Assembly (NCBI RefSeq): GCF_003550015.1
Contig: NZ_QXEV01000001.1
Coordinates: 62,001 to 126,000 of the forward strand
Length of the DNA: 64,000 bases
Source: Anaeroplasma bactoclasticum
GTDB lineage: Bacteria; Bacillota_I; Bacilli_A; Acholeplasmatales; Anaeroplasmataceae
Reading direction: 5' to 3'
How positions within the stretch are numbered: the first letter of the stretch is position 1; the number at the start of each line of letters is the position of its first letter. The translations under genes were made by a program, and so were the position numbers. The notes under the pieces were generated by a model that was not told the origin of the DNA, searched no databases, and worked only from the letters and a program-made list of their open reading frames with translations. Of this stretch, positions 1 to 64,000 are shown in pieces.

Positions 1-1
1 T

Positions 2-364
2 CCAATTCATGGGTCTATTCATAAATGGTATTGTATGAAATGTGAAAAGGAATATGATCCATTAAAGCTTGATCATAACCATGCCAATTATTGTAGCTGT
101 GGTGGATTTATAAGACCAAATATTACTCTTTATGGAGAACCACTAGATGAGGCTTATTATCATTTGGGATTAACAGCTTGTCAGGTTGCTGATTTATTAA
201 TTGTTGTTGGTTCATCCTTAAATGTAGAGCCTGCAGCTTCTATGGTAAGATATGCATCCCAAAGATTGGTAATTATAAATAAGGATAAAACAAAATACGA
301 TAGAAGAGCAGATTTGGTATTTCATGAGGATATTATAGATGTGATTCATAAGCTATCTCTGTAA
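2..364 (+). CDS. Sir2-family NAD-dependent protein deacylase, C-terminal part
   Basis: Partial gene entering from the left edge; the open frame runs from base 2 before the first internal ATG at 35. The translation opens with IHGSIHKWYCMKC and continues to YCSCGG, giving the two CxxC/CxC pairs of the sirtuin structural zinc site. GGFIRPNITLYGEPL and the later LLIVVGSSLNVEPAA are the classic sirtuin NAD-pocket segments. The family removes acyl groups from lysine using NAD. The N-terminal Rossmann part and catalytic His lie outside the window. It ends in TAA. Confidence 0.93.
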   Translation, partial: PIHGSIHKWYCMKCEKEYDPLKLDHNHANYCSCGGFIRPNITLYGEPLDEAYYHLGLTACQVADLLIVVGSSLNVEPAASMVRYASQRLVIINKDKTKYDRRADLVFHEDIIDVIHKLSL

Positions 365-424
365 CGCTACAAAATCTTTTAATAATCGTGTATAATAAAG
401 TATAGATGCAAGGACGTGATGTAT

Positions 425-1423
425 ATGAAAATAATAAAAAGGATAATCCAAGGAATTGGTATTCTGGTATTAGCTGGAGTATTGTTCTTATTATTTATTA
501 AGGTATTTGGGTTCTTTAAACTCAAGGATTTTTATGATAATTCCACAAGAGAGTTTAAAATTCCTGGCCTTTTTGAAAATTTTATCCCTCAGGGTATGGA
601 TTTTGATGAAACAAAGGAAACATTTGTTATATCAGGCTATGATAGTAAAGGGGATAAATCTACTATTTATACAGTAGATAAAGAGAAGAATGTAAAAAAG
701 ATATATTTAAAGAATTTGCAAAAAGAAGAATGCAAGGACCACTGTGGTGGCGTTACGATTTATAAAGATTATCTTTTAGTTTCTGGAGGAAACGGGGCAT
801 CAACAGATTTACAATTTGTATACACCTTTAAACTTGATGATTTATATAGTTTAAATGATGGAAGCTTTATAGAATCTATTGCTGAAACAGAAGTATATGT
901 AGGTACAGCATTTATTAATGCTGTTGGAGATACATTATATGTTGGAGAGTTCAATCATGATGGAAGTCCTTTATATGATGTTATTAAAACTACAGGAAGA
1001 AGCTGGATGCCTTCTGATTCAAAGGCAATTATGCTAGCATATGATTTAAATATAGATGGTACATTTGATTTGGTTCCTACAAAAGCATATTCTATTCCAT
1101 CGGATGTTCAAGGTATGGCAATTGTAGATGGTAATAAAATTGCATTTTCAGATTCTTATGGTATAAATCCTGGACATATTTCCTTTTATAATAATCCAAC
1201 TGCTTCAGGTTCAGTTACCATTGATGGAAATAATATTCCTCTTTATTATTTCAATGATTCAAATTTTATAAAAAAAGTAGATACTTCACCTATGATTGAA
1301 GCAATTTGTTATGCAAATAATAAGATATATACATTAAATGAATCTGCCTCAAATAAATATTTATATGGCTTGTTATATAGAGGAAGCTATGTTTATTCCT
1401 TTGATTATACAAAAATTCTTTAA
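425..1423 (+). CDS. Membrane-anchored beta-propeller-like protein of unknown function
   Basis: 332 residues. I chose ATG 425 because 410-420 (AAGGACGTGAT) matches the full anti-SD complement with one mismatch and is correctly spaced only for this start, although the frame is open to GTG 416 and ATG 419. Residues ~7-27 form one membrane segment, with the remainder outside. The body has repeated short beta-rich segments such as GVTIYKDYLLVSGG and VQGMAIVDGNKIAFSDSYG, reminiscent of gluconolactonase/YncE-like propellers. I recognise no catalytic motif. A TATAAT at 391-396 is a plausible -10. Confidence 0.7.
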   Translation: MKIIKRIIQGIGILVLAGVLFLLFIKVFGFFKLKDFYDNSTREFKIPGLFENFIPQGMDFDETKETFVISGYDSKGDKSTIYTVDKEKNVKKIYLKNLQKEECKDHCGGVTIYKDYLLVSGGNGASTDLQFVYTFKLDDLYSLNDGSFIESIAETEVYVGTAFINAVGDTLYVGEFNHDGSPLYDVIKTTGRSWMPSDSKAIMLAYDLNIDGTFDLVPTKAYSIPSDVQGMAIVDGNKIAFSDSYGINPGHISFYNNPTASGSVTIDGNNIPLYYFNDSNFIKKVDTSPMIEAICYANNKIYTLNESASNKYLYGLLYRGSYVYSFDYTKIL

Positions 1424-1448
1424 AATGGTGTGATTGTTTTTAAAATAG

Positions 1449-1457
1449 TGGTATAAT
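1449..1457 (+). promoter_or_regulatory. Extended -10 promoter of aqpZ
   Basis: TGGTATAAT at 1449-1457 is a perfect extended -10 (TGn-TATAAT). No convincing -35 at 17 bp, as expected for an extended -10. It lies 28 bases before the aqpZ ATG. Confidence 0.6.
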
Positions 1458-1484
1458 CAAAGGTAAATAGGAGGAAAAATAAAA

Positions 1485-2243
1485 ATGAATGTTTTATTAA
1501 AAAAAGCTGCTGCTGAATGCTTCGGTACTGCTATGCTAACACTAGTAGCATGTGGTGTTGCTGTAGCAACTCGTGATTATTTAGCAACATGCTTAGCATT
1601 TGGTTTTGTAATCGTTGCGTTAGCTTATTCCATTGGAAACATTTCTGGATGTCATATCAATCCAGCTGTTTCTCTTGCAATGGCTATTCGTAAGGAAATT
1701 TCATGGAAGGAATTTGGCGTATATGTAGCTTCCCAGGTTGTAGGTGCATTTGTTGGTACATTATTATTAGCTGCATTTATGAGAAGCTTTAATGCTTTAG
1801 GTGGTAATGCAATTACTGGATTCTTAGCAAATATGGATGAATGGGGCCGTACTAATCTTGATGCATGGAGCTATATTGGTGCATTCTTAATTGAAGTTAT
1901 CTTAACTTGCTTATTTGTATTTGCTATTTTAGGTGTTACTGATAAGAAGTTTGGTAATGGCAAGCTTGGTGGAATTGTTATTGGTATTGCACTTGTATTA
2001 GTACATTTAATTGGTTGTGCATTTACTGGTACATCTGTTAACCCAGCAAGAGGCTTATCTGCATCTATTTGTCAGTTATTTGCTAATAATAAGACAAGTG
2101 CAGAGCAGGTATGGATTTGGGTATTAGCTCCATTTGCTGGTGGTGCAATTGCTCCATTCTTATATTCTTTCTTCTTTGGAAAGAAAGAGGATAAAGCAGA
2201 AGATCCTTCATCTAATTTAGAAACTCCAAAAGAAGAAGAATAA
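1485..2243 (+). CDS. aqpZ: Aquaporin Z-type water channel
   Basis: 252 residues with six membrane spans. Both pore NPA boxes are present: GCHINPAVSLAM in the first half and SVNPARGLSA in the second. The selectivity filter looks like the water type: a His in VHLIGCAFTGTSVNPAR and the Arg directly after the second NPA, unlike glycerol facilitators. It ends in an acidic/lysine-rich cytoplasmic tail (KKEDKAEDPSSN). RBS AGGAGG lies just upstream. It stands alone between its own promoter and a strong terminator. Family assignment is firm; water versus glycerol is inferred from the filter. Confidence 0.92.
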   Translation: MNVLLKKAAAECFGTAMLTLVACGVAVATRDYLATCLAFGFVIVALAYSIGNISGCHINPAVSLAMAIRKEISWKEFGVYVASQVVGAFVGTLLLAAFMRSFNALGGNAITGFLANMDEWGRTNLDAWSYIGAFLIEVILTCLFVFAILGVTDKKFGNGKLGGIVIGIALVLVHLIGCAFTGTSVNPARGLSASICQLFANNKTSAEQVWIWVLAPFAGGAIAPFLYSFFFGKKEDKAEDPSSNLETPKEEE

Positions 2244-2262
2244 TACTTTAGTAAAGATTAAG

Positions 2263-2286
2263 TCCAACGAAAGTTGGATTTTTCTT
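2263..2286 (+). terminator. Intrinsic terminator after aqpZ
   Basis: TCCAAC-gaaa-GTTGGA hairpin followed by TTTTTCTT. Confidence 0.9.
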
Positions 2287-2287
2287 A

Positions 2288-2315
2288 TTGTTTTTTGAGA
2301 GAATAGTAATATAAT
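2288..2315 (+). promoter_or_regulatory. Promoter of the lipoprotein at 2344
   Basis: TTGTTT (2288-2293), 16 bp, TATAAT (2310-2315), 28 bases before the ATG. Confidence 0.6.
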
Positions 2316-2343
2316 AACATTGTTAAGAGAGAAGGAGAAAACA

Positions 2344-3423
2344 ATGAAAAAGAGAAAATTAATTTATCTACTAAGCTTAGCTACATTAGGTGCTTCTTTA
2401 GCATCCTGTGGAGAAGCAAGAGATTATAAATCAAAGAATTTTACTGTAGAAATGCCAGAAAAGAATTCTAGTGCTACCGTAGAATATAAAGCTTTAGAAG
2501 AAAAAAATGGATTAGTAGAGTTTTATGCAAATAGAATTGATCCATCTAAGGAAGGTAATGAAAACATCCAAGAAGATTTTTATAAGAAATATCAATCTGT
2601 AATGGCAACTTACTTTGGTAAAACTATTAGTTATAGTAATCAGGTAAAAAAAGAGAATGTAAAAGAAGCAAAATCTATTTTTGATACCAACAGTGGAAAT
2701 TTATATTGTTATGATCATAAGTATTCTAAGGAAGATGGAAAGATTATTAGCGATTCTACAGTTGAAATGAATTCCATCAATAAGGATGGAAAGACAACTT
2801 TCACATTAGATATTACATTGAATAATGAAGTTCTTTATGTTTTTAATACCACTGGCTCTAGCATTAAAGAGATTAAGTATGTAACTGGTTCTTTAAAGCT
2901 TACTTCTACATTTGATTTTAGTATTGATAAAAATGCTAAATACTATAATACATTATTTGATATTACACATGATAAAGCTATAGCATATACCTCTAGCCTA
3001 GCTCTTGAGGATGACGCTAAAATCTATACAAATTCAGATAAAAGCTATTTATATTCTATATTTGAATCTACAAGAGAAAATAATGATGGCACACAATCTA
3101 CTAGTAAGTATGTGACATCTAAAGAGAATTATTTAGTGACTTTTAAGGGATATGCTCATAAGTTTGGTGAAACTAGAGAGAATTTTTATAATTATAAGTA
3201 TGAATACTTTGAGAATTCCTTATTAGGTGATACTATTGATACGAATGGTTTTACAGCTTGGGATAATTATCCGTTATTTTTTGATAATAAAAACCCATAT
3301 CCTATAGCTTTTATGCCTTATAATTTGAGTTCTGTTGATGGATCTTGTCTTGATCGTTTCTTAGTATATCTTGCTGAAGATGAAGAATTGCAAGCAAAAT
3401 TAACAATTACAGAAGATAATTAA
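2344..3423 (+). CDS. Lipoprotein of unknown function
   Basis: 359 residues. Start ATG 2344 is chosen because AGAAGGAG precedes it; an upstream in-frame TTG (2320) has no RBS. The signal peptide ends in a lipobox LASC with the lipidated Cys at residue 22. The mature protein is rich in Lys, Asn, Asp and Ser, with long beta-type stretches such as NSINKDGKTTFTLDITLNN and no recognisable enzyme motif. It is monocistronic, with its own promoter and terminator. A surface substrate-binding or structural role is possible but not shown. Confidence 0.8.
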   Translation: MKKRKLIYLLSLATLGASLASCGEARDYKSKNFTVEMPEKNSSATVEYKALEEKNGLVEFYANRIDPSKEGNENIQEDFYKKYQSVMATYFGKTISYSNQVKKENVKEAKSIFDTNSGNLYCYDHKYSKEDGKIISDSTVEMNSINKDGKTTFTLDITLNNEVLYVFNTTGSSIKEIKYVTGSLKLTSTFDFSIDKNAKYYNTLFDITHDKAIAYTSSLALEDDAKIYTNSDKSYLYSIFESTRENNDGTQSTSKYVTSKENYLVTFKGYAHKFGETRENFYNYKYEYFENSLLGDTIDTNGFTAWDNYPLFFDNKNPYPIAFMPYNLSSVDGSCLDRFLVYLAEDEELQAKLTITEDN

Positions 3424-3428
3424 TATAT

Positions 3429-3453
3429 AAGTGTACTTCGGCACACTTTTTTC
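3429..3453 (+). terminator. Intrinsic terminator after the 2344 lipoprotein
   Basis: AAGTGT-actTCGGc-ACACTT stem with a CTTCGG-like loop, then TTTTTCTTTT. Confidence 0.9.
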
Positions 3454-3499
3454 TTTTGGAATTTTTTCGTAACTTTGTTATAAAAATCTAGTGTAAAGG

Positions 3500-3528
3500 T
3501 TGACATCATATATGAAAATGGTTATAAT
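3500..3528 (+). promoter_or_regulatory. Consensus promoter of hppA
   Basis: TTGACA (3500-3505), exactly 17 bp, TATAAT (3523-3528): both boxes are perfect. Transcription would begin near 3535, leaving an ~150-base leader before the ATG at 3684. Confidence 0.85.
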
Positions 3529-3568
3529 AAACTCCACAGTAATACTTAATATATAAAGTGCCTTTATA

Positions 3569-3617
3569 CGCGTATGCGTGTGTGATGTGTGTCATTTTAA
3601 GGACATCTATTTTTTTT
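3569..3617 (+). promoter_or_regulatory. Structured leader of hppA with terminator-like hairpin
   Basis: Two elements sit in the untranslated leader: a short hairpin ACGC-gtat-GCGT (3569-3580) and GATGT...ACATC (3584-3588 with 3603-3607; alternative pairing TGTC/GACA) followed by eight T (3610-3617). It looks like a weak terminator inside the leader, so attenuation is possible. I could not match it to a known riboswitch class. Confidence 0.35.
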
Positions 3618-3683
3618 GCACTAAAAATCGTATGAAAGCGTTATTATAAGTATTAAAATAAAACGAGAAAGGTGTTATACAAT

Positions 3684-5882
3684 ATGAACAGTACAGTTTT
3701 GTTTGTTCTTCTTGCTGTAATCATTTCGACTCTAATTACTATACTTTATGTGTTTGTGTTATTCCATAAGGTATCAAGAGTTAAGATTACAAATGCAAAA
3801 GTGGATGAAATCCACAAATATATTCATAAGGGAGCCATGACATTCTTAGTGAGAGAATATAAGATTATCATCCCTTTCATTATTGGTGTAGGTATTTTAC
3901 TTACCGTATTAGGATTTATTCCTGCACTTCAGGATGCTGAGGCAGTAGGCTGGAAGGCAGCATTATGCTTCGCTGTTGGTGCAGTATTCTCAGCTACAGC
4001 TGGTTGGATTGGTATGTTCGTTGCAACAAAGGCTAATGCAAGAACAGCTGTTAAGGCAAATGATGAAGGATTACCAAGCGCCTTAAGAGTAGCATTCTCT
4101 GGTGGTGCTGTATTAGGTTTAGCAGTTGTAGGCTTTGGCTTATTAGGCTTAGCAGCTATTTTCTTAATTGCATTTGCTATTGAACATGGAGTTAACCCTG
4201 ATGGTGGTATTGAAGCTTGGGTTGATGCTCCAATTAGTATTTTAGCTGGTTATTCTTTAGGTTGTTCTTTGATCGCTTTATTCAGCCGTGTTGGTGGTGG
4301 TATTTATACAAAGGCTGCTGACGTTGGTGCTGACTTAGTTGGTAAGGTAGAAGAAAATATGCCAGAAGATGACCCAAGAAACCCTGCAACTATTGCGGAT
4401 AATGTTGGTGATAATGTTGGTGATATTGCTGGTATGGGTTCTGACTTAACAGAGTCATATGTTGGTTCTATTATTTCATGCTTAACTATGGCATTCTTAA
4501 CATTCTTTAATAAGAATGCTGTACAGGTTTTACCTATTGATTCATCATTAGCATTACGTTATATTTTATTCCCAGTATTAATCTGTGGTGTTGGTGTACT
4601 TGCAGCTGTATTATCTGTTGCATTCTTCCGTGCTAGAAAGTGGAATAACCCACATAAAGCATTAAATATTGCTACATATATTGCAACTGGTATTGTATTA
4701 ATTGCTACTGTATTCTTAGCATTATTCTTTGTTGGAAATACTTCTACACCTATTTATAATGGTGGAATTGGTCCTAATGAACTATCTGGTTGGAAGCTAA
4801 TTATTGCCGTAGTAGCTGGTTTAGCATCTGGTATTGGTGTTGGTTTTATCGCAGAGATTTATACATCTAGTGATTATAAAGAAGTAAAGAGAATTGCTAA
4901 AGAATCTCAAACAGGTCATGCAACTAACATTATTGCTGGTTTAGGTTCTGGTATGAAGTCTACTGGTTTAACAATTGCAGTATTAGCTGCTGCTATTGCA
5001 GTTTCATTCTTCTTTGCTGGTTCTTATGGTATTGCACTTGCTGCAGTAGGTATGCTTTCAACAGCTGGTATTACAGTATCTGTAGATGGTTATGGTCCTA
5101 TTTCTGATAATGCAGGTGGTATTGCTCAAATGTCAGAATTACCTGAAGATGTAAGACATATTACAGACCACTTAGATTCTGTTGGTAATACAACAGCAGC
5201 TATTGGTAAGGGATTCTGTATTGGTTCTGCAACTTTAACTTCATTAGCGTTCATTGTATCATTTATTCAAGCATCTGGGGCTGAAATTAGACTTTCTGAC
5301 CCTGCTGTATTAGTTGGTATGTTAATTGGTGCAATGCTTCCATATTTATTCTCTGCACTTACTATTTCATCTGTAGGTAAGGCTGCAAATAAGATGGTAG
5401 AAGAAATTCGTGATCAGTTCTCCACACATCCTGGTATTTTAACTGGTGAATATGTACCTGATTATAACCGTTGTATCGATATTTCAACTAGAGCTTCCTT
5501 AAGAGAAATGATTTTACCTGGTGTAATTGCTGTAATTTCTCCAATTTTTGGTGGTTTAATCTTAGGCGTATCTGGTTTAGGTGGTATGCTAATTGGTGCA
5601 TTAGTTTCTGCAATCATGCTTGCTGTATTTATGGCAAATGCTGGTGGTGCATGGGATAATGCTAAGAAGTATGTCGAAGAGGGCAACTTTGGTGGTAAGG
5701 GTTCTGAAACTCATCATGCTGCAGTAACAGGTGATACAGTTGGTGACCCACTAAAAGATACAGCTGGTCCAGCTATGGATATTTTAATTAAGCTAATGTC
5801 TGTTATTTCCTTAATTTTAGTTCCAGTATTAACAAGAATGGATTCCTTATGGGATTTAATCGTAAAGCTATTTAATAAGTAA
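3684..5882 (+). CDS. hppA: Membrane-bound K+-dependent ion-translocating pyrophosphatase
   Basis: 732 residues, about 16 membrane spans. It hydrolyses pyrophosphate and pumps H+ and/or Na+ outward. Catalytic signatures are present: [11 protein letters not shown], the double aspartate segment [12 protein letters not shown], and the C-terminal [16 protein letters not shown]. The subtype position reads [10 protein letters not shown], with Ala where K+-independent enzymes have Lys, so this is the K+-dependent class; the pumped ion cannot be told by eye. ATG 3684 is preferred over GTG 3672, which overlaps the RBS (AAAGGTG). The gene has a consensus promoter, a long leader and a terminator of its own. 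Confidence 0.96.
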
Positions 5883-5892
5883 TTATAGAATT

Positions 5893-5915
5893 AGGCCTCT
5901 ACATGAGGCCTTTTC
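5893..5915 (+). terminator. Intrinsic terminator after hppA
   Basis: AGGCCTC-tacat-GAGGCCT hairpin followed by TTTCTC. Confidence 0.9.
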
Positions 5916-5980
5916 TCTTGATAAAAAATTTTTTTCTATGTGTTATAAATATAACTAACACTATTAAGGGGCATATTAAT

Positions 5981-6694
5981 ATGAAATATAGTTTAATAGA
6001 AGTAGATAATTTTAAATTTGTAAAAATAGATAATGGATTATTACTTATAGATACAGGATCACCATTTAGCTATTTCAAAAATGAAAAAATTATAATTGAG
6101 GATAAGGAATATAAAAATTCTGCATTTCAAAAGATTTTAAAGTTTAGAATGGAAGAATTTTATAGTCATTTAAAAGATAAGCTAAACGATGAAATCATTG
6201 GGCTTATTGGTATGGATATTATTTCTAGTTTAGGAATTACTATAAATAAAAAGGAAGGCTTTGTATCTTTTGATTCCATAGCTTTAAAAGATGGAGTATT
6301 CCTTGAATTTGAATTAGAAGATATAAAGAATCAAAAATATATAATATTTAAGGATATAGATGTTGTAGGCATGACAAAAGAAGGGTTGCATTCCTTTATC
6401 TTAGATACAGGTAGTGTAGTTAATGTATTTAAGAATACTCTTTGTGCTCATGCACAATATGCATATCGTATGGATTATTATTATCCATCCTTTGGTAGAA
6501 CATTAACCTCTGATTTTATGTTTTTTACATTAAAGTCTAACAACACATTAAATATTATTGCTGGGGCTAATATAGATTATGATATGGACATGGAATTTGA
6601 ATTTTTAAATGTTGATGGTGAGCTTTGCTTTAATGATTTTAGTTGGGACATTTTATCTATACATATGGGAGAAAAAAGAATATATTGGAAATAA
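5981..6694 (+). CDS. Two-lobed retropepsin/aspartic-protease-like protein
   Basis: 237 residues with no signal peptide. ATG 5981 follows AAGGGGC; earlier in-frame codons run into the hppA terminator. Two copies of the aspartic protease active-site motif are visible: LLIDTGSPFSYF (Asp24) and FILDTGSVVNVF (Asp142), 118 residues apart. After the first comes GLIGMDIISSLG, matching the hydrophobic-Gly psi-loop of the fold; the second lobe has NIIAGANID at the equivalent place. This looks like two fused ~115-residue retropepsin-like halves, so one chain could form a complete catalytic pair. Proteolytic activity is an inference. Confidence 0.65.
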   Translation: MKYSLIEVDNFKFVKIDNGLLLIDTGSPFSYFKNEKIIIEDKEYKNSAFQKILKFRMEEFYSHLKDKLNDEIIGLIGMDIISSLGITINKKEGFVSFDSIALKDGVFLEFELEDIKNQKYIIFKDIDVVGMTKEGLHSFILDTGSVVNVFKNTLCAHAQYAYRMDYYYPSFGRTLTSDFMFFTLKSNNTLNIIAGANIDYDMDMEFEFLNVDGELCFNDFSWDILSIHMGEKRIYWK

Positions 6695-6714
6695 GCCGGT
6701 TGATGGCTTTTTCT
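6693..6714 (+). terminator. Intrinsic terminator overlapping the stop of the 5981 gene
   Basis: AAGCCG-gttga-TGGCTT stem (one G-U pair) then TTTTCTTTTT. It begins inside the TAA stop codon. Confidence 0.75.
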
Positions 6715-6733
6715 TTTTGAAAATGTTATCAAA

Positions 6734-6762
6734 TTGAAGAGGATAGCTCTATCCTTTATAAT
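6734..6762 (+). promoter_or_regulatory. Promoter of the AEC transporter
   Basis: TTGAAG (6734-6739), 17 bp, TATAAT (6757-6762). Confidence 0.75.
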
Positions 6763-6788
6763 TATTTATTGTAAAGGAGCGTGGTAGA

Positions 6789-7766
6789 ATGCTTGATACA
6801 TTTATTACCTGCTTAATTAGAGTAGCGGTATCCTTATGCTTTTGCATACCTGGCTTTGTATTATGCAAAATAAAAAAAGCATCTGCAAATCATTTATCCA
6901 CAATGTCTACTATACTAGTTTATATCTGTGGACCATGTATGATTATATATGCATTCTATAATGCAGCTGTAATGGCTGATAAAAATGGATTAGATAAAGG
7001 CCAAATGGCCTTATCTATGCTATATTTTGGAATTGCTACATTGTTTTTACAGGCTATATTTATGCTTATCCTATATATAATATTAAAAAGAAAATATGAG
7101 GATGCAAAATATAGATTATTAACTTGCGGCTCTGTTTTAGGTAATGTTGGGTTCTTTGGACTTCCACTTGTCTGTGCCTTAGTTCCAGGTAATCCAATTG
7201 TTGCATGTTATTCATCTATATATATTATTACTATGAATTTGTTAGTATTTACTGTAGGAGTATTCTGTCTAACAAATGATACAAAATATATGAATTTAAA
7301 AACAGCTTTAGTGAATCCAACAACCTTTGGATTCCTACTTGCAATACCTGCATTTATTTTTGGAGAGAAAATTGCAGCCGCAAGTGTTGTTAATACATTT
7401 GCAGAAGGAATAAATCTTTTAGGTCAAATGACTACTCCTTTATGTATGTTAATTTTAGGTATAAGACTTGCTACAGTTAATTTTAAATCTTTATGGACTA
7501 GACCATTCATATATTTAATTTGCTTCTTAAAGATGGTTGTATTCCCGATTGCTTGCTTCTTTATGGTATATTTCTTACCATTCTTAGATCAAGACTTTAA
7601 AAAAGCTATATTAATAATATCTGCAGTGCCTTGTGCATCAGTAATTCTCAATATGGCAGAAATCCATCATGCAGAAGAAGAGCTTGCAGCAAACTGTGTT
7701 TTAGTTTCTACAATGCTTTGTATGATAACTATTCCAATTGTAACTTTATTAGTGAACATTCTTTAA
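6789..7766 (+). CDS. AEC (auxin efflux carrier) family transporter
   Basis: 325 residues in about ten membrane spans, the usual size of bacterial AEC/MdcF-type carriers. Typical features are a first helix with GFVLCKIKK, the central GNVGFFGLPLVCAL segment with conserved Asn/Gly, and GQMTTPLCMLILGIRLA in the second repeat. Members move organic anions such as malate or malonate; the substrate here cannot be deduced. RBS AAAGGAG. Single-gene unit between a clear promoter and a long terminator. Confidence 0.9.
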   Translation: MLDTFITCLIRVAVSLCFCIPGFVLCKIKKASANHLSTMSTILVYICGPCMIIYAFYNAAVMADKNGLDKGQMALSMLYFGIATLFLQAIFMLILYIILKRKYEDAKYRLLTCGSVLGNVGFFGLPLVCALVPGNPIVACYSSIYIITMNLLVFTVGVFCLTNDTKYMNLKTALVNPTTFGFLLAIPAFIFGEKIAAASVVNTFAEGINLLGQMTTPLCMLILGIRLATVNFKSLWTRPFIYLICFLKMVVFPIACFFMVYFLPFLDQDFKKAILIISAVPCASVILNMAEIHHAEEELAANCVLVSTMLCMITIPIVTLLVNIL

Positions 7767-7809
7767 ATAAATGCCGATTTCATGATAAAATGGAATCGGT
7801 ATTTATTTT
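7765..7809 (+). terminator. Long intrinsic terminator after the AEC gene
   Basis: AAATAAATGCCGATT (7765-7779) pairs with AATCGGTATTTATTT (7794-7808). The stem starts in the stop codon of the upstream gene. Confidence 0.85.
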
Positions 7810-7821
7810 GGTGGTGGTTTA

Positions 7822-8412
7822 ATGAATGAAGAAATTAAAAAGCTAGAGGATGTAAAGACCTTAATGGAATCCTTTATGGATGCTTTAGCGAAATATTATA
7901 AGAACTCCTTAACAAGAGAAGTCGTATTTGCGGGAATGATTTTAAAGAAATCCTTAGATATATTAGATTCTGCGGAAAATGCATTAAAGAAATACAATAT
8001 AACTGTTCAAATATCTTTGTTAAGACTTTTGTGTGATAATTGTCTTGCTATCCAATCCGTAAAAGAGCTTGGTCTTAAAACAGTAATGGATATGATTCAA
8101 AACAATGAAAGAGTAAACAATTATATGGTAAGCGAAGAACAAAACATGAGTGATGGGTATTTAAAAAGATTAGTTGATGAAACCTATCCTGGGTTTGGTA
8201 GGGTATATAAATTTGCCTGTGACTCTGTACACTTTTCAAAGCAAGCTATGGCAACAACCTTTGTAAAAGATAAGGATGGTCATATTACTCCCCATGTAGA
8301 AGTAGGAAATAAAGAATTAAAGGATTCCTTAATATCTAATAATGGTTCATTAATCACTGTTGCAAAAATAATTTTAGACATGTTAAAGCATGTTTGCATA
8401 GATAAAGAGTAA
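7822..8412 (+). CDS. Soluble helical protein of unknown function (possibly DUF5677-like)
   Basis: 196 residues, predicted mostly alpha-helical with no signal or membrane segment. The C-terminal FACDSVHFS resembles the Cys/His-containing helix of DUF5677-type, HEPN-related proteins, but the similarity is weak and I would not assign a function. The upstream GGTGGTGG is a modest RBS. It is followed by a strong terminator and is probably co-expressed only through readthrough of the terminator at 7765. Confidence 0.6.
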   Translation: MNEEIKKLEDVKTLMESFMDALAKYYKNSLTREVVFAGMILKKSLDILDSAENALKKYNITVQISLLRLLCDNCLAIQSVKELGLKTVMDMIQNNERVNNYMVSEEQNMSDGYLKRLVDETYPGFGRVYKFACDSVHFSKQAMATTFVKDKDGHITPHVEVGNKELKDSLISNNGSLITVAKIILDMLKHVCIDKE

Positions 8413-8413
8413 A

Positions 8414-8440
8414 AATGAGAGTCAAACTCTCATTTTTTGT
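8414..8440 (+). terminator. Intrinsic terminator after the 7822 gene
   Basis: AATGAGAG-tcaaa-CTCTCATT hairpin followed by a T-run. Confidence 0.9.
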
Positions 8441-8460
8441 TTTCTTTTTGCATAAAATTT

Positions 8461-8623
8461 ATGAAAATTTATGAAAATGATTTGCAAATTCAATGAAAGT
8501 AAATGAAAATTTGCAAAAAATCATACAAAATATGGTTAAAATGTACCAAAAACCATATTTTTTCTTATGAAAATGATATGAAAAAGTTTTCATAAAAATA
8601 TGAAAATGGTTACATATTTTCAT
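8461..8623. repeat. Cluster of ATGAAA(AT) repeats upstream of the microprotein operon
   Basis: Seven forward ATGAAA copies (8461, 8471, 8493, 8503, 8567, 8578, 8600), most as ATGAAAAT, plus two reverse TTTTCAT copies (8587-8593 and 8617-8623). The density far exceeds neighbouring intergenic DNA. It could be a regulator-binding array or a bent upstream activating region; no iteron origin genes accompany it. Confidence 0.5.
8527..8566 (+). terminator. AT-rich hairpin with T-run, orphan terminator or operator
   Basis: AAAATATGGTT (8527-8537) and AACCATATTTT (8551-8561) are perfect 11-base arms around a 13-base loop, followed by TTTTTC. Since the 7822 gene already ends at 8414-8440, this is either a second terminator, the end of a short untranslated RNA, or a protein-binding palindrome. 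Confidence 0.5.
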
Positions 8624-8668
8624 TTTTATTAAGGGGTATATAATAGCAGCTGTAGGAGGGATAAAGGT

Positions 8669-8827
8669 ATGAATACACTACTTATTGTTGTATTAGTAGC
8701 TTTAGCAATCGCAGTCATTGCTTATCTTTCCAACGTAACACTTGATATGAGTGGTAACGCGAAAGGTAAATGTAATTCTGAAGATTATCAGATTGCAGAT
8801 AAGATTGCCGCAAAAAGAAATAACTAA
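8669..8827 (+). CDS. Membrane microprotein 1 (52 aa), GKC-DY family
   Basis: Short gene behind TAGGAGGG. It translates to 52 residues: a hydrophobic helix at residues ~4-20 (starting MNTLLIVVLVALAIAV) and a hydrophilic tail carrying GKGKCNSEDYQIADKIAAK. The tail matches the next two proteins, with an invariant Gly-Lys-Cys, Asp-Tyr and Ile. Likely a single-pass membrane peptide with its single Cys just outside the bilayer. First of three tandem paralogues with a TATAAT at 8639-8644. Function unknown. Confidence 0.8.
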   Translation: MNTLLIVVLVALAIAVIAYLSNVTLDMSGNAKGKCNSEDYQIADKIAAKRNN

Positions 8828-8892
8828 TACATAGAATTAAAAGATTATAAATTAAGATATATTGAAAGATCAAAAACTAGGAGGAAAAAATT

Positions 8893-9048
8893 ATGAGTAC
8901 TTTATTAACATTAGCATTATCAGTTATTGCAGTTGCAGTTGTATATTATTTATTTACTACTTTACCAGATTCAAAGGGTTTAGGTAAGGGTAAGTGCAGC
9001 GAAAAGGATTATGAAATTGCTGATAAGCTTGCAGAAAAGAAGAATTAA
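8893..9048 (+). CDS. Membrane microprotein 2 (51 aa), GKC-DY family
   Basis: 51 residues behind TAGGAGGA, 65 bases after the first copy. It starts MSTLLTLALSVIAVAVVYYL (one membrane helix), then LPDSKGLGKGKC and SEKDYEIADKLAEKKN. It shares LPD-x-x-G and SEKDYEI with copy 3, including 29 identical bases (8989-9017 equals 9193-9221), which indicates recent duplication or strong conservation. Charge pattern suggests the helix is a signal-anchor; topology is not determined. No known family recognised. Confidence 0.8.
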   Translation: MSTLLTLALSVIAVAVVYYLFTTLPDSKGLGKGKCSEKDYEIADKLAEKKN

Positions 9049-9099
9049 TTAGATTTTATAAATTGAAATTGACTTAAACGATATAGGAGGATTTTAAGT

Positions 9100-9255
9100 A
9101 TGACAACATTAGTTACATTGGTATTATTAGTTTTAGCAATTGCTGCTACAGTATATTTATTCACTTTACCTGATATGAATGGTTTTGGTACAGGTAAGTG
9201 CAGCGAAAAGGATTATGAAATCCAGGAAAATGTTGCTAAAAAGAATAATATTTAG
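9100..9255 (+). CDS. Membrane microprotein 3 (51 aa), GKC-DY family
   Basis: 51 residues behind ATAGGAGG, 51 bases after copy 2. The N-terminal helix starts MTTLVTLVLLVLAIAATVYL, followed by FTLPDMNGFGTGKC and SEKDYEIQENVAKKNN. The tail differs from copy 2 mainly after DYEI (QENV for ADKL), so the GKCSEKDYEI block is the conserved core. The operon closes with a 13-bp-stem terminator. Strong ribosome binding sites on all three suggest abundant proteins. Confidence 0.8.
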   Translation: MTTLVTLVLLVLAIAATVYLFTLPDMNGFGTGKCSEKDYEIQENVAKKNNI

Positions 9256-9286
9256 TTTTAAGTGTTTTTGAGTGTTTTGTTTTAGG

Positions 9287-9320
9287 AAAGAGTTAGCGCG
9301 AGTGCGTTAACTCTTTTCTA
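9287..9320 (+). terminator. Strong terminator of the microprotein operon
   Basis: AAAGAGTTAGCGC (9287-9299) pairs with GCGTTAACTCTTT (9304-9316) around GAGT, then TCTATTTTT. Confidence 0.9.
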
Positions 9321-9357
9321 TTTTTATGACAAAATTGAATTAACTAGAGGTGTTCCT

Positions 9358-9927
9358 ATGAATAAAAGAATAATAAATAAAGATTTAGCATTATCTTGGT
9401 TAATTGAAGGGAATAATGATTATATGGATGCCAAGCAAAACCATCATGGAGATATTTCTAAAGAAATTAGAAGTCATACTCATCATCATGGGCAAAATCC
9501 ATTTGCAATAATTGTTTCTTGTAGTGATTCAAGAGTAATCCCTGAAAATATTTTCATGAAGGGCATTGGTGATTTATTTGTCATAAGAGTTGCCGGAAAT
9601 GTGCTTGACGACTATGGGCTTGCATCTATTGAATATGCGCTGGATCATCTAGATTGTAAGCTTATTATGGTTCTTGGTCACACAAAGTGTGGGGCTATAG
9701 GGGCAAGCCTAGAAGGAACTCATCCTTCTTATATAGGCTTATTAACAAATCATATAAAAGAATCTATTGGTAATACGATGAATCCTACTTTAGCTTGTAA
9801 GAAAAATGTATTATTTGAAATGAATAGAATTAAAAAAGAAGTTATAAATAACAAAGAAGAATTTAATGATGTTTTAATTGTTGGTGGAATATATCATACG
9901 AGTACAGGGAAAGTTCAAATTCTTTAA
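9358..9927 (+). CDS. Beta-class carbonic anhydrase
   Basis: 189 residues, cytoplasmic. It interconverts CO2 and bicarbonate with a zinc ion. Ligands are visible: Cys and the Asp-Arg dyad in VSCSDSRVIPE, then His and Cys in GHTKCGAI. FVIRVAGNVLDDYGLASIEYA and the C-terminal LIVGGIYHTSTGKV are standard beta-CA segments. Length is at the short end of the family. RBS AGAGGTG. It lies directly after the microprotein operon terminator, so it is probably a separate unit. Confidence 0.93.
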   Translation: MNKRIINKDLALSWLIEGNNDYMDAKQNHHGDISKEIRSHTHHHGQNPFAIIVSCSDSRVIPENIFMKGIGDLFVIRVAGNVLDDYGLASIEYALDHLDCKLIMVLGHTKCGAIGASLEGTHPSYIGLLTNHIKESIGNTMNPTLACKKNVLFEMNRIKKEVINNKEEFNDVLIVGGIYHTSTGKVQIL

Positions 9928-9931
9928 ATTC

Positions 9932-9972
9932 GCAATATAATGAAATATTTCGAACTTTATTCATAATATTGC
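9932..9972 (+). terminator. Imperfect inverted repeat after the carbonic anhydrase gene
   Basis: GCAATATAATGAA (9932-9944) against TTCATAATATTGC (9960-9972), one mismatch, followed by TTTAATTC. A weak terminator is the simplest reading. Confidence 0.45.
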
Positions 9973-10045
9973 TTTAATTCTAGTTTGATTTATGATATAA
10001 TTTTTTTGTTATAAAAGAAGGGTTTACTATTTTTGGAGGATTTAT

Positions 10046-10888
10046 ATGGGCAAGGAAGTAAAAAGAGGAAGCATTGAAGAAAAATGCTTAGAGAGATTAT
10101 ATCCTAGAAAGCTTGCACTGGATTGGTGGCCTGAGGTTTTCATGGACAAGAGTTGTGTAAAATTATTTGAGACTTATGATTATAAGCCAGCTAAATACGC
10201 AGATAAAATTAGTAAGGCAGATGCTGCTAGATTATTAATTGCAGAATACAATACCGTAGAGGTAGCAAAGAAATATTTAAGAGATCATCCAAAGGCTATT
10301 TTTGTTAACTTAGCTTGTGGCTTTTCAACTGTATTCCAGCAGATTGATAATGGTACAGCACGTGCATATAATGTAGATACACGTGAGGTATTAATCGCAA
10401 GAAAGGAAGCCGTTGGTAAGGGAGACCGTGAACAGGGTATTATTGCAGATTTATTATCTGATGATTTCTCTTGGTTTGAAAAGATTGAATGGACAAGAGA
10501 TGATGGTATTTTCTTCTATGCACTAGATTTATTCCATTATATGAAAAGAGAAGATGTTAAGAGAATCGTTGCGAATATCGCAGTAAACTTCCCAGATGGT
10601 ATGATGGTATTTGATGCTGCATCAAGAGATGGCTTGCCTAAGATTTTAAAGACTAAGTATGACGAGGATGAAGTTAAGAACAATGCTGGATTCTATTTCT
10701 CTGTAGATGATGATGCACAAATCTCCAAATGGAGTGTAAGAATTGCGGATATTTGGAGACATCCACTTTATACTTACTATACAAAGAAAACCGCAAACAA
10801 GCTTGGCTTAATTACAGCTGTAGCTGTTAAAGCTATGGATGCAAAAAACGAAGTACAGTTTGTAGAGTTGACATTTAAACGTCATTAA
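10046..10888 (+). CDS. Class I methyltransferase of the LCM/TcmP type
   Basis: 280 residues, soluble. The pattern is that of leucine-carboxyl-methyltransferase-like and TcmP O-methyltransferases: an N-terminal helical region, then the SAM-binding AIFVNLACGFSTVF, an acidic residue after the next strand (YNVDTREVLIARK), and FYALDLFHYMK. The substrate is unknown and no biosynthetic cluster is adjacent, so a housekeeping or detoxifying role is as likely as natural-product chemistry. An extended -10 (TGATATAAT at 9993-10001) precedes it. Confidence 0.85.
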   Translation: MGKEVKRGSIEEKCLERLYPRKLALDWWPEVFMDKSCVKLFETYDYKPAKYADKISKADAARLLIAEYNTVEVAKKYLRDHPKAIFVNLACGFSTVFQQIDNGTARAYNVDTREVLIARKEAVGKGDREQGIIADLLSDDFSWFEKIEWTRDDGIFFYALDLFHYMKREDVKRIVANIAVNFPDGMMVFDAASRDGLPKILKTKYDEDEVKNNAGFYFSVDDDAQISKWSVRIADIWRHPLYTYYTKKTANKLGLITAVAVKAMDAKNEVQFVELTFKRH

Positions 10889-10898
10889 TTTATCATTT

Positions 10899-10922
10899 AA
10901 GGGAGTGTTACTCCCTTTTATT
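10899..10922 (+). terminator. Intrinsic terminator after the methyltransferase gene
   Basis: AAGGGAG-tgtta-CTCCCTT then TTATTTTTT. Confidence 0.88.
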
Positions 10923-10942
10923 TTTTAGGAAAGAGGTATCTT

Positions 10943-11944
10943 ATGGAAACTAAAATTATTAAAGATAAGGATGTATCCTTTATTACAGTAAAAAATGATA
11001 AAAATTTAGAAGTGACATTATGCTCCTTTGGAGCATCATTTTATAGAATTGTATTTAAAGGTAAAAACCGTATAATGACACCTATAAATCATGAAGAATT
11101 CTATAATAATGAACAATATTATGGAAAGCTAATTGGAAGATTTTCCGGTAGAATTAAGGATGCTAAATGTGAAATTAAAGGTATATCTTATGATTTACCA
11201 AAGAACTGGAATGGCATCAATTCCTTACATGGTGGACCTAAAGGAATATCCTTTTCTAACTTTGATTATGAAATAAAAGAAGAGATGGAATCTATAGATG
11301 TAATCTTTACTTTTATTGAAAAGGAATCTTATTTACCTGGAGATGTAAACTATAAGATTACATATCATATCTTTAAAAATAAAGATAAAATCTTATTAGA
11401 TATGGAAGCTAATACAACAAAAGAAACTATCGTAAATATAACAAATCATGCATATTGGAGCCTATCTAGTGGGAAGAGATTAGTATTAGATGAAATCTTA
11501 ACTCTAGGATGTAAATATCATGGAGATTTAGATATGAATTTAATTGCAAAATCTATCGTTACTGCAGGCCCAACTATGGATTTTACAAAGGGGCATGAAA
11601 TTGGAAAATATATTAATGATTCCTATTTACAAAATCATACATCCTTTGGATATGATCATTTCTTTGTAAAAACAAACGAAGATGATACATTTGCAGCAAA
11701 ATTAGAGGATAAAGAAGAAAATGTTACTTTAACAATTCATACATCATATCCTGCTATTGTTGTTTATACGGATAATTATCCAACAAAAATGGAATATGAA
11801 AATTGTAAGGTTGAAAACAAATATCAAGCAATAGCTTTAGAATGTCAATACATTCCAAATGGTATAAATATGGATGATGTAAATAAAGCTATTTTAAAAC
11901 CAAATGAGCAGTATAAAGAATTTATATCTTATGAATTAGAGTAG
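10943..11944 (+). CDS. galM: Aldose 1-epimerase (mutarotase)
   Basis: 333 residues, cytoplasmic. It interconverts alpha and beta anomers of aldoses. Recognised from LHGGPKGIS, the catalytic-His region NITNHAYWSLSS and the C-terminal catalytic Glu in ALECQYIPNGIN, all in normal order and spacing. RBS AGGAAAGAGG. No other galactose genes are near, so it probably acts as a stand-alone mutarotase. Confidence 0.93.
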   Translation: METKIIKDKDVSFITVKNDKNLEVTLCSFGASFYRIVFKGKNRIMTPINHEEFYNNEQYYGKLIGRFSGRIKDAKCEIKGISYDLPKNWNGINSLHGGPKGISFSNFDYEIKEEMESIDVIFTFIEKESYLPGDVNYKITYHIFKNKDKILLDMEANTTKETIVNITNHAYWSLSSGKRLVLDEILTLGCKYHGDLDMNLIAKSIVTAGPTMDFTKGHEIGKYINDSYLQNHTSFGYDHFFVKTNEDDTFAAKLEDKEENVTLTIHTSYPAIVVYTDNYPTKMEYENCKVENKYQAIALECQYIPNGINMDDVNKAILKPNEQYKEFISYELE

Positions 11945-11949
11945 AAATT

Positions 11950-11974
11950 TAGCTGCGAAATTGCAGCTATTTTT
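11950..11974 (+). terminator. Intrinsic terminator after galM
   Basis: TAGCTGC-gaaatt-GCAGCTA then TTTTT. Confidence 0.9.
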
Positions 11975-12081
11975 ATATGAATGATGTATAATAAATATAA
12001 GTTTTGAGTGAATCTGATGTGGTTTTAGAGCCCTCAATTTTTAAAAATACTAGGCCTAAAAAATACTGGAGGAATGAAATT

Positions 12082-12477
12082 ATGAAAAGAATTAGAAGAG
12101 TATTGGTCTCACTTGGTGCTACATTACTTGGTGTAGTTTTTTTGGCAAGCTGCAATAGTAAAGGCAGTTTTGAAACAGAATATGATGGTAAAACATATAG
12201 TGGTTCATTATATCAATATGATTATTCATACTATTCAGGCTTTTTTTTATACTATTTAGTTTCTGATTCGAACATTTATAGTCTTGGGAGCTCTACTTAT
12301 GAAGGAGTAAAAAAATTAACTATTAGTGAAACAAATTTTATTCGGATTGATGCAAATACTTGGCAAAATGAGAATAAGTTTTTAACTCTAATAAATGATG
12401 GACAGGAACTTATGTATGCAAATGGAACTTATGGAGTTACAATTTACACGAAAGTAGATCATATTAAATATAAATAG
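12082..12477 (+). CDS. Small lipoprotein of unknown function
   Basis: 131 residues. The frame is open from 12004, but ATG 12082 has GGAGG upstream and begins a proper lipoprotein signal: KRIRRV, hydrophobic core, lipobox LASC with Cys24. The mature ~107 residues are rich in Tyr, Ser and Gly with beta-strand character (YQYDYSYYSGFFLYYLVSD). No family recognised. Its TATAAT is probably at 11987-11992, giving an ~80-base leader. Confidence 0.75.
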   Translation: MKRIRRVLVSLGATLLGVVFLASCNSKGSFETEYDGKTYSGSLYQYDYSYYSGFFLYYLVSDSNIYSLGSSTYEGVKKLTISETNFIRIDANTWQNENKFLTLINDGQELMYANGTYGVTIYTKVDHIKYK

Positions 12478-12502
12478 TGATAGATTTATCATTCATAAAA
12501 GT

Positions 12503-12531
12503 GGACTAGAGTATTATTTCTAGTCCTTTTT
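12503..12531 (+). terminator. Intrinsic terminator after the 12082 lipoprotein
   Basis: GGACTAGA (12503-12510) with TCTAGTCC (12519-12526), then TTTTTC. Confidence 0.88.
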
Positions 12532-12665
12532 CAATACATATTTTTTGAAAATTGTATGAAGTTTATATACAAATTAGAAAAAGTTAAGTACTTTTTACAT
12601 TTGTTTGTTTCATTACTGAAAAATTGTGATAAAATTATTTTTAAAGAAGAAAAAGGGTGAATATT

Positions 12666-13511
12666 ATGAATTATGTACTATATAATCCTTTAGCTCAAGC
12701 AGGTAAGGGAACAGAAAACTTTGATTTAGCTAAAGAAGATTTAAAAAAGGAATTTGGTGATTTTACTCCTATTAATTTAGTTGAGTATAAGCCAGAGGAG
12801 TTCTTCCCTAATGTGAAAAAGGAAGACAAAGTATGTGTACTAGGTGGGGATGGTACACTAAATGTATTTGCGAATAATATAAAAAACTATTCTACAGAAT
12901 GTGAAATGTATTTCTATAAAGGTGGAAATGGTAATGACTTTTTAGAGGATGTTAAGGATGATGATAATCAAAAGCTCGTTTACCTTAATCCATATTTTAA
13001 AAGATTACCAAAGATTACAGTTAATGGAATGACTAGATATTACATCAATGGTATTGGCTATGGTATTGATGGAATGGTTTGTGAGGTTGCAGATAACTTA
13101 AAAAAAGAAGGCAAGACAGATATCAATTATGCAAGCCTATCCATTAAATTATTACTTCATGGATATAAGTGTCCTGAAGCAACTGTAGTTGTAGATGGAA
13201 AGGAATATAAATTCCATAAGGTATGGTTATGCTCTGCAATGAATGGTAGATATTATGGTGGAGGAATGAAGATTGCTCCAGGGCAGAATCGTTTAGAGGA
13301 TACTTTATCCTTAAGTATTATTCATAATGCAGGTAGATTACGTACATTAATGATTTTCCCTAAGATTTTTAAGGGAGAGCATGTAAAGAATAAGAAGATG
13401 TCAACGATTATTACAGGTAAGGAAATTACAGTTTCATTCTCTCATCCAATGGCATTACAAATTGATGGCGAAACTGTATTAAATGTATCTAGTTATACAG
13501 TTGTAGCATAA
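12666..13511 (+). CDS. Diacylglycerol kinase-family lipid kinase
   Basis: 281 residues. It starts NYVLYNPLAQAGKG, then VCVLGGDGTLNVFANN carrying the nucleotide-binding GGDGT, and GGNGNDF; the C-terminal beta domain ends LQIDGETV. These are signatures of DagK/YegS-type kinases that phosphorylate diacylglycerol or related lipids. ATG 12666 is preferred over GTG 12657, which abuts the RBS AAAAAGGG. Which lipid it uses cannot be told from sequence. Confidence 0.9.
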   Translation: MNYVLYNPLAQAGKGTENFDLAKEDLKKEFGDFTPINLVEYKPEEFFPNVKKEDKVCVLGGDGTLNVFANNIKNYSTECEMYFYKGGNGNDFLEDVKDDDNQKLVYLNPYFKRLPKITVNGMTRYYINGIGYGIDGMVCEVADNLKKEGKTDINYASLSIKLLLHGYKCPEATVVVDGKEYKFHKVWLCSAMNGRYYGGGMKIAPGQNRLEDTLSLSIIHNAGRLRTLMIFPKIFKGEHVKNKKMSTIITGKEITVSFSHPMALQIDGETVLNVSSYTVVA

Positions 13512-13533
13512 GGAGCTTTTTTGCTCCTTTTTT
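13510..13533 (+). terminator. Intrinsic terminator after the lipid kinase gene
   Basis: AAGGAGC-tttttt-GCTCCTT then TTTT. Confidence 0.9.
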
Positions 13534-13547
13534 CTTTACCATTTTTC

Positions 13548-13592
13548 AAAATGTCAACTCAATTTGACATTTTTTAGGGATAGTAATATAAT
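13548..13592 (+). promoter_or_regulatory. Consensus promoter of the giant surface protein with overlapping palindrome
   Basis: TTGACA (13564-13569), 17 bp, TATAAT (13587-13592). A 10-base inverted repeat AAAATGTCAA (13548-13557) / TTGACATTTT (13564-13573) covers the -35, as an operator would; it could also act as a second terminator for the upstream gene. Confidence 0.75.
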
Positions 13593-13630
13593 TACTATGA
13601 GTTTTTTTAAAAACTAGAGGAGTTAGTGTA

Positions 13631-16600
13631 ATGAAAAAGAAGATAATTATTACAATAATTATATTGCTAGTGACAGCCATTTTGGGAGTTGGTGGCTATT
13701 TTATTTATGCCATTAACCAAGGACCAGCAGAAATAGAGGATACCGATGCAGAGTTTGAATCTACTCTCCTAGAGGCTCCTAAGGATGGATCTGATCCATC
13801 AAAATATTCTGTTGAAGAGAATGTTTCTTTTGCACTTTGGACTGTTGCAAACACCAATGAGTTTTATACACTAACTACAGGTACAGCCCAAGCCTCTGTT
13901 GCAACTCAGCAAATCTATAATAAAAGAGTTGTTAAGGATAAAAAGGCAATGACTACTATGATTTCTTCAGGATTAGTATCTACTGCCAAGCAAAAATATT
14001 TCTTACCAGATAAGGTATTATTAAGAGATGCAACAAGCATAAATGGCGATACTGCAACATGGATTACATCAGCTCCTGAGGCAGTTTCTTATAAAACAAT
14101 TCAAAAAAGATATGGTTGGTTACCTTATCAGGCAACAGGCTATATCATTTGTAGCGATACATATATAAATAAAGAAGAAATGAAAATGGTAGATAACCAA
14201 GATGGTACATTTACTTTAATTTTTGATTTAGACCCAGATGGAAATAAAGCACCATTTTGGTATAGAAGAGAAGTATTAACAAATGCGAATTCTTCAATTG
14301 TACCAGAATTCTATTCTATTCATTTTGAAATGACAATTAATTCTTCTTGGCAAATTCTAGTTGATGATATCCAAGAACAATATAAAGTAAAATCTATGGG
14401 TGTTGAGGCAGTAACTAAAACAAATTGTCATGAGGAATTCTATTATGAAAATGTAGAATTTGATAAAGAACCATATGATTATTTTGAATCCTATGCTTAT
14501 TTATCTGTATTAGAGGATGAGAAAGAGGATTTACCAACTTCAGATGATGCTATGAGCATTATTGTTGAATCCTTACAAAATAAAGATAAATCCGATACTG
14601 TATTAGATTTATCCATTTCTACAGATGGTTTTAATACTCAAGGATTAGTATCCTTAAATATTACTGATTTAACAAATATTAAGGTTTATGCATTGCTAGA
14701 GGATTTATATGTTGAATATACGGATTCCTTATATCTTTCTATAGGTGGAATTAAAGTGAAAGCCAATATGGATGATTTAACAACACTTATAGAAACAATA
14801 ACAAGTGTTTTACCATCTAGTGATACAGGTAGTTCTTTAGATGTTTCTAAAATCATGGATGATTTAGCAAAGTCTAAGATGGAAGATGATGGAGTTAATG
14901 TAAGTATTGATACAAAGCTAGATTTAATGGGTATATTATTACCAATTCATTTCGATATCATACATGAGGATGATACCTATAAGCTTGTTTCTGCAAGTGC
15001 AGATATAGATTTAAATGGTGAGATTATCCATTTAGGAATTAAATCTACAAACAAAAAAATAAATCCATTAGATCATAAGGATTTCATGGATTTAAAGAAT
15101 TTAGATTTCATTGTTTCGGATATAGTATCTATTATTGAAAAGAAGAACCTAGATTTATCCTTAGAATTAGAATATAGAGGATTAAATATAAAATTAGATG
15201 GCAATTTATCTTTTGAAAATGAAATTAAGCTAGATTCTAAGATTAATTTAACTTATGGGAAGGATACCTTATCTTTAGATTTATATTATCTAGATGATAC
15301 TATTTATTTAGGCTTTAACAATATTAAGCTAAAGATTACAACAAATGATTTATTAAGATTAATTGAAAAGTATTCAGGTAAGACTATTGATTTAAATATG
15401 TCTTTAGACTTTAATTTAACAACTATTTTAGAAACTGTCTTCTCTATTGATTATGATAAGCTATTAGAAGAATTAGTGATTACAGATAATAGCTTAGATT
15501 TGGCATTATCCTTAGAAGAAATCACAGATTTAATCCATTCTATTAAATTATCTATTTTAGATACAAATTATGGTATTAGTGGCTCTATTGCTATAGATGA
15601 TATTCATGCTTCCTTTAAGGTTGGTAATTTGTCTTATAAGACAAGAACAATAAACAAAGAAGATTATTATAATTTAGCATACCTAGAAGGCTTCATCGAT
15701 GATGCGATTTGCTTATATAAGGATGGTAAGCTTGGCTTTGATTTATCTATGGATTATAAGGATTTACATATAGCTGGTAGTGGTATTTTAGATTATTCTA
15801 CTAATATTCAATTATCAGTAAATCTAGAGGTAAATTATAAGGAATTAAATGTTGAATTAAGTGCTTCTTATATTGAAGATATCTTATATTTAGATATTTT
15901 AAATACAAAGCTTATGATATCTAAAGATGATTTAATTAAGATTGTATCTAAATTTACTGATTTAAATACAAATAGCTTAGATTTATCCTTAGATGGAATA
16001 CTTACTATTTTATTCAAAATGGATTATGAAAAGCTAATTAAAGAATTAGTAATTGAAGAGAATTCTATAGATATAGCCTTAGATATATCTAGCTTTGTAG
16101 ATGGTATGAATTCTATTTCATTATCTATTAAGAAGGATAATGGAATTAACGTTTTAGCACTTATCAAAGAAGCAACTATTCATTTAAATATCCATTCTAC
16201 AAAGAATAGTGTTAGTGTTACTGGAGATTATCAAAACTTAGGATATATTGATACTATCATAGATGATATTCTTGCAATATATAATTCTAAGAAATTAAAT
16301 GTAGCTTTAAGCTTAAGCTATAAGGGATTAGATATCGAAGCTACAGGAATTATAGATTTTAATGATTCTATTCGTGCTTCAGTAAATTTAGAGGTAGCTT
16401 ATCAAAATAAAGCTATTTCCTTAGATATTTATTATATTGATGATTGTATATACTTAGATTTTGATGATTGTCATATCCTATTATCTAAAGCAGATTTAGA
16501 AAAAATCATTGCATTATTTAGTGATAATAATGAAAGTGAATCTATTCTTGATAATTTACTTTCTATCGATTTTGAAGAAGTATTAAAAGCAATATCTATT

Positions 16601-19600
16601 ACAGAAGATAATATCAGATTAGATATGAACCTAAGTAGTATCATATCCTTCTTAAGTGATATTTCTATTACACTTAAAGATATTTCATCAAGCATTGGTT
16701 TAGATATTTCTATTAAGGATTTATTTGATGTAAATATTATTGCATCAAGCTCTAATTCAGATATCCTATTACCTTCTTTTGATTATCAGGATTTAGGTAA
16801 GCTATATAGCTTATTTGAAATGATTAAAGGAATAATAGATAATAAGGGAATTTCTTTAAATGTTTCTTTAGAATATGAAGATATCAAAATTAATGGAAAT
16901 GGTAATCTTCTATTTAAGAATAATTTAAGTGCAGAGTTTAATTTAAATGTATCCTATAAGACATTAGAAGAAGATATTCAAGTTCAGTATTTTGATTCTT
17001 TCAATGATATGAATAAGGTTTTATTCATTGATTTAGGAAATAATCATTTAATGCTACCATTATCTATCCTATTAGAAGATACTTCTAGTATGAAGGTAGA
17101 AGATATTATAGACATAATCTTTAGTGTTGATTTTACTAAGGTATTAGTATCTTTAATGATTGAAGAGAATAAGCTAGATTTAACATTAGATTTAAGTGAT
17201 TTTGATTCTTTAGAAAATATTATAGATATTCATAAGGATATTTATCTTGAATTATCTATTTTAGACGGAGTCTTATCGATAGCATCTAGTGAAGTATTGA
17301 ATATTCAAGCATCTATTTCTTTATTTGATGGTGATATTACACCTAGTGATAATACATATGTTGATTTAAGTAATATGGTATCGAATATTAAAGAATTTAT
17401 TTCTTGGATAAAGGAAGATTCCTTCAAGGTATCTATAGATGGTAATATTCAAATTAAGTCTATTTCAATCGATTTAAATGGCTCTATTGATTTCATTTTA
17501 GAAAATGATAAATATAATCTAAATGGACATTTCCATATTGAAGCATTCCATACATTACATGATGTTTATTTTAAACTAGTGGATAATGTTTTATATCTAG
17601 AATATGGAGATGCTACCTTTGGTATTGATTTATCTAACATGAATGAATTTATAGAAGAAGTATTTAGTATATTTGGTCATACTTCTCCTGATTTTGATTT
17701 TAAAGAATTAGATTCTATTATTGATTCTTTAGAAATCAGTGAAGATAGTATTTCTATAGATTTATCTACATTAGTTGATTTCATTACAAAAATTACAATA
17801 GCTTTAAGCTATAGTAAGAATGATGAAATGTTTAATATTCATATATCTAGTGATGAAATTAATCTAAATACATCTATTGCTAAAATAACTAATTATGCAG
17901 TTTCATTACCAACTGAATATTTAGACAATGAAGATATCTTATCTTTATGTAGAACAATAAAAAGAGTAATAGATTTATTAGATAAGAGAGATTTCAATTT
18001 GAATTTAGATTTAGATGTTATGGATAATGGCTATAAGCATCTTAATATTAATGGTAATCTTATGATTCATCTTGGTACAGAAGAATTAAAGGATTTCAAG
18101 ATTGATGATTTATCCTTTAAAGCTTCTATAGCTATTACTGAATATGAAGAGAATGGTAAGATTAAAGTAGTTCATAGAGTAGATTTAACATTAGTATCTG
18201 ATATGGTTTATATCGTATATGGAAACAATGAATCTAATCTTTCTAGCAAGATTAAATTCTATGCAGAAAAGGATTCTATATTCAGTGTATTAGCATCTAT
18301 AACCTCTGTATTAGGATTAGATTTAGATTTCTTAAATGATTATATGAATCAGGATTTATCCTTTGTTGATATATCTCAGCTTAAGGATCTATTTAATTTT
18401 GAAAGTAAAGATTTTGATGTATCTAGTTTAATTAAGAAATTAGATATTACAGAAGATGGTCTTGAGGTATCTATTTTAGCTTCTGTATTAAATGATATAA
18501 TTCCTTCTAGTAAGCTTGTTACAGTAAAGCTAGAGGCTAAAGATGATATTCCACTTTCTTTAGAGCTTTTAGGATTATATACAGATTATGTAAGCGAAAA
18601 CGAATATACAAGAATTGATTTAAATTATTTGACATTAACAAATGATTCTATATCTATTAATGCTCCAAGTGATTTATCTAGCTATTATAATATTTTTAAT
18701 ATTGATGAGCTTGTAAATGGAATATTAACAACAGCATCCAATAAGGATTATGCAATTTCAGGCACGGTTACTTTAGGATTGCCTATCGTTTCTGATATTG
18801 ATGTAAATATTGATGCTAAAGTTAGAGTGCTAGAGGATGGCTCTCCACTAGTTTATCTTCATTTAGATATGTCAAGCTTGCCACTTCTTGCAAAGACTAT
18901 AGGTTTAAAGGAAAAAGATGTATATTTCTATTACATGGATGGATATGTATATATTTATAGAAAAGAATCTTCAACAACTTACAAGTTAAAGGTATCTTAT
19001 CAGGAATTCTTTGATGATATTATGTATTATTTAATGGATTTCTCCTTGGGTATGCCAGAAATCATTTTAAACGCAATTAATTCATCTACAAACGAAAATG
19101 AAGATTATGTCATTGATGCAGGTACTGTAATTAATAGCTATTCTTATAATAATCATAAGTTTAATTTCTCCTTAGATATGGAAGCATTAACTGGTAATTC
19201 TAATTTAGGAGATATGTCTTTAAGCTTAGTATTAAAGAATATGGCAATATCTAAGAATTCTGATGGAACTATTAATACATCCTATGCATTAACAGAAATT
19301 GCGAACTTTGAATTTAAATTAGTAAGTGTCATTACACTTGGTTCATCCTCTATTGCCTTAACAAATACATATAATGAAGATGGTTATACTTGGTTTAAAT
19401 CTATTAATATGGATGATGTAGTATCCTTTATAGAAGGCTATTCTTATGGTACAGATATGATTTATAAGAATGATACATATATCGGTAAGAGAAGCCATAC
19501 AATTACATTTGTTCTAAATTATTTAGATAATGAGTATTACCAAGCTCAAACCGGAGCTACAATTAAATATCCAAATTTAGATATAGTAGAAGTTGATGGT

Positions 19601-20953
19601 AAATATTATTTATTTGATGGCTGGTATTCGGATAAGTATTTGAAAGAAGAATTCACAAGTACAACTATGCCAGAATCAAATATTAAGGTTTATGCAGCTT
19701 GGAAGGAAATCCATTATTATGATTTAACTATTCATTCCATGGATGGAAATACAGTTGAATCTGTATATGGTGGAGCTAGCTTAAGTACATATTTAGATAA
19801 AGAAGTATATACAGATTCCTTAGGTGATAGTTATATTCTAAAGGGATATAGCTATACTCTAGATGGTGATATTGTATATATTTCTTCCATGCCAAATGAT
19901 AATTTAGTATTATATGCTAAATGGGAAAAGGTTTCTTATAAGGTTTATTTAGATGATACTTATTATATGGATTTAGCATATGATACAAATTTAGCTTTAA
20001 CTAAGGATTACTATTTATCTATTGATAATGCATATTTTGAATTTGATAAGGATTATTTAAATTATGAAACATTAGTTGTTAAATATAATAAATATTTAAC
20101 TATCACAGATGGTATTGGTTATATTTATCTATATAGTGATGCATCTAGCCTAGGTGATTATTATATTGTAGAATTAGATTATGATATCGAAAAGTTTAAT
20201 GATAAGCTATATAAAGCTGTTGCTTTAGACAAGAATATGGACTTTGATAGCAAGTATTTACCAAGTGGTGTATATAATCATATGAATATTAATTATTGGT
20301 ATAATAATCAAGAGGAATACCATTTAGGTAATATTCATTTATTACCTCATCAAAATACTACTTTAAAGGCATATTATGCAACCTGTGATTATTTATCCTA
20401 TGGATATGATATGGCAACAGGAGAAAGCTTACTTTCTGTTACAGGCTTTAATTATTCTGGAAGTGATTTAATTACAATTATTTTACCTAAGTATGTTAAA
20501 GTAGATGGTAGCTATGAAATATTAAGATCCTTAGCGTTGTTTGTAGATGACGATAATAATAAATATACAGTATTTACAAATAATAATAAGATATATGCAA
20601 TATACTTTAATGATGGATTTGAAGTAATTGGAGATAATGCATTTAAGGATGCTATCCAATTAACAAATGTATATTTTTCTAATACTATAACTAGTGTTGC
20701 ATCCGATGCCTTCTATATGACTGTTGGCTCTAATGCGGAGGCAAATGCAGCTTATGCAGAAAAGATTAGATTCTACATGGGAATTGGCTTTATGGCATCT
20801 AAGGCTAATTGGCTTGCTTCTAAATGGAATTCTACACCTAGATATTATGGTGAAAAGTATAGTGGATTCTTAGGTATGGGTAAGGCAGATTTATCTTTAG
20901 CATTTAATAGCTATAGTGGTGATTTAAGAGACATTGTTCATAGCTTAATATAA
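13631..20953 (+). CDS. Giant repetitive surface-anchored protein (2440 aa)
   Basis: One uninterrupted 7.3-kb frame. Residues ~5-27 are a membrane anchor; the rest should be extracellular. From ~307 to ~1800 there are about eight units of ~190 residues, with unit starts near 307, 488, 681, 870, 1055, 1245, 1438 and ~1687. Each has a short helix (e.g. YIDTIIDDILAIY), then alternating beta strands (SLSYKGLDIEATG, NLEVAY, YYIDDCIYLDF) and a helix ending near LEKII. At ~1954-2103 are two Listeria/Bacteroides-type (InlB B) repeats, recognisable by FDGWYSDKYL and VYAAWKE. A BspA-like leucine-rich segment (IGDNAFKDAIQLTNVYF) lies near 2325. No LPXTG. Adhesion or cell-envelope function is inferred. 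Confidence 0.85.
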   Translation: MKKKIIITIIILLVTAILGVGGYFIYAINQGPAEIEDTDAEFESTLLEAPKDGSDPSKYSVEENVSFALWTVANTNEFYTLTTGTAQASVATQQIYNKRVVKDKKAMTTMISSGLVSTAKQKYFLPDKVLLRDATSINGDTATWITSAPEAVSYKTIQKRYGWLPYQATGYIICSDTYINKEEMKMVDNQDGTFTLIFDLDPDGNKAPFWYRREVLTNANSSIVPEFYSIHFEMTINSSWQILVDDIQEQYKVKSMGVEAVTKTNCHEEFYYENVEFDKEPYDYFESYAYLSVLEDEKEDLPTSDDAMSIIVESLQNKDKSDTVLDLSISTDGFNTQGLVSLNITDLTNIKVYALLEDLYVEYTDSLYLSIGGIKVKANMDDLTTLIETITSVLPSSDTGSSLDVSKIMDDLAKSKMEDDGVNVSIDTKLDLMGILLPIHFDIIHEDDTYKLVSASADIDLNGEIIHLGIKSTNKKINPLDHKDFMDLKNLDFIVSDIVSIIEKKNLDLSLELEYRGLNIKLDGNLSFENEIKLDSKINLTYGKDTLSLDLYYLDDTIYLGFNNIKLKITTNDLLRLIEKYSGKTIDLNMSLDFNLTTILETVFSIDYDKLLEELVITDNSLDLALSLEEITDLIHSIKLSILDTNYGISGSIAIDDIHASFKVGNLSYKTRTINKEDYYNLAYLEGFIDDAICLYKDGKLGFDLSMDYKDLHIAGSGILDYSTNIQLSVNLEVNYKELNVELSASYIEDILYLDILNTKLMISKDDLIKIVSKFTDLNTNSLDLSLDGILTILFKMDYEKLIKELVIEENSIDIALDISSFVDGMNSISLSIKKDNGINVLALIKEATIHLNIHSTKNSVSVTGDYQNLGYIDTIIDDILAIYNSKKLNVALSLSYKGLDIEATGIIDFNDSIRASVNLEVAYQNKAISLDIYYIDDCIYLDFDDCHILLSKADLEKIIALFSDNNESESILDNLLSIDFEEVLKAISITEDNIRLDMNLSSIISFLSDISITLKDISSSIGLDISIKDLFDVNIIASSSNSDILLPSFDYQDLGKLYSLFEMIKGIIDNKGISLNVSLEYEDIKINGNGNLLFKNNLSAEFNLNVSYKTLEEDIQVQYFDSFNDMNKVLFIDLGNNHLMLPLSILLEDTSSMKVEDIIDIIFSVDFTKVLVSLMIEENKLDLTLDLSDFDSLENIIDIHKDIYLELSILDGVLSIASSEVLNIQASISLFDGDITPSDNTYVDLSNMVSNIKEFISWIKEDSFKVSIDGNIQIKSISIDLNGSIDFILENDKYNLNGHFHIEAFHTLHDVYFKLVDNVLYLEYGDATFGIDLSNMNEFIEEVFSIFGHTSPDFDFKELDSIIDSLEISEDSISIDLSTLVDFITKITIALSYSKNDEMFNIHISSDEINLNTSIAKITNYAVSLPTEYLDNEDILSLCRTIKRVIDLLDKRDFNLNLDLDVMDNGYKHLNINGNLMIHLGTEELKDFKIDDLSFKASIAITEYEENGKIKVVHRVDLTLVSDMVYIVYGNNESNLSSKIKFYAEKDSIFSVLASITSVLGLDLDFLNDYMNQDLSFVDISQLKDLFNFESKDFDVSSLIKKLDITEDGLEVSILASVLNDIIPSSKLVTVKLEAKDDIPLSLELLGLYTDYVSENEYTRIDLNYLTLTNDSISINAPSDLSSYYNIFNIDELVNGILTTASNKDYAISGTVTLGLPIVSDIDVNIDAKVRVLEDGSPLVYLHLDMSSLPLLAKTIGLKEKDVYFYYMDGYVYIYRKESSTTYKLKVSYQEFFDDIMYYLMDFSLGMPEIILNAINSSTNENEDYVIDAGTVINSYSYNNHKFNFSLDMEALTGNSNLGDMSLSLVLKNMAISKNSDGTINTSYALTEIANFEFKLVSVITLGSSSIALTNTYNEDGYTWFKSINMDDVVSFIEGYSYGTDMIYKNDTYIGKRSHTITFVLNYLDNEYYQAQTGATIKYPNLDIVEVDGKYYLFDGWYSDKYLKEEFTSTTMPESNIKVYAAWKEIHYYDLTIHSMDGNTVESVYGGASLSTYLDKEVYTDSLGDSYILKGYSYTLDGDIVYISSMPNDNLVLYAKWEKVSYKVYLDDTYYMDLAYDTNLALTKDYYLSIDNAYFEFDKDYLNYETLVVKYNKYLTITDGIGYIYLYSDASSLGDYYIVELDYDIEKFNDKLYKAVALDKNMDFDSKYLPSGVYNHMNINYWYNNQEEYHLGNIHLLPHQNTTLKAYYATCDYLSYGYDMATGESLLSVTGFNYSGSDLITIILPKYVKVDGSYEILRSLALFVDDDNNKYTVFTNNNKIYAIYFNDGFEVIGDNAFKDAIQLTNVYFSNTITSVASDAFYMTVGSNAEANAAYAEKIRFYMGIGFMASKANWLASKWNSTPRYYGEKYSGFLGMGKADLSLAFNSYSGDLRDIVHSLI

Positions 20954-20959
20954 TGGATT

Positions 20960-20989
20960 ATGGGTATCCCATTGGGATATCCATTTTCC
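20960..20989 (+). terminator. Terminator after the giant protein gene
   Basis: ATGGGTATCCC-att-GGGATATCCAT stem (one G-U) then TTTCCC; strong stem, short T-run. Confidence 0.75.
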
Positions 20990-21033
20990 CTATTTAAAAA
21001 GTGGGTTATACATAAGTTTTTCGAGGTGGTAAT

Positions 21034-21294
21034 ATGAGATTAAAGCCAATAGATATAATATCTGCAGCAATTGAAATTTTTATTGGATTACTTATAGCAT
21101 TTGTATTTATTTTGATATATTTTTATTCTGATTTTTCAAATTATGATATATCTGTTTTATGGACTTTTAGAGTTTTATATTTAATGGTTTTGCCGGGAGT
21201 TGGACTTTTGTTTATTATATTGGCATTTGTTAAGCTTTATAAAGCAAACAAAAAATATAAAGAAGAAGAAAAAGAAGATAGCGAAAACGAATGA
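21034..21294 (+). CDS. Small two-TM membrane protein of unknown function
   Basis: 86 residues behind GAGGTGG. Two hydrophobic helices (residues ~10-30 and ~45-68) and a highly charged cytoplasmic tail (KEEEKEDSENE). The gene ends in TGA. No family recognised; it lies between the giant surface protein and the HD-hydrolase operon, with no sign of translational coupling to either. Confidence 0.65.
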   Translation: MRLKPIDIISAAIEIFIGLLIAFVFILIYFYSDFSNYDISVLWTFRVLYLMVLPGVGLLFIILAFVKLYKANKKYKEEEKEDSENE

Positions 21295-21299
21295 TTTAA

Positions 21300-21308
21300 T
21301 GATATAAT
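21300..21308 (+). promoter_or_regulatory. Extended -10 promoter of the HD-nitroreductase-trmFO-xerC operon
   Basis: TGATATAAT (21300-21308), 23 bases before the ATG at 21331. Confidence 0.55.
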
Positions 21309-21330
21309 TAAAATATTATGAGGTGAAATC

Positions 21331-21945
21331 ATGAATTATGAAGAAATGCTAGATTTTGTGAAAAAAACTTTAGAAGAAACAAATGGAATTAAATCTTCAA
21401 ATCCATTACATAAATTTCGTAATCGTTTTGATCATGCAAAAAGGGTTTATGAATGGTGTAAAATCATCCATATGGATTTAGAATGTGATGTAGATGTTTT
21501 ATATACTGCAGCAATTTTTCATGATGTAGGAAGAGGCATCAGCCAAGAAAACCATGCTCATATTGGAGCAAAGATATTCTTAAATTATGCAAGGGGGCAT
21601 AATTTTAATTCAGATTTCACGAAAAAGGTTTATGATTTAATTGATAATCATTCCGATAAAAGTAATATAACCAATCCTAATTCATCCAATGAGCTTGTTT
21701 TACTTTTAGAAGCAGATTTATTAGATGAAGAAGGAGCTTTAGGAATTGCTTGGGATTTAATGGCACTAGGTGCAATGGATAATGTAACCTATTATGATGC
21801 CAATGATGCACTTCGCCACGCAAAGCATATCCTAAAGCAAGATTATATGGTTACTCCAAGAGCTAAAGCGATTTGGGAGCATAAAAAGAAATTAGTTTTG
21901 GAATTTACTTCTGATTTAACTCAAGATTTATTTTTGGAGGAATAA
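21331..21945 (+). CDS. HD-domain metal-dependent phosphohydrolase
   Basis: 204 residues. HD-superfamily metal ligands are in place: His in NRFDHAKRV, the His-Asp doublet in AAIFHDVGRG, a further His in ENHAHIGA and an Asp in EADLLDEEG. Such enzymes hydrolyse nucleotides or other phosphate esters; the substrate is unknown. It is the first gene of a tight operon, one base before the nitroreductase, with trmFO and xerC following. Confidence 0.88.
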   Translation: MNYEEMLDFVKKTLEETNGIKSSNPLHKFRNRFDHAKRVYEWCKIIHMDLECDVDVLYTAAIFHDVGRGISQENHAHIGAKIFLNYARGHNFNSDFTKKVYDLIDNHSDKSNITNPNSSNELVLLLEADLLDEEGALGIAWDLMALGAMDNVTYYDANDALRHAKHILKQDYMVTPRAKAIWEHKKKLVLEFTSDLTQDLFLEE

Positions 21946-21946
21946 A

Positions 21947-22447
21947 ATGGAATATTTTGATGTGATAGAAAAAAGATTTTCCTGTAGAAGCTTTAAGGAT
22001 GAAAAAATTGATAGAGCTTTATTGAATAAAGTATTAGAAGCTGGTAGACTTGCGCCTACCGCTTGTAATTATCAGCCAGAAAGAATATTTGTTTGTGAAT
22101 CTGAAGAAGTATTATCCAAATTAAAAGTAGCAACAAGATATACATTCGATGCGAAAACGATTCTTATCATATGCCATTTAAAGAGTGAATCTTGGCATAG
22201 AGGAAATGATGGAGTGGATCATGGTAAGGTTGATTCTACTATTGTTGCAACACAAATGGTTTTGGCATCTACAGCCTTAGGGCTTGGCACTTGCTTTGTT
22301 TGTTCATTTAAGGAAGCTTTAGTAAAAGAAGTTTTAGGAATAAATGATGATTATGAGGTAGATATTATTCTTCCTATTGGGTATCCTAATGATATTAAGC
22401 CTCATAATCAAAGAAAAGATTTAAAAGAGATTGTTTGTTATAAGTAG
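21947..22447 (+). CDS. Nitroreductase-family flavoprotein
   Basis: 166 residues. It begins YFDVIEKRFSCRSFKDEKID, with the Arg-Ser FMN-phosphate contact, then GRLAPTACNYQPERIFVCE and ALGLGTCFVCSF, typical of short FMN-dependent nitroreductases. These use NAD(P)H to reduce quinones or nitro compounds; the physiological substrate is unknown. RBS TTGGAGGA lies in the end of the preceding gene, implying coupling. Confidence 0.9.
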   Translation: MEYFDVIEKRFSCRSFKDEKIDRALLNKVLEAGRLAPTACNYQPERIFVCESEEVLSKLKVATRYTFDAKTILIICHLKSESWHRGNDGVDHGKVDSTIVATQMVLASTALGLGTCFVCSFKEALVKEVLGINDDYEVDIILPIGYPNDIKPHNQRKDLKEIVCYK

Positions 22448-22460
22448 TTAGAGGATTTAT

Positions 22461-23759
22461 ATGAATATTAATATTATTGGGGCAGGACTTGCTGGATGCG
22501 AGGCATGTTGGTATTTATCAAAAAAGGGATATGATATTACCTTATATGAAATGAGACCAGTGAAGATGACTCCTGCCCATAAAACAGAAAAATTTGCAGA
22601 GCTTGTATGTTCAAATTCCTTAAAAAGTGATTCTTTAGAGAATGCCTGTGGAATATTAAAAAAAGAAATGGAAATGCTAGATTCTATTATTATAAAAGCG
22701 GCTAGATTACATCCTGTAGATGCAGGTGGAGCTTTAGCTGTAGATAGAGAAGGCTATAGTGAATATGTTACTAATGTAATTAAATCATTACCAAATGTAA
22801 AAATAGTAACAGAAGAGGTAACTAAAATAGATACATCTATTCCTACAATTATCGCAACAGGTCCTTTAACAAGTGGTCCTTTATGTGATGAAATTAAAAG
22901 ATTATTTGGCTTAGATGATTTTTATTTCTTTGATGCACAAGCACCAATTATTTATGCAGATTCCATAAATTATGAAAAAGCATATTTAAAAAGTAGATAT
23001 GATAAGGGTGTTGCATCTTATTATAATTGTCCTATGACAAAAGAAGAATTTGATAAATTCTACGAAGCTTTAATTACCGCAGAATGTGTTGAAGAAAAGG
23101 ATTATGAAATTAAAGTATTTGAAGGCTGTATGCCTGTTGAAATTATGGCAAAAAGAGGCCCTCAAACTTTAACTTTTGGTCCTATGAAGCCTGTGGGCTT
23201 AAGAACACCAGATGGAAAAACTCCATATGCAGTAGTTCAGCTAAGACAAGATGATGCAGCAAAGACTATGTATAATATTGTAGGATTCCAAACTCATTTA
23301 AAGTTTGGAGAACAAAAAAGAGTATTTCAAATGATTCCTGGTCTTGAGAATGCAAGATTTGCAAAATATGGAAGAATGCATAGAAATACTTATATCAATG
23401 CTCCAAAGATTTTAAATCCTACATTCCAAACAAAGAAATTCCCTAATCTATTCTTTGCAGGTCAGGTATCTGGAGTAGAAGGATATGTGGAATCTGCAGC
23501 TTCAGGTATTTATGCTGCAATTAATATGGATAGATATTTAAAGGGAAAAGAATTACATGTATTCCCTAAAACTACATCTATAGGTGCTTTATCCTTATAT
23601 ATATGTAACGCGAGCGAGGCTGACTTCCAGCCAATGAGCGCAAACTTTGGAATTATGGAGGATTTAAACTTCCCTCATAAAAAGAATGAAAGAAAAGCAT
23701 TATATGGTAAAAGAGCTATAGAGGTAATGGAAAAGGAGATTTTGGAATTAAATGACTGA
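22461..23759 (+). CDS. trmFO: Folate-dependent tRNA m5U54 methyltransferase
   Basis: 432 residues. The FAD-binding [13 protein letters not shown] is at the start, followed by [35 protein letters not shown] (with the conserved Cys) and [18 protein letters not shown], all diagnostic for TrmFO/Gid. It methylates U54 of tRNA using methylene-tetrahydrofolate. The gene ends in TGA at 23757 and overlaps xerC by eight bases, the arrangement known from Bacillus (gid-codV). Confidence 0.97.
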
Positions 23760-24687
23760 TGAAGAGGCTATAACTGAATTTTTAAATTATATATCTAAAG
23801 TTAAGAGCTATAGCGATAATACTCTTGAGGGATACCAAACGGATATCCTTGAGTTTTTAAATTTTCTTCATTCCGAAAGAATGGCTCCATCCTTACTTAG
23901 AATAAGGGCATCTATACCTAGGAATTATGTATCCTATTTATCGAATCAAGGATTAAAGACTTCCACGATTCATAGAAAGCTATCTTCATTAAATAGTTTT
24001 TATAATTATTTTTATAAGCAAGAACAGATTAAAGAAAACTTCTTTAAGGGTGTTGAAGCGCCTAAAATGGAAAAAAGATTGCCTAAAATGATTACGGATG
24101 ATGAAATCATTATGCTGTTTGAAGTTTGTGATATGGAAACTAAGCTAGGCTATAGAAATTATTGTATTTTAGGCTGTTTATATGGATGTGGACTAAGAGT
24201 TTCTGAATTATGTAATATGCAAATAAAGGACATTGATTATTCTGCTAGAACTATAAGAATAAGAGGTAAAGGCTCTAAGGATAGAGATGTTGTAATGTAT
24301 GAAGGCTTAGATGAAGCCTTAAAGCATTATATTTCTACTTTTAGAGTAGAGCTATTATATAATTCAAAGGATTTAGAGAATAGATATGTATTTTTAAATA
24401 AAAATGGTACACAACTATCTCGTGTTGGAGTAAGAAAAATATTAGAAAAATTAGTTTCTGATGCAGGAGAGCATTTCCATATTTCTCCCCATATGCTAAG
24501 GCATTCCTTTGCAACTGCATTACTTAAAAATGGGGCAGACCTAAGAAGTGTTCAAGAACTTTTGGGGCATGAGTCCTTATCGACTACTGCAATTTATGCG
24601 CATGTGGATTATAAAACTATGCAAAAAGAGTATCAATTATCTCATCCAAGGGCAAAAAGAGTAGATGTTGAGGGAAAGAAAAACTGA
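23752..24687 (+). CDS. xerC: Tyrosine recombinase XerC
   Basis: 311 residues. N-terminal SAM-like DNA-binding domain ([19 protein letters not shown]), C-terminal catalytic domain with the full set: Arg in [12 protein letters not shown], Lys in GKGSKDR, His-x-x-Arg in [14 protein letters not shown], His in [10 protein letters not shown] and the nucleophile in AIYAHV. It resolves chromosome dimers at dif with a partner. The overlap with trmFO supports XerC/CodV rather than a phage integrase. Confidence 0.95.
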
Positions 24688-24702
24688 TATGTTGGTTTTT
24701 TC

Positions 24703-24731
24703 TTGTATTTCAACTTTATCTTTGATATAAT
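24703..24731 (+). promoter_or_regulatory. Promoter of the lipoprotein at 24767
   Basis: TTGTAT (24703-24708), 17 bp, TATAAT (24726-24731) with an extended TG at 24723-24724. Confidence 0.75.
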
Positions 24732-24766
24732 GCTAATGTTCGAAAAAAAGAAAAGGAGCAATGATT

Positions 24767-25744
24767 ATGAAGACAAAGTTCATCGCTATTGGTGTTATGG
24801 CATTTTCTATGCTAGGATTAGCTTCTTGCTTAAATCAGGGAACTAAGGCAGATTATTCCACAACACGCCAGGTTTCAAAATTTGATGATGATGTAAAAAC
24901 TGCATTTAAGTTATTCTATGATTCAGATGAGACAAATGCAGAAAAATTAGATAAAGATTCTAAGAGTGGTTCATATTATGACTTGTATGCTGCAAAGGAT
25001 GCAACAGCAAGCTTATTTAAGTATGAGTATGATTTAACATCATATTTCTCTACTGAAGATGGAGCACGCAATAAAAATATTACAGTAAATACTTTATCCT
25101 TTGCAATTCAAGGTCAAGAAGCATTATATGATGAGGAAAAATCAGCAATTTTAACACAAGCTTATGATACAGAAAAGGGTGTAGCTAAGAAGCTAACTGT
25201 TGATTTTACTGTAACAACATCTAAGGATTATTCTAGAACATTTGGCACTCAGGATGCATATAAAGCATTTGAAGCAAACGAAACTGTTTCTTTATCTATC
25301 GTTTATATGCCAGTATATGTTATTCATTATGTTTCTAACCAGCCGGTATTAAGAAATTATGTTTTCTTACCTATTTATTCTACATTTGTAACTGCATCTG
25401 GTAAGGAAGTAACTACAGATGGAGCTTTAGTAGATTCTAAGGTTTCTACAGTTGCTTCATTAGATTTAAAGGATTTCTTTGATGAATCCGGAAAGACTTT
25501 AAGAGCTGCAAAGCCTGAAGAGACTCCAGCTGAGCCAGAAAATCCAACAGAAGAAGGAAATACAAATAATGGCTTATCTGCAGGTGCAATTGTTGGTATT
25601 GTACTTGGCTCTGTATTTGGTGCATTAATCCTTATTTACTTTGTATTAGGATTTACTTTATATAGAAGCGGTAAGCTTAATAGTGGCTTCTTCAAGGCTA
25701 TTTATAAGTGGATTAAGCGTCCAACTAGCGTAAAGAAAAAGTAA
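24767..25744 (+). CDS. Lipoprotein with an additional C-terminal membrane helix
   Basis: 325 residues. ATG 24767 has AAGGAG at 8-base spacing; ATG 24761 is only 2 bases from it. The lipobox LASC puts the lipidated Cys at residue 21. The globular middle is unknown. A Pro/Glu-rich linker (EETPAEPENPTEEG) leads to a second membrane helix near residues 268-293 (GAIVGIVLGSVFGALILIYF) and a basic cytoplasmic tail. Anchoring at both ends is unusual for a lipoprotein. Function unknown. Confidence 0.75.
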   Translation: MKTKFIAIGVMAFSMLGLASCLNQGTKADYSTTRQVSKFDDDVKTAFKLFYDSDETNAEKLDKDSKSGSYYDLYAAKDATASLFKYEYDLTSYFSTEDGARNKNITVNTLSFAIQGQEALYDEEKSAILTQAYDTEKGVAKKLTVDFTVTTSKDYSRTFGTQDAYKAFEANETVSLSIVYMPVYVIHYVSNQPVLRNYVFLPIYSTFVTASGKEVTTDGALVDSKVSTVASLDLKDFFDESGKTLRAAKPEETPAEPENPTEEGNTNNGLSAGAIVGIVLGSVFGALILIYFVLGFTLYRSGKLNSGFFKAIYKWIKRPTSVKKK

Positions 25745-25764
25745 TTTATATATAAATATATAAG

Positions 25765-25803
25765 AGGCATGTGTTTTAAAATTTGCACATGCCTTTTCTT
25801 TTT
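25765..25803 (+). terminator. Intrinsic terminator after the 24767 lipoprotein
   Basis: AGGCATGTG (25765-25773) with CACATGCCT (25786-25794), then TTTCTTTTT. Confidence 0.9.
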
Positions 25804-25850
25804 TTAATAAAAAGGTTGAAATTGTACTTTACTTATGTTAATATGTTAAA

Positions 25851-25950
25851 GGCACAAAAATACACATGTTCTATGAGAAGGCCATCGTGTGCATGTAAAA
25901 CTGTTGGGGGCTTTCGTTGATTAGAGCAGAGGACAAAAACAAAAATAAAA
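25851..25950 (+). ncRNA. Structured 5' leader of rpsB-tsf (candidate S2-type leader)
   Basis: The ~110 bases before rpsB carry pairable segments: GAAGGCC (25877-25883) with GGCTTTC (25909-25915), and GCACA near 25852 with TGTGC around 25888-25892, then an unpaired A-rich stretch to the RBS. Autoregulatory leaders bound by S2 are known upstream of rpsB in Firmicutes; I assign this by position and pairing only. A possible promoter is TTGAAA (25816)-17-TAATAT. Confidence 0.4.
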
Positions 25951-25966
25951 TGGAGGAATTAAAAAA

Positions 25967-26851
25967 ATGTCTGAATCAGTAGTTTCAATGAAACAGTTAT
26001 TAGAGTCTGGCGTACATTTCGGTCACGCTACTCGCCGTTGGAATCCAAAGATGAAGAAGTATATCTTCACTGCAAGAAATGGAATCTATATTATCGATTT
26101 GCAGAAGACTGCAGATCAAATTGAAAAGGCTTATGCCGCTTTATTAGAAATCGCTAAGAATGAAGGTAAGGTTTTATTCGTAGGTACTAAGAAGCAGGCT
26201 CAGGAAGCTGTTAAGGAAGAGTCCGCTAGATGCGGTATGTACTATGTAAACCAGAGATGGTTAGGTGGTACATTAACTAACTTCAAGACAATTAAGAAGA
26301 GAATTACAAAGCTAGAGAGCTTAACTAAGTTATTAGAGGATACTGAGGCTACAGCTAAGCTTCCTAAGAAGGAAGTAATTAAGCTTGTTGCTGAAAAGGA
26401 TAAGTTAGAGAAGTTCTTAGGTGGAATTAAGGATATGAAGAAGCTTCCAGATGCTTTATTCATTGTTGACCCTCGCAAGGAGCACAATGCAATTTTAGAA
26501 GCTCGTAAGTTAAATATCCCTGTATTTGGTATCGTAGATACTAACTGCGATCCTGATGATGTTGATTATGTAATCCCAGCAAATGACGATGCTATCCGTG
26601 CTGTTAAGCTAGTTACATGGGTTATGGCTAATGCTGTAATCGAAGGTAATGGTGGTACAGTTGAGAAGTTCGATGACGCTGCAGAGGAAATCAACCAGGC
26701 AGAGGAAATTTCTAAGGAAGTAGCTCCAAAGGCTGAAAAGCCTGCAAAGGAAGCTAAGGCTCCTACAAAGAAGGCTGCTGCAAAGCGTCCAGCTGTTAAG
26801 AAGGCTGCAAAGAAGGAAGCTGCACCAGCTGAAGAAGCTAAGGCTGAATAA
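25967..26851 (+). CDS. rpsB: 30S ribosomal protein S2
   Basis: 294 residues. The core is canonical: [48 protein letters not shown] and [19 protein letters not shown]. The usual core ends near residue 240; a ~50-residue tail of Lys, Ala and Pro ([18 protein letters not shown]) follows, a low-complexity extension seen in some lineages. It is paired with tsf 36 bases downstream. Confidence 0.98.
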
Positions 26852-26887
26852 TTTTAAATTAAAAATAAATTTACGGAGGATATTAGA

Positions 26888-27796
26888 ATGGCAAATATTA
26901 CTGCTGCTATGGTAAAGGATTTACGTGAGAAGACTGATGCAGGTATGATGGACTGCAAGAAGGCTTTAGTAGCTACAGATGGCGATTTCGAGAAGGCTGT
27001 TGTATGGCTACGTGAGAAGGGTCTTGCAAAGGCTGCTAAGAAGGCAGGCGTTGTTGCTGCAGAAGGTTTATGTAACTATGTAGTTTCTGGTAACAAGGTA
27101 GTTCTATTTGAGTTAAACTCTCAGACAGATTTCGTTGCTCAGAACGCTAAGTTTATTGCTTTATTAGATCAGGTTGGACAGATCATTGCATCTTCCAATG
27201 CTACAAATACTGAAGAGGCTTTAGCTATTGATGTTAATGGCAAGACTTTAGAGACAGTTATTATGGAAGCATCTGGTACAATCGGCGAAAAGATTTCTTT
27301 ACGTCGTGTTCAGGTTTTAACTAAGACTGACGCTCAGGTATTTGGTGCTTATAAGCATATGGGTGGAAGAATTGTTACTGTTTCTGTATTAGCTGGTAAT
27401 GATGAAGTAGTTGCTAAGGATGTAGCAATGCATGTTGCTGCACTTGCTCCTAAGTATGTATCTAAAGATGATATTCCTGCAGATGTTGTTGCTAAGGAGA
27501 AGGAAGTTATCTTAGCTGCTGCATTAAATGAGAATGCAGCTTCACCTAAACCAAAGCCAGAGAACATTATTGCTGAAAGAATCGTTCCAGGTCGTTTAGA
27601 AAAGAACTTAAAAGAAATCTGTTTATTATCACAGGCATTCGTTAAGAACCCTGACTTAACTGTTGAACAGTACGTTAAGGGCGCTAAGTCTGAAGTAGTA
27701 ACATTCGTACGTCTAGAAGTAGGCGAAGGCATCGAAAAGGTTGAGACTGATTTCGCTGCTGAGGTTGCTGCACAGGCTGCTGCTGCTGCAAAGTAA
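26888..27796 (+). CDS. tsf: Translation elongation factor Ts
   Basis: 302 residues. Guanine-exchange factor for EF-Tu. Starts with the signature VKDLREKTDAGMMDCKKAL, then AVVWLREKGLAKAAKKA and FELNSQTDFVAQN, and ends with an Ala-rich tail. RBS ACGGAGGA. Cotranscribed with rpsB; a terminator follows before pyrH. Confidence 0.98.
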   Translation: MANITAAMVKDLREKTDAGMMDCKKALVATDGDFEKAVVWLREKGLAKAAKKAGVVAAEGLCNYVVSGNKVVLFELNSQTDFVAQNAKFIALLDQVGQIIASSNATNTEEALAIDVNGKTLETVIMEASGTIGEKISLRRVQVLTKTDAQVFGAYKHMGGRIVTVSVLAGNDEVVAKDVAMHVAALAPKYVSKDDIPADVVAKEKEVILAAALNENAASPKPKPENIIAERIVPGRLEKNLKEICLLSQAFVKNPDLTVEQYVKGAKSEVVTFVRLEVGEGIEKVETDFAAEVAAQAAAAAK

Positions 27797-27806
27797 TAAC
27801 GAAATT

Positions 27807-27846
27807 AAAGGGAGAACAATGTTTGGATTTGCTCTCCCTTTTTTTG
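27807..27846 (+). terminator. Intrinsic terminator between tsf and pyrH
   Basis: AAAGGGAGA (27807-27815) with TCTCCCTTT (27833-27841), then T-run. It separates ribosomal genes from the pyrH-frr unit; readthrough probably supplies the latter as I see no clear promoter in the 20 remaining bases. Confidence 0.88.
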
Positions 27847-27854
27847 AAAAATAG

Positions 27855-28577
<723 letters not shown>

Positions 28578-28592
28578 AGGAGGAGAAACTTA

Positions 28593-29147
28593 ATGGAAGA
28601 AGAATTAGAAATGACCCTTTTAGAGGGCGAAGAAAAAATGGATAAGGCAATCGCTGCATATGAGCGTGAGCTTTCCACTGTACGTACTGGTAGAGCTGCT
28701 CCAAGCCTATTAGATACTGTTTATTTTGAATATTATGGAGCAAAGACTCAAATTAAGAATGCTGCAACAATTACAGTACCAGAGTCTAATCAGCTTTTGA
28801 TTAAGCCTTATGATAAGTCTAGTGTTAAAGATATTGAAAAAGCTATTTTAGCATCACCTTTAGGATTAACTCCACAAAGTGATGGAACTCAGATTCGTCT
28901 TATTTTACCTAAGATGACAGAAGAAAGAAGACGTGAATTAGTTAAGTATGTTTCTAAGCTAGAAGAAACTGCAAAGGTAGCTATTCGTAACGCTAGAAGA
29001 GATTTAAATGATGACATTAAGAAGCTTGGCTTACCTGAAGATACAGAGGCTAATGCTTTAGAGGATGCTCAGAAGCTTACAGATAAGAAAATCCAAGTAG
29101 TATCTGAAATGACAGAGCGTAAGAGCAAGGACTTAATGACTATTTAA
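28593..29147 (+). CDS. frr: Ribosome recycling factor
   Basis: 184 residues. The long helical domain opens EEKMDKAIAAYERELSTVRT, followed by GRAAPSLLD, and the other end has IRLILPKMTEERRRELVKYV and the closing helix. RRF splits post-termination ribosomes with EF-G. RBS GAGGAGGA. uppS, usually next, is absent. Confidence 0.98.
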   Translation: MEEELEMTLLEGEEKMDKAIAAYERELSTVRTGRAAPSLLDTVYFEYYGAKTQIKNAATITVPESNQLLIKPYDKSSVKDIEKAILASPLGLTPQSDGTQIRLILPKMTEERRRELVKYVSKLEETAKVAIRNARRDLNDDIKKLGLPEDTEANALEDAQKLTDKKIQVVSEMTERKSKDLMTI

Positions 29148-29161
29148 GTAAAATATGATAA

Positions 29162-29217
29162 AAAATCCAGCTTATGGGAAATGATGGTGTTTCTCTTATA
29201 TGCTGGATTTTTATTTT
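29162..29217 (+). terminator. Terminator after frr
   Basis: AAAATCCAGC (29162-29171) with GCTGGATTTTT (29202-29212) closing a ~30-base structured loop, then TATTTTTT. Confidence 0.88.
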
Positions 29218-29231
29218 TTATAATGCTATAA

Positions 29232-29268
29232 TACAATAGATTAAGTATTGTATATAACATATACAATA
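29232..29268. promoter_or_regulatory. Repeated TACAATA motif before cdsA
   Basis: TACAATA (29232-29238), its reverse TATTGTA (29246-29252) and a third TACAATA (29262-29268) lie between a TATAAT (29227-29232) and the cdsA RBS. Candidate operator; no regulator known. Confidence 0.35.
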
Positions 29269-29298
29269 ATAACCAAACCTATTTGTGAGGTGATTCTT

Positions 29299-30336
29299 AT
29301 GAAAAAAAGAGTAATTACCGGTTTAATATTAGCCGTTATATTACTTCCTATTGTTTTAGTTCCTGCATGTCTACCAGTGCTTGAATTTGTTGTTGCACTG
29401 TTGATTATTATTGCAGAATTTGAACTATTAAATATGTATGATAAGGATAAAAAAATACCACTTTGGTTAAAAATAGTTACAGCTGGTTTAACACTTGGTC
29501 TATCCTTCTCTATTTTCTCATTTATGTCTATGCAAGAAATAACAACATTAGACGCAGCAGGAAATCAGATAAGAACCCATCTATTTGATCCGAATAGTTC
29601 TATTATTTTAAAGGGTTTAAGAAGATTACATTTTGATTTAATGTTTACACCTGTTACCGCACTTTTAATTTGCTTCTTAATTTTAATGTCTAGTATGATT
29701 TTTATTCATGATTTTGAAGTAAAGGATGCAGGTAGATTATTCTTGTCTATCATTTATGTAGGTGTATGTAGTGCTGCATTTATGACATTAAGATTCTTTG
29801 GCGTACGTTTTGTAATCTATTTATTAACTATAACTACAGCAACCGATATATTCGCATTAGTCTTTGGACTTGCGTTTGGTAGAAGTGGTAAGCATAAGCT
29901 TGCACCTAGAATTTCTCCAAAGAAATCCTGGGAAGGCGCAATTGGTGGTACCGCAGTTGCATTAGTATTAGGCTTCGCATTTAGTTATTTTTATGAACAA
30001 ATGTCAAGCTTAATGGCAAGCTGGGGAACACCTAATGTTGAAAAAATGGAATTCTTTGCCGGAGTATTTAACTATAATACCTTCACTCCAGCAGGAAAGG
30101 TATTTGTTTGTTTAGTATTAACATTATTATTATCTATAACATCACAAATAGGCGATTTAGTTGCATCTAAGTTAAAAAGAGCATATGGAATTAAAGACTA
30201 TTCTCAAGTGTTCCCAGGACATGGTGGAGTATTAGACCGCTTTGATTCTGTATTCTTTGCATCAGCATTATTCTTATTGTTTATTATATTCGAGATTAAT
30301 TTCATCGACGTATTATTAGTAAGTGCAGGTATTTAA
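29299..30336 (+). CDS. cdsA: Phosphatidate cytidylyltransferase (CDP-diglyceride synthase)
   Basis: 345 residues, about eight membrane spans. ATG 29299 follows GAGGTGATTC; the frame is open upstream but the extra residues do not fit the family. The C-terminal signature SQIGDLVASKLKRAYGIKD plus FPGHGGVLDRFDS is diagnostic. It makes CDP-diacylglycerol for phospholipids. The loop between the early helices (LDAAGNQIRTHLFDPNSS) is longer than usual. dxr starts one base after its stop. Confidence 0.96.
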   Translation: MKKRVITGLILAVILLPIVLVPACLPVLEFVVALLIIIAEFELLNMYDKDKKIPLWLKIVTAGLTLGLSFSIFSFMSMQEITTLDAAGNQIRTHLFDPNSSIILKGLRRLHFDLMFTPVTALLICFLILMSSMIFIHDFEVKDAGRLFLSIIYVGVCSAAFMTLRFFGVRFVIYLLTITTATDIFALVFGLAFGRSGKHKLAPRISPKKSWEGAIGGTAVALVLGFAFSYFYEQMSSLMASWGTPNVEKMEFFAGVFNYNTFTPAGKVFVCLVLTLLLSITSQIGDLVASKLKRAYGIKDYSQVFPGHGGVLDRFDSVFFASALFLLFIIFEINFIDVLLVSAGI

Positions 30337-30337
30337 T

Positions 30338-31480
30338 ATGAGATGTTTATATTTAGCGGGTGCCTGCGGTTCTATTGGAACTCAGACTTTAGATATCGTT
30401 AGGGAAAATCCATCCGAATTCAAGGTTATAGGAATGAGTGTTGGCAGAAATAAGGAATTAGCCGTTAGATTAATAGAAGAATTTCACCCGGAAATCGTAT
30501 GTTTCCGGGAGAATTATCTTTATGAATTATCTTACACTCCAAAAATCGTAGTAGGAGATGCAGGATTATTAGAGCTTGCTTCTTATTCAAAGTATGAGGA
30601 TGAGGTATTTGTTAATGCATTAGTTGGAATGAGTGGACTTATGCCTACAATTTCTGCAATTAAAGCACATAAAACAATTGCTTTAGCAAATAAGGAAACC
30701 TTAGTTGCTGGAGGAGACATTGTAAAAGAATATGTAAAAAAATACAATGTAGCTTTAGTCCCAATTGATTCTGAGCATTCTGCAATTTTGCAGTGCCTAC
30801 AGGGGGAAAGCCATAAAGAGATTAAAAGATTAATCATTACAGCATCTGGAGGCTCCTTTAGAAATAAAACAAGAGATGAGTTAAAAGGAGTAACAAAGGA
30901 AGCTGCGCTTAAGCATCCCAATTGGTCAATGGGTGCCAAGATTACTATTGATTCAGCAACTATGATGAATAAGGGCTTTGAGGTAATTGAAGCACATCAT
31001 CTATTTGATGTACCATATGAACAAATTGATACAATCTTGCATCCACAATCTATTGTCCATTCGATGGTAGAATATAAAGATGGTACTATTAAGGCAGAGC
31101 TTGGTGTATCGGATATGCATACTCCAATATCTTATGCCTTAAGATATCCTCATCATAATGTGCAAGAATCTAAACAGCTAGATTTATTTGGTTTAAAATT
31201 AGATTTTATGGAATTATCTAAAGATAGATTCCCATGCCTAGGCTATGCATATTATGCAGCAAGTCGTGGTGGAATTTATCCAGCAGTATTAAATGCGGCA
31301 AATGAAGCTGCAGTAAAATTATTTTTGAATGATAAGATTGAATTCTTAGAAATAGAAAGAATTATTGAAAAAGAAATTAAGGATGATAAGTATATGGAAA
31401 TTCCATATACATTAGAAAATGTTGTTTCTGTTAGTCTATCCTTAATGAAAGAAATCTTATCTCGATATGGAGTTGATTAG
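30338..31480 (+). CDS. dxr: 1-deoxy-D-xylulose 5-phosphate reductoisomerase
   Basis: 380 residues, MEP isoprenoid pathway. NADPH-binding AGACGSIGTQTLDIVRENP at the N-terminus, ALANKETLVAGGDIV, and the metal/substrate segment PIDSEHSAILQCLQG followed by ITASGGSFRN. ATG 30338 is preferred; the frame also has GTG 30323 inside cdsA. It is coupled to cdsA (1-base gap) and followed by rseP 3 bases later. Confidence 0.97.
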   Translation: MRCLYLAGACGSIGTQTLDIVRENPSEFKVIGMSVGRNKELAVRLIEEFHPEIVCFRENYLYELSYTPKIVVGDAGLLELASYSKYEDEVFVNALVGMSGLMPTISAIKAHKTIALANKETLVAGGDIVKEYVKKYNVALVPIDSEHSAILQCLQGESHKEIKRLIITASGGSFRNKTRDELKGVTKEAALKHPNWSMGAKITIDSATMMNKGFEVIEAHHLFDVPYEQIDTILHPQSIVHSMVEYKDGTIKAELGVSDMHTPISYALRYPHHNVQESKQLDLFGLKLDFMELSKDRFPCLGYAYYAASRGGIYPAVLNAANEAAVKLFLNDKIEFLEIERIIEKEIKDDKYMEIPYTLENVVSVSLSLMKEILSRYGVD

Positions 31481-31483
31481 TAT

Positions 31484-33145
31484 ATGTTTTTAGAACTAAC
31501 AGGATTCCCTCTTATAATTGTAGCTATTGTTGCCTTTATTATTATTTTAGGTGTAATAATATGCTTACATGAAGCAGGACATTTCTTTGTCGCAAAGAAA
31601 TGTGGTGTATTATGCCATGATTTCTCTATAGGTATGGGTCCTGCAATATATAAGAAAAAGGGAAAAGAAACTTCATTCTCTGTTCGTGCCATCCCAATTG
31701 GTGGATTTGTTTCTATGGCAGGAGAAGAAGCTACCGATGAATTAACTAAAATAGGTTCAAAAATTGGTTTAAATTTAGTAGATGATATCGTAACTGAAAT
31801 TATCCTAGATGATAAGGCCGATGCAATGGTTCGAGGAGAAATCAGTGATAAGGAATTAGAAGGTAAGGATGGTAAGGATTTATATATCACCTTAACAGAT
31901 GATATGGGAGAGCCTCATTATTATCAGGTTTCTGAAACTGCAAAGTATGTTTTTGAAAAAAATGAGGTATTACAGCTTGCTCCATATCATAGAACGTTCG
32001 ATTCTAAAAAGATTTGGCAAAGAATGCTAATTCTATTTGCTGGTCCATTTATGAATTTTGTATTAGCATTTTTCTTATATCTAATTATTGCCTTTGCAAC
32101 TGGTGTTCCAAATTATGGTTCTAATAGAATTGGTTCTGTAAGTAGTGAATACCCTGCAGGAGCTTATTTAGTAAGTGGAGATACCATTACTGGAATTAAT
32201 GGTGTAACTGTATCCTCATGGACTGAATTTGAAACTGAAATGGCTAAATTATATCAAGGCTATGGTACAACAGTAAATATTACATATATTCACGAAAACG
32301 AAACAAAGAATGCTACTATGGAAACATATAACTCTATTGTTTCTATTGGACTTACAAACTTTGGTGCAAAATCATTAGTATTATCAAAAATTCCAAGTAC
32401 AGAAATAGATGGTCTAGAGGTTGGTAGAATATCTATTCGCTATAAGGGTGAAACAGGAACAATTGCTAAAGGTGATTATTTAACTAAGGTATCCATTGAT
32501 GGCACAGTATATACTATTGAATCTTGGAGCCAATTAATTAAATTATTTAAAGAATTAAATGTTACAACTTCTGTAGATGTCAGATTCGAATATTACCATA
32601 AGGGTGAAAATGATACCTATACATTAGTTTCACTTGAGGAATGTAAATCTATTGAGCCATATACAGATGAATTATTAGAAAATCAAAGAATTGAAAAGAT
32701 AGCACAATATATTGGTGTATCTCCAGAATATCATTTTTCTTTCTTTGAATGTATTGGTTCTGCAGCAAATAATTTCTGGAAGGATTTCACATTAATCTTT
32801 AGAACATTAGGTATATTAATTGCCCCATCTAGTGTAAGACAAGTAGGAGTATCGGATTTATCTAGTGTTGTTGGTATTTTTGATATGGTTAAGCAATATA
32901 TTGGTGCAGGCTTCTTACCATTATTATCCTTAACTGCATTATTATCTGTAAATATTGGTGTAATGAACTTACTTCCAATACCAGCTTTAGATGGTGGAAG
33001 AATCGTATTCTTAATTATTGAAGCCATCACTGGTAAAAAGGTGCCTAAGAAGATTGAAAATATTATTAATCTTGTATTTATGGGCTTGTTGTTAATCTTA
33101 TTCGTATTTATCACATATAATGATATTTTACGTTTAATTCATTAA
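31484..33145 (+). CDS. rseP: RIP metalloprotease RseP/RasP
   Basis: 553 residues. Zinc-site HEAGH in the first membrane helix (IICLHEAGHFFVAKKCG), FSIGMGPAIYKKKGKETSF, a central PDZ region (ITGINGVTVSSWTEF), and the second catalytic segment NLLPIPALDGGRIVFL. Site-2 protease that cleaves membrane anchors and signal-peptide remnants. It is longer than the ~420 residues of Bacillus RasP because of insertions near residues 80-160 and ~280-390. Confidence 0.96.
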   Translation: MFLELTGFPLIIVAIVAFIIILGVIICLHEAGHFFVAKKCGVLCHDFSIGMGPAIYKKKGKETSFSVRAIPIGGFVSMAGEEATDELTKIGSKIGLNLVDDIVTEIILDDKADAMVRGEISDKELEGKDGKDLYITLTDDMGEPHYYQVSETAKYVFEKNEVLQLAPYHRTFDSKKIWQRMLILFAGPFMNFVLAFFLYLIIAFATGVPNYGSNRIGSVSSEYPAGAYLVSGDTITGINGVTVSSWTEFETEMAKLYQGYGTTVNITYIHENETKNATMETYNSIVSIGLTNFGAKSLVLSKIPSTEIDGLEVGRISIRYKGETGTIAKGDYLTKVSIDGTVYTIESWSQLIKLFKELNVTTSVDVRFEYYHKGENDTYTLVSLEECKSIEPYTDELLENQRIEKIAQYIGVSPEYHFSFFECIGSAANNFWKDFTLIFRTLGILIAPSSVRQVGVSDLSSVVGIFDMVKQYIGAGFLPLLSLTALLSVNIGVMNLLPIPALDGGRIVFLIIEAITGKKVPKKIENIINLVFMGLLLILFVFITYNDILRLIH

Positions 33146-33166
33146 TTTGTAGGAGATGTATAATTT

Positions 33167-34594
33167 ATGAGTAAACAAGAAAAAAACAAAAAAGACTTTG
33201 AAAAAAAGCCTTCTAATGGTTTTAAAAATATAAAAGAGAATGATCAGTTTATTCTTGATATAAAAAGAATGGGTATAAATGGCGAAGGAATTGGTTTTTA
33301 TAATCGTCTAGCAATATTTGTAGATGGTGCAATTCCTGGCGAAGGACATAATATAGAAATAACTAAGCTAGAAGGTAAAATGGCTTATGGTAAATCTATA
33401 GAGTGTAAGCATGCATCTAATGCAAGAAAGATGCCAGAATGTCCATATTATGCAGAATGTGGTGGATGCTCTGTAATGCATATTGATTATCAAGAAATGC
33501 TAAAATATAAAAGAGAAATCGTCATTGAAGCATTATCTAGATATACTACGATTAATCCAAAAAGCTTTGAGATTAAGAATACTATTCCATCCGATTATAC
33601 TTTAGGATATAGAAATAAATCTCAATTAAATGTCAAGAAAAATGATGGCAAGATGAGTGTTGCTATGATTAAAGCAAAATCAAATATTTTGGTTCCTGTA
33701 GATAAATGCTTAGTTCAAAAGGATTTAATTAATACATTAAACAAAAAGGTATTAAGTATATTAGAAGAAGCAAAGGTAGAACCATATATCCGTAAAACAA
33801 ACACAGGATCTTTAAGATATCTAGTTATTAGAGCAACAAAAGAAAATAAGGCTTTAGTTTGTTTTGTTTGTCAACAAAAGGATGCAAAATTAAAAGAATT
33901 AGTAAACAAATTATTAGCTATTCCTGAAATAGTATCTGTTTATGAGAATATAAATAGTAATGATAAATCCTTAGAAATCTTTGGTAAAGAAACAAATCAT
34001 TTAGGTGGAGAAGAATATGTTATTGAAACCTTAGGTAAGATTAAATATAAGATTTACCCTACAACATTCTTCCAGCTAAATTCATACCAAGCAGAAAAGA
34101 TGTATGATGTAGTTCTTAAGCAAGCTAAGCTATCCTTTAAAGAAAGAGTATTAGATGCTTATTGTGGAGTAGGTACTATAGCCCTATATTTAGCACATAA
34201 TTCTAAAGAGGTTATCGGTATTGAATACAATAAAGAATCTATTAAGGCTGCAGAAGAAAATGCTAAATTAAACAAAATTTCTAATGCTAAATTTTTACAA
34301 GGTGATGCATCTGAATTATTGCCTAAAATGTTAAGAGATGGCGAAGTCTTTGACGTATTAGTTGCTGACCCACCAAGAACTGGACTTGGTGAAAAGTTTA
34401 TTTCAGCAATACTAGAAAGTAAGGTAAAAAAGTTTATATATGTATCCTGTAATCCAGCCACATTAGCTAAGGATTTAGAAAAATTAAAGGAATGCTATTC
34501 CATTAATTCTATTACTCCATTAGATATGTTCCCACAAACAGCACTAGTCGAAACAGTCGCACTTTTGACGTTAAATCCTTCAGTAAAAAAATAG
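33167..34594 (+). CDS. rlmD: 23S rRNA m5U methyltransferase, RlmD/RumA family
   Basis: 475 residues. Lys/Asn-rich leader, TRAM-like domain (LDIKRMGINGEGIGFYNR), an iron-sulfur motif CPYYAECGGC, SAM-binding LDAYCGVGTIALYLA, DPPRTGLG, and the catalytic Cys in YVSCNPATLAKDLE. It ends DMFPQTALVETVALL. Methylates a uracil of 23S rRNA; RlmD versus RlmC/RlmCD specificity is not decided by sequence alone. Its 3' end borders the accessory region. Confidence 0.93.
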   Translation: MSKQEKNKKDFEKKPSNGFKNIKENDQFILDIKRMGINGEGIGFYNRLAIFVDGAIPGEGHNIEITKLEGKMAYGKSIECKHASNARKMPECPYYAECGGCSVMHIDYQEMLKYKREIVIEALSRYTTINPKSFEIKNTIPSDYTLGYRNKSQLNVKKNDGKMSVAMIKAKSNILVPVDKCLVQKDLINTLNKKVLSILEEAKVEPYIRKTNTGSLRYLVIRATKENKALVCFVCQQKDAKLKELVNKLLAIPEIVSVYENINSNDKSLEIFGKETNHLGGEEYVIETLGKIKYKIYPTTFFQLNSYQAEKMYDVVLKQAKLSFKERVLDAYCGVGTIALYLAHNSKEVIGIEYNKESIKAAEENAKLNKISNAKFLQGDASELLPKMLRDGEVFDVLVADPPRTGLGEKFISAILESKVKKFIYVSCNPATLAKDLEKLKECYSINSITPLDMFPQTALVETVALLTLNPSVKK

Positions 34595-34611
34595 CACTAT
34601 TTTAATTGCTA

Positions 34612-34632
34612 TACTATTACTTAGTAATAGTA
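34612..34632. repeat. 21-bp perfect palindrome after rlmD
   Basis: TACTATTACT-t-AGTAATAGTA, odd-centred and perfect, 18 bases past the rlmD stop, at the junction to the accessory region. Not followed by a T-run, so more like a protein site than a terminator. Confidence 0.55.
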
Positions 34633-34677
34633 AAGTGGTCAAATTAGTAACAAATCAAAATGTTATAAGTGAAAAAT

Positions 34678-34710
34678 AACTCTAAGTTTAATGAAAACTT
34701 GGAGTTTTTT
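34678..34710 (+). terminator. Intrinsic terminator downstream of rlmD
   Basis: AACTCTAAGTTT (34678-34689) pairs with AAACTTGGAGTT (34695-34706), then TTTT. Confidence 0.85.
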
Positions 34711-34730
34711 CAGAACTTGTATATAAGATT

Positions 34731-34760
34731 TTGACGAGCGTTTTCGTCAAGTGTGACGAA
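34731..34760. promoter_or_regulatory. TTGACGA inverted and direct repeats before the GNAT gene
   Basis: TTGACGA (34731-34737) and TCGTCAA (34744-34750) form an inverted repeat with a 6-base spacer; TGACGAA (34754-34760) is a third half-site. GC-richer than its surroundings. Candidate operator. Confidence 0.4.
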
Positions 34761-34825
34761 TAAACATTGAATAAATTACTTGATAATGATTTAATTATTA
34801 CAGATATTTAAAGAGGATTTTGTGT

Positions 34826-35284
34826 ATGATAGAAATAAGAAAAGGTACATTAACAAATGGAAATACTGCTAAACAATTAATTGATTTATCTCAAGTATGG
34901 GTTGAAGAAAATTCAACATTTGGATTAATAAAGAATACTAGAGAAGATTTAAAAGAGCCACTATTCATTGCAGTAGATGGAGATAAAATAATCGGCTATA
35001 CTTTTGGCCATTTTTATACAACTGAAAGAAAAACATCATATATTGGAATTGGAGTGAAATGCTTTGATATAGATGAGATATTTGTACTAGAGCAATATCG
35101 CAATCAAGGTATAGGAGAAAAACTATTTAGAGCGATTGAATCTTGCGTTAAAGATGAATGTGTTTATATTACATTAGCAACCGCAACAAAAGATTATGAA
35201 AAGATCTTAAGATTCTATACAAAAATGGTTGGAATGACATTCCACAACGCATTTTTAATTAAGAGTTGTAAAGACATAAAATAA
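34826..35284 (+). CDS. GNAT-family acetyltransferase
   Basis: 152 residues. ATG 34826 is 9 bases from AGAGG; TTG 34820 is too near. Acetyl-CoA loop in IDEIFVLEQYRNQGIGEKLF (R-N-Q-G-I-G), with the usual preceding strand and a closing YTKMVGMT region. Acceptor unknown. It is the first gene of the accessory stretch after rlmD. Confidence 0.85.
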   Translation: MIEIRKGTLTNGNTAKQLIDLSQVWVEENSTFGLIKNTREDLKEPLFIAVDGDKIIGYTFGHFYTTERKTSYIGIGVKCFDIDEIFVLEQYRNQGIGEKLFRAIESCVKDECVYITLATATKDYEKILRFYTKMVGMTFHNAFLIKSCKDIK

Positions 35285-35377
35285 GCCAATTATAATATGA
35301 CAAGTACATCACATTTTGATGAAAAAAGTAGTTAGAAATTTGGCTAATATTTCTACTATAGAAAAACAAACCCTTTT

Positions 35378-35440
35378 ACATATCTACAAATTTAATGCCA
35401 CACACGGTGAAACAGTTTGCTGTCTTGCCAAAAAATAGAA
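35378..35440 (+). pseudogene. Remnant resembling the C-terminus of an rlmD/rumA-type gene
   Basis: Ending at a TAG, the frame reads ...ATHGETVCCLAKK. The tail of RumA-family proteins is typically HVETVCLL. No start or upstream domain survives. Followed by a proper terminator, as at a gene end. A very short match, so the origin is tentative. Confidence 0.35.
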
Positions 35441-35457
35441 AACAGATCTAAAATTAT

Positions 35458-35486
35458 GATTGCTTAGTATCTAGGCAATCTTTTTT
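35458..35486 (+). terminator. Intrinsic terminator after the 35.4-kb remnant
   Basis: GATTGC-t-TAG-tat-CTA-g-GCAATC hairpin, then TTTTTT. Confidence 0.85.
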
Positions 35487-35631
35487 ATTGACCGATAAAT
35501 ACGAGTTATCAAACAATAAAATCAAAAAATGAGTTTTTATGTTCCATAATTGACATTTATTTATCTTAATTCCTAAAAATACTAAAAATAGTAGAATTAG
35601 GAATTACTTTTATATTGAAATTGATAAAAAC

Positions 35632-35720
35632 GTAGAATTCTACTTTTTTTTATATTTTAACGTTTGCTTATTTAGTTGTTTTATGATAAAATAAAATTGA
35701 CAAAAGTGTAGAATTCTACA
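35632..35720 (+). promoter_or_regulatory. Promoter with twin palindromic operators before the DUF4143 ATPase
   Basis: GTAGAATTCTAC occurs exactly twice, at 35632-35643 and 35708-35719 (the second extended to TGTAGAATTCTACA). They flank TTGCTT (35664-35669)-17-TAAAAT (35687-35692, with extended TG), so one sits upstream and one just past the start point. A third, degenerate copy (GTAGAATT...) is at 35591. Confidence 0.65.
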
Positions 35721-35734
35721 GAAAAGGTGATTAT

Positions 35735-37042
35735 ATGATTGAGCGAAGTGTATACCTTAATAAATTAATCAAGTCTAAAGAAAATGGATTTCCAAAAGTT
35801 ATAACAGGAATAAGAAGATGTGGAAAATCTTATCTATTAAAGGAAATATATAAAAAATACTTAATTGAAACTGGAGTTAAAGAATCTAATATTCTTGTTT
35901 TAGAATTAGATGAAGAAGAAAATAGCAAATACAGAGATCCAATATACTTAGGAGATTTTGTTAGAAACTTTTGTAATAATAAAAGCATGTGCTATGTTTT
36001 TTTGGATGAGATACAAAAAGTAATTCCAATAGTGAATCCTGTTTTAACAAATGGCGAACATATAAAAGCTAAAGACACTGATGAAGATGTCATTTCTTTT
36101 GTTGATGTTGTTTTAGGGTTATCTCACAAACCTAATATTGACTTATATGTTACAGGTTCAAATTCTAAAATGTTGTCTACAAATATAATAACTGAGTTTA
36201 GGGATAAAGCCACAAATATTAGTATATATCCTCTTTCATTTGAAGAATATTATAATTATGTTGGTGGTTCTACTACTGATGCAATGTTTGAATATATGCA
36301 ACATGGTGGAATGCCTTTAGCAGTATTAAAGGACGAAGATGATAAAGAAGAATACCTTAAAGGGCTATTTGAAACAACCTATTTTAAAGATATTTTAGAA
36401 CATAATAAACTATATAAAAGTGAATCACTTGATGAATTGTGTAATATAATTAGTGAACTAACAGGTTCTCTTTTGAATTCAAAAAAAATATCTGATACGT
36501 TTAAAAGCGTAAAGCATGAAGATATTGATAAACAGACAATTGATAAATATATTGAATATTTTAAAGATGCATTTATATTAAGAGAAGCTAGACGTTATGA
36601 TTTAAAAGGAAGAGAGGAAATAGGCGCTCTTCAAAAATATTATTTTACTGATACTGGTTTAAGAAATGCTAGACTGAATTTTGCATTCCCTGATGAAGGG
36701 CAAATGCTTGAAAATGTGGTGTATAATGAACTTATTTATAATGGATATACAGTAAATGTTGGAACATTTGAAACCATTGAAAAAAATAAAGATGGTAAGT
36801 CTGTAAGAAAGACAAATGAAGTGGATTTTTACGCTACCAAAAATAAAAAAAGATTGTACATTCAAGTTTCAAAAGATATTTCAAATGAAAAAACTATGAA
36901 TAGAGAACTTAGCCCTTTTCATAGGTTAAACGATCAAATTCAAAAAGTTGTTGTGATTAATAAACCAATTAAAGAGACATTTGATAAAGATGGATATACT
37001 ATTATTGGTGTGGCAGATTTCTTGCTAAGATATATAAAATAA
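35735..37042 (+). CDS. AAA-type ATPase with DUF4143 C-terminal domain
   Basis: 435 residues. Walker A GIRRCGKS at residues 25-32, Walker B in CYVFLDEIQKV, a sensor in LYVTGSNSKML, then RDKATNISIYPLSFEEYYNY and, near the C-terminus, the DUF4143 signature YYFTDTGLRNARL...LENVVYNEL and EVDFYATK. This common gut-bacterial family has no settled function; PD-(D/E)xK-like residues (ExD-F-x) at the end hint at a nuclease-like fold. The broken kinase gene follows 9 bases downstream. Confidence 0.9.
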   Translation: MIERSVYLNKLIKSKENGFPKVITGIRRCGKSYLLKEIYKKYLIETGVKESNILVLELDEEENSKYRDPIYLGDFVRNFCNNKSMCYVFLDEIQKVIPIVNPVLTNGEHIKAKDTDEDVISFVDVVLGLSHKPNIDLYVTGSNSKMLSTNIITEFRDKATNISIYPLSFEEYYNYVGGSTTDAMFEYMQHGGMPLAVLKDEDDKEEYLKGLFETTYFKDILEHNKLYKSESLDELCNIISELTGSLLNSKKISDTFKSVKHEDIDKQTIDKYIEYFKDAFILREARRYDLKGREEIGALQKYYFTDTGLRNARLNFAFPDEGQMLENVVYNELIYNGYTVNVGTFETIEKNKDGKSVRKTNEVDFYATKNKKRLYIQVSKDISNEKTMNRELSPFHRLNDQIQKVVVINKPIKETFDKDGYTIIGVADFLLRYIK

Positions 37043-37051
37043 GGAGTACGA

Positions 37052-37575
37052 ATGATTATTGGATTAATGGAAGCTATGGTGTTGGTAAAACAACCATAGC
37101 TGAATACTTAATTAAAGAATTAAAGAAAGCATATATATTTGATCCTGAAGCAGTAGGTAATGCTGTAAGGGATAATCATCCAGAGGAATTAATCTATAGT
37201 TACATATTTGAAGACTATGAATTATGGAGAAAATTTAATTATGAATTGTTAAAAGATATTTCTAACAAATATGATGGAGATATAGTTGTGCCAATGACAT
37301 TAGTTAGAAAAGAATCTTATGATGATATCATAAAATGATTAAAGGATAATAATGTTGAGATTCTATATTTCTTTTTGGATGGAGATTATAAAACTATTCA
37401 TGATAGAATCCTGAAAAGAGGAGAAGGTGAAGATTCTTGGTGCATGCAAAATGTTAAAATGTGTCTTGATGCTCAAAACAATGATTCAAATGCAACACAT
37501 ATTGATACTGTAAATAAATCACCAGAAGTAATAGTTAAAGAAATAATTGCAAAAAGGTGCAATTTATGTGCTTGA
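37052..37575 (+). pseudogene. TmrB-like P-loop kinase, frameshifted and nonsense-mutated
   Basis: Starting at ATG 37052 the frame breaks after two codons: the family start MIIWINGSYGVGKTT is recovered only by restoring one base near 37058-37060. A TGA at 37336-37338 then interrupts the frame before LKDNNVEILYFFLDGD. The remainder shows GEGEDSWCMQNVKMCLDAQ and HIDTVNKSPEVIV, as in tunicamycin-resistance-type ATP-binding proteins. TGA is a real stop elsewhere in this window, so this is inactivated, not recoded. Formerly co-transcribed with the ATPase. Confidence 0.8.
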
Positions 37576-37602
37576 AAACCGTGCAAAAAGGTGCAGTTTA
37601 TG
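37548..37602. repeat. Short direct repeat at the pseudogene end
   Basis: TGCAAAAAGGTGCAATTTATG (37548-37568) recurs at 37582-37602 with one change, offset 34 bases, straddling the pseudogene stop. Confidence 0.6.
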
Positions 37603-37611
37603 GAAAAATGA

Positions 37612-37680
37612 TGTGGATCATTTCCCAAAATAGCCCATCTATGAGTACATCGTCGAGACGGTTTGTTACCTTGTCAAACG
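37612..37680 (+). pseudogene. Second remnant resembling an rlmD/rumA C-terminus
   Basis: The frame reads VDHFPK, a stop, PIYEYIVETVCYLVKR, and a TAG. RumA-family C-termini read like VDMFPHTxHVETVCLL, so spacing and residues fit. With the 35.4-kb remnant it brackets the ATPase and kinase genes. Too short to prove. Confidence 0.35.
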
Positions 37681-37782
37681 TTAGTGCATTGCTTGGAAAG
37701 AAATAATCGAAATATAACAAAACATCGGTATGTCTTTTATCTTTAAAAGATATCCACTAGCATAATCGGCAATCAAACGATT

Positions 37783-37811
37783 AAACGGCAAAATATATGC
37801 CGTTTTTTCTT
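37783..37811 (+). terminator. Terminator between the kinase pseudogene and fic
   Basis: AAACGGCA-aaatata-TGCCGTTT then TTTTCTTTT. Confidence 0.88.
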
Positions 37812-37834
37812 TTGAGCTTTCTGTTTATATTTTG

Positions 37835-37860
37835 CCGATAATATTGTATAATAATATCGG
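37835..37860 (+). promoter_or_regulatory. 26-bp palindrome over the fic -10 box
   Basis: CCGATAATATT-gtat-AATAATATCGG (one mismatched pair) with the -10 TATAAT at 37847-37852 in its centre. A repressor here would block the promoter; the HTH of the Fic protein itself is the obvious candidate. Confidence 0.6.
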
Positions 37861-37870
37861 TGGTGAAGAT

Positions 37871-38761
37871 ATGAACTATAAGACAGTTAAAGAATTATCT
37901 TTAGAATGGAATATTTCAGAAAGAAGTATTAGAGATTATTGTAATAAAGGAAGAATACCTGGCGCAGTATTGAACGGGAAGACATGGTTGATTCCAGAAG
38001 ATGCAGTAAAACCAAATAGACAAATTAGACATACTAACACAAAAAAGAAATTATTAGATATTTTAAAATTGGAAAAAGATACTAAAAGATCTGGTGGGAT
38101 ATATCATGAGCTTCAAATTGAAATGACATATAATTCTAATCATATTGAAGGATCACAGCTTACCTATGATGAAACTAGGTATATTTTTGAAACTAAAACT
38201 ATTAATTCTAATAATACTATAAAAGTTAATGATATTATTGAAACAATTAATCATTTTAGATGTATTGATTTAGTAATTGATATGGCTAATTATAAACTAA
38301 CTGAATCAATGATTAAACAGTTTCATTTTGTTTTAAAAAACAACTCTATCGACTCTTTAGATCCAACATTCATGGTTGGAAATTATAAATTAAAAGAAAA
38401 TGTTGTAGGGGGTATTGATACAACATCACCTGATAAGGTATCTATGGAGATGAAGAGATTATTAGATAATTATAATTCTAAAAAAGAAGTAACAATAGAA
38501 GATATAATTGAATTTCATCATGATTTTGAAACAATTCATCCATTTCAAGATGGTAATGGAAGAGTAGGAAGATTGATAATGCTCAAAGAATGTTTAAAAT
38601 ATAATTATGTTCCTATTATCATAACTGATGATATAAAAATGTTCTATTATAGAGGGTTAAAGAACTGGAATGAAGAACGAGGATGGTTAATTGACACTTG
38701 CCTTTCGGGTCAAGATAGAGTAAAGGAATTATTATCTTTGTTTAAAATAGATTTTGAATAA
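37871..38761 (+). CDS. Fic-domain protein with N-terminal HTH
   Basis: 296 residues. ATG 37871 is used (GGTGGTGAAG upstream); TTG 37832 lies upstream of the -10. Residues 1-50 form a MerR/excisionase-type helix-turn-helix (VKELSLEWNISERSIRDYC). The inhibitory motif S-N-H-I-E-G is at residues 89-94, a class II arrangement N-terminal to the Fic core. The catalytic motif HPFQDGNGRVGR at 223-234 is complete, so nucleotidyl (usually AMP) transfer to a target hydroxyl is expected. No antitoxin gene is adjacent; it could be self-contained and autoregulated. Confidence 0.88.
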   Translation: MNYKTVKELSLEWNISERSIRDYCNKGRIPGAVLNGKTWLIPEDAVKPNRQIRHTNTKKKLLDILKLEKDTKRSGGIYHELQIEMTYNSNHIEGSQLTYDETRYIFETKTINSNNTIKVNDIIETINHFRCIDLVIDMANYKLTESMIKQFHFVLKNNSIDSLDPTFMVGNYKLKENVVGGIDTTSPDKVSMEMKRLLDNYNSKKEVTIEDIIEFHHDFETIHPFQDGNGRVGRLIMLKECLKYNYVPIIITDDIKMFYYRGLKNWNEERGWLIDTCLSGQDRVKELLSLFKIDFE

Positions 38762-38763
38762 AG

Positions 38764-38835
38764 TGGAGCACTTCTAAAAATCTTGAAGCATATGACGAGC
38801 CAATCACACTACTAGTTCGCAAGAATACTAAATAA
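38764..38835 (+). pseudogene. Short C-terminal gene remnant after fic
   Basis: In the frame beginning at 38764 the sequence reads TSKNLEAYDEPITLLVRKN...K then TAA, protein-like with no start. It looks like the end of a lost gene; I cannot name the family. Confidence 0.3.
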
Positions 38836-38967
38836 AATGTTAAAAAAGTGGCTTAAATACTGAACTTTTTGGGTGCTCTAAATTTGGAGTAGTACTTTAA
38901 AATTAGGGCTATCAATTTCGAGTAGTACTACCTTTCAATAAAGCGTAGTAATCGCTATAAACGAATT

Positions 38968-38998
38968 GTAGTACCTACCTATAAACAGAGTAGTAAAA
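38968..38998. repeat. Left inner inverted repeat of the ISL3-like element
   Basis: Contains TAGTACCTACCTATAAAC then TAGTAAAA; inverted partner at 40489-40521. Confidence 0.7.
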
Positions 38999-39060
38999 CG
39001 ACGAAAAGGCATGTTTGATTACATGCCTTTTTTGTCGTCTAGCCATAGTATTTTTATTAA

Positions 39061-40413
39061 TTATTTTTCTTTTTTATAAGGCTTTCTTTTCTTACCAATA
39101 GCCTTATTAGTTGTTGGTTTTCTATCAGCTTGAATAGGTTCTGTTTTATTAATGGAAAACATAATCCTGTTTCTTAATCTTTGAAAGTTTGTATATCCAT
39201 TTGATACTTTAATTATTGTTTTAATGTCACTATTTTTACGTTCTAAATTCCCATTGGATATTCTATACCCATTGAGCCTAAAAAATGAATTAATTATTTC
39301 AACTTTCCATTCGTTTAATAGGTATCTAAATTTGTTATATTCTTTTATGCCACAAGTTCTAAATGCTTCATATATTTCATCGAATCTTTCCGCGGCATTT
39401 TCGTATGAAGCTGTTAAATTAAATTCTCTATAAGCTTCTTTTAAGTAATACGCCACTTTTAATTCGTCGCTGACTTTTAACATAGTTTCAATCAGTAGTG
39501 CAATAGTCATGGTTTGGTGAGTTTTTCTTATTTCTATTGTGACACTTGGATCTTTGATATTCTTTAATAAAAGCTTCCAAAATTTTTTAAAGTACCAATA
39601 GTAATAAGAATTCTCCTTTTTCAAATTCTCAAAACTTTTCATAATTCGAATCCTTACTTTATTAAAGGCTTCATTTAGGTTTTTAATTACATGAAAAGAA
39701 TCAGCACAAACAGCAGAATAAGGTAGACATAGCCTAGAAATATCGCGATAATTCCTATATAAATCCATAGATACAGCAAATACCTTTTCTTTTTCTTCTA
39801 TAGGTATTTTAGCAAAATAATCAATTAAGTAATTCTTATGTCTACAATCAAGAACATCAATTATCTTATGATTAATAGGATCATATAATACGCAGCAATA
39901 ATTATATTTTGATACCTTCTTGATATATACCTCATCAATAGCCAAGACTTCTGGTAGATGTCCTCTTTTTATATCCACTTTCTTGTCAAAAAGATTTTGA
40001 ACATAAGTAGTAGATACACCATATCTTTTCGCAACAGAAGTAAATGTAGCATTAATATCTTTTAATTCTTCTAAAATCAATACATCGTTAATATGTGTAC
40101 TCTTTCTCCCTTGTAAAATAAATGGATTATCTTGTTGAAAATAAGAGAGACAATCATCACATTTATAAACATGATAATATAGTTTAATTCTGATGTCTTG
40201 TTCATTCTTATTCGCATGAATAAATTCTCTAGATTTAGTACCTCTAGAAATAGTATTTTTAGAATCACAGTAAGGGCATTTAACATTAGTTTCTTTCTTT
40301 AAATGTAAAACTATGATATGATTGAAATTACCTTGATCATAATCCTCTGAACATTTATCTAAATCAAATAAATCAGGATTAACTCCAAGGTGTTTAATGG
40401 AATCAAATTCCAT
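39061..40413 (-). CDS. ISL3-family transposase
   Basis: 450 residues, full length. N-terminal zinc finger (CPYCDSKN and CDDCLSYF), HTH (TFTSVAKRYGVSTTYVQNLF), then the DDE domain: first Asp in LPEVLAIDEVYIKK, second in SMDLYRNYRDISRL or nearby ADSFHVIKNLNEAFNKVR, and Glu in the C-terminal NGNLERKNSDIKTI. Strong RBS (AGGAGGAT on the minus strand). No lesion visible, so it is probably active. Basic C-terminal tail. Confidence 0.93.
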   Translation of the reverse strand: MEFDSIKHLGVNPDLFDLDKCSEDYDQGNFNHIIVLHLKKETNVKCPYCDSKNTISRGTKSREFIHANKNEQDIRIKLYYHVYKCDDCLSYFQQDNPFILQGRKSTHINDVLILEELKDINATFTSVAKRYGVSTTYVQNLFDKKVDIKRGHLPEVLAIDEVYIKKVSKYNYCCVLYDPINHKIIDVLDCRHKNYLIDYFAKIPIEEKEKVFAVSMDLYRNYRDISRLCLPYSAVCADSFHVIKNLNEAFNKVRIRIMKSFENLKKENSYYYWYFKKFWKLLLKNIKDPSVTIEIRKTHQTMTIALLIETMLKVSDELKVAYYLKEAYREFNLTASYENAAERFDEIYEAFRTCGIKEYNKFRYLLNEWKVEIINSFFRLNGYRISNGNLERKNSDIKTIIKVSNGYTNFQRLRNRIMFSINKTEPIQADRKPTTNKAIGKKRKPYKKEK

Positions 40414-40488
40414 AAAAAATATCCTCCTCTTAAATTAATGACTAGACATCAATATTATAAGGGGAGGATTCTTTTTATATATTAATAT

Positions 40489-40521
40489 TTTTACTACAAA
40501 TTGTTTATAGGTATGTACTAC
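40489..40521. repeat. Right inner inverted repeat of the ISL3-like element
   Basis: Reverse complement reads GTAGTACATACCTATAAAC then TAGTAAAA, matching 38968-38998. Confidence 0.7.
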
Positions 40522-40599
40522 TTGAAATTTAGAATTAATTTTACTACTTTCGTTTATAGGTAGTATAGCTACTATTCGAAATTTAGATTATCGATAAAG

Positions 40600-40627
40600 A
40601 CAAGGTTGTAATAGCCTTGTTTTTTTA
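40600..40627 (+). terminator. Terminator-like hairpin beside the IS right end
   Basis: ACAAGG-ttgtaatag-CCTTGT then TTTTTT; no gene on this strand directly upstream, so it may end a gene interrupted by the IS. Confidence 0.7.
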
Positions 40628-40694
40628 TATATACTTTCACTTTATAGCATAACAAGTGTAAAACTCAGGATATATTCATTCTAAATAACTCTCT

Positions 40695-40725
40695 AGAAGC
40701 AAGGATATATGGTTTTGCTTCTTTT
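40695..40725 (+). terminator. Second hairpin with short T-run, orphan
   Basis: AGAAGCAA (40695-40702) with TTGCTTCT (40715-40722), then TTT. The 40621-40763 interval otherwise holds only the TATAAT (40735-40740) of the next gene. Confidence 0.5.
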
Positions 40726-40763
40726 AATATGTGCTATAATAATGTAAAGACTAGGGTGATACA

Positions 40764-41417
40764 ATGAAGAAAAAGGTGTATGGTTCATTATTATTAAATC
40801 TATTTACAACGATATCCGTTATTGTTTGTGCAATTATTTTATCTATAAGAGGGCCAAAAACATTTAGAATGTTTACAACACAATCTAATATTGTTAGTGG
40901 TATAGTTGCTGCAATAATAGTAGTATTTGATATTTTAATATTGTTAAAAAAATACAATGAAATACCAAACTGGTTAAAGATTGTTAAAATGATTGCTACT
41001 ACAGGAGTAACATTAACATTCTTTGTTGTAGTGTTTTATTTAGGCTTTGTTGCTGTAGCTGAAGGATATAGCTATTTCATTTTATTTAGAAGTACAAATA
41101 TATGTTTTCATTTATTAACGCCTATATCAGCAATCTTATCATTTATATTATTTGAAGGAAGAAGTAATATAAAATTTAAATATACATTCTTTAATATGGT
41201 ACACATGATTTGTTATGCTATTTTCTATACTATTAATGTATTTACACATTTAAATAGTGATGGGAGTGTGAATAAAGATTATGATTGGTATTATTTTGTA
41301 TTAGGTGAGAATTGGACATATATATTTGCTGTTTTGGGAATACTTATAGTAACCTATGGTATTGGATTAGTATTATGGTTTACAAATAAGAAATTAGAAT
41401 TATTTAAAGAACAATAG
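40764..41417 (+). CDS. Six-TM membrane protein, Pr6Pr-like
   Basis: 217 residues with six hydrophobic helices. RMFTTQSNIVSG after helix 1 and FRSTNICFHLLTPI in the middle are the kind of Thr-x-Gln-Ser-Asn and His-x-x-x-Pro segments seen in the Pr6Pr family of bacterial six-TM proteins. Function of the family is not established. Stand-alone gene between two insertion sequences with its own promoter and terminator. Confidence 0.65.
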   Translation: MKKKVYGSLLLNLFTTISVIVCAIILSIRGPKTFRMFTTQSNIVSGIVAAIIVVFDILILLKKYNEIPNWLKIVKMIATTGVTLTFFVVVFYLGFVAVAEGYSYFILFRSTNICFHLLTPISAILSFILFEGRSNIKFKYTFFNMVHMICYAIFYTINVFTHLNSDGSVNKDYDWYYFVLGENWTYIFAVLGILIVTYGIGLVLWFTNKKLELFKEQ

Positions 41418-41427
41418 GTATTTTATT

Positions 41428-41461
41428 AGCATAGGTTATTTATTAGCCTATGCTTTTTTTG
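41428..41461 (+). terminator. Intrinsic terminator after the six-TM gene
   Basis: AGCATAGG (41428-41435) with CCTATGCT (41447-41454), then TTTTTTT. Confidence 0.9.
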
Positions 41462-41552
41462 TTTATTAGGAAATTGTATATTAAGCTTAATTTTATATTT
41501 ATAACGACAAAGAGCCTAGGGTTACCTAGGCTTTAAAACAAATTAATTCGAT

Positions 41553-41957
41553 TTAGTATTTCTTATATTTGTTTTTCTTTTTCCAAATATCTAAAGGTAC
41601 ATAATGTGGTTTACCACATTTTGGGCAGTATAGAATTGGGTATTTGTTTCCATCCCAAATTTCTTCAATCATTTCCCAGTCAACATCTTGTTCCTCATAA
41701 TCACATTTTAAGCATTTTAAATCAATGGTTTCATCATATATTTCTCTTTCAGCAAATTCATAAACTAGAGCCTTTGTCTTATCATCTAGTTTATTTATGT
41801 TTTCCTCAATTTTGACTAAAGGTTGACCATGGTCATCAAAGCCTTTGCCTTCCTCATACTCTAAGTCAAAATCTAAATCTTCATATGTATAGAAGAAGAT
41901 GGCTCTTCTTAGTTTTTCTTCTTTAGTTAATAATCTTTTCTTTGTTTCAAATTCCAT
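41553..41957 (-). CDS. Acidic zinc-ribbon protein, companion of the IS91-like transposase
   Basis: 134 residues. N-terminal basic stretch, long acidic middle (YEDLDFDLEYEEGKGFDD), then two Cys pairs (CLKC and CPKC, ~40 residues apart) forming a probable zinc ribbon, and a Lys-rich C-terminus. It starts 2 bases after the transposase stop, so the two are translationally coupled and probably move together. Not a standard IS91 component; role unknown (accessory DNA-binding factor?). Confidence 0.65.
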   Translation of the reverse strand: MEFETKKRLLTKEEKLRRAIFFYTYEDLDFDLEYEEGKGFDDHGQPLVKIEENINKLDDKTKALVYEFAEREIYDETIDLKCLKCDYEEQDVDWEMIEEIWDGNKYPILYCPKCGKPHYVPLDIWKKKNKYKKY

Positions 41958-41959
41958 AT

Positions 41960-43339
41960 TTATCCATCCTCCTTAGAATAGCCTACGAAGTAACAAAGGT
42001 CAGGAACAATTTCCAGTGTAGCTCCGCAGTGACAAAGTAGTGGGTCATATTTATATGATGAAATGAGTCTTACTCTCCAATTTAGATTAGACTTCATTTT
42101 GGCAATTTCTTTCCATTTGAAAAGTTTTGGTTGGTGCATTATGTCAAGGGAAGAATGATTAGCATAGAAGCCGTAATATCTAGTTGTATGAACGGCTTTG
42201 TTAGGTATATGAACAATTAATTTAGCTATAAAATCAAAAACAGACTCAGTAACATATTGTCTACCAATTTTATCATTTTCATTGATAATGGCATCATCTT
42301 CATGTGGGTCGTAATAATAGTATATCATTTTTGTATCTTTATTGTAGGAGATAATTCTTGATTCACTCATCGCAGGATGTCCTGCATATCTACAAACATA
42401 GTTTACAATCTTCTTGATTTGATTAGGATTTTTACATTCTTTTTGAGGAGCGTGAACATAGAAGCCTGATTCATTTTTCTTATATAATTCTTTCTTAATT
42501 TTGAAAAACTCATCTATATCATTTTTGTCATTTATCCCTTTAAGAAATTTATACATTCTTTTTAATAACTGGTTCATAAAAGATTTTCTTAAAGAATCAT
42601 AATTGAAATAAGAATATGGTTTTCTCTTTCCGTTTTTGTCGATAGTACATTCAGCAATCAAAGTATGGATATGAGGGTTAAATTTTAAATCTCTACCAAA
42701 AGTATGAAGAGTAGAGATAAAGCCTAAACGTTCGTTTCTTTTTCTGGCGGCTTTAGATTTACCTTGAATGAGATGAGTTAATACATCATTAACAGCTCCA
42801 AACAATTCATCGAATAGGTCCCTATATTTTTGAAAGAACCATCTAAGTTCTTCAGCAATAGTCCAAGTGATATGTCTATGAGGGGCATAGATACAAGTCT
42901 TAGATATTTCATTCGCTCTAGCATCTCTATATTTTTTGCCACAAGATACACAAAATCTAGAATGACAAGATAATCCTCTAACATAAATGTCGTGACAATT
43001 AGGGCATTCATAGAACAAGTAGCCACTATTGAAGTTTCTACAATTAATCATACTATCAACATTACTTAAAATAGCATCTCTTAGGGGAATACTCTTCCTA
43101 TTACAGTATTCGACAAAGTAACCCCAGTTATCTTTGAAAACTTCCTGAATGGTAATATGATTATTTTCTTTTCTAGCGTAAGCAAGATTATTAAGTTTAT
43201 TATATTCATTTTCATAAACATCCTGTCCAGCTTTAGCAGCATCTAAAAGAAGATGAGAAAGGTATCCTCTTTTAGCGTGAACATAATAAGGGTTAGATTT
43301 AATTTCTAAAGGTAAATAATCAGTTACGATAGAAGCCAT
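41960..43339 (-). CDS. IS91-family HUH transposase
   Basis: 459 residues. Start at 43339 (MASIVTDYLPLE) follows GTGGTGATTTT; the upstream in-frame Met at 43381 is unsupported. Zinc-binding region CPNC...CHSRFCVSCGKKYRD, then the HUH nuclease motif in FNPHIHTLIAE, and the tyrosine segment YVCRYAGHPAMSESRI with two Tyr, as in Y2/IS91-type rolling-circle transposases. Ends with CHCGATLEIVPDL. Intact. Confidence 0.9.
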   Translation of the reverse strand: MASIVTDYLPLEIKSNPYYVHAKRGYLSHLLLDAAKAGQDVYENEYNKLNNLAYARKENNHITIQEVFKDNWGYFVEYCNRKSIPLRDAILSNVDSMINCRNFNSGYLFYECPNCHDIYVRGLSCHSRFCVSCGKKYRDARANEISKTCIYAPHRHITWTIAEELRWFFQKYRDLFDELFGAVNDVLTHLIQGKSKAARKRNERLGFISTLHTFGRDLKFNPHIHTLIAECTIDKNGKRKPYSYFNYDSLRKSFMNQLLKRMYKFLKGINDKNDIDEFFKIKKELYKKNESGFYVHAPQKECKNPNQIKKIVNYVCRYAGHPAMSESRIISYNKDTKMIYYYYDPHEDDAIINENDKIGRQYVTESVFDFIAKLIVHIPNKAVHTTRYYGFYANHSSLDIMHQPKLFKWKEIAKMKSNLNWRVRLISSYKYDPLLCHCGATLEIVPDLCYFVGYSKEDG

Positions 43340-43488
43340 AAAATCACCACTATCTATAATACAGGAAAAAAGCCAAAACAAAAAGAGGGCAACGCCCTCT
43401 TAGAAGAATGGCAGAAAGATTTCTAATCTTTTGACATTCTATTTTTTATTAACAAAAGAAGAATAAATTCACTTTTTATTTTGGTTTA

Positions 43489-43517
43489 TTGACATAAATA
43501 AATAGTTAGTCTATACT
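43489..43517 (+). promoter_or_regulatory. Promoter of the TetR-ABC operon
   Basis: TTGACA (43489-43494), 17 bp, TATACT (43512-43517). Confidence 0.85.
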
Positions 43518-43521
43518 AACT
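43504..43521. promoter_or_regulatory. Iron-box-like operator A (AGTTAGT-ctat-ACTAACT)
   Basis: Perfect 7-base arms with a 4-base spacer, overlapping the -10. The same half-sites occur upstream of the DUF3793 operon and feo. Confidence 0.75.
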
Positions 43522-43522
43522 T

Positions 43523-43538
43523 CGTTAACAACGTTAAC
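43523..43538. promoter_or_regulatory. CGTTAAC direct repeat, candidate TetR autoregulatory site
   Basis: CGTTAAC-aa-CGTTAAC immediately downstream of the start point; each contains the palindrome GTTAAC. Unlike operator A, hence probably for the TetR protein. Confidence 0.5.
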
Positions 43539-43551
43539 AAAGGAGTTAAAA

Positions 43552-44142
43552 ATGGATACGAAAAATTTGATTATAAAGGTGTCAAAAGAAGAATTCATTT
43601 TAAAGGGTTTTAATGATGCATCTCTTAGAGTGATTGCTTCTAAGTGTCATATTAGTGCTACAGCTATATATAGACATTTTAAAAATAAAGAGGAGATATT
43701 TGATGCAGTTATAAAACCATTTATTGATTACTTTAGGGAAATGACAAATTATATTGAAGAAACAGATACTGAGTTTTTAAAAAATGATCAGGTTTCTGAG
43801 ATGTGGAATTTTGAACATGATGGTGGTTTTCAATATAAGCTTTTATTTGGTGAATATATGGATTTAGTTAAATTAATAGTTAAAGAAAGAAAATCCTGGT
43901 TAAAGGATTTTATAGTGAATTATGAATTTAATGCAACCATAAAATATATTCAAAAAATGAAATTAGAAGGATATAAACCAAATGATTTTAGCTTTGTTTC
44001 CTTTAAAGTATTATTAGATTCATATTTAGAAGCGTATCTTAATTTATTAAATCTAAAGTTAAAGAGTGAGGAGTTGTTAGAGGTTTGCAAGGAAATAAAT
44101 GATTTTTATACAGTAGGCTTTAGGCATTTGTTAGGTTTTTAG
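43552..44142 (+). CDS. TetR-family transcriptional regulator
   Basis: 196 residues. N-terminal HTH: EFILKGFNDASLRVIASKC, then HISATAIYRHFKNKEEIFDAV, the TetR DNA-binding pattern. The C-terminal ligand domain is unassignable. First gene of an operon with two ABC genes, 9 bases before the first, so it most likely senses a substrate or product of the transporter and represses its own promoter. Confidence 0.92.
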   Translation: MDTKNLIIKVSKEEFILKGFNDASLRVIASKCHISATAIYRHFKNKEEIFDAVIKPFIDYFREMTNYIEETDTEFLKNDQVSEMWNFEHDGGFQYKLLFGEYMDLVKLIVKERKSWLKDFIVNYEFNATIKYIQKMKLEGYKPNDFSFVSFKVLLDSYLEAYLNLLNLKLKSEELLEVCKEINDFYTVGFRHLLGF

Positions 44143-44151
44143 GAGGGTAAA

Positions 44152-45897
44152 ATGAAAAGAAGAGGCTTATTTTCAATCATATTTGATTATGCTGGTGCAA
44201 AGAAAAAGTATTATGTATTTAGTATTATTACTTCATTAATATCTGTTACAGCAGGAATATCACCATTTTATTTTATAGCTAGCATAATTAATAAATTAAT
44301 CGAAGGAAGAAATGAATTTAGTGCATATTCCTTAGATAGTATTTTACTTTTAGTATTGTTCTTTTTAAAAGGAGCATTCCATATTGTATCTACATCCTTA
44401 TCCCATATTGCTGCATATCAAACAATTAAGGGCGTAAGAAAAAGAGCAATTGATTCACTTGCTTTAGCATCACTAGGTGATGTTAAAAGCCATAATTCAG
44501 GCTCATTAAAGAATACACTATGTGAAAGAATTGATTCTACTGAAGTAGCACTTGCACATATCATTCCTGAATTTACAGGTAATATTATTGGATTTTTAGG
44601 GACATTTATATATTTAATGATTATAAGTTGGCAAATGGGATTAATTGCATTAATTCCATTTACTATAGGTATGGTTTCCTATTTGACTATGTCTATAGGT
44701 TATGAAAAATACTGGAATAATTGTATTAATAAAACAAAGGTATTAAATGATACCGCAGTGGAATATATTAATGGAATTGAAGTAATTAAGGCTTTTGGTA
44801 AAAGTGAATCGTCCTATAAGAAATTTAAAAAAGCTGCCAAGGAAGGTGCAGATTGCTTTGTGGAGTGGCAAAGAAAATGCAATATTGCATTTAGTATTGC
44901 GATGACTGTAGCTCCATATACACTTTTAGCTGTTTTACCTTTAGGTGGTATTTTATATTATCATGGAATGATTACTCTAGAGGTATTTGTCATTTCTATA
45001 CTTATGTCTGTTGGACTTATTTCACCACTTATTAATTCTATGGGCCATGTAGATGATTTACATAAGGCAAAAACAATTTTTTCTGAGATTGATGAAATAG
45101 TATCTATGGATCATCTAAATAGACCAAGTGTATCTAAAAATACACCTAAGGATTCTAGTATATCTTTAAAGGGTGTAAGCTTTGGATATGAAGATAAAGA
45201 AGTATTACATAATATTAATTTAGATATAAAAGCAAATTCACAAATTGCTTTAGTTGGACCATCTGGTGCTGGTAAATCTACTATTGCAAAATTAATTGCA
45301 TCTTTATGGGATCCTAATAAAGGAGATATTTATATTGGTGGAGTTAATATAAAGGATTTAACATTAGAAGACTATAATAAAATGGTTTCTTATGTTTCCC
45401 AAAATAATTACTTATTTAATGTATCTATTTTAGAAAACATTAAAATGGGTAATTTAAATGCAACGGATGAGGATGTAATAGCTGTATGTAAAAAATGTGG
45501 AATTCATGATTTTATTATGAATTTAGAAAATGGCTATAATACCATTGTTGGTGATAGTGGCTCTCACCTATCTGGTGGAGAGCGTCAAAGAATATCTATC
45601 GCAAGAGCGATGATGAAGGATTCTAAAATTGTTATTTTAGATGAGGCAACAGCCTATACAGATCCAGAAAACGAGGCAATTATTCAAAAATCATTATCTG
45701 CCTTAGCAGAAGATAAAACAGTAATTGTTATAGCTCATAGATTATCTACAATCATTCATAGCGATGACATCATTTTAGTAAATGATGGAATTATTGAAGC
45801 TCATGGTAAGCATGAGGAATTACTTGAAAAATCAGAATTATATAAGAATATGTGGTTAAGCCATATTGCAGGAAAGGATAGTGATTTAAATGCTTAA
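44152..45897 (+). CDS. Exporter-fold ABC transporter subunit 1 (IrtA/YbtP-like)
   Basis: 581 residues: six membrane helices then an ATPase domain with GPSGAGKSTIAKL, LSGGERQRISIARAM, IVILDEATAYTDPENE and IAHRLS, all intact. The EATAxxDPENE form after Walker B is typical of the IrtAB/YbtPQ-type pairs, which have exporter architecture but take up ferric siderophores. Overlaps subunit 2 by 8 bases, implying a heterodimer. Direction of transport is an inference from this motif and the iron-type operator. Confidence 0.85.
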   Translation: MKRRGLFSIIFDYAGAKKKYYVFSIITSLISVTAGISPFYFIASIINKLIEGRNEFSAYSLDSILLLVLFFLKGAFHIVSTSLSHIAAYQTIKGVRKRAIDSLALASLGDVKSHNSGSLKNTLCERIDSTEVALAHIIPEFTGNIIGFLGTFIYLMIISWQMGLIALIPFTIGMVSYLTMSIGYEKYWNNCINKTKVLNDTAVEYINGIEVIKAFGKSESSYKKFKKAAKEGADCFVEWQRKCNIAFSIAMTVAPYTLLAVLPLGGILYYHGMITLEVFVISILMSVGLISPLINSMGHVDDLHKAKTIFSEIDEIVSMDHLNRPSVSKNTPKDSSISLKGVSFGYEDKEVLHNINLDIKANSQIALVGPSGAGKSTIAKLIASLWDPNKGDIYIGGVNIKDLTLEDYNKMVSYVSQNNYLFNVSILENIKMGNLNATDEDVIAVCKKCGIHDFIMNLENGYNTIVGDSGSHLSGGERQRISIARAMMKDSKIVILDEATAYTDPENEAIIQKSLSALAEDKTVIVIAHRLSTIIHSDDIILVNDGIIEAHGKHEELLEKSELYKNMWLSHIAGKDSDLNA

Positions 45898-47620
45898 AAT
45901 GTTAAAGGTTTTCTTTGATTTTTGTCCTTCAAAAAGAAAGAAGCAATTCTATTTAGCAATTGTATTAACTGTTTTAATGGGTATCTGTGAAGCAGCAAAA
46001 TTACCTGCAATTTGGTATTTGTTTAAAAATGTATTTGAGGGTACATTTGATTTATATACTGTATTATTTGCATTTTTAATTATGCTAGTACCTGCAGTTA
46101 TTTCTATTGGATTAAAATATGCATCCTCCATGCTACAAGTAGATGGTGGATATTCTACTGCAGCAGAAAAGAGAATTGAAATTGCAGAGCATTTAAGATA
46201 TGTTCCAATGGGATATTTTAATAATAATTCCTTAGCTTATATTACCTCTGTAACAACAAATACTATGGAGCAGCTATCGGATATCGCAACAAGAGTAGTT
46301 ATGCTTGTTACTACAGGTTTAATTAATACATTAATTGTTGTTGCATCTCTTTTCTTCTTTGATTATAGAATAGGACTTGTTGCTTTAGCTGGTGTTATAG
46401 TTTATTTATTATTTAATGAATGGATTAAATATTTAGGAAAGAAATTTGCACCAGACAAGGAAAAGGCTGATGTTGCGATTATAGGTGCAACCCTAGATTA
46501 TGTTTTAGGTATTTCTGAAATTAAATCTTATAATTTATATGGTAAATATTCAAAAAGATTTAATGAAGCAAATGAGAGGGGAACAAAGCTTTATCAAACT
46601 GTTGAATTAAAGATGATTCCTGTACAAACTATTCAAACATATATAACAAGATTAATTGGTGTTTGTATGACAGCTGTTGCAATTTTATTATTCATTAATG
46701 GATATAATGATTTAGCAACAACAATGACGATTATTATCGCAAGCTTCATTATTTATTCAAGCTTAGATGCAATGGGAACATTTAGTGCATTATCTAAAAT
46801 AATTGAACGCTGTGTAGAAAAGGGTAATGAAATATTATCTATTGAAACAATGAATATTAAGGGTGAGGATTATAAAACAAAATCTTCGGATATTGAATTT
46901 AAGAATGTTTCATTCTCTTATGATAAAAAGAGTATTATTAATAATTTATCATTAAAAATTAAAGAAAATACTAAGGTAGCCTTTGTAGGACCATCTGGTT
47001 CTGGTAAAACAACTATTTGTCATTTAATGGCAAGATTTTGGGATGTTAATGAAGGAGAAGTATTGTTAGATAATAAGAATGTAAAGGATTATAATATAGA
47101 TTCATTAATGGAAAATTTCACATTCGTATTCCAAAATGTATATTTATTTAATGATACAATTATTAATAATTTAAGAATTGCAAAAGAGGCTGCAACAGAA
47201 GAAGAGATTAATAATGCTTTAAAGCTTGCTTGCTGTGATTTCGTTAATGATTTACCTGAAGGAATTAATACTGTAATTGGTGAGGGTGGTCAAACCCTAT
47301 CTGGTGGAGAGCTTCAAAGATTATCCATTGCAAGGGCAATCCTAAAGGATTCTAAGATTGTAATATTAGATGAGGCTACTGCCAATGTAGACCCAGAAAA
47401 TGAAGAAAAGCTAATGAAGGCAATTGATTCTTTAACAAAGAATAAAACAGTCATTATGATTGCTCATAGATTAAAAACAGTAAAAAACTGTGATAACATA
47501 TTTGTTATTGATGAAGGTAATATTGTTGAATCTGGTAAGCATGAGGATCTATTAAAGAATGATGGTATTTATAAGAGATTCATTTTAGATAGAAAAGAAG
47601 CAGTAGGCTGGAAATTATAA
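45890..47620 (+). CDS. Exporter-fold ABC transporter subunit 2 (IrtB/YbtQ-like)
   Basis: 576 residues. Six-helix domain and ATPase with GPSGSGKTTICHL, LSGGELQRLSIARAI, IVILDEATANVDPENE and IAHRLK; both catalytic Glu and switch His present, so both sites of the heterodimer look competent. Begins inside the end of subunit 1. A terminator follows. Alternative reading: multidrug exporter pair. Confidence 0.85.
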   Translation: MLKMLKVFFDFCPSKRKKQFYLAIVLTVLMGICEAAKLPAIWYLFKNVFEGTFDLYTVLFAFLIMLVPAVISIGLKYASSMLQVDGGYSTAAEKRIEIAEHLRYVPMGYFNNNSLAYITSVTTNTMEQLSDIATRVVMLVTTGLINTLIVVASLFFFDYRIGLVALAGVIVYLLFNEWIKYLGKKFAPDKEKADVAIIGATLDYVLGISEIKSYNLYGKYSKRFNEANERGTKLYQTVELKMIPVQTIQTYITRLIGVCMTAVAILLFINGYNDLATTMTIIIASFIIYSSLDAMGTFSALSKIIERCVEKGNEILSIETMNIKGEDYKTKSSDIEFKNVSFSYDKKSIINNLSLKIKENTKVAFVGPSGSGKTTICHLMARFWDVNEGEVLLDNKNVKDYNIDSLMENFTFVFQNVYLFNDTIINNLRIAKEAATEEEINNALKLACCDFVNDLPEGINTVIGEGGQTLSGGELQRLSIARAILKDSKIVILDEATANVDPENEEKLMKAIDSLTKNKTVIMIAHRLKTVKNCDNIFVIDEGNIVESGKHEDLLKNDGIYKRFILDRKEAVGWKL

Positions 47621-47629
47621 AAGAGCAGT

Positions 47630-47656
47630 AAAAGACCAAAATGATTTGGTCTTTTT
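47630..47656 (+). terminator. Intrinsic terminator after the ABC pair
   Basis: AAAAGACCAAA-atga-TTTGGTCTTTT hairpin with a T-rich end. Confidence 0.9.
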
Positions 47657-47695
47657 GCTTTTTGAAAGTGTTTTTATAATGAATTAATTTAAATT

Positions 47696-47713
47696 AGTTA
47701 GTTGACACTAACT
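47696..47713. promoter_or_regulatory. Iron-box-like operator B1 over the -35
   Basis: AGTTAGT-tgac-ACTAACT, perfect arms; the TTGACA -35 forms its centre. Confidence 0.8.
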
Positions 47714-47730
47714 TTCAATAATGATAATAT
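47702..47730 (+). promoter_or_regulatory. Promoter of the DUF3793-flavodoxin-ABC operon
   Basis: TTGACA (47702-47707), 17 bp, TAATAT (47725-47730). Confidence 0.8.
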
Positions 47731-47737
47731 ATAGTAA

Positions 47738-47755
47738 GGTTAGTTATAACTAACC
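47738..47755. promoter_or_regulatory. Iron-box-like operator B2 at the start point
   Basis: GGTTAGTTATAACTAACC, an 18-bp perfect palindrome just after the -10. Length and shape resemble DtxR/IdeR-family boxes. Confidence 0.8.
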
Positions 47756-47769
47756 AAAGGAGGCTTATC

Positions 47770-48303
47770 ATGAGTACCTTATTACAGAAAATACTTGCAA
47801 TACATTCTTCACCAGCTATATGTGGTATTAAGGCTTCAAACCTAATCAATTTAAAGATTACGGATGAGCTATATGAAGAAATAGAAGAGCTTAATAAGAA
47901 GTATCCTAACCTTTGTTTTTATGTTCTTAAAAACGATGGTAAAAATGCACTAATCCTTGTTTATAGAAAAAAAGTATTAGAAAGATATTTATTTAAAGAG
48001 GAAAATAGAGCCTTTTTAAATAGCATTGGATATGAAACAGAAAGTGTAGAATTAATGCTTCTATCCTTAAGAGAAAGAATGGAAGAGGATTCCTTCCCAC
48101 ATGAAATCGGAGTATTTTTAGGGTATGATTTATCCGATATTAAATCATTTATAGAGGGAAAAGAATGCTTATATGTAGGATATTGGAAGGTATATTCTAA
48201 TGTAGAAGAAAAGATGGAAATCTTTGATAAATATACTAGATGCAAGAATGCTGTAATGAGAATGATTGATAAAGGCTATCCTATTGAAAATTATATGAGA
48301 TAA
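47770..48303 (+). CDS. DUF3793 family protein
   Basis: 177 residues. The tail FPHEIGVFLGYDLSDIKSFI, then YVGYWKVYSN and FDKYTRCKNAV, is the recognisable DUF3793 pattern. The family often neighbours flavodoxin and Feo genes; its biochemical role is unknown, possibly in iron or redox metabolism. RBS AAAGGAGG. First gene of an operon with flavodoxin 11 bases downstream, behind two iron-box-like operators. Confidence 0.85.
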   Translation: MSTLLQKILAIHSSPAICGIKASNLINLKITDELYEEIEELNKKYPNLCFYVLKNDGKNALILVYRKKVLERYLFKEENRAFLNSIGYETESVELMLLSLRERMEEDSFPHEIGVFLGYDLSDIKSFIEGKECLYVGYWKVYSNVEEKMEIFDKYTRCKNAVMRMIDKGYPIENYMR

Positions 48304-48314
48304 AGGAGAATTAT

Positions 48315-48710
48315 ATGAAAAAAATTATTGTTTATTGGACAGGCACAGGAAACACAGAGGAGATTGCAAATAAAATTGCAGGCGATTTAGGATGCGATGC
48401 ATTTAAGGTGAATGAGGTAACTGTAGATGCAACACTAGAAAATGATTTAATCATTTTAGGTTGCCCTGCAATGGGAGCTGAAGTATTAGAGGAAGAAGAA
48501 TTCCAACCATTCTATGATGAGCTAAAGGCTAAAATTGGTAATCAAAAGGTTGCCTTATTTGGTTCGTATGGCTGGGGTGATGGTGAATGGATGAGAAACT
48601 GGGAGGCTGAAGTTGGAACTAACCTAGTAACTAAGGGCTTAATTGTAAATGGTGGAGCATCAGAAATTGATGATCTAGCTTATGGTGAGTTTATTAGCGC
48701 ATTAAAGTAG
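48315..48710 (+). CDS. Short-chain flavodoxin
   Basis: 131 residues. FMN-phosphate loop YWTGTGNTEEIANKI at the N-terminus, LGCPAMGAEVLEE in the second FMN loop and FGSYGWGDGEWMRNW in the third. Length fits clostridial-type short flavodoxins. It carries electrons in place of ferredoxin under iron limitation, which fits its operators. Confidence 0.95.
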   Translation: MKKIIVYWTGTGNTEEIANKIAGDLGCDAFKVNEVTVDATLENDLIILGCPAMGAEVLEEEEFQPFYDELKAKIGNQKVALFGSYGWGDGEWMRNWEAEVGTNLVTKGLIVNGGASEIDDLAYGEFISALK

Positions 48711-48735
48711 TAATAAATAAAGGGGGGAATGGATT

Positions 48736-49434
48736 ATGTTTATATCTATTGATAATATTGAAAAGTCATATGGCGAAGGCGAAAATAGATTTCAAGTATT
48801 AAAGGGCGTTTCATTTCAAGTAGAAAAGGGTGAAATGGCTGTATTACTTGGGCCATCAGGCTCTGGTAAATCTACACTATTAAATATCATTGGTGGTATA
48901 GATACATTAGATAATGGCCGTGTAGGTATAGATAATGAATATATAGAAAATATGTCTGAAAAGGATAGAATAGCTTATCGAAGAAAAAACTTAGGTTATG
49001 TTTTTCAAAACTATAATTTAATTCCTAATTTAACAGTAAGGGAAAATATAGAGGTTGGGGCATATTTATCTAAAAATCATTTAGATTTAGAAGAATTGTT
49101 ATCGGTTTTAGGACTTAAGAAGCATGAAAATAAAATCCCATCCCAATTATCTGGTGGACAGCAGCAGCGTACATCTATTGGCCGTGCAATTATAAAAAAC
49201 CCTAATTTATTACTTTGTGATGAGCCAACAGGTGCATTAGATAGTGATACATCCAAACAGATCCTTGAGCTTATTGAAAAGGTTAAAGAAAAATATAATA
49301 CATCCATTATTATGGTAACTCATAATGAAAACATTGCTAAAATGGCAGATACTATTATTAGGCTAAAGGATGGAGAAGTAAAATCTATCAATAAAAATGT
49401 CAATAAAGTAAAGGCAAGTGATTTAGAATTATGA
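48736..49434 (+). CDS. ABC transporter ATP-binding protein (MacB/LolD type)
   Basis: 232 residues. Walker A GPSGSGKSTLLNIIGG, LSGGQQQRTSIGRAI, Walker B LLLCDEPTGALDSDTS and the switch His in VTHNENIA. RKNLGYVFQNYNLIPNLTV is typical of the MacB/LolD/BceA group. RBS AAAGGGGGG. Overlaps the permease by 4 bases; continues the DUF3793-flavodoxin operon. Confidence 0.95.
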   Translation: MFISIDNIEKSYGEGENRFQVLKGVSFQVEKGEMAVLLGPSGSGKSTLLNIIGGIDTLDNGRVGIDNEYIENMSEKDRIAYRRKNLGYVFQNYNLIPNLTVRENIEVGAYLSKNHLDLEELLSVLGLKKHENKIPSQLSGGQQQRTSIGRAIIKNPNLLLCDEPTGALDSDTSKQILELIEKVKEKYNTSIIMVTHNENIAKMADTIIRLKDGEVKSINKNVNKVKASDLEL

Positions 49435-51686
49435 AAAACCCTTTATTTAAAAGACTACCTAGAGAATTTAAAAAAGATATTATTAAATATATTGTTATGT
49501 TTTTATTCTTAACATTACCAATCGCATTATGTAGTGGATACATGATTGGTAATGATTCCATGATAAAAACATATTATGAAGGAATCGAATATTATAATTT
49601 AGAGGATGGTCATTTCATTACAGAAAATGAATTAGATTTGAATTTAATAACTTCTATAGAAAAAGAAAATGAAATTACCATTCATAAGATATACTATAAG
49701 GATTTATTAACGAATTTAGAGCATACCATTCGACTATATAAAATAGAAGATAGAGAAAATATTAATAAATGGTGTGTTCATAAAGGAAATCTTCCCACTT
49801 TAGATAACGAAATTGCATTAGATAGATTATATTGTGAGAATAATAAGATTAATATTGGTGATAATATTAATATTTCAAATAAAGATTATAAGGTTACAGC
49901 ATATATATCTTTATTTGATTATTCATCATTATTTAAAAACAATACAGATTCTATGTTTGATGCGAATAAGTTCTCTATTTCCTTAGTAAACGAGGCTGCA
50001 TTTAATAATATATCTAATGATAATTTAGTTTATGAATATGCTTACTTATATCCAAATAGATTAAATGATAAGGAAGCACATGATAAAACAATAGAATTAA
50101 GTAAAAATATATATACTAAGCTTTTATTAAATGGAAATAAGCTAGATAGCTTACTTGCAAAGGAAGATAATCATGCAATAACCTTTACAATAGATGATTT
50201 AGAAGGCGATTTAACAATGATGTTAATATTTGGAGCTATTATTGTAATAGGCTTAGCCTTTGTCTTTGCCTTATCGATTAAAAGTCAAATTGAAGCAGAA
50301 GCTAAATCCATAGGCACCTTAAAAGCCATGGGATATAAGAATGGAGAACTATTGGTTCAATATTTGATACTTCCAACATTTGTAACACTACTTGCAGGAG
50401 TATTTGGTAATATATTAGCTTATACAGGCTTAAAGAATTATATAGTATCCTTATATTACCATTCATATTCCTTGCCATTATATACAACATTTTATAATCC
50501 TAAAGCATTAATTTATACAACAATTTTACCAATTCTAATGGTACTATTAATTAACTTTTTAGTTATATTAAAGGTATTATTAATACCAAGCCTTAATTTA
50601 CTTAGAAATCAATTAATTGTTAAAAAGAACAAAAGAATAGTGAAATTAAATCATAGAATTAGATTTATACCTAAATTTCAAATAAGAGTAGTATTACAAA
50701 ATAAGGGTACATATCTTGCACTATTCTTTGGTACATTATTAGCTTCTATTATTTTATTATTTGGACTTATGATGGATCCTTTACTAGAACATTATAAGGG
50801 TGAGGTTATAGAGTCCCAAATAGCTCCATATCAAACGATATTAAAGGTGGATATAGATAATTTAGATGGTGAAAAGCTATATGTAAAAACAATTGATTAT
50901 GCAAATGATCAAATTATGATCTTTGGTTTAGAAAAATATGGAAATAATTCTAAGTATTTAAATAGCTTAAATATTAGTAATAACAAAGTAGTTATTTCTA
51001 AAGATTTAAAATCAAAATATGGCTTTAAAAATGGTAGTGCTATCGAATTAGAAGAAAAGTATACAGATAATAAATATAGCTTAACAGTAGAAGGAGTATA
51101 CGATACTACAGGTACTTTAGTTATATTTATGGATTCAGCATATTTTAAAGAAACATTTAATGATTATGCTGTATCTTATTTTTCTGATAATAAGCTAGAT
51201 ATTAGTGATGAATTTATATATAAGGTTATTTCTTTAGATGATTTAATTGTTGTATCGAATCAGCTTGCTGATTCTATGGGAAGGGTATTTATATTATTTA
51301 CAGTAATATCTATTATATTATTTGCCCTATTAATATTTTTGCTTGCAAAAATAGTTATTGAAAAGAATCAAAATCAAATATCCATGCTAAAGATAATAGG
51401 ATATAAAACATTTGATATCAATAAAATATATAATGTATCTACAGGAATTGTTACTATGATATCCCTAATAATATCTACATTTATTGCGCAATTCTTTATA
51501 AAGATCGCTTGGGATATTGTTTTAAAAACTAAAATGAGTGGATGGTTAGATTTTTATATTGCTCCATATTTATACCCAATCATCTTTGGATTAGGTGTAG
51601 GCTCATTTTTGATCGTATATTTAATTGAATCTAAAAAGATATCTAAAATTAATTTAGCATTAGCACTAAAAGATAGTGCATTATAA
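49431..51686 (+). CDS. FtsX-like ABC permease
   Basis: 751 residues. One N-terminal helix, a large extracytoplasmic domain (~35-255), three helices around 260-370 that include the FtsX-like SIGTLKAMGYKNGELLVQYL, a second outer domain (~440-600) and three more helices with the repeat motif ISMLKIIGYKTFDINKIY. This duplicated FtsX layout is that of permeases handling lipids, peptides or antibiotics. Substrate unknown. Works with the preceding ATPase. Confidence 0.9.
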   Translation: MKNPLFKRLPREFKKDIIKYIVMFLFLTLPIALCSGYMIGNDSMIKTYYEGIEYYNLEDGHFITENELDLNLITSIEKENEITIHKIYYKDLLTNLEHTIRLYKIEDRENINKWCVHKGNLPTLDNEIALDRLYCENNKINIGDNINISNKDYKVTAYISLFDYSSLFKNNTDSMFDANKFSISLVNEAAFNNISNDNLVYEYAYLYPNRLNDKEAHDKTIELSKNIYTKLLLNGNKLDSLLAKEDNHAITFTIDDLEGDLTMMLIFGAIIVIGLAFVFALSIKSQIEAEAKSIGTLKAMGYKNGELLVQYLILPTFVTLLAGVFGNILAYTGLKNYIVSLYYHSYSLPLYTTFYNPKALIYTTILPILMVLLINFLVILKVLLIPSLNLLRNQLIVKKNKRIVKLNHRIRFIPKFQIRVVLQNKGTYLALFFGTLLASIILLFGLMMDPLLEHYKGEVIESQIAPYQTILKVDIDNLDGEKLYVKTIDYANDQIMIFGLEKYGNNSKYLNSLNISNNKVVISKDLKSKYGFKNGSAIELEEKYTDNKYSLTVEGVYDTTGTLVIFMDSAYFKETFNDYAVSYFSDNKLDISDEFIYKVISLDDLIVVSNQLADSMGRVFILFTVISIILFALLIFLLAKIVIEKNQNQISMLKIIGYKTFDINKIYNVSTGIVTMISLIISTFIAQFFIKIAWDIVLKTKMSGWLDFYIAPYLYPIIFGLGVGSFLIVYLIESKKISKINLALALKDSAL

Positions 51687-51692
51687 AAGAAG

Positions 51693-51720
51693 AAAGCAGG
51701 AGAAGAAGCCTCCTGCTTTT
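51693..51720. terminator. Bidirectional terminator between convergent genes
   Basis: AAAGCAGGA (51693-51701) with TCCTGCTTT (51711-51719); T/A runs on both sides. Confidence 0.85.
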
Positions 51721-52279
51721 ATTCGTTTAATTCTGATATTTTTTTAATACTTAAATCTAGTATTTCTTTTTCTTTGCTTGGATCTATATCTAATTCTTCA
51801 ACTGTAAAATTAATAGTTTCTTTAATTCCAAAGAAATTACCAATAGCCTTTACATATTCAAAACCTAAATTAGCTCCATATATTTTTCCACCGCTTGTGG
51901 AAATATATATGATTTTTTTGGCTTTTGCTAGTCCTTTTACAGAATCCTTATCATATTTAAAGGTTAATCCAGAAATGCTTATATTTTCAAAATATACCTT
52001 TAATATAGAGGGGAATGATAAATCCCAATAAGGAGAAGCTATGATAATTTCATCATATGATGCAAATTCTTTAGCTAAATCAAAAATTGGATCACTATAA
52101 TCATTTTTATTAATTAGATTATCTCTATATTTTAAATCTTTTTCTGTTAATGGCTTAATATTTAAATCATATAGCTTAACTATTTTTATTTCGCCTTTAA
52201 GTGTATTTAAATAGCCTTGGCATAGCTTTCTTGTTCTTGAATTTAATCTTGCGCAAGCATCGATAACTAAATATTTCAT
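51719..52279 (-). CDS. Flavodoxin-fold NAD(P)H oxidoreductase
   Basis: 186 residues. Starts KYLVIDACARLNSRTRKLC with the flavodoxin-2 type FMN loop, then YDEIIIASPYWDLSFPSILKVYFE and IYISTSGGKI, as in azoreductase/NQO-like FMN enzymes. Very strong RBS (GGGAGGTGAT on the minus strand). Divergent from the GGDEF gene. Quinone or azo reduction is the family activity; physiological substrate unknown. Confidence 0.88.
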   Translation of the reverse strand: MKYLVIDACARLNSRTRKLCQGYLNTLKGEIKIVKLYDLNIKPLTEKDLKYRDNLINKNDYSDPIFDLAKEFASYDEIIIASPYWDLSFPSILKVYFENISISGLTFKYDKDSVKGLAKAKKIIYISTSGGKIYGANLGFEYVKAIGNFFGIKETINFTVEELDIDPSKEKEILDLSIKKISELNE

Positions 52280-52433
52280 AACATCACCTCCCGTCTATTA
52301 TAACAACAAAATAAAATAGAGTCAAAAAGAGTTCCTTTTATAAAAAAGTGAATAAAACAATTGATTATGTATATGTCTTTTATGATATAATAGTACTATA
52401 ATAATGTAGTTATTAAAATTGGAGTTGGTGTAT

Positions 52434-53534
52434 ATGGATGTATTCGGCTACATTTTGAATAATTATACAGTCTTCTTTGAATTAATTGGTTTATTGATTG
52501 TTTTATTTATTAGTGCACATATTCCTGTATTGATGAAAAAATATACAAGAATAGTAGCATTATTATTGTTTTTAGCCACTCTTGTTTCTTTTGTAGAAGC
52601 ATGGCTACAAACATTTGAAACCTTGAATTTATGGAGATTCTTTTTAACTGCAACAAAATATACATTATATCCAATTATTATTATTTTTGTAATTTTAGTA
52701 TTATCTACAATACATGATTTTATAAAGCTAAAATGGAAACTTATTTGTTTAATTCCACTTGCTATATGTATACCTTTATACTATACATCTCAGTGGACAC
52801 ATTTAATTGTATATTATACACAGGAAAACCATTATTTGGGTGGTCCATTAAATTATTTACCTTATATTATATTCGCATTATACTTTGTATTATTCTTTTT
52901 ATTTAATATTGCATTCTTAAAAAGATTTACTGCTAGAAATAGAATTATGTATTTATATATAGCACTAGGTGCTATGCTAGGTGTAATATTACATATGATT
53001 CGTGGAGAAACAGATGATTTTACTCCAATATTTACATCAGCATTATCTTTCTATTTCTTATTCTTATATATTCATTTAGCTTGTGTAGATCCATTAACAA
53101 AAGTAATGAACCGCCAAAGCTTATATCAGGATATAGAAACATATCCACAATCCATTGATGCGATTGTATCTATTGATATGAATGAATTAAAATATTTAAA
53201 TGATACCTATGGTCATGCCAAGGGTGATGAAGCATTAAGTACAGTTTCAGATGTATTTATTAAGAATTCTCACAGTAATAGAATTTATCGTGTTGGTGGA
53301 GATGAATTCATTATTCTATATAGGAATATTAAAGAAGAAGATATAAAGAAATATATTGAGGAAATGATAGAAGGCTTATCAAATACAGAATATTCCTGTG
53401 CATTTGGTTATTCTATGAGACTTGAATCTATAGATGAAACAATTAAATGTGCAGATGAAATGATGTATGAAAATAAGAAGAGGATGAAAGAAGAAGCCAT
53501 AGAGAATGGTACTACATTACATATTAGAGACTAG
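52434..53534 (+). CDS. Membrane-bound GGDEF diguanylate cyclase
   Basis: 366 residues. ATG 52434 chosen over TTG 52419 (GGAG at 9-base spacing). Seven or so helices (residues ~8-220) form a membrane sensor; then DPLTKVMNRQSLYQDI, SIDMNELKYLNDTYGHAKGDEAL and the active-site RVGGDEFIILYR. The signature is intact, so c-di-GMP synthesis is expected; the RxxD inhibitory site is not visible before GGDEF (HSNRIYRV). An extended -10 (TGATATAAT, 52383-52391) precedes it. Confidence 0.92.
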   Translation: MDVFGYILNNYTVFFELIGLLIVLFISAHIPVLMKKYTRIVALLLFLATLVSFVEAWLQTFETLNLWRFFLTATKYTLYPIIIIFVILVLSTIHDFIKLKWKLICLIPLAICIPLYYTSQWTHLIVYYTQENHYLGGPLNYLPYIIFALYFVLFFLFNIAFLKRFTARNRIMYLYIALGAMLGVILHMIRGETDDFTPIFTSALSFYFLFLYIHLACVDPLTKVMNRQSLYQDIETYPQSIDAIVSIDMNELKYLNDTYGHAKGDEALSTVSDVFIKNSHSNRIYRVGGDEFIILYRNIKEEDIKKYIEEMIEGLSNTEYSCAFGYSMRLESIDETIKCADEMMYENKKRMKEEAIENGTTLHIRD

Positions 53535-53559
53535 CAGGACATTTGTCCTGCTATTTTTG
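53532..53559 (+). terminator. Terminator after the GGDEF gene
   Basis: TAGCAGGAC-attt-GTCCTGCTA then TTTTT, beginning in the stop codon. Confidence 0.88.
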
Positions 53560-53567
53560 GAGGATTT

Positions 53568-54074
53568 ATGTTAATTGAAACAAGTAGATTAATAATTACA
53601 AAACTAAATATAGATATGGCAAAGGATATACATTTAAATTCTTTAGATCAAGATAATAGAAGATTTGTTCCTGATGAGGTTTTTGAAACTATAGAGGATG
53701 CAAAAGATGCAATAGATTATTTAATTGGTCAATATGATAATGGTGGACCATATGTATATCCTATATTAAAAAAAGATACGAAAGAGAATATTGGTTATGT
53801 TCAAATGATTCCTTTAGATAATGAATGGGAGATAGGATATCATATAGGAATGAAATATACAAAGAATGGTTATGCAAAAGAAGCAGTAACTGCCTTCTTG
53901 CCTATAATCACTAAAAAATTAGGTGTAAAAGAAGTAATTGGTATTTGCTTAAGTGAAAATATAGCTTCTAAGCATGTATTAAATAAATGTGGATTTGTTA
54001 AAGTTTTTGAAGGCCTTGGAGATTATCAAGGAGAAAAAAGAGAAATCTTTAAAAGTGTATGGATAAATAAATAA
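53568..54074 (+). CDS. GNAT acetyltransferase, RimJ/RimL type
   Basis: 168 residues. Begins LIETSRLIITKLN; WEIGYHIGMKYTKNGYAKEAV is the acetyl-CoA-binding segment and CLSENIASKHVLNKCGFVKV the C-terminal signature. Acetylates an N-terminal or small-molecule amine; target unknown. RBS GGAGGA directly after the upstream terminator. Confidence 0.92.
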   Translation: MLIETSRLIITKLNIDMAKDIHLNSLDQDNRRFVPDEVFETIEDAKDAIDYLIGQYDNGGPYVYPILKKDTKENIGYVQMIPLDNEWEIGYHIGMKYTKNGYAKEAVTAFLPIITKKLGVKEVIGICLSENIASKHVLNKCGFVKVFEGLGDYQGEKREIFKSVWINK

Positions 54075-54076
54075 GA

Positions 54077-54101
54077 AAAGGGACATCGGCGATGTCCCTT
54101 T
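54077..54101. terminator. Bidirectional terminator between the GNAT and feo operon
   Basis: AAAGGGACATC-ggc-GATGTCCCTTT, GC-rich symmetrical stem between convergent genes. Confidence 0.85.
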
Positions 54102-54106
54102 AGTGT

Positions 54107-54343
54107 TTATTCTTGATTTATATCTTCTACAGTATAACCTAAATTTGTGATTAAGGATCTTAAATCATTTAAATCAATTTCCTCATAGGAAATGATTTTT
54201 GTAAGATTCTTTTTTCTTTTTGATATAACCTTATTTACTTTGTATTTATTTCTTATTGTGGTATTGATGTGTGATTCACACATTCCACATTTCATACCTA
54301 ATACTGTTAAAGTATAAGTGAATGTATTACTTTTTGAGTTCAT
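54107..54343 (-). CDS. Heavy-metal-associated (HMA) domain protein
   Basis: 78 residues, one HMA domain. Metal-binding loop GMKCGMCESHINTTI (MxCxxC) at residues ~17-31 and the usual closing GYTVEDI. These bind Cu(I), Zn or similar. It is the last gene of the feo operon and overlaps the FeoB-associated gene by 17 bases, so it should be co-expressed with iron uptake; whether it handles iron or protects against mis-metallation is open. Confidence 0.85.
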   Translation of the reverse strand: MNSKSNTFTYTLTVLGMKCGMCESHINTTIRNKYKVNKVISKRKKNLTKIISYEEIDLNDLRSLITNLGYTVEDINQE

Positions 54344-54542
54344 TGTTTAAATCTCTTCTACATTCTTCTAAGAAGCCTTTGGCTTTGTCTTGACAGGATT
54401 TGCAGTCTCCTATACAGTCTTGTCTATAGTGACCACAATCACATTTTAATGTGCCTTTTTTCTTCTTAACGAAGTATGAAATTATTGGTCCTACAACAAT
54501 AAGTACTGCCCCAAGGGCAATAAGAGGCTCAAACCACTGCAT
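54327..54542 (-). CDS. FeoB-associated Cys-rich membrane protein
   Basis: 71 residues. One N-terminal membrane helix (residues ~5-24), a basic KKKK stop, then CDCGHYRQDCIGDCKSCQDK with five Cys. It matches the FeoB-associated family (often listed with FeoC as the third Feo component) in size, layout and position, 3 bases after feoB. Confidence 0.88.
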   Translation of the reverse strand: MQWFEPLIALGAVLIVVGPIISYFVKKKKGTLKCDCGHYRQDCIGDCKSCQDKAKGFLEECRRDLNNELKK

Positions 54543-54545
54543 AGA

Positions 54546-56828
54546 TTATGCCTCTAAAGCAACAATAGAAGATGCTTTCTTATTACGCTTTACAACGAAA
54601 TATGCAGCGAATACTAAGAATGCAACAAGTGCAAGAGTAACAATCATACCTGCCCACCAAGCTACTGCCCAAAGAGCGCCTAGCCAGTAAACTAAAGCAG
54701 ATAATCCATAAGAAATACCAAACCAGAAGCCTAAAGTCTTTAAGAATTCCTTCTTTGTTTGTTCAGCCTTTGCTGTAGCAATTGCTGCAAAGCAAGGGAA
54801 TGTTAATAGGTTGAAGATAGCAAAGGAATAAAGACCATAGGATGTAAACTGAATAGTTTCTTCCATACCCTCTTCAACGCCATTGTTGAAGAATAATGCC
54901 ATTGTACCAACAACATTTTCCTTTGCAACTAAGCCTGTGATAGAAGATACTGTGTGCTTCCAACCATCAGCACCAATTGCCCATCCACAAGGATAGAAGA
55001 TGTACTGTAATGCCTTACCGATATATGCAATGAAGGAATTATCCATGTTTTCTACCATTGCCCATCCACCATTTTCAATACCGAAAGTCTGTAAGAACCA
55101 AATAACTACTAAGGATGCAGCAATGATTGTTGCAGCTTTAATTACATAATGCTTTAGCTTTTCCCAAAGGTGAGCTCCAACATTTCTTGGCTGTGGTAGG
55201 TGATACTGAGGTAATTCCATAATGAATGGAGAAACATAAGTATCTTTTGTAAATACTCTCATGAAGATTGCAAGAATGATTGCAAGTACAATACCACCTA
55301 GGTAAATAGTAAATACAAATACATCACCATAGCCGAAGCCAGCATAAGTAGCAACTGCAGCAAGCAATCCCCAAATAGGTGCCTTTGCACCACAAGAGAA
55401 GCAAGTCATTAAACGAATAGTTCTATTCTTTTCAACTTCGTTTTCTAGAGTTCTTGTTGCCATGATGGCAGGAACACTACAACCGAAGCCTGTTAACATA
55501 GGAATAAATGCTTTACCAGATAGACCGAATTTTCTAAATGCTCTATCCAAAATGAAAGCAATACGTGCCATATAGCCTGTATCCTCTAATATAGCAATAA
55601 ATAAGAATAATAGCATAATTTGTGGGATAAATGAACATACAGCATCAAGTCCATTTAAGATACCATCACAAATAAGGGAACCATACCAAGTAGCAGATGC
55701 AGCTTCAGCAGCAACATCTCCATATTCTTGGAATCCACTACAAATCCATTGGAAGCCTGCAATGAAATGACCAGAGAACCAGCCCATCCAGTTTTGTAAG
55801 AATACACCTAAGGATGGAATACCAGCTAAAGGCTCTCCTTCATAGCCCATACCAGTTAAGAAGTTAATAAATCCTTCATTATGGATTTCAACTCCAAACC
55901 AAGCATTTAAATAGAATAAGTCTTCAGCAAATGTGAAGTGGAAGATAAAGAACATAATAACGATGAATAGAGGTAATCCCCAAATTCTATGAGTCATAAC
56001 CCTATCAATCTTATCAGATTTTGTTTTTTCTTCCTTTTCTCCGGTTTGAGCTTTTTCATATACATTTGCGAAATTCTTAGAGATATATTGATAACGTGCA
56101 TCAGCAATATATGCTTCAAAATCTGTACCAAAGGTATCGTTAGAGAATGTTTTTTTGAATTCCTCAACCATAGGAATTAAATCCTCATGATCCTTTGCTT
56201 CAATTTCATCAAGCTCTACAAGCTTAACTGCATGGAATAGAGGATTTTTGATACCTCTATATTCGATTGCGATTCTGCAATCGTTAACTAAATGATATAA
56301 AGGATCTTCGCTATTTAAGATTAGATTACCCTTTCTTGGAGCTTTAGAAGCTTCATCAGCAACCTTCATTAATGCATCGATGTTATAATCCTTTAATGCA
56401 GAGATTTCAACAACAGGTACACCAAGCTTTTTAGAAAGCTCATCCTTGTTAAGCTTATCTCCATTTTTAGATACGATATCTGTCATGTTTAATGCAATGA
56501 CAACAGGAACATCGATTTCTAGAATCTGTGTTGTAAGATATAAATTTCTTTCAAGGTTTGTAGCATCTACAATGTTGATTACACAATCTGGTGCTTCATC
56601 TAGAATATAATTTCTTGATACAATCTCTTCTGGTGTATAAGGAGATAAAGAATAAATACCAGGTAAGTCTACAATTTCTACAGTCTCATCTAGCTTTTTA
56701 TACTGACCTGTTTTCTTATCTACTGTAACTCCTGGCCAGTTTCCTACGTGAGCAGTAGAACCAGTTAAGGCATTGAATAATGTTGTTTTACCGCAGTTTG
56801 GATTACCTGCTAAAGCAAATCTTTTCAT
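54546..56828 (-). CDS. feoB: Ferrous iron transporter FeoB
   Basis: 760 residues. N-terminal G domain: GNPNCGKTTLFNALTG (G1), VDLPGIYSLSPYT (G3), NMTD (G4). Helical GDI region, then the membrane core with CSVPAIMATRTLENE and CFSCGAKAPIWGLL (conserved Cys). Takes up Fe2+. It overlaps feoA by one base. Full length with no lesion. Confidence 0.97.
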   Translation of the reverse strand: MKRFALAGNPNCGKTTLFNALTGSTAHVGNWPGVTVDKKTGQYKKLDETVEIVDLPGIYSLSPYTPEEIVSRNYILDEAPDCVINIVDATNLERNLYLTTQILEIDVPVVIALNMTDIVSKNGDKLNKDELSKKLGVPVVEISALKDYNIDALMKVADEASKAPRKGNLILNSEDPLYHLVNDCRIAIEYRGIKNPLFHAVKLVELDEIEAKDHEDLIPMVEEFKKTFSNDTFGTDFEAYIADARYQYISKNFANVYEKAQTGEKEEKTKSDKIDRVMTHRIWGLPLFIVIMFFIFHFTFAEDLFYLNAWFGVEIHNEGFINFLTGMGYEGEPLAGIPSLGVFLQNWMGWFSGHFIAGFQWICSGFQEYGDVAAEAASATWYGSLICDGILNGLDAVCSFIPQIMLLFLFIAILEDTGYMARIAFILDRAFRKFGLSGKAFIPMLTGFGCSVPAIMATRTLENEVEKNRTIRLMTCFSCGAKAPIWGLLAAVATYAGFGYGDVFVFTIYLGGIVLAIILAIFMRVFTKDTYVSPFIMELPQYHLPQPRNVGAHLWEKLKHYVIKAATIIAASLVVIWFLQTFGIENGGWAMVENMDNSFIAYIGKALQYIFYPCGWAIGADGWKHTVSSITGLVAKENVVGTMALFFNNGVEEGMEETIQFTSYGLYSFAIFNLLTFPCFAAIATAKAEQTKKEFLKTLGFWFGISYGLSALVYWLGALWAVAWWAGMIVTLALVAFLVFAAYFVVKRNKKASSIVALEA

Positions 56829-57067
56829 TATTTGTTATCCTCCACTTCTAAAGTAACCAAAGCGGCCTCATCCTTACGTAAGGATAATTCATAACCTCTA
56901 ATTGTAATTTCAATTGGATCGCCTAATGGTGCTTTCTTTTTTAGGTAAACACTTGCTCCTGGTGTTACACCCATATCGAATAATCTTCTACGAAGCCTTC
57001 CTTCGCCACCGACCTTGACGATTTTGCCCGAATCGCCAACGGAAAGCTCATTTAATAATTTTTGCAT
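56828..57067 (-). CDS. feoA: FeoA-domain protein (second copy)
   Basis: 79 residues, an SH3-like FeoA fold: LNELSVGDSGKIVKVGG, RRRLFDMGVTPGASVYLKKKAPLGDPIEITIRG. Modulates FeoB. Start codon at 57067 with GAGGAGGGTAAT upstream; its stop overlaps the feoB start. Confidence 0.93.
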   Translation of the reverse strand: MQKLLNELSVGDSGKIVKVGGEGRLRRRLFDMGVTPGASVYLKKKAPLGDPIEITIRGYELSLRKDEAALVTLEVEDNK

Positions 57068-57082
57068 ATCATTACCCTCCTC

Positions 57083-57295
57083 TTATGCAACTAAGATTTT
57101 TGTAGCAACATGTCTATCTATTGCAAGACGTCCCTCTCTAACCTGAATAATACAATTTCCGCCAGTACAAGAGATTACCTTGATTGTGGAATTGATTGTT
57201 ATTCCTAGAGATTCTAAATGCTTTTTAAGCTTGTCCTCTACTAAAACCTTAACAATTCTTAAATCTGTATTTAATGGTGCTATGACTAATGGCAT
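57083..57295 (-). CDS. feoA: FeoA-domain protein (first copy)
   Basis: 70 residues, divergent FeoA: MPLVIAPLNTDLRIVKVL, KKHLESLGITINSTIKVIS, VREGRLAIDRHVATKILV. First gene of the feo operon, 15 bases before the second feoA. Two small FeoA proteins before feoB is a recurring Firmicutes arrangement. Confidence 0.9.
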   Translation of the reverse strand: MPLVIAPLNTDLRIVKVLVEDKLKKHLESLGITINSTIKVISCTGGNCIIQVREGRLAIDRHVATKILVA

Positions 57296-57312
57296 ACACG
57301 TTCCCCCTTTGG

Positions 57313-57330
57313 AGTTAGTCTTATATAACT
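57313..57330. promoter_or_regulatory. Iron-box-like site F1, near the feo ribosome binding site
   Basis: AGTTAGTCTTATATAACT; shares the outer AGTTA/TAACT arms with operator A, inner part degenerate. Confidence 0.5.
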
Positions 57331-57393
57331 TATCCTTCTAAAAAATAACTGAAATTGGATTTCAGTTTAGTTAATTTTTATTTTTTAAAATAA

Positions 57394-57411
57394 AGTTACA
57401 CATAACTAACT
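57394..57411. promoter_or_regulatory. Iron-box-like site F2, just downstream of the feo start point
   Basis: AGTTACACATAACTAACT (+ strand). Lies about +7 to +24 from the predicted feo start. Confidence 0.6.
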
Positions 57412-57424
57412 TTTATCAAGATAA

Positions 57425-57453
57425 AAGATAACACTAAATTATTCATATGTCAA
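57425..57453 (-). promoter_or_regulatory. Promoter of the feo operon
   Basis: On the minus strand TTGACA (57453-57448), 17 bp, TATCTT (57430-57425); start near 57418, leader ~120 bases. Confidence 0.8.
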
Positions 57454-57459
57454 CAAAAA

Positions 57460-57477
57460 AGTTAGTTATAACAAATC
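57460..57477. promoter_or_regulatory. Iron-box-like site F3, upstream of the feo -35
   Basis: AGTTAGTTATAACAAATC; 12 central bases identical to operator B2 (GTTAGTTATAAC). Confidence 0.65.
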
Positions 57478-57547
57478 TTTTTTAATTAAAAATTAAATGT
57501 AAGTGTTTTTATTATGAAACTAACAAATTTATGTGGTAGAAGAAGCA

Positions 57548-57571
57548 ATAAAAAAAGCCCCGAAGGGCTTT
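57548..57571 (-). terminator. Terminator of the glnN-amt operon
   Basis: Read on the minus strand: AAAGCCC-ttcg-GGGCTTT followed by TTTT. Confidence 0.92.
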
Positions 57572-57573
57572 AA

Positions 57574-59349
57574 TTATTCAACATCTACAAGTGCTGCTTG
57601 GCCGGTTTCACCAGTTCTAACCTTTACTACATCTAAGCAGTTATATACGAAGATTTTACCGTCTCCGATATGACCAGTATATAATATCTTTCTGGCTGCT
57701 TCAATTACTGTAGATACAGGGATATTTGCAACAACAACATCTACCTGAATCTTTGGTAATAATGTAGGTTCAATCTTGATACCACGGTAGTATTCAGGAG
57801 CACCCTTTTGGATTCCACAACCCATTACATGGGATACTGTCATACCTGTAATACCAATATTTAAAAGTTCATCCTTTAATGCTTCAAACATACGTTCTTT
57901 ACATACAATTTCAATTTTTGTGATTGTTTTATCGCCTGGCTTGATATTATCTACAGTAGGCATTGATTTTACTTCAATTGCTTCACTTAATGGAATATCT
58001 CCATTTACCTGAGCTACTGCATCACCATAATCAAATGGCTGTGGTGCCATTTGGAAGCCTGCATAAGCTGCTTGAAGACCATGCTCTGTTAAGTCTAGAC
58101 CTCTAATTTCTTCTTCTGGAGTAGCTCTTAAGAATGGAGTAACTCCATCTTTTCTCTTAATAAGCTTCATAACACCAAAGATTAGGAATGCCCAAGCGGC
58201 TGTCCAAGCACATACAGCTAAAACACCAATAGTCTGGATTCCAAGCTGAGCAAAGCCCTTACCATAGAATAGACCGGTAGTTGTAGAGAATAAACCAGCT
58301 GCAAGTGTTCCCCAAACTCCATTTAAGAAGTGAACAGAACAAGCACCTACTGGGTCATCGATATGGCATACCTTATCGAAGAATTCTACACCGAAAGTTA
58401 ATACGAAACCAGATACAATACCAATTGCGATAGAGCCAACTAAATCAACTCTAGAGCAACCAGCAGTAATAGCTACTAAACCAGCAAGTGATCCGTTTAG
58501 TGTCATAGAAACATCTGGCTTACCATTTTTAATCCAAGTAATCATCATTACAGTTACTGTTGCTAAGGATGCAGAAATGGTTGTTGTCATGAAAACCTGA
58601 CCCATTCCCTCATATCCTTCCCAAGCAGTACAAGCTGCAGGGTTAAATCCATACCAACCAAACCATAAAATGAATACACCAAGTGCACCAACTAATACGT
58701 TATGACCCTGAATGGCATTGATTTTTGTAACCTTGCCATTCTCATCTCTAACATATTTACCAATTCTAGGTCCAACCATCCATGCACCGATTAAAGCAGT
58801 TAAACCACCAACCATATGAATGGAGCAAGAACCAGATAAATCAATGAAGCCTTGAGCTGTGCCACCATCAAGTAAGCCCCAGCTATTAGCTAACTGCTGT
58901 AACCAGCCATTATTACCAACGCCCCAGTTCCAATAAGCTTCTACTGGATAAACAACAGCTGAAATAATCATAGAATAAATACAATATGCTTTAAAGTTAG
59001 TTCTTTCAGCCATTGCACCTGAAACAATAGTAGCAGTAGTGGCACAGAATACTAAGTTGAAGATGAAATCTGTCCATCCAATCCAGTTTGCGCCTTCACC
59101 AAACATACCCTTATATACCTGGCCTACTTCACCAAATAGGCCACCTGCAAGTGCATTTTCTGCACATAGGATAGGACCTCCGATTAGGATAAAAGTAATT
59201 GTTCCTAAGCAGAAATCCATTAGGTTTTTCATTGTAATATTACCTGTGTTTTTAGCTCTTGTAAAACCTGCCTCACACATTGCAAAGCCAGCTTGCATAA
59301 AGAAGATTAAAGCAATGGCAATTAATTTCCAGATTTGATAGTTCCACAT
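57574..59349 (-). CDS. Ammonium transporter with fused C-terminal P-II domain
   Basis: 591 residues. Residues 1-~400: Amt channel with eleven helices, opening MQAGFAMCEAGFTRAKNTG and carrying the twin pore histidines in GHNVLVGALG and CSVHFLNGVWGT. Residues ~475-591: a complete GlnK/P-II domain, with T-loop KGAPEYYRG (Tyr 520-521), GDGKIFVY (~562-569) and RTGETGQAAL. Normally P-II is a separate protein that plugs Amt when nitrogen is plentiful; here the regulator is tethered. It follows glnN by 17 bases. Confidence 0.95.
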   Translation of the reverse strand: MWNYQIWKLIAIALIFFMQAGFAMCEAGFTRAKNTGNITMKNLMDFCLGTITFILIGGPILCAENALAGGLFGEVGQVYKGMFGEGANWIGWTDFIFNLVFCATTATIVSGAMAERTNFKAYCIYSMIISAVVYPVEAYWNWGVGNNGWLQQLANSWGLLDGGTAQGFIDLSGSCSIHMVGGLTALIGAWMVGPRIGKYVRDENGKVTKINAIQGHNVLVGALGVFILWFGWYGFNPAACTAWEGYEGMGQVFMTTTISASLATVTVMMITWIKNGKPDVSMTLNGSLAGLVAITAGCSRVDLVGSIAIGIVSGFVLTFGVEFFDKVCHIDDPVGACSVHFLNGVWGTLAAGLFSTTTGLFYGKGFAQLGIQTIGVLAVCAWTAAWAFLIFGVMKLIKRKDGVTPFLRATPEEEIRGLDLTEHGLQAAYAGFQMAPQPFDYGDAVAQVNGDIPLSEAIEVKSMPTVDNIKPGDKTITKIEIVCKERMFEALKDELLNIGITGMTVSHVMGCGIQKGAPEYYRGIKIEPTLLPKIQVDVVVANIPVSTVIEAARKILYTGHIGDGKIFVYNCLDVVKVRTGETGQAALVDVE

Positions 59350-59366
59350 AATAATCTCTCCCCTTT

Positions 59367-61454
59367 TTATCTTACTTTATATAAGAGATCGCCATATGTA
59401 GGAACAGGCCATGCCTTACGATCCATGACAGGTTCAATTGCATCAATAATGCTTCTAGCTTTCTCCATTAAAGGAAGAACCTCTTCCTTATAATACATAG
59501 ATCTTGTAGCATAATCTTCAATTTCCTTTGCTACATTAATCTTATCTTCTAATACTAGCTTAACTTTATATGCTTCATTTAAACCAGTATTAATCTTAGT
59601 TAATGATTCAGATTCATAAGAAGTATCTAATCCAACATTCTTTTTAATAATAATAGAATTAGATAATTCCTTTGTATATGCTGAAATTGCTGGTAAATAA
59701 TCCTTATTTAACATATTTAAGCAAGTTAATGCTTCAATATTAACTACCTTAGAATAATGCTCCTGAGCAATTTCATATCTTGCGTTAATTTCATCTGTTG
59801 AATATACCTTATGAGATGTGAATAGCTTAACATTCTTATCATCTAAATAATAAGGTAATGCCTCTGGTGTTGATTTTAGATTTAATAAGCCACGATGTTT
59901 AGCTTCCTCAATCCATTTATCATCATATCCATTACCATTGAATATGATACGCTTATGATGGATAATTGTTTCTTTAATTAAGTTATGTAATTCTGTATTG
60001 AAATCAGAAGCCTTCTCTAATCTATCTGCAAACTGCTTTAATTCTTCAGCAACAGCTGTATTTAGCATAATGTTTGAACATGAGATAGATTCAGATGAAC
60101 CAACTGCTCTAAATTCAAACTTATTACCTGTAAAGGCAAATGGAGAGGTTCTGTTTCTATCCGTTGTATCTTGGGGAAGTGGCGGAAGAACATCTGCCCC
60201 GATTTTAAGGAAGGTTTTACCATTTGCCTTTAGAGGCTCGCCAGTTTCTATCGAATCGATGACCGCTTGAAGGTCAGATCCTAAGAATATGGAGATAATT
60301 GCAGGAGGTGCCTCGTTTGCACCAAGACGGAAATCATTACCTGCACTGGCTACTGAGATTCTAAGTAGATCCTGGTATTCATCAACTGCTTTAATTACAG
60401 ATACTAAGAATAATAAGAACTGTGCGTTCTCTGCAGGAGTATCTCCTGGCTCTAATAGGTTAATTCCTGTATTTGTGGAAATAGACCAGTTGTTGTGCTT
60501 GCCAGAGCCATTTACACCCTTAAATGGCTTTTCATGTAATAAGCATACTAGATTATGCTTTTTTGCGATTTTTTGCATTACATCCATAGTGATTTGGTTG
60601 TGGTCTGCAGCAATATTTGTTGTTGTAAATATTGGGGCAAGCTCATGCTGAGCAGGAGCTACCTCATTATGTTCTGTTTTTGCAAGGATACCAAGCTTCC
60701 AAAGCTCAGCATTTAAATCATTCATAAATTCCTGTACTCTTGGCTTGATAGATCCAAAGTAATGATCATCAAGCTCCTGTCCCTTAGGTGGCATTGCACC
60801 AAATAGAGTACGTCCTGTATAAATTAAGTCCTTACGCTTATCATAAACATCCTTATCGACTAAGAAGTATTCCTGTTCAGGACCTACTGTTGTTTTAATA
60901 GATGTTACATTATCAAGTCCAAATAGCTTTAAAATTCTTAATGCTTGAATATTTAAAGCTTGCATAGATCTTAATAATGGAGTCTTCTTATCCAAAGCCT
61001 GTCCATCATAGCTACAGAATGCTGTAGGAATGCATAGGCATTTGTCTCTAATAAATGCATAGGAGGTAGGATCCCACGCTGTATATCCTCTTGCTTCACA
61101 TGTAGCACGAAGTCCACCAGAAGGGAAGGAAGAAGCATCAGGCTCGCCCTTAATCAATTCCTTGCCTTTGAATTCCATAATGATTCCACCCTCACTATCT
61201 GGAGAGATGAAGGAATCATGCTTTTCAGCTGTTGTACCAGTCATAGGCTGGAACCAATGTGTATAATGAGTAGCACCATTTTCAATTGCCCAGTCCTTCA
61301 TGGCTAGTGCTACGGAGTTCGCAACACTAATATCTAGTTCTTTTCCATCGTTGATTGTCTTCTTTAGCTTTTTATAAACATCAGAAGATAATTTCGATTT
61401 CATTACCTTATCGTTGAAGACAAGGCATCCAAAATAATCCGTTACTTGTTTCAT
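59367..61454 (-). CDS. glnN: Type III glutamine synthetase
   Basis: 695 residues, the size of GSIII and much longer than GSI or GSII. Catalytic segments: [46 protein letters not shown] and [19 protein letters not shown]. Condenses ammonium and glutamate with ATP. RBS TTAGGAGGATTAA (minus strand). Transcribed first, with the Amt-PII gene behind it: uptake and assimilation in one operon. Confidence 0.97.
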
Positions 61455-61474
61455 TTTTTAATCCTCCTAAAAAC

Positions 61475-61523
61475 AAAAAAAGGCAGTGGGGGTGGTATTA
61501 ATTCCACAGGCCCCGTTGCCTTT
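61475..61523 (-). promoter_or_regulatory. Leader terminator/attenuator of glnN
   Basis: On the minus strand AAAGGCA (61523-61517) pairs with TGCCTTT (61485-61479), with inner GGGG/CCCC and GTGG/CCAC pairing, followed by TTTTGTTTTT (61478-61469), then the RBS. It begins within a few bases of the transcript start, so it lies inside the leader and should stop transcription before glnN unless prevented. Confidence 0.7.
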
Positions 61524-61531
61524 ATGAGCAC

Positions 61532-61560
61532 ATTATAGACCCAAAAAAATGACCTGTCAA
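61532..61560 (-). promoter_or_regulatory. Consensus promoter of glnN-amt
   Basis: Minus strand TTGACA (61560-61555), 17 bp, TATAAT (61537-61532): perfect. Confidence 0.9.
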
Positions 61561-61929
61561 CAGGCAATTTATAATTTTTTTGATAATAAAAGCGTTTTTC
61601 ACGAATTATCTTACCTTAAAAAGCCTTTTTGGTGAATAAAATTTGAAAAAATGTAAAAATGTTAAATATTTGTCTTGAACTGCATAAAGAAAAGTGCTAT
61701 CTTATTTGTATATTTAACAAAAAAATGGCGTTTTTGAGAATTATATTTTTAAAAATGGCGATTTTTTGGTGAATATTTTGATAACAAAATGACATTTTTT
61801 AAAGAAAATCTTTAAGTTTTTAAGTCTTAGACAGCAACAATGGAGTTGACTAATAAGACTTTGATTTCTTTAGGTGTTATTAAGAAAATTGTATAGATTC
61901 TAAAACCACATGAGGGGAAGGTGTTGGCA
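61561..61929. other. Divergent intergenic region between glnN and dapL
   Basis: Holds the dapL promoter, repeated AAAATGGCG-TTTTT blocks (near 61720-61800) and a leader hairpin AAGTCTTA (61822-61829) / TAAGACTT (61854-61861) with an inner CAAC/GTTG pair. No L-box or other known riboswitch recognised; no ORF. Confidence 0.6.
61675..61703 (+). promoter_or_regulatory. Promoter of dapL
   Basis: TTGAAC (61675-61680), 17 bp, TATCTT (61698-61703); leaves a ~220-base leader before the ATG. Confidence 0.6.
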
Positions 61930-63111
61930 ATGAACATTAAGATTAACGATAGCTTTTTGAAAATTAACGATAGCTATTTGTTTTCTACGATTAACAAAAA
62001 GGTAAAAAAATTTATAAGTATAAATCCTAATGCGGATATTATACGTTTAGGAATAGGCGATGTTACATTGCCACTATCTAAGGTAGTTATAGATGCTTTA
62101 GAGAAAGCTTCAGCTGAAATGGGTGTACAAAAAACCTTTAGAGGCTATCCACCTGAGTATGGATATGACTTTTTAAAGGAAGCGATAAAAAAATATTATA
62201 GTAGATTAAATGTCACTTTGGATATGGATTCTATATTTTGTTCTGATGGAGCAAAGTCTGATTTAGGAAATATAGTGGATATATTTGGAGATAACTTGGT
62301 ATATATACCAAATCCAGTATATCCTGTATATTTAGATTCTAATATCATGGCAGGAAGAAGAGTACGTTTTATGGAAGGAAATAAGGATAATAATTTCTTA
62401 ATTCTTCCAAAAGGTGATTATGAATGTGGAATATATTATTTATGTTCTCCAAATAATCCTTGTGGTACTGCATATACATATGAAGAATTAAAAAAATGGG
62501 TAGATTTTGCCAAAAGAACTGGTTCATTAATTATTTATGATTCTGCATATGAAGCATTTATAAAAGGAAATGAATTTGTTCATTCCATCTATGAAATAGA
62601 AGGAGCTAAGGAATGTGCAATTGAGGTATGTTCTTTCTCCAAGCAAGCAGGGTTTACTGGCTTAAGATGTGGATTTACAATCATTCCATTAGAGCTTGAG
62701 GCTATGGGACATTCTATAAATAAGCTTTGGTCAAGAAGACAAGCTACAAAGTTTAATGGTGTATCTTATCCAGTACAAAGAGCTGCTGAGGCAGCACTTA
62801 GTCCTTTAGGCATTGCTGAATGCATGAAGAATATTGATTATTATATGGAAAATGCAAGGATGCTTAGTAAGCTTTTTGATGAAAAGGGTATTTATTATAC
62901 AGGTGGTAAATCATCTCCATATCTTTGGATTTTATGTCCAAAGGGTATGAAATCATGGGATTTTTTTGATTATTTACTAGAGAATGCCAACGTAGTTGGA
63001 ACTCCAGGAGAAGGATTTGGAACTTGTGGAGAAGGTTATTTTAGAATAACATCTTTTAACACACATGAAAGAACAAAAGAAGCAATCGAGCGTTTAAGAA
63101 AGATATTGTAG
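61930..63111 (+). CDS. dapL: LL-diaminopimelate aminotransferase
   Basis: 393 residues, PLP-dependent. ATG 61930 lies 9 bases from GGGGAAGG; GTG 61921 and TTG 61924 abut it. Diagnostic: IRLGIGDVTLPL, EYGYDFLKEAIKKYY, YLCSPNNPCGTAYTYEEL and the PLP lysine in CSFSKQAGFTGLRCGF. It converts tetrahydrodipicolinate directly to LL-diaminopimelate, so the cell makes lysine/DAP by the DapL route. pyrG follows by 12 bases. Confidence 0.95.
   Translation: MNIKINDSFLKINDSYLFSTINKKVKKFISINPNADIIRLGIGDVTLPLSKVVIDALEKASAEMGVQKTFRGYPPEYGYDFLKEAIKKYYSRLNVTLDMDSIFCSDGAKSDLGNIVDIFGDNLVYIPNPVYPVYLDSNIMAGRRVRFMEGNKDNNFLILPKGDYECGIYYLCSPNNPCGTAYTYEELKKWVDFAKRTGSLIIYDSAYEAFIKGNEFVHSIYEIEGAKECAIEVCSFSKQAGFTGLRCGFTIIPLELEAMGHSINKLWSRRQATKFNGVSYPVQRAAEAALSPLGIAECMKNIDYYMENARMLSKLFDEKGIYYTGGKSSPYLWILCPKGMKSWDFFDYLLENANVVGTPGEGFGTCGEGYFRITSFNTHERTKEAIERLRKIL

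Positions 63112-64000
<889 letters not shown>

Follow-up and report, generated by a model that had tools for sequence, protein, structure and literature searches.

The window, a 64,000-nucleotide stretch of Anaeroplasma bactoclasticum DNA, carries a short operon of three tandem genes coding for proteins of 52, 51, and 51 residues, with coordinates and lengths as originally predicted. The window copies are designated w1 to w3, with a1 to a3 denoting the copies in the related genome G019 and b1 and b2 those in G022. The locus contains the following features:

8411-8437, no strand assigned: terminator of the upstream 196-aa gene, bidirectional in appearance, which parts the operon from its upstream neighbor (terminator search and alignment)
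8565-8630, plus strand: putative repeat/operator region, conserved and promoter proximal (three-species alignment)
8567, 8578, and 8600, plus strand: ATGAAAA direct repeats in 11-bp phase, upstream of the -35 in all three species
8577-8594, plus strand: palindrome TATGAAAAAGTTTTCATA (three-species alignment)
8600-8624, plus strand: ATGAAAATGGTTACAT (ATTTTCATT) (three-species alignment)
8617-8644, plus strand: putative sigma-70 promoter, TTTTCA - 16 nt - TATAAT (10/12 matches)
8669-8827, plus strand: small membrane protein gene copy 1 (w1), 52 aa, orthologous to a1 and b1
8893-9048, plus strand: small membrane protein gene copy 2 (w2), 51 aa, assigned by homology to the other copies
9100-9255, plus strand: small membrane protein gene copy 3 (w3), 51 aa, assigned by its likeness to copy 2
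9283-9320, plus strand: intrinsic terminator at the end of the operon, ahead of the carbonic anhydrase gene

The ribosome-binding site proposed for each gene is an exact AGGAGG, spaced 9, 8, and 9 nt from the ATG of copies 1, 2, and 3, respectively, and the same hexamer precedes all eight genes of the three species; the TATAAT described ahead of the operon lies at 8639-8644. Three terminator-like sites were found against an expectation of 0.1. The one on the 3' side of the operon, which is preceded by a stretch conserved with G019, was correctly anticipated, although its stem has 17 pairs, including G-U pairs, rather than the 13 first reported.

Copies 2 and 3 are 62% identical, copies 1 and 2 are 49% identical, and copies 1 and 3 are 45% identical. 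With copy 2 as the query, only the three copies are found in the 2.2-Mb genome, the other two at E values of 1.4e-14 and 5.6e-11, so the likeness among them is not a matter of chance. All three share M-x-T-L, GKC, DYxI, and A-x-K, as in the end-to-end pattern first described, but the LPD element of that pattern does not hold for copy 1, which reads TLD. Copies 2 and 3 do have exactly 29 identical bases in their tails, and these two copies may have exchanged sequence.

An undescribed family in three genomes of one genus

Among 55 genomes of the taxonomic family, a profile of the eight copies has convincing matches only in G000 and G019 (three copies) and G022 (two copies), all members of one genus. 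The other 52 genomes in the search have no homologues, none that are credible were found in the remaining genomes of the order sample (160) or in 395 genomes of the class, and GTDB contigs, IMG/VR, phages, and plasmids hold none beyond the same two loci. Matches of the eight-row profile in the order, class, and family, at about 21 bits or less, are at chance level, and frames of 740 to 760 aa with a GKCN-x-x-Y stretch, FeoB-neighbor-like small proteins, an ABC ATPase, and others were rejected as relatives on the same grounds; a match in G001 (E = 4e-4) was rejected because it contains two stops and no sensible ORF. The original prediction recognized no known family, and this is borne out by comparisons of the small proteins with Pfam-A (best E = 0.16), NCBIfam (best E = 0.042, far below the cut-offs), PHROGs (best E = 0.025, not significant), and PDB (best E = 0.85, no relative). 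It had also named a lack of homologous small ORFs in related genomes as grounds for giving it up; homologues with a kept reading frame are present in two other species. This small-protein family is real and undescribed, is restricted to three genomes of one genus, and is of the unannotated kind that gene finders and family libraries miss. Its reality has independent support from orthology, codon bias, and promoter conservation, but the finding is limited in reach by how narrowly the family is distributed.

The gene order is kept in the three species and consists of an AEC-type carrier (PF03547), a gene for a 196- to 198-aa protein, the small genes, a beta-carbonic anhydrase (PF00484), and a gene for a 280- to 295-aa protein, so that the loci in G019 and G022 occupy the same place as in the window, upstream of the beta-carbonic anhydrase gene. 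The 196-aa gene (7822-8412) has no Pfam match and is kept in 20 of 27 genomes of the genus; in the other genomes that carry it, the small genes are absent from its downstream side, as read in forward-lying loci only. Its product is 87% and 76% identical to that of the window in the two other carrier genomes versus at most 60% elsewhere, which indicates that the three genomes are each other's closest relatives, and the family therefore seems either to have arisen in a single clade or to have survived there. Copies w1, a1, and b1 group as orthologues with bootstrap support of 98/95, and the later copies are not separated in the tree. The neighbors of the 196-aa gene change among genomes of the genus and include an AEC carrier, a GGDEF-like gene, and a MATE-like gene. 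Elsewhere in the window, 13631-20953 codes for a 2440-aa protein that has many repeated segments and a membrane anchor at its N terminus, and a similar protein starts at the matching place in G019 (L044, position 8961); two transposase-like ORFs with zinc-finger-like Cys motifs lie on the minus strand at 39061-40413 and 41960-43381.

That the carbonic anhydrase gene lies 3' of the small genes in each of the three species raises the question of whether the small proteins are its accessory proteins in bicarbonate or CO2 handling, for example as membrane anchors. However, a strong terminator lies between them, and the link is rejected as very unlikely because 11 further genomes of the taxonomic family carry the carbonic anhydrase gene without the small genes and with different neighbors. 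In four of these 11, all of the same genus as the window, a desulfoferrodoxin-like gene lies immediately ahead of the carbonic anhydrase homologue or overlaps with it (L076, 1157-1498; L077, 1158-1508; L079, 1091-1483; and L080, 1136-1495, with coordinates given after turning the carbonic anhydrase gene to the plus strand); the one desulfoferrodoxin-like gene that was compared with Pfam matches PF01880 (E = 3e-7), suggesting a superoxide reductase/carbonic anhydrase gene pair.

Evidence for translation

The eight copies have 51 to 52 codons each, keep their frame, and stop at about the same place, with only codon-sized differences in length, and residues T3, Y19, L20, G33, K34, C35, D39, Y40, A47, and N51 are invariant in all of them. 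pN is lower than pS in 28 of 28 pairs. The closest orthologue pair, w1 and a1, has a dN/dS of 0.62, which is not clearly below 1 because the synonymous divergence of the pair is itself low. Codon use was scored, conditioned on amino acids, against a ribosomal-protein table from the same genome as the window (L066), and it is ribosomal-protein-like in five of the eight copies (w2, w3, a3, b1, and b2; p of 0.0045 or below), borderline in w1 (p = 0.065) and a2 (p = 0.055), and not significantly so in a1; the flanking AEC, 196-aa, and carbonic anhydrase genes have low scores. Between the window and G019, pS is 0.18 for copy 1 and 0.46 to 0.64 for five flanking genes.

Taken together, the kept frames, the excess of pS over pN, the codon use, and the low pS of copy 1 support translation of the three ORFs into probably abundant proteins, and it is very likely that these are real, translated membrane proteins, in agreement with the strong translation signals and abundance proposed at the outset, for which the AGGAGG sites and codon bias also speak. 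The unusual nucleotide conservation of copy 1 could also be taken to mean that the ORFs are not genes but chance frames overlapping a conserved promoter or regulatory RNA, although this is hardly credible in view of eight in-frame copies with protein-level constraint, codon bias, and a ribosome-binding site each. The RNA fold of copy 1 is unremarkable (z of -1.4) and the operon region has no Rfam match, which gives no support to a structured RNA in copy 1.

Protein features

Hydropathy peaks of 2.3 to 2.8 over 19 residues predict one membrane helix in all eight copies, and a structure model from the eight-row alignment (mean pLDDT of 71, pTM of 0.37) contains helices at residues 2-23 and 37-49, with GKC in a low-confidence linker just before the second; the hydropathy and this model of moderate confidence thus support the one-helix-and-tail architecture first read from the sequence. 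The sequences have no n-region charge, signal-peptidase-like site, or lipobox, which weakly favors a membrane-anchored protein with its tail in the cytoplasm. The hetero-oligomerization and the disulfide, lipid, or metal role of the Cys raised in the original prediction are speculative. The linker has a net charge of -1 to +2, with Lys near the helix end, the tail has a net charge of -1 to +1, and the amphipathicity of the tail helix is not above that of shuffled tails (p of 0.08 to 0.43).

Small size, tandem paralogy, one hydrophobic helix, and a narrow distribution would also suit toxic or antimicrobial peptides, either hydrophobic peptides of the type I toxin kind or multipeptide bacteriocins from tandem genes, but we regard this as quite improbable. 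The locus was searched for the antitoxin of a type I toxin (Fst/Ldr/TisB-like) and gave no Rfam match to an antisense RNA family and no clear antisense promoter, the promoter-like sites being near background, and neither a stable syntenic position nor ribosomal-like codons are expected of a toxin that is kept silent. Bacteriocins of the double-glycine or multipeptide leaderless types are rejected on account of the tail charge, the lack of a double-glycine leader, and a neighborhood that includes no dedicated exporter or immunity gene.

A conserved promoter block

Positions 8565-8645 are nearly identical in the three species, exceeding the remaining intergenic sequence in conservation, and the -10 (GGTATATAATA) is fully identical; this conserved block is new beyond the original prediction. 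Its elements are ordered as TATGAAAAAGTTTTCATA, 22 bp further on TATGAAAATGGTTACATA, and then TTTTCATT, which contains TTTTCA, the likely -35. Two palindromes, ATGAAAAAGTTTTCAT and ATGAAAATGGTTACAT, are spaced 22 bp and overlap or adjoin the -35, and the TGAA-N6-TTCA inverted repeat at 8577-8594 is present in the three species (TGAAAAAGTTTTCA; in G022, TGAAAAAGGTTTCA). With up to three mismatches, the second element occurs once in each of the three gene-carrying genomes and in none of the 52 others, with zero control matches. ATATGAA-N6-TTCATAT, with at most one mismatch, has nine sites in the 2.2-Mb genome, two of which are those described here, 22 bp apart, and the rest equal the control count; a regulon search of this genome with three versions of the operator found nothing above the reversed-pattern control. 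Because it is confined to the gene-carrying genomes and other sites in the window's own genome occur at the control rate, the operator-like element seems to belong to the small-gene operon alone, and such a uniquely conserved promoter predicts regulation of one operon.

More ATGAAAA repeats with a phase of about 11 bp lie upstream of the promoter block, at 8455-8520 of the window and at 1840-1884 of L045, and their number varies by species. The 11-bp phase is equally compatible with curved DNA or with an OmpR/PhoB-type response regulator. The repeats at this phase upstream of the -35 in three species, together with the codon bias and the exact AGGAGG of all eight genes, are consistent with a very strong constitutive promoter, in which phased A-tracts would act as an UP element or curved-DNA activator and the proteins would be an abundant structural component of a wall-less membrane. 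However, conservation reaches the ATG/CAT ends and the dyad symmetry and not only the A-tracts, and proteins that serve as a general component of the membrane should occur in further species of the genus as well, not in just three, making this reading somewhat unlikely; if it is true that the proteins are major membrane components of wall-less bacteria, they would be of interest to membrane biologists.

Proposed function

The reading we prefer is of an operon, free-standing and regulated, whose products are two or three paralogous, probably abundant single-pass membrane proteins of 51 to 52 aa, specific to a single clade within the genus. Residues 2-23 or so would form a membrane-spanning helix at the N terminus, the tail would lie in the cytoplasm, and another short helix (about residues 37-49) would start right after GKC. 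The proteins may form a condition-induced membrane accessory set that inserts beside a membrane enzyme or transporter or assembles with itself, and where the tail helix starts, the invariant Lys-Cys could be a functional contact or a thiol- or metal-responsive point. Palindromes that lie over and beside the -35 point to a dedicated DNA-binding protein as the regulator, and metal or thiol stress would be the first candidate inducing condition because TGAA-N6-TTCA resembles operators of the SmtB/ArsR type.

The computed support consists of conserved frames, the tail motif, synteny, the promoter element, and codon bias in most copies. Against this mechanism, the operon holds only the paralogues and no partner gene, and the window's own genome has no further operator copy that would hint at a regulon. 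We put the probability of a regulated, lineage-specific small membrane accessory set, taken as a whole, at about 0.35. A more specific version, in which the paralogues assemble with one another, carry a functional cytoplasmic Lys-Cys, and are induced through a dedicated palindromic operator as the stress module of one clade, is unlikely; if true, it would represent a new lineage-specific family of abundant microproteins in wall-less gut bacteria.

Comparison with known systems

The small Cys-bearing membrane proteins that neighbor FeoB (L014) similarly consist of one helix and then a tail containing Gly, Lys, and Cys, but they contain several Cys residues and lie beside feoB in L014, whereas the proteins described here have one Cys and feoB is 45 kb away. 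Subthreshold profile matches to proteins like these (G072, E = 0.0065; G432, E = 0.0015) are mainly to the helix and at about chance level, and identity with FeoB-associated Cys-rich membrane proteins is rejected, given the one Cys and neighbors that are the 196-aa and carbonic anhydrase genes. L014 belongs to a genome of the same taxonomic family, and its positions 1281-1617 contain two overlapping small membrane protein ORFs (51 and 69 aa, with several Cys) beside the FeoB-like gene, with a weak match to DUF4083 (E = 0.0018).

In promoters of the SmtB/ArsR type, the operators take the form of 12-2-12 inverted repeats positioned on or close to the -35 or the start (PMC8790569), and the TGAA-N6-TTCA palindrome likewise lies over or close to the -35 in one or two copies. 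The likeness differs in being one of sequence only, and the arms are partly A-tract rich and fit phased direct repeats too.

Small single-pass membrane accessory proteins are often stress induced (PMC12719787 and PMC6005532), and according to the same sources proteins of the CydX, AcrZ, KdpF, and YohP type are, like those of the window, about 50 aa or less, with one hydrophobic helix, a short polar tail, and no catalytic domain. One membrane helix in fewer than 60 aa, which characterizes the CydX/AcrZ/KdpF type, was found here (hydropathy of 2.3 to 2.8; model helix at 2-23). No sequence relation to this type was found, and the operon described here has no partner complex in it; it differs further in coding for two to three tandem paralogues with an invariant GKC...DY tail.
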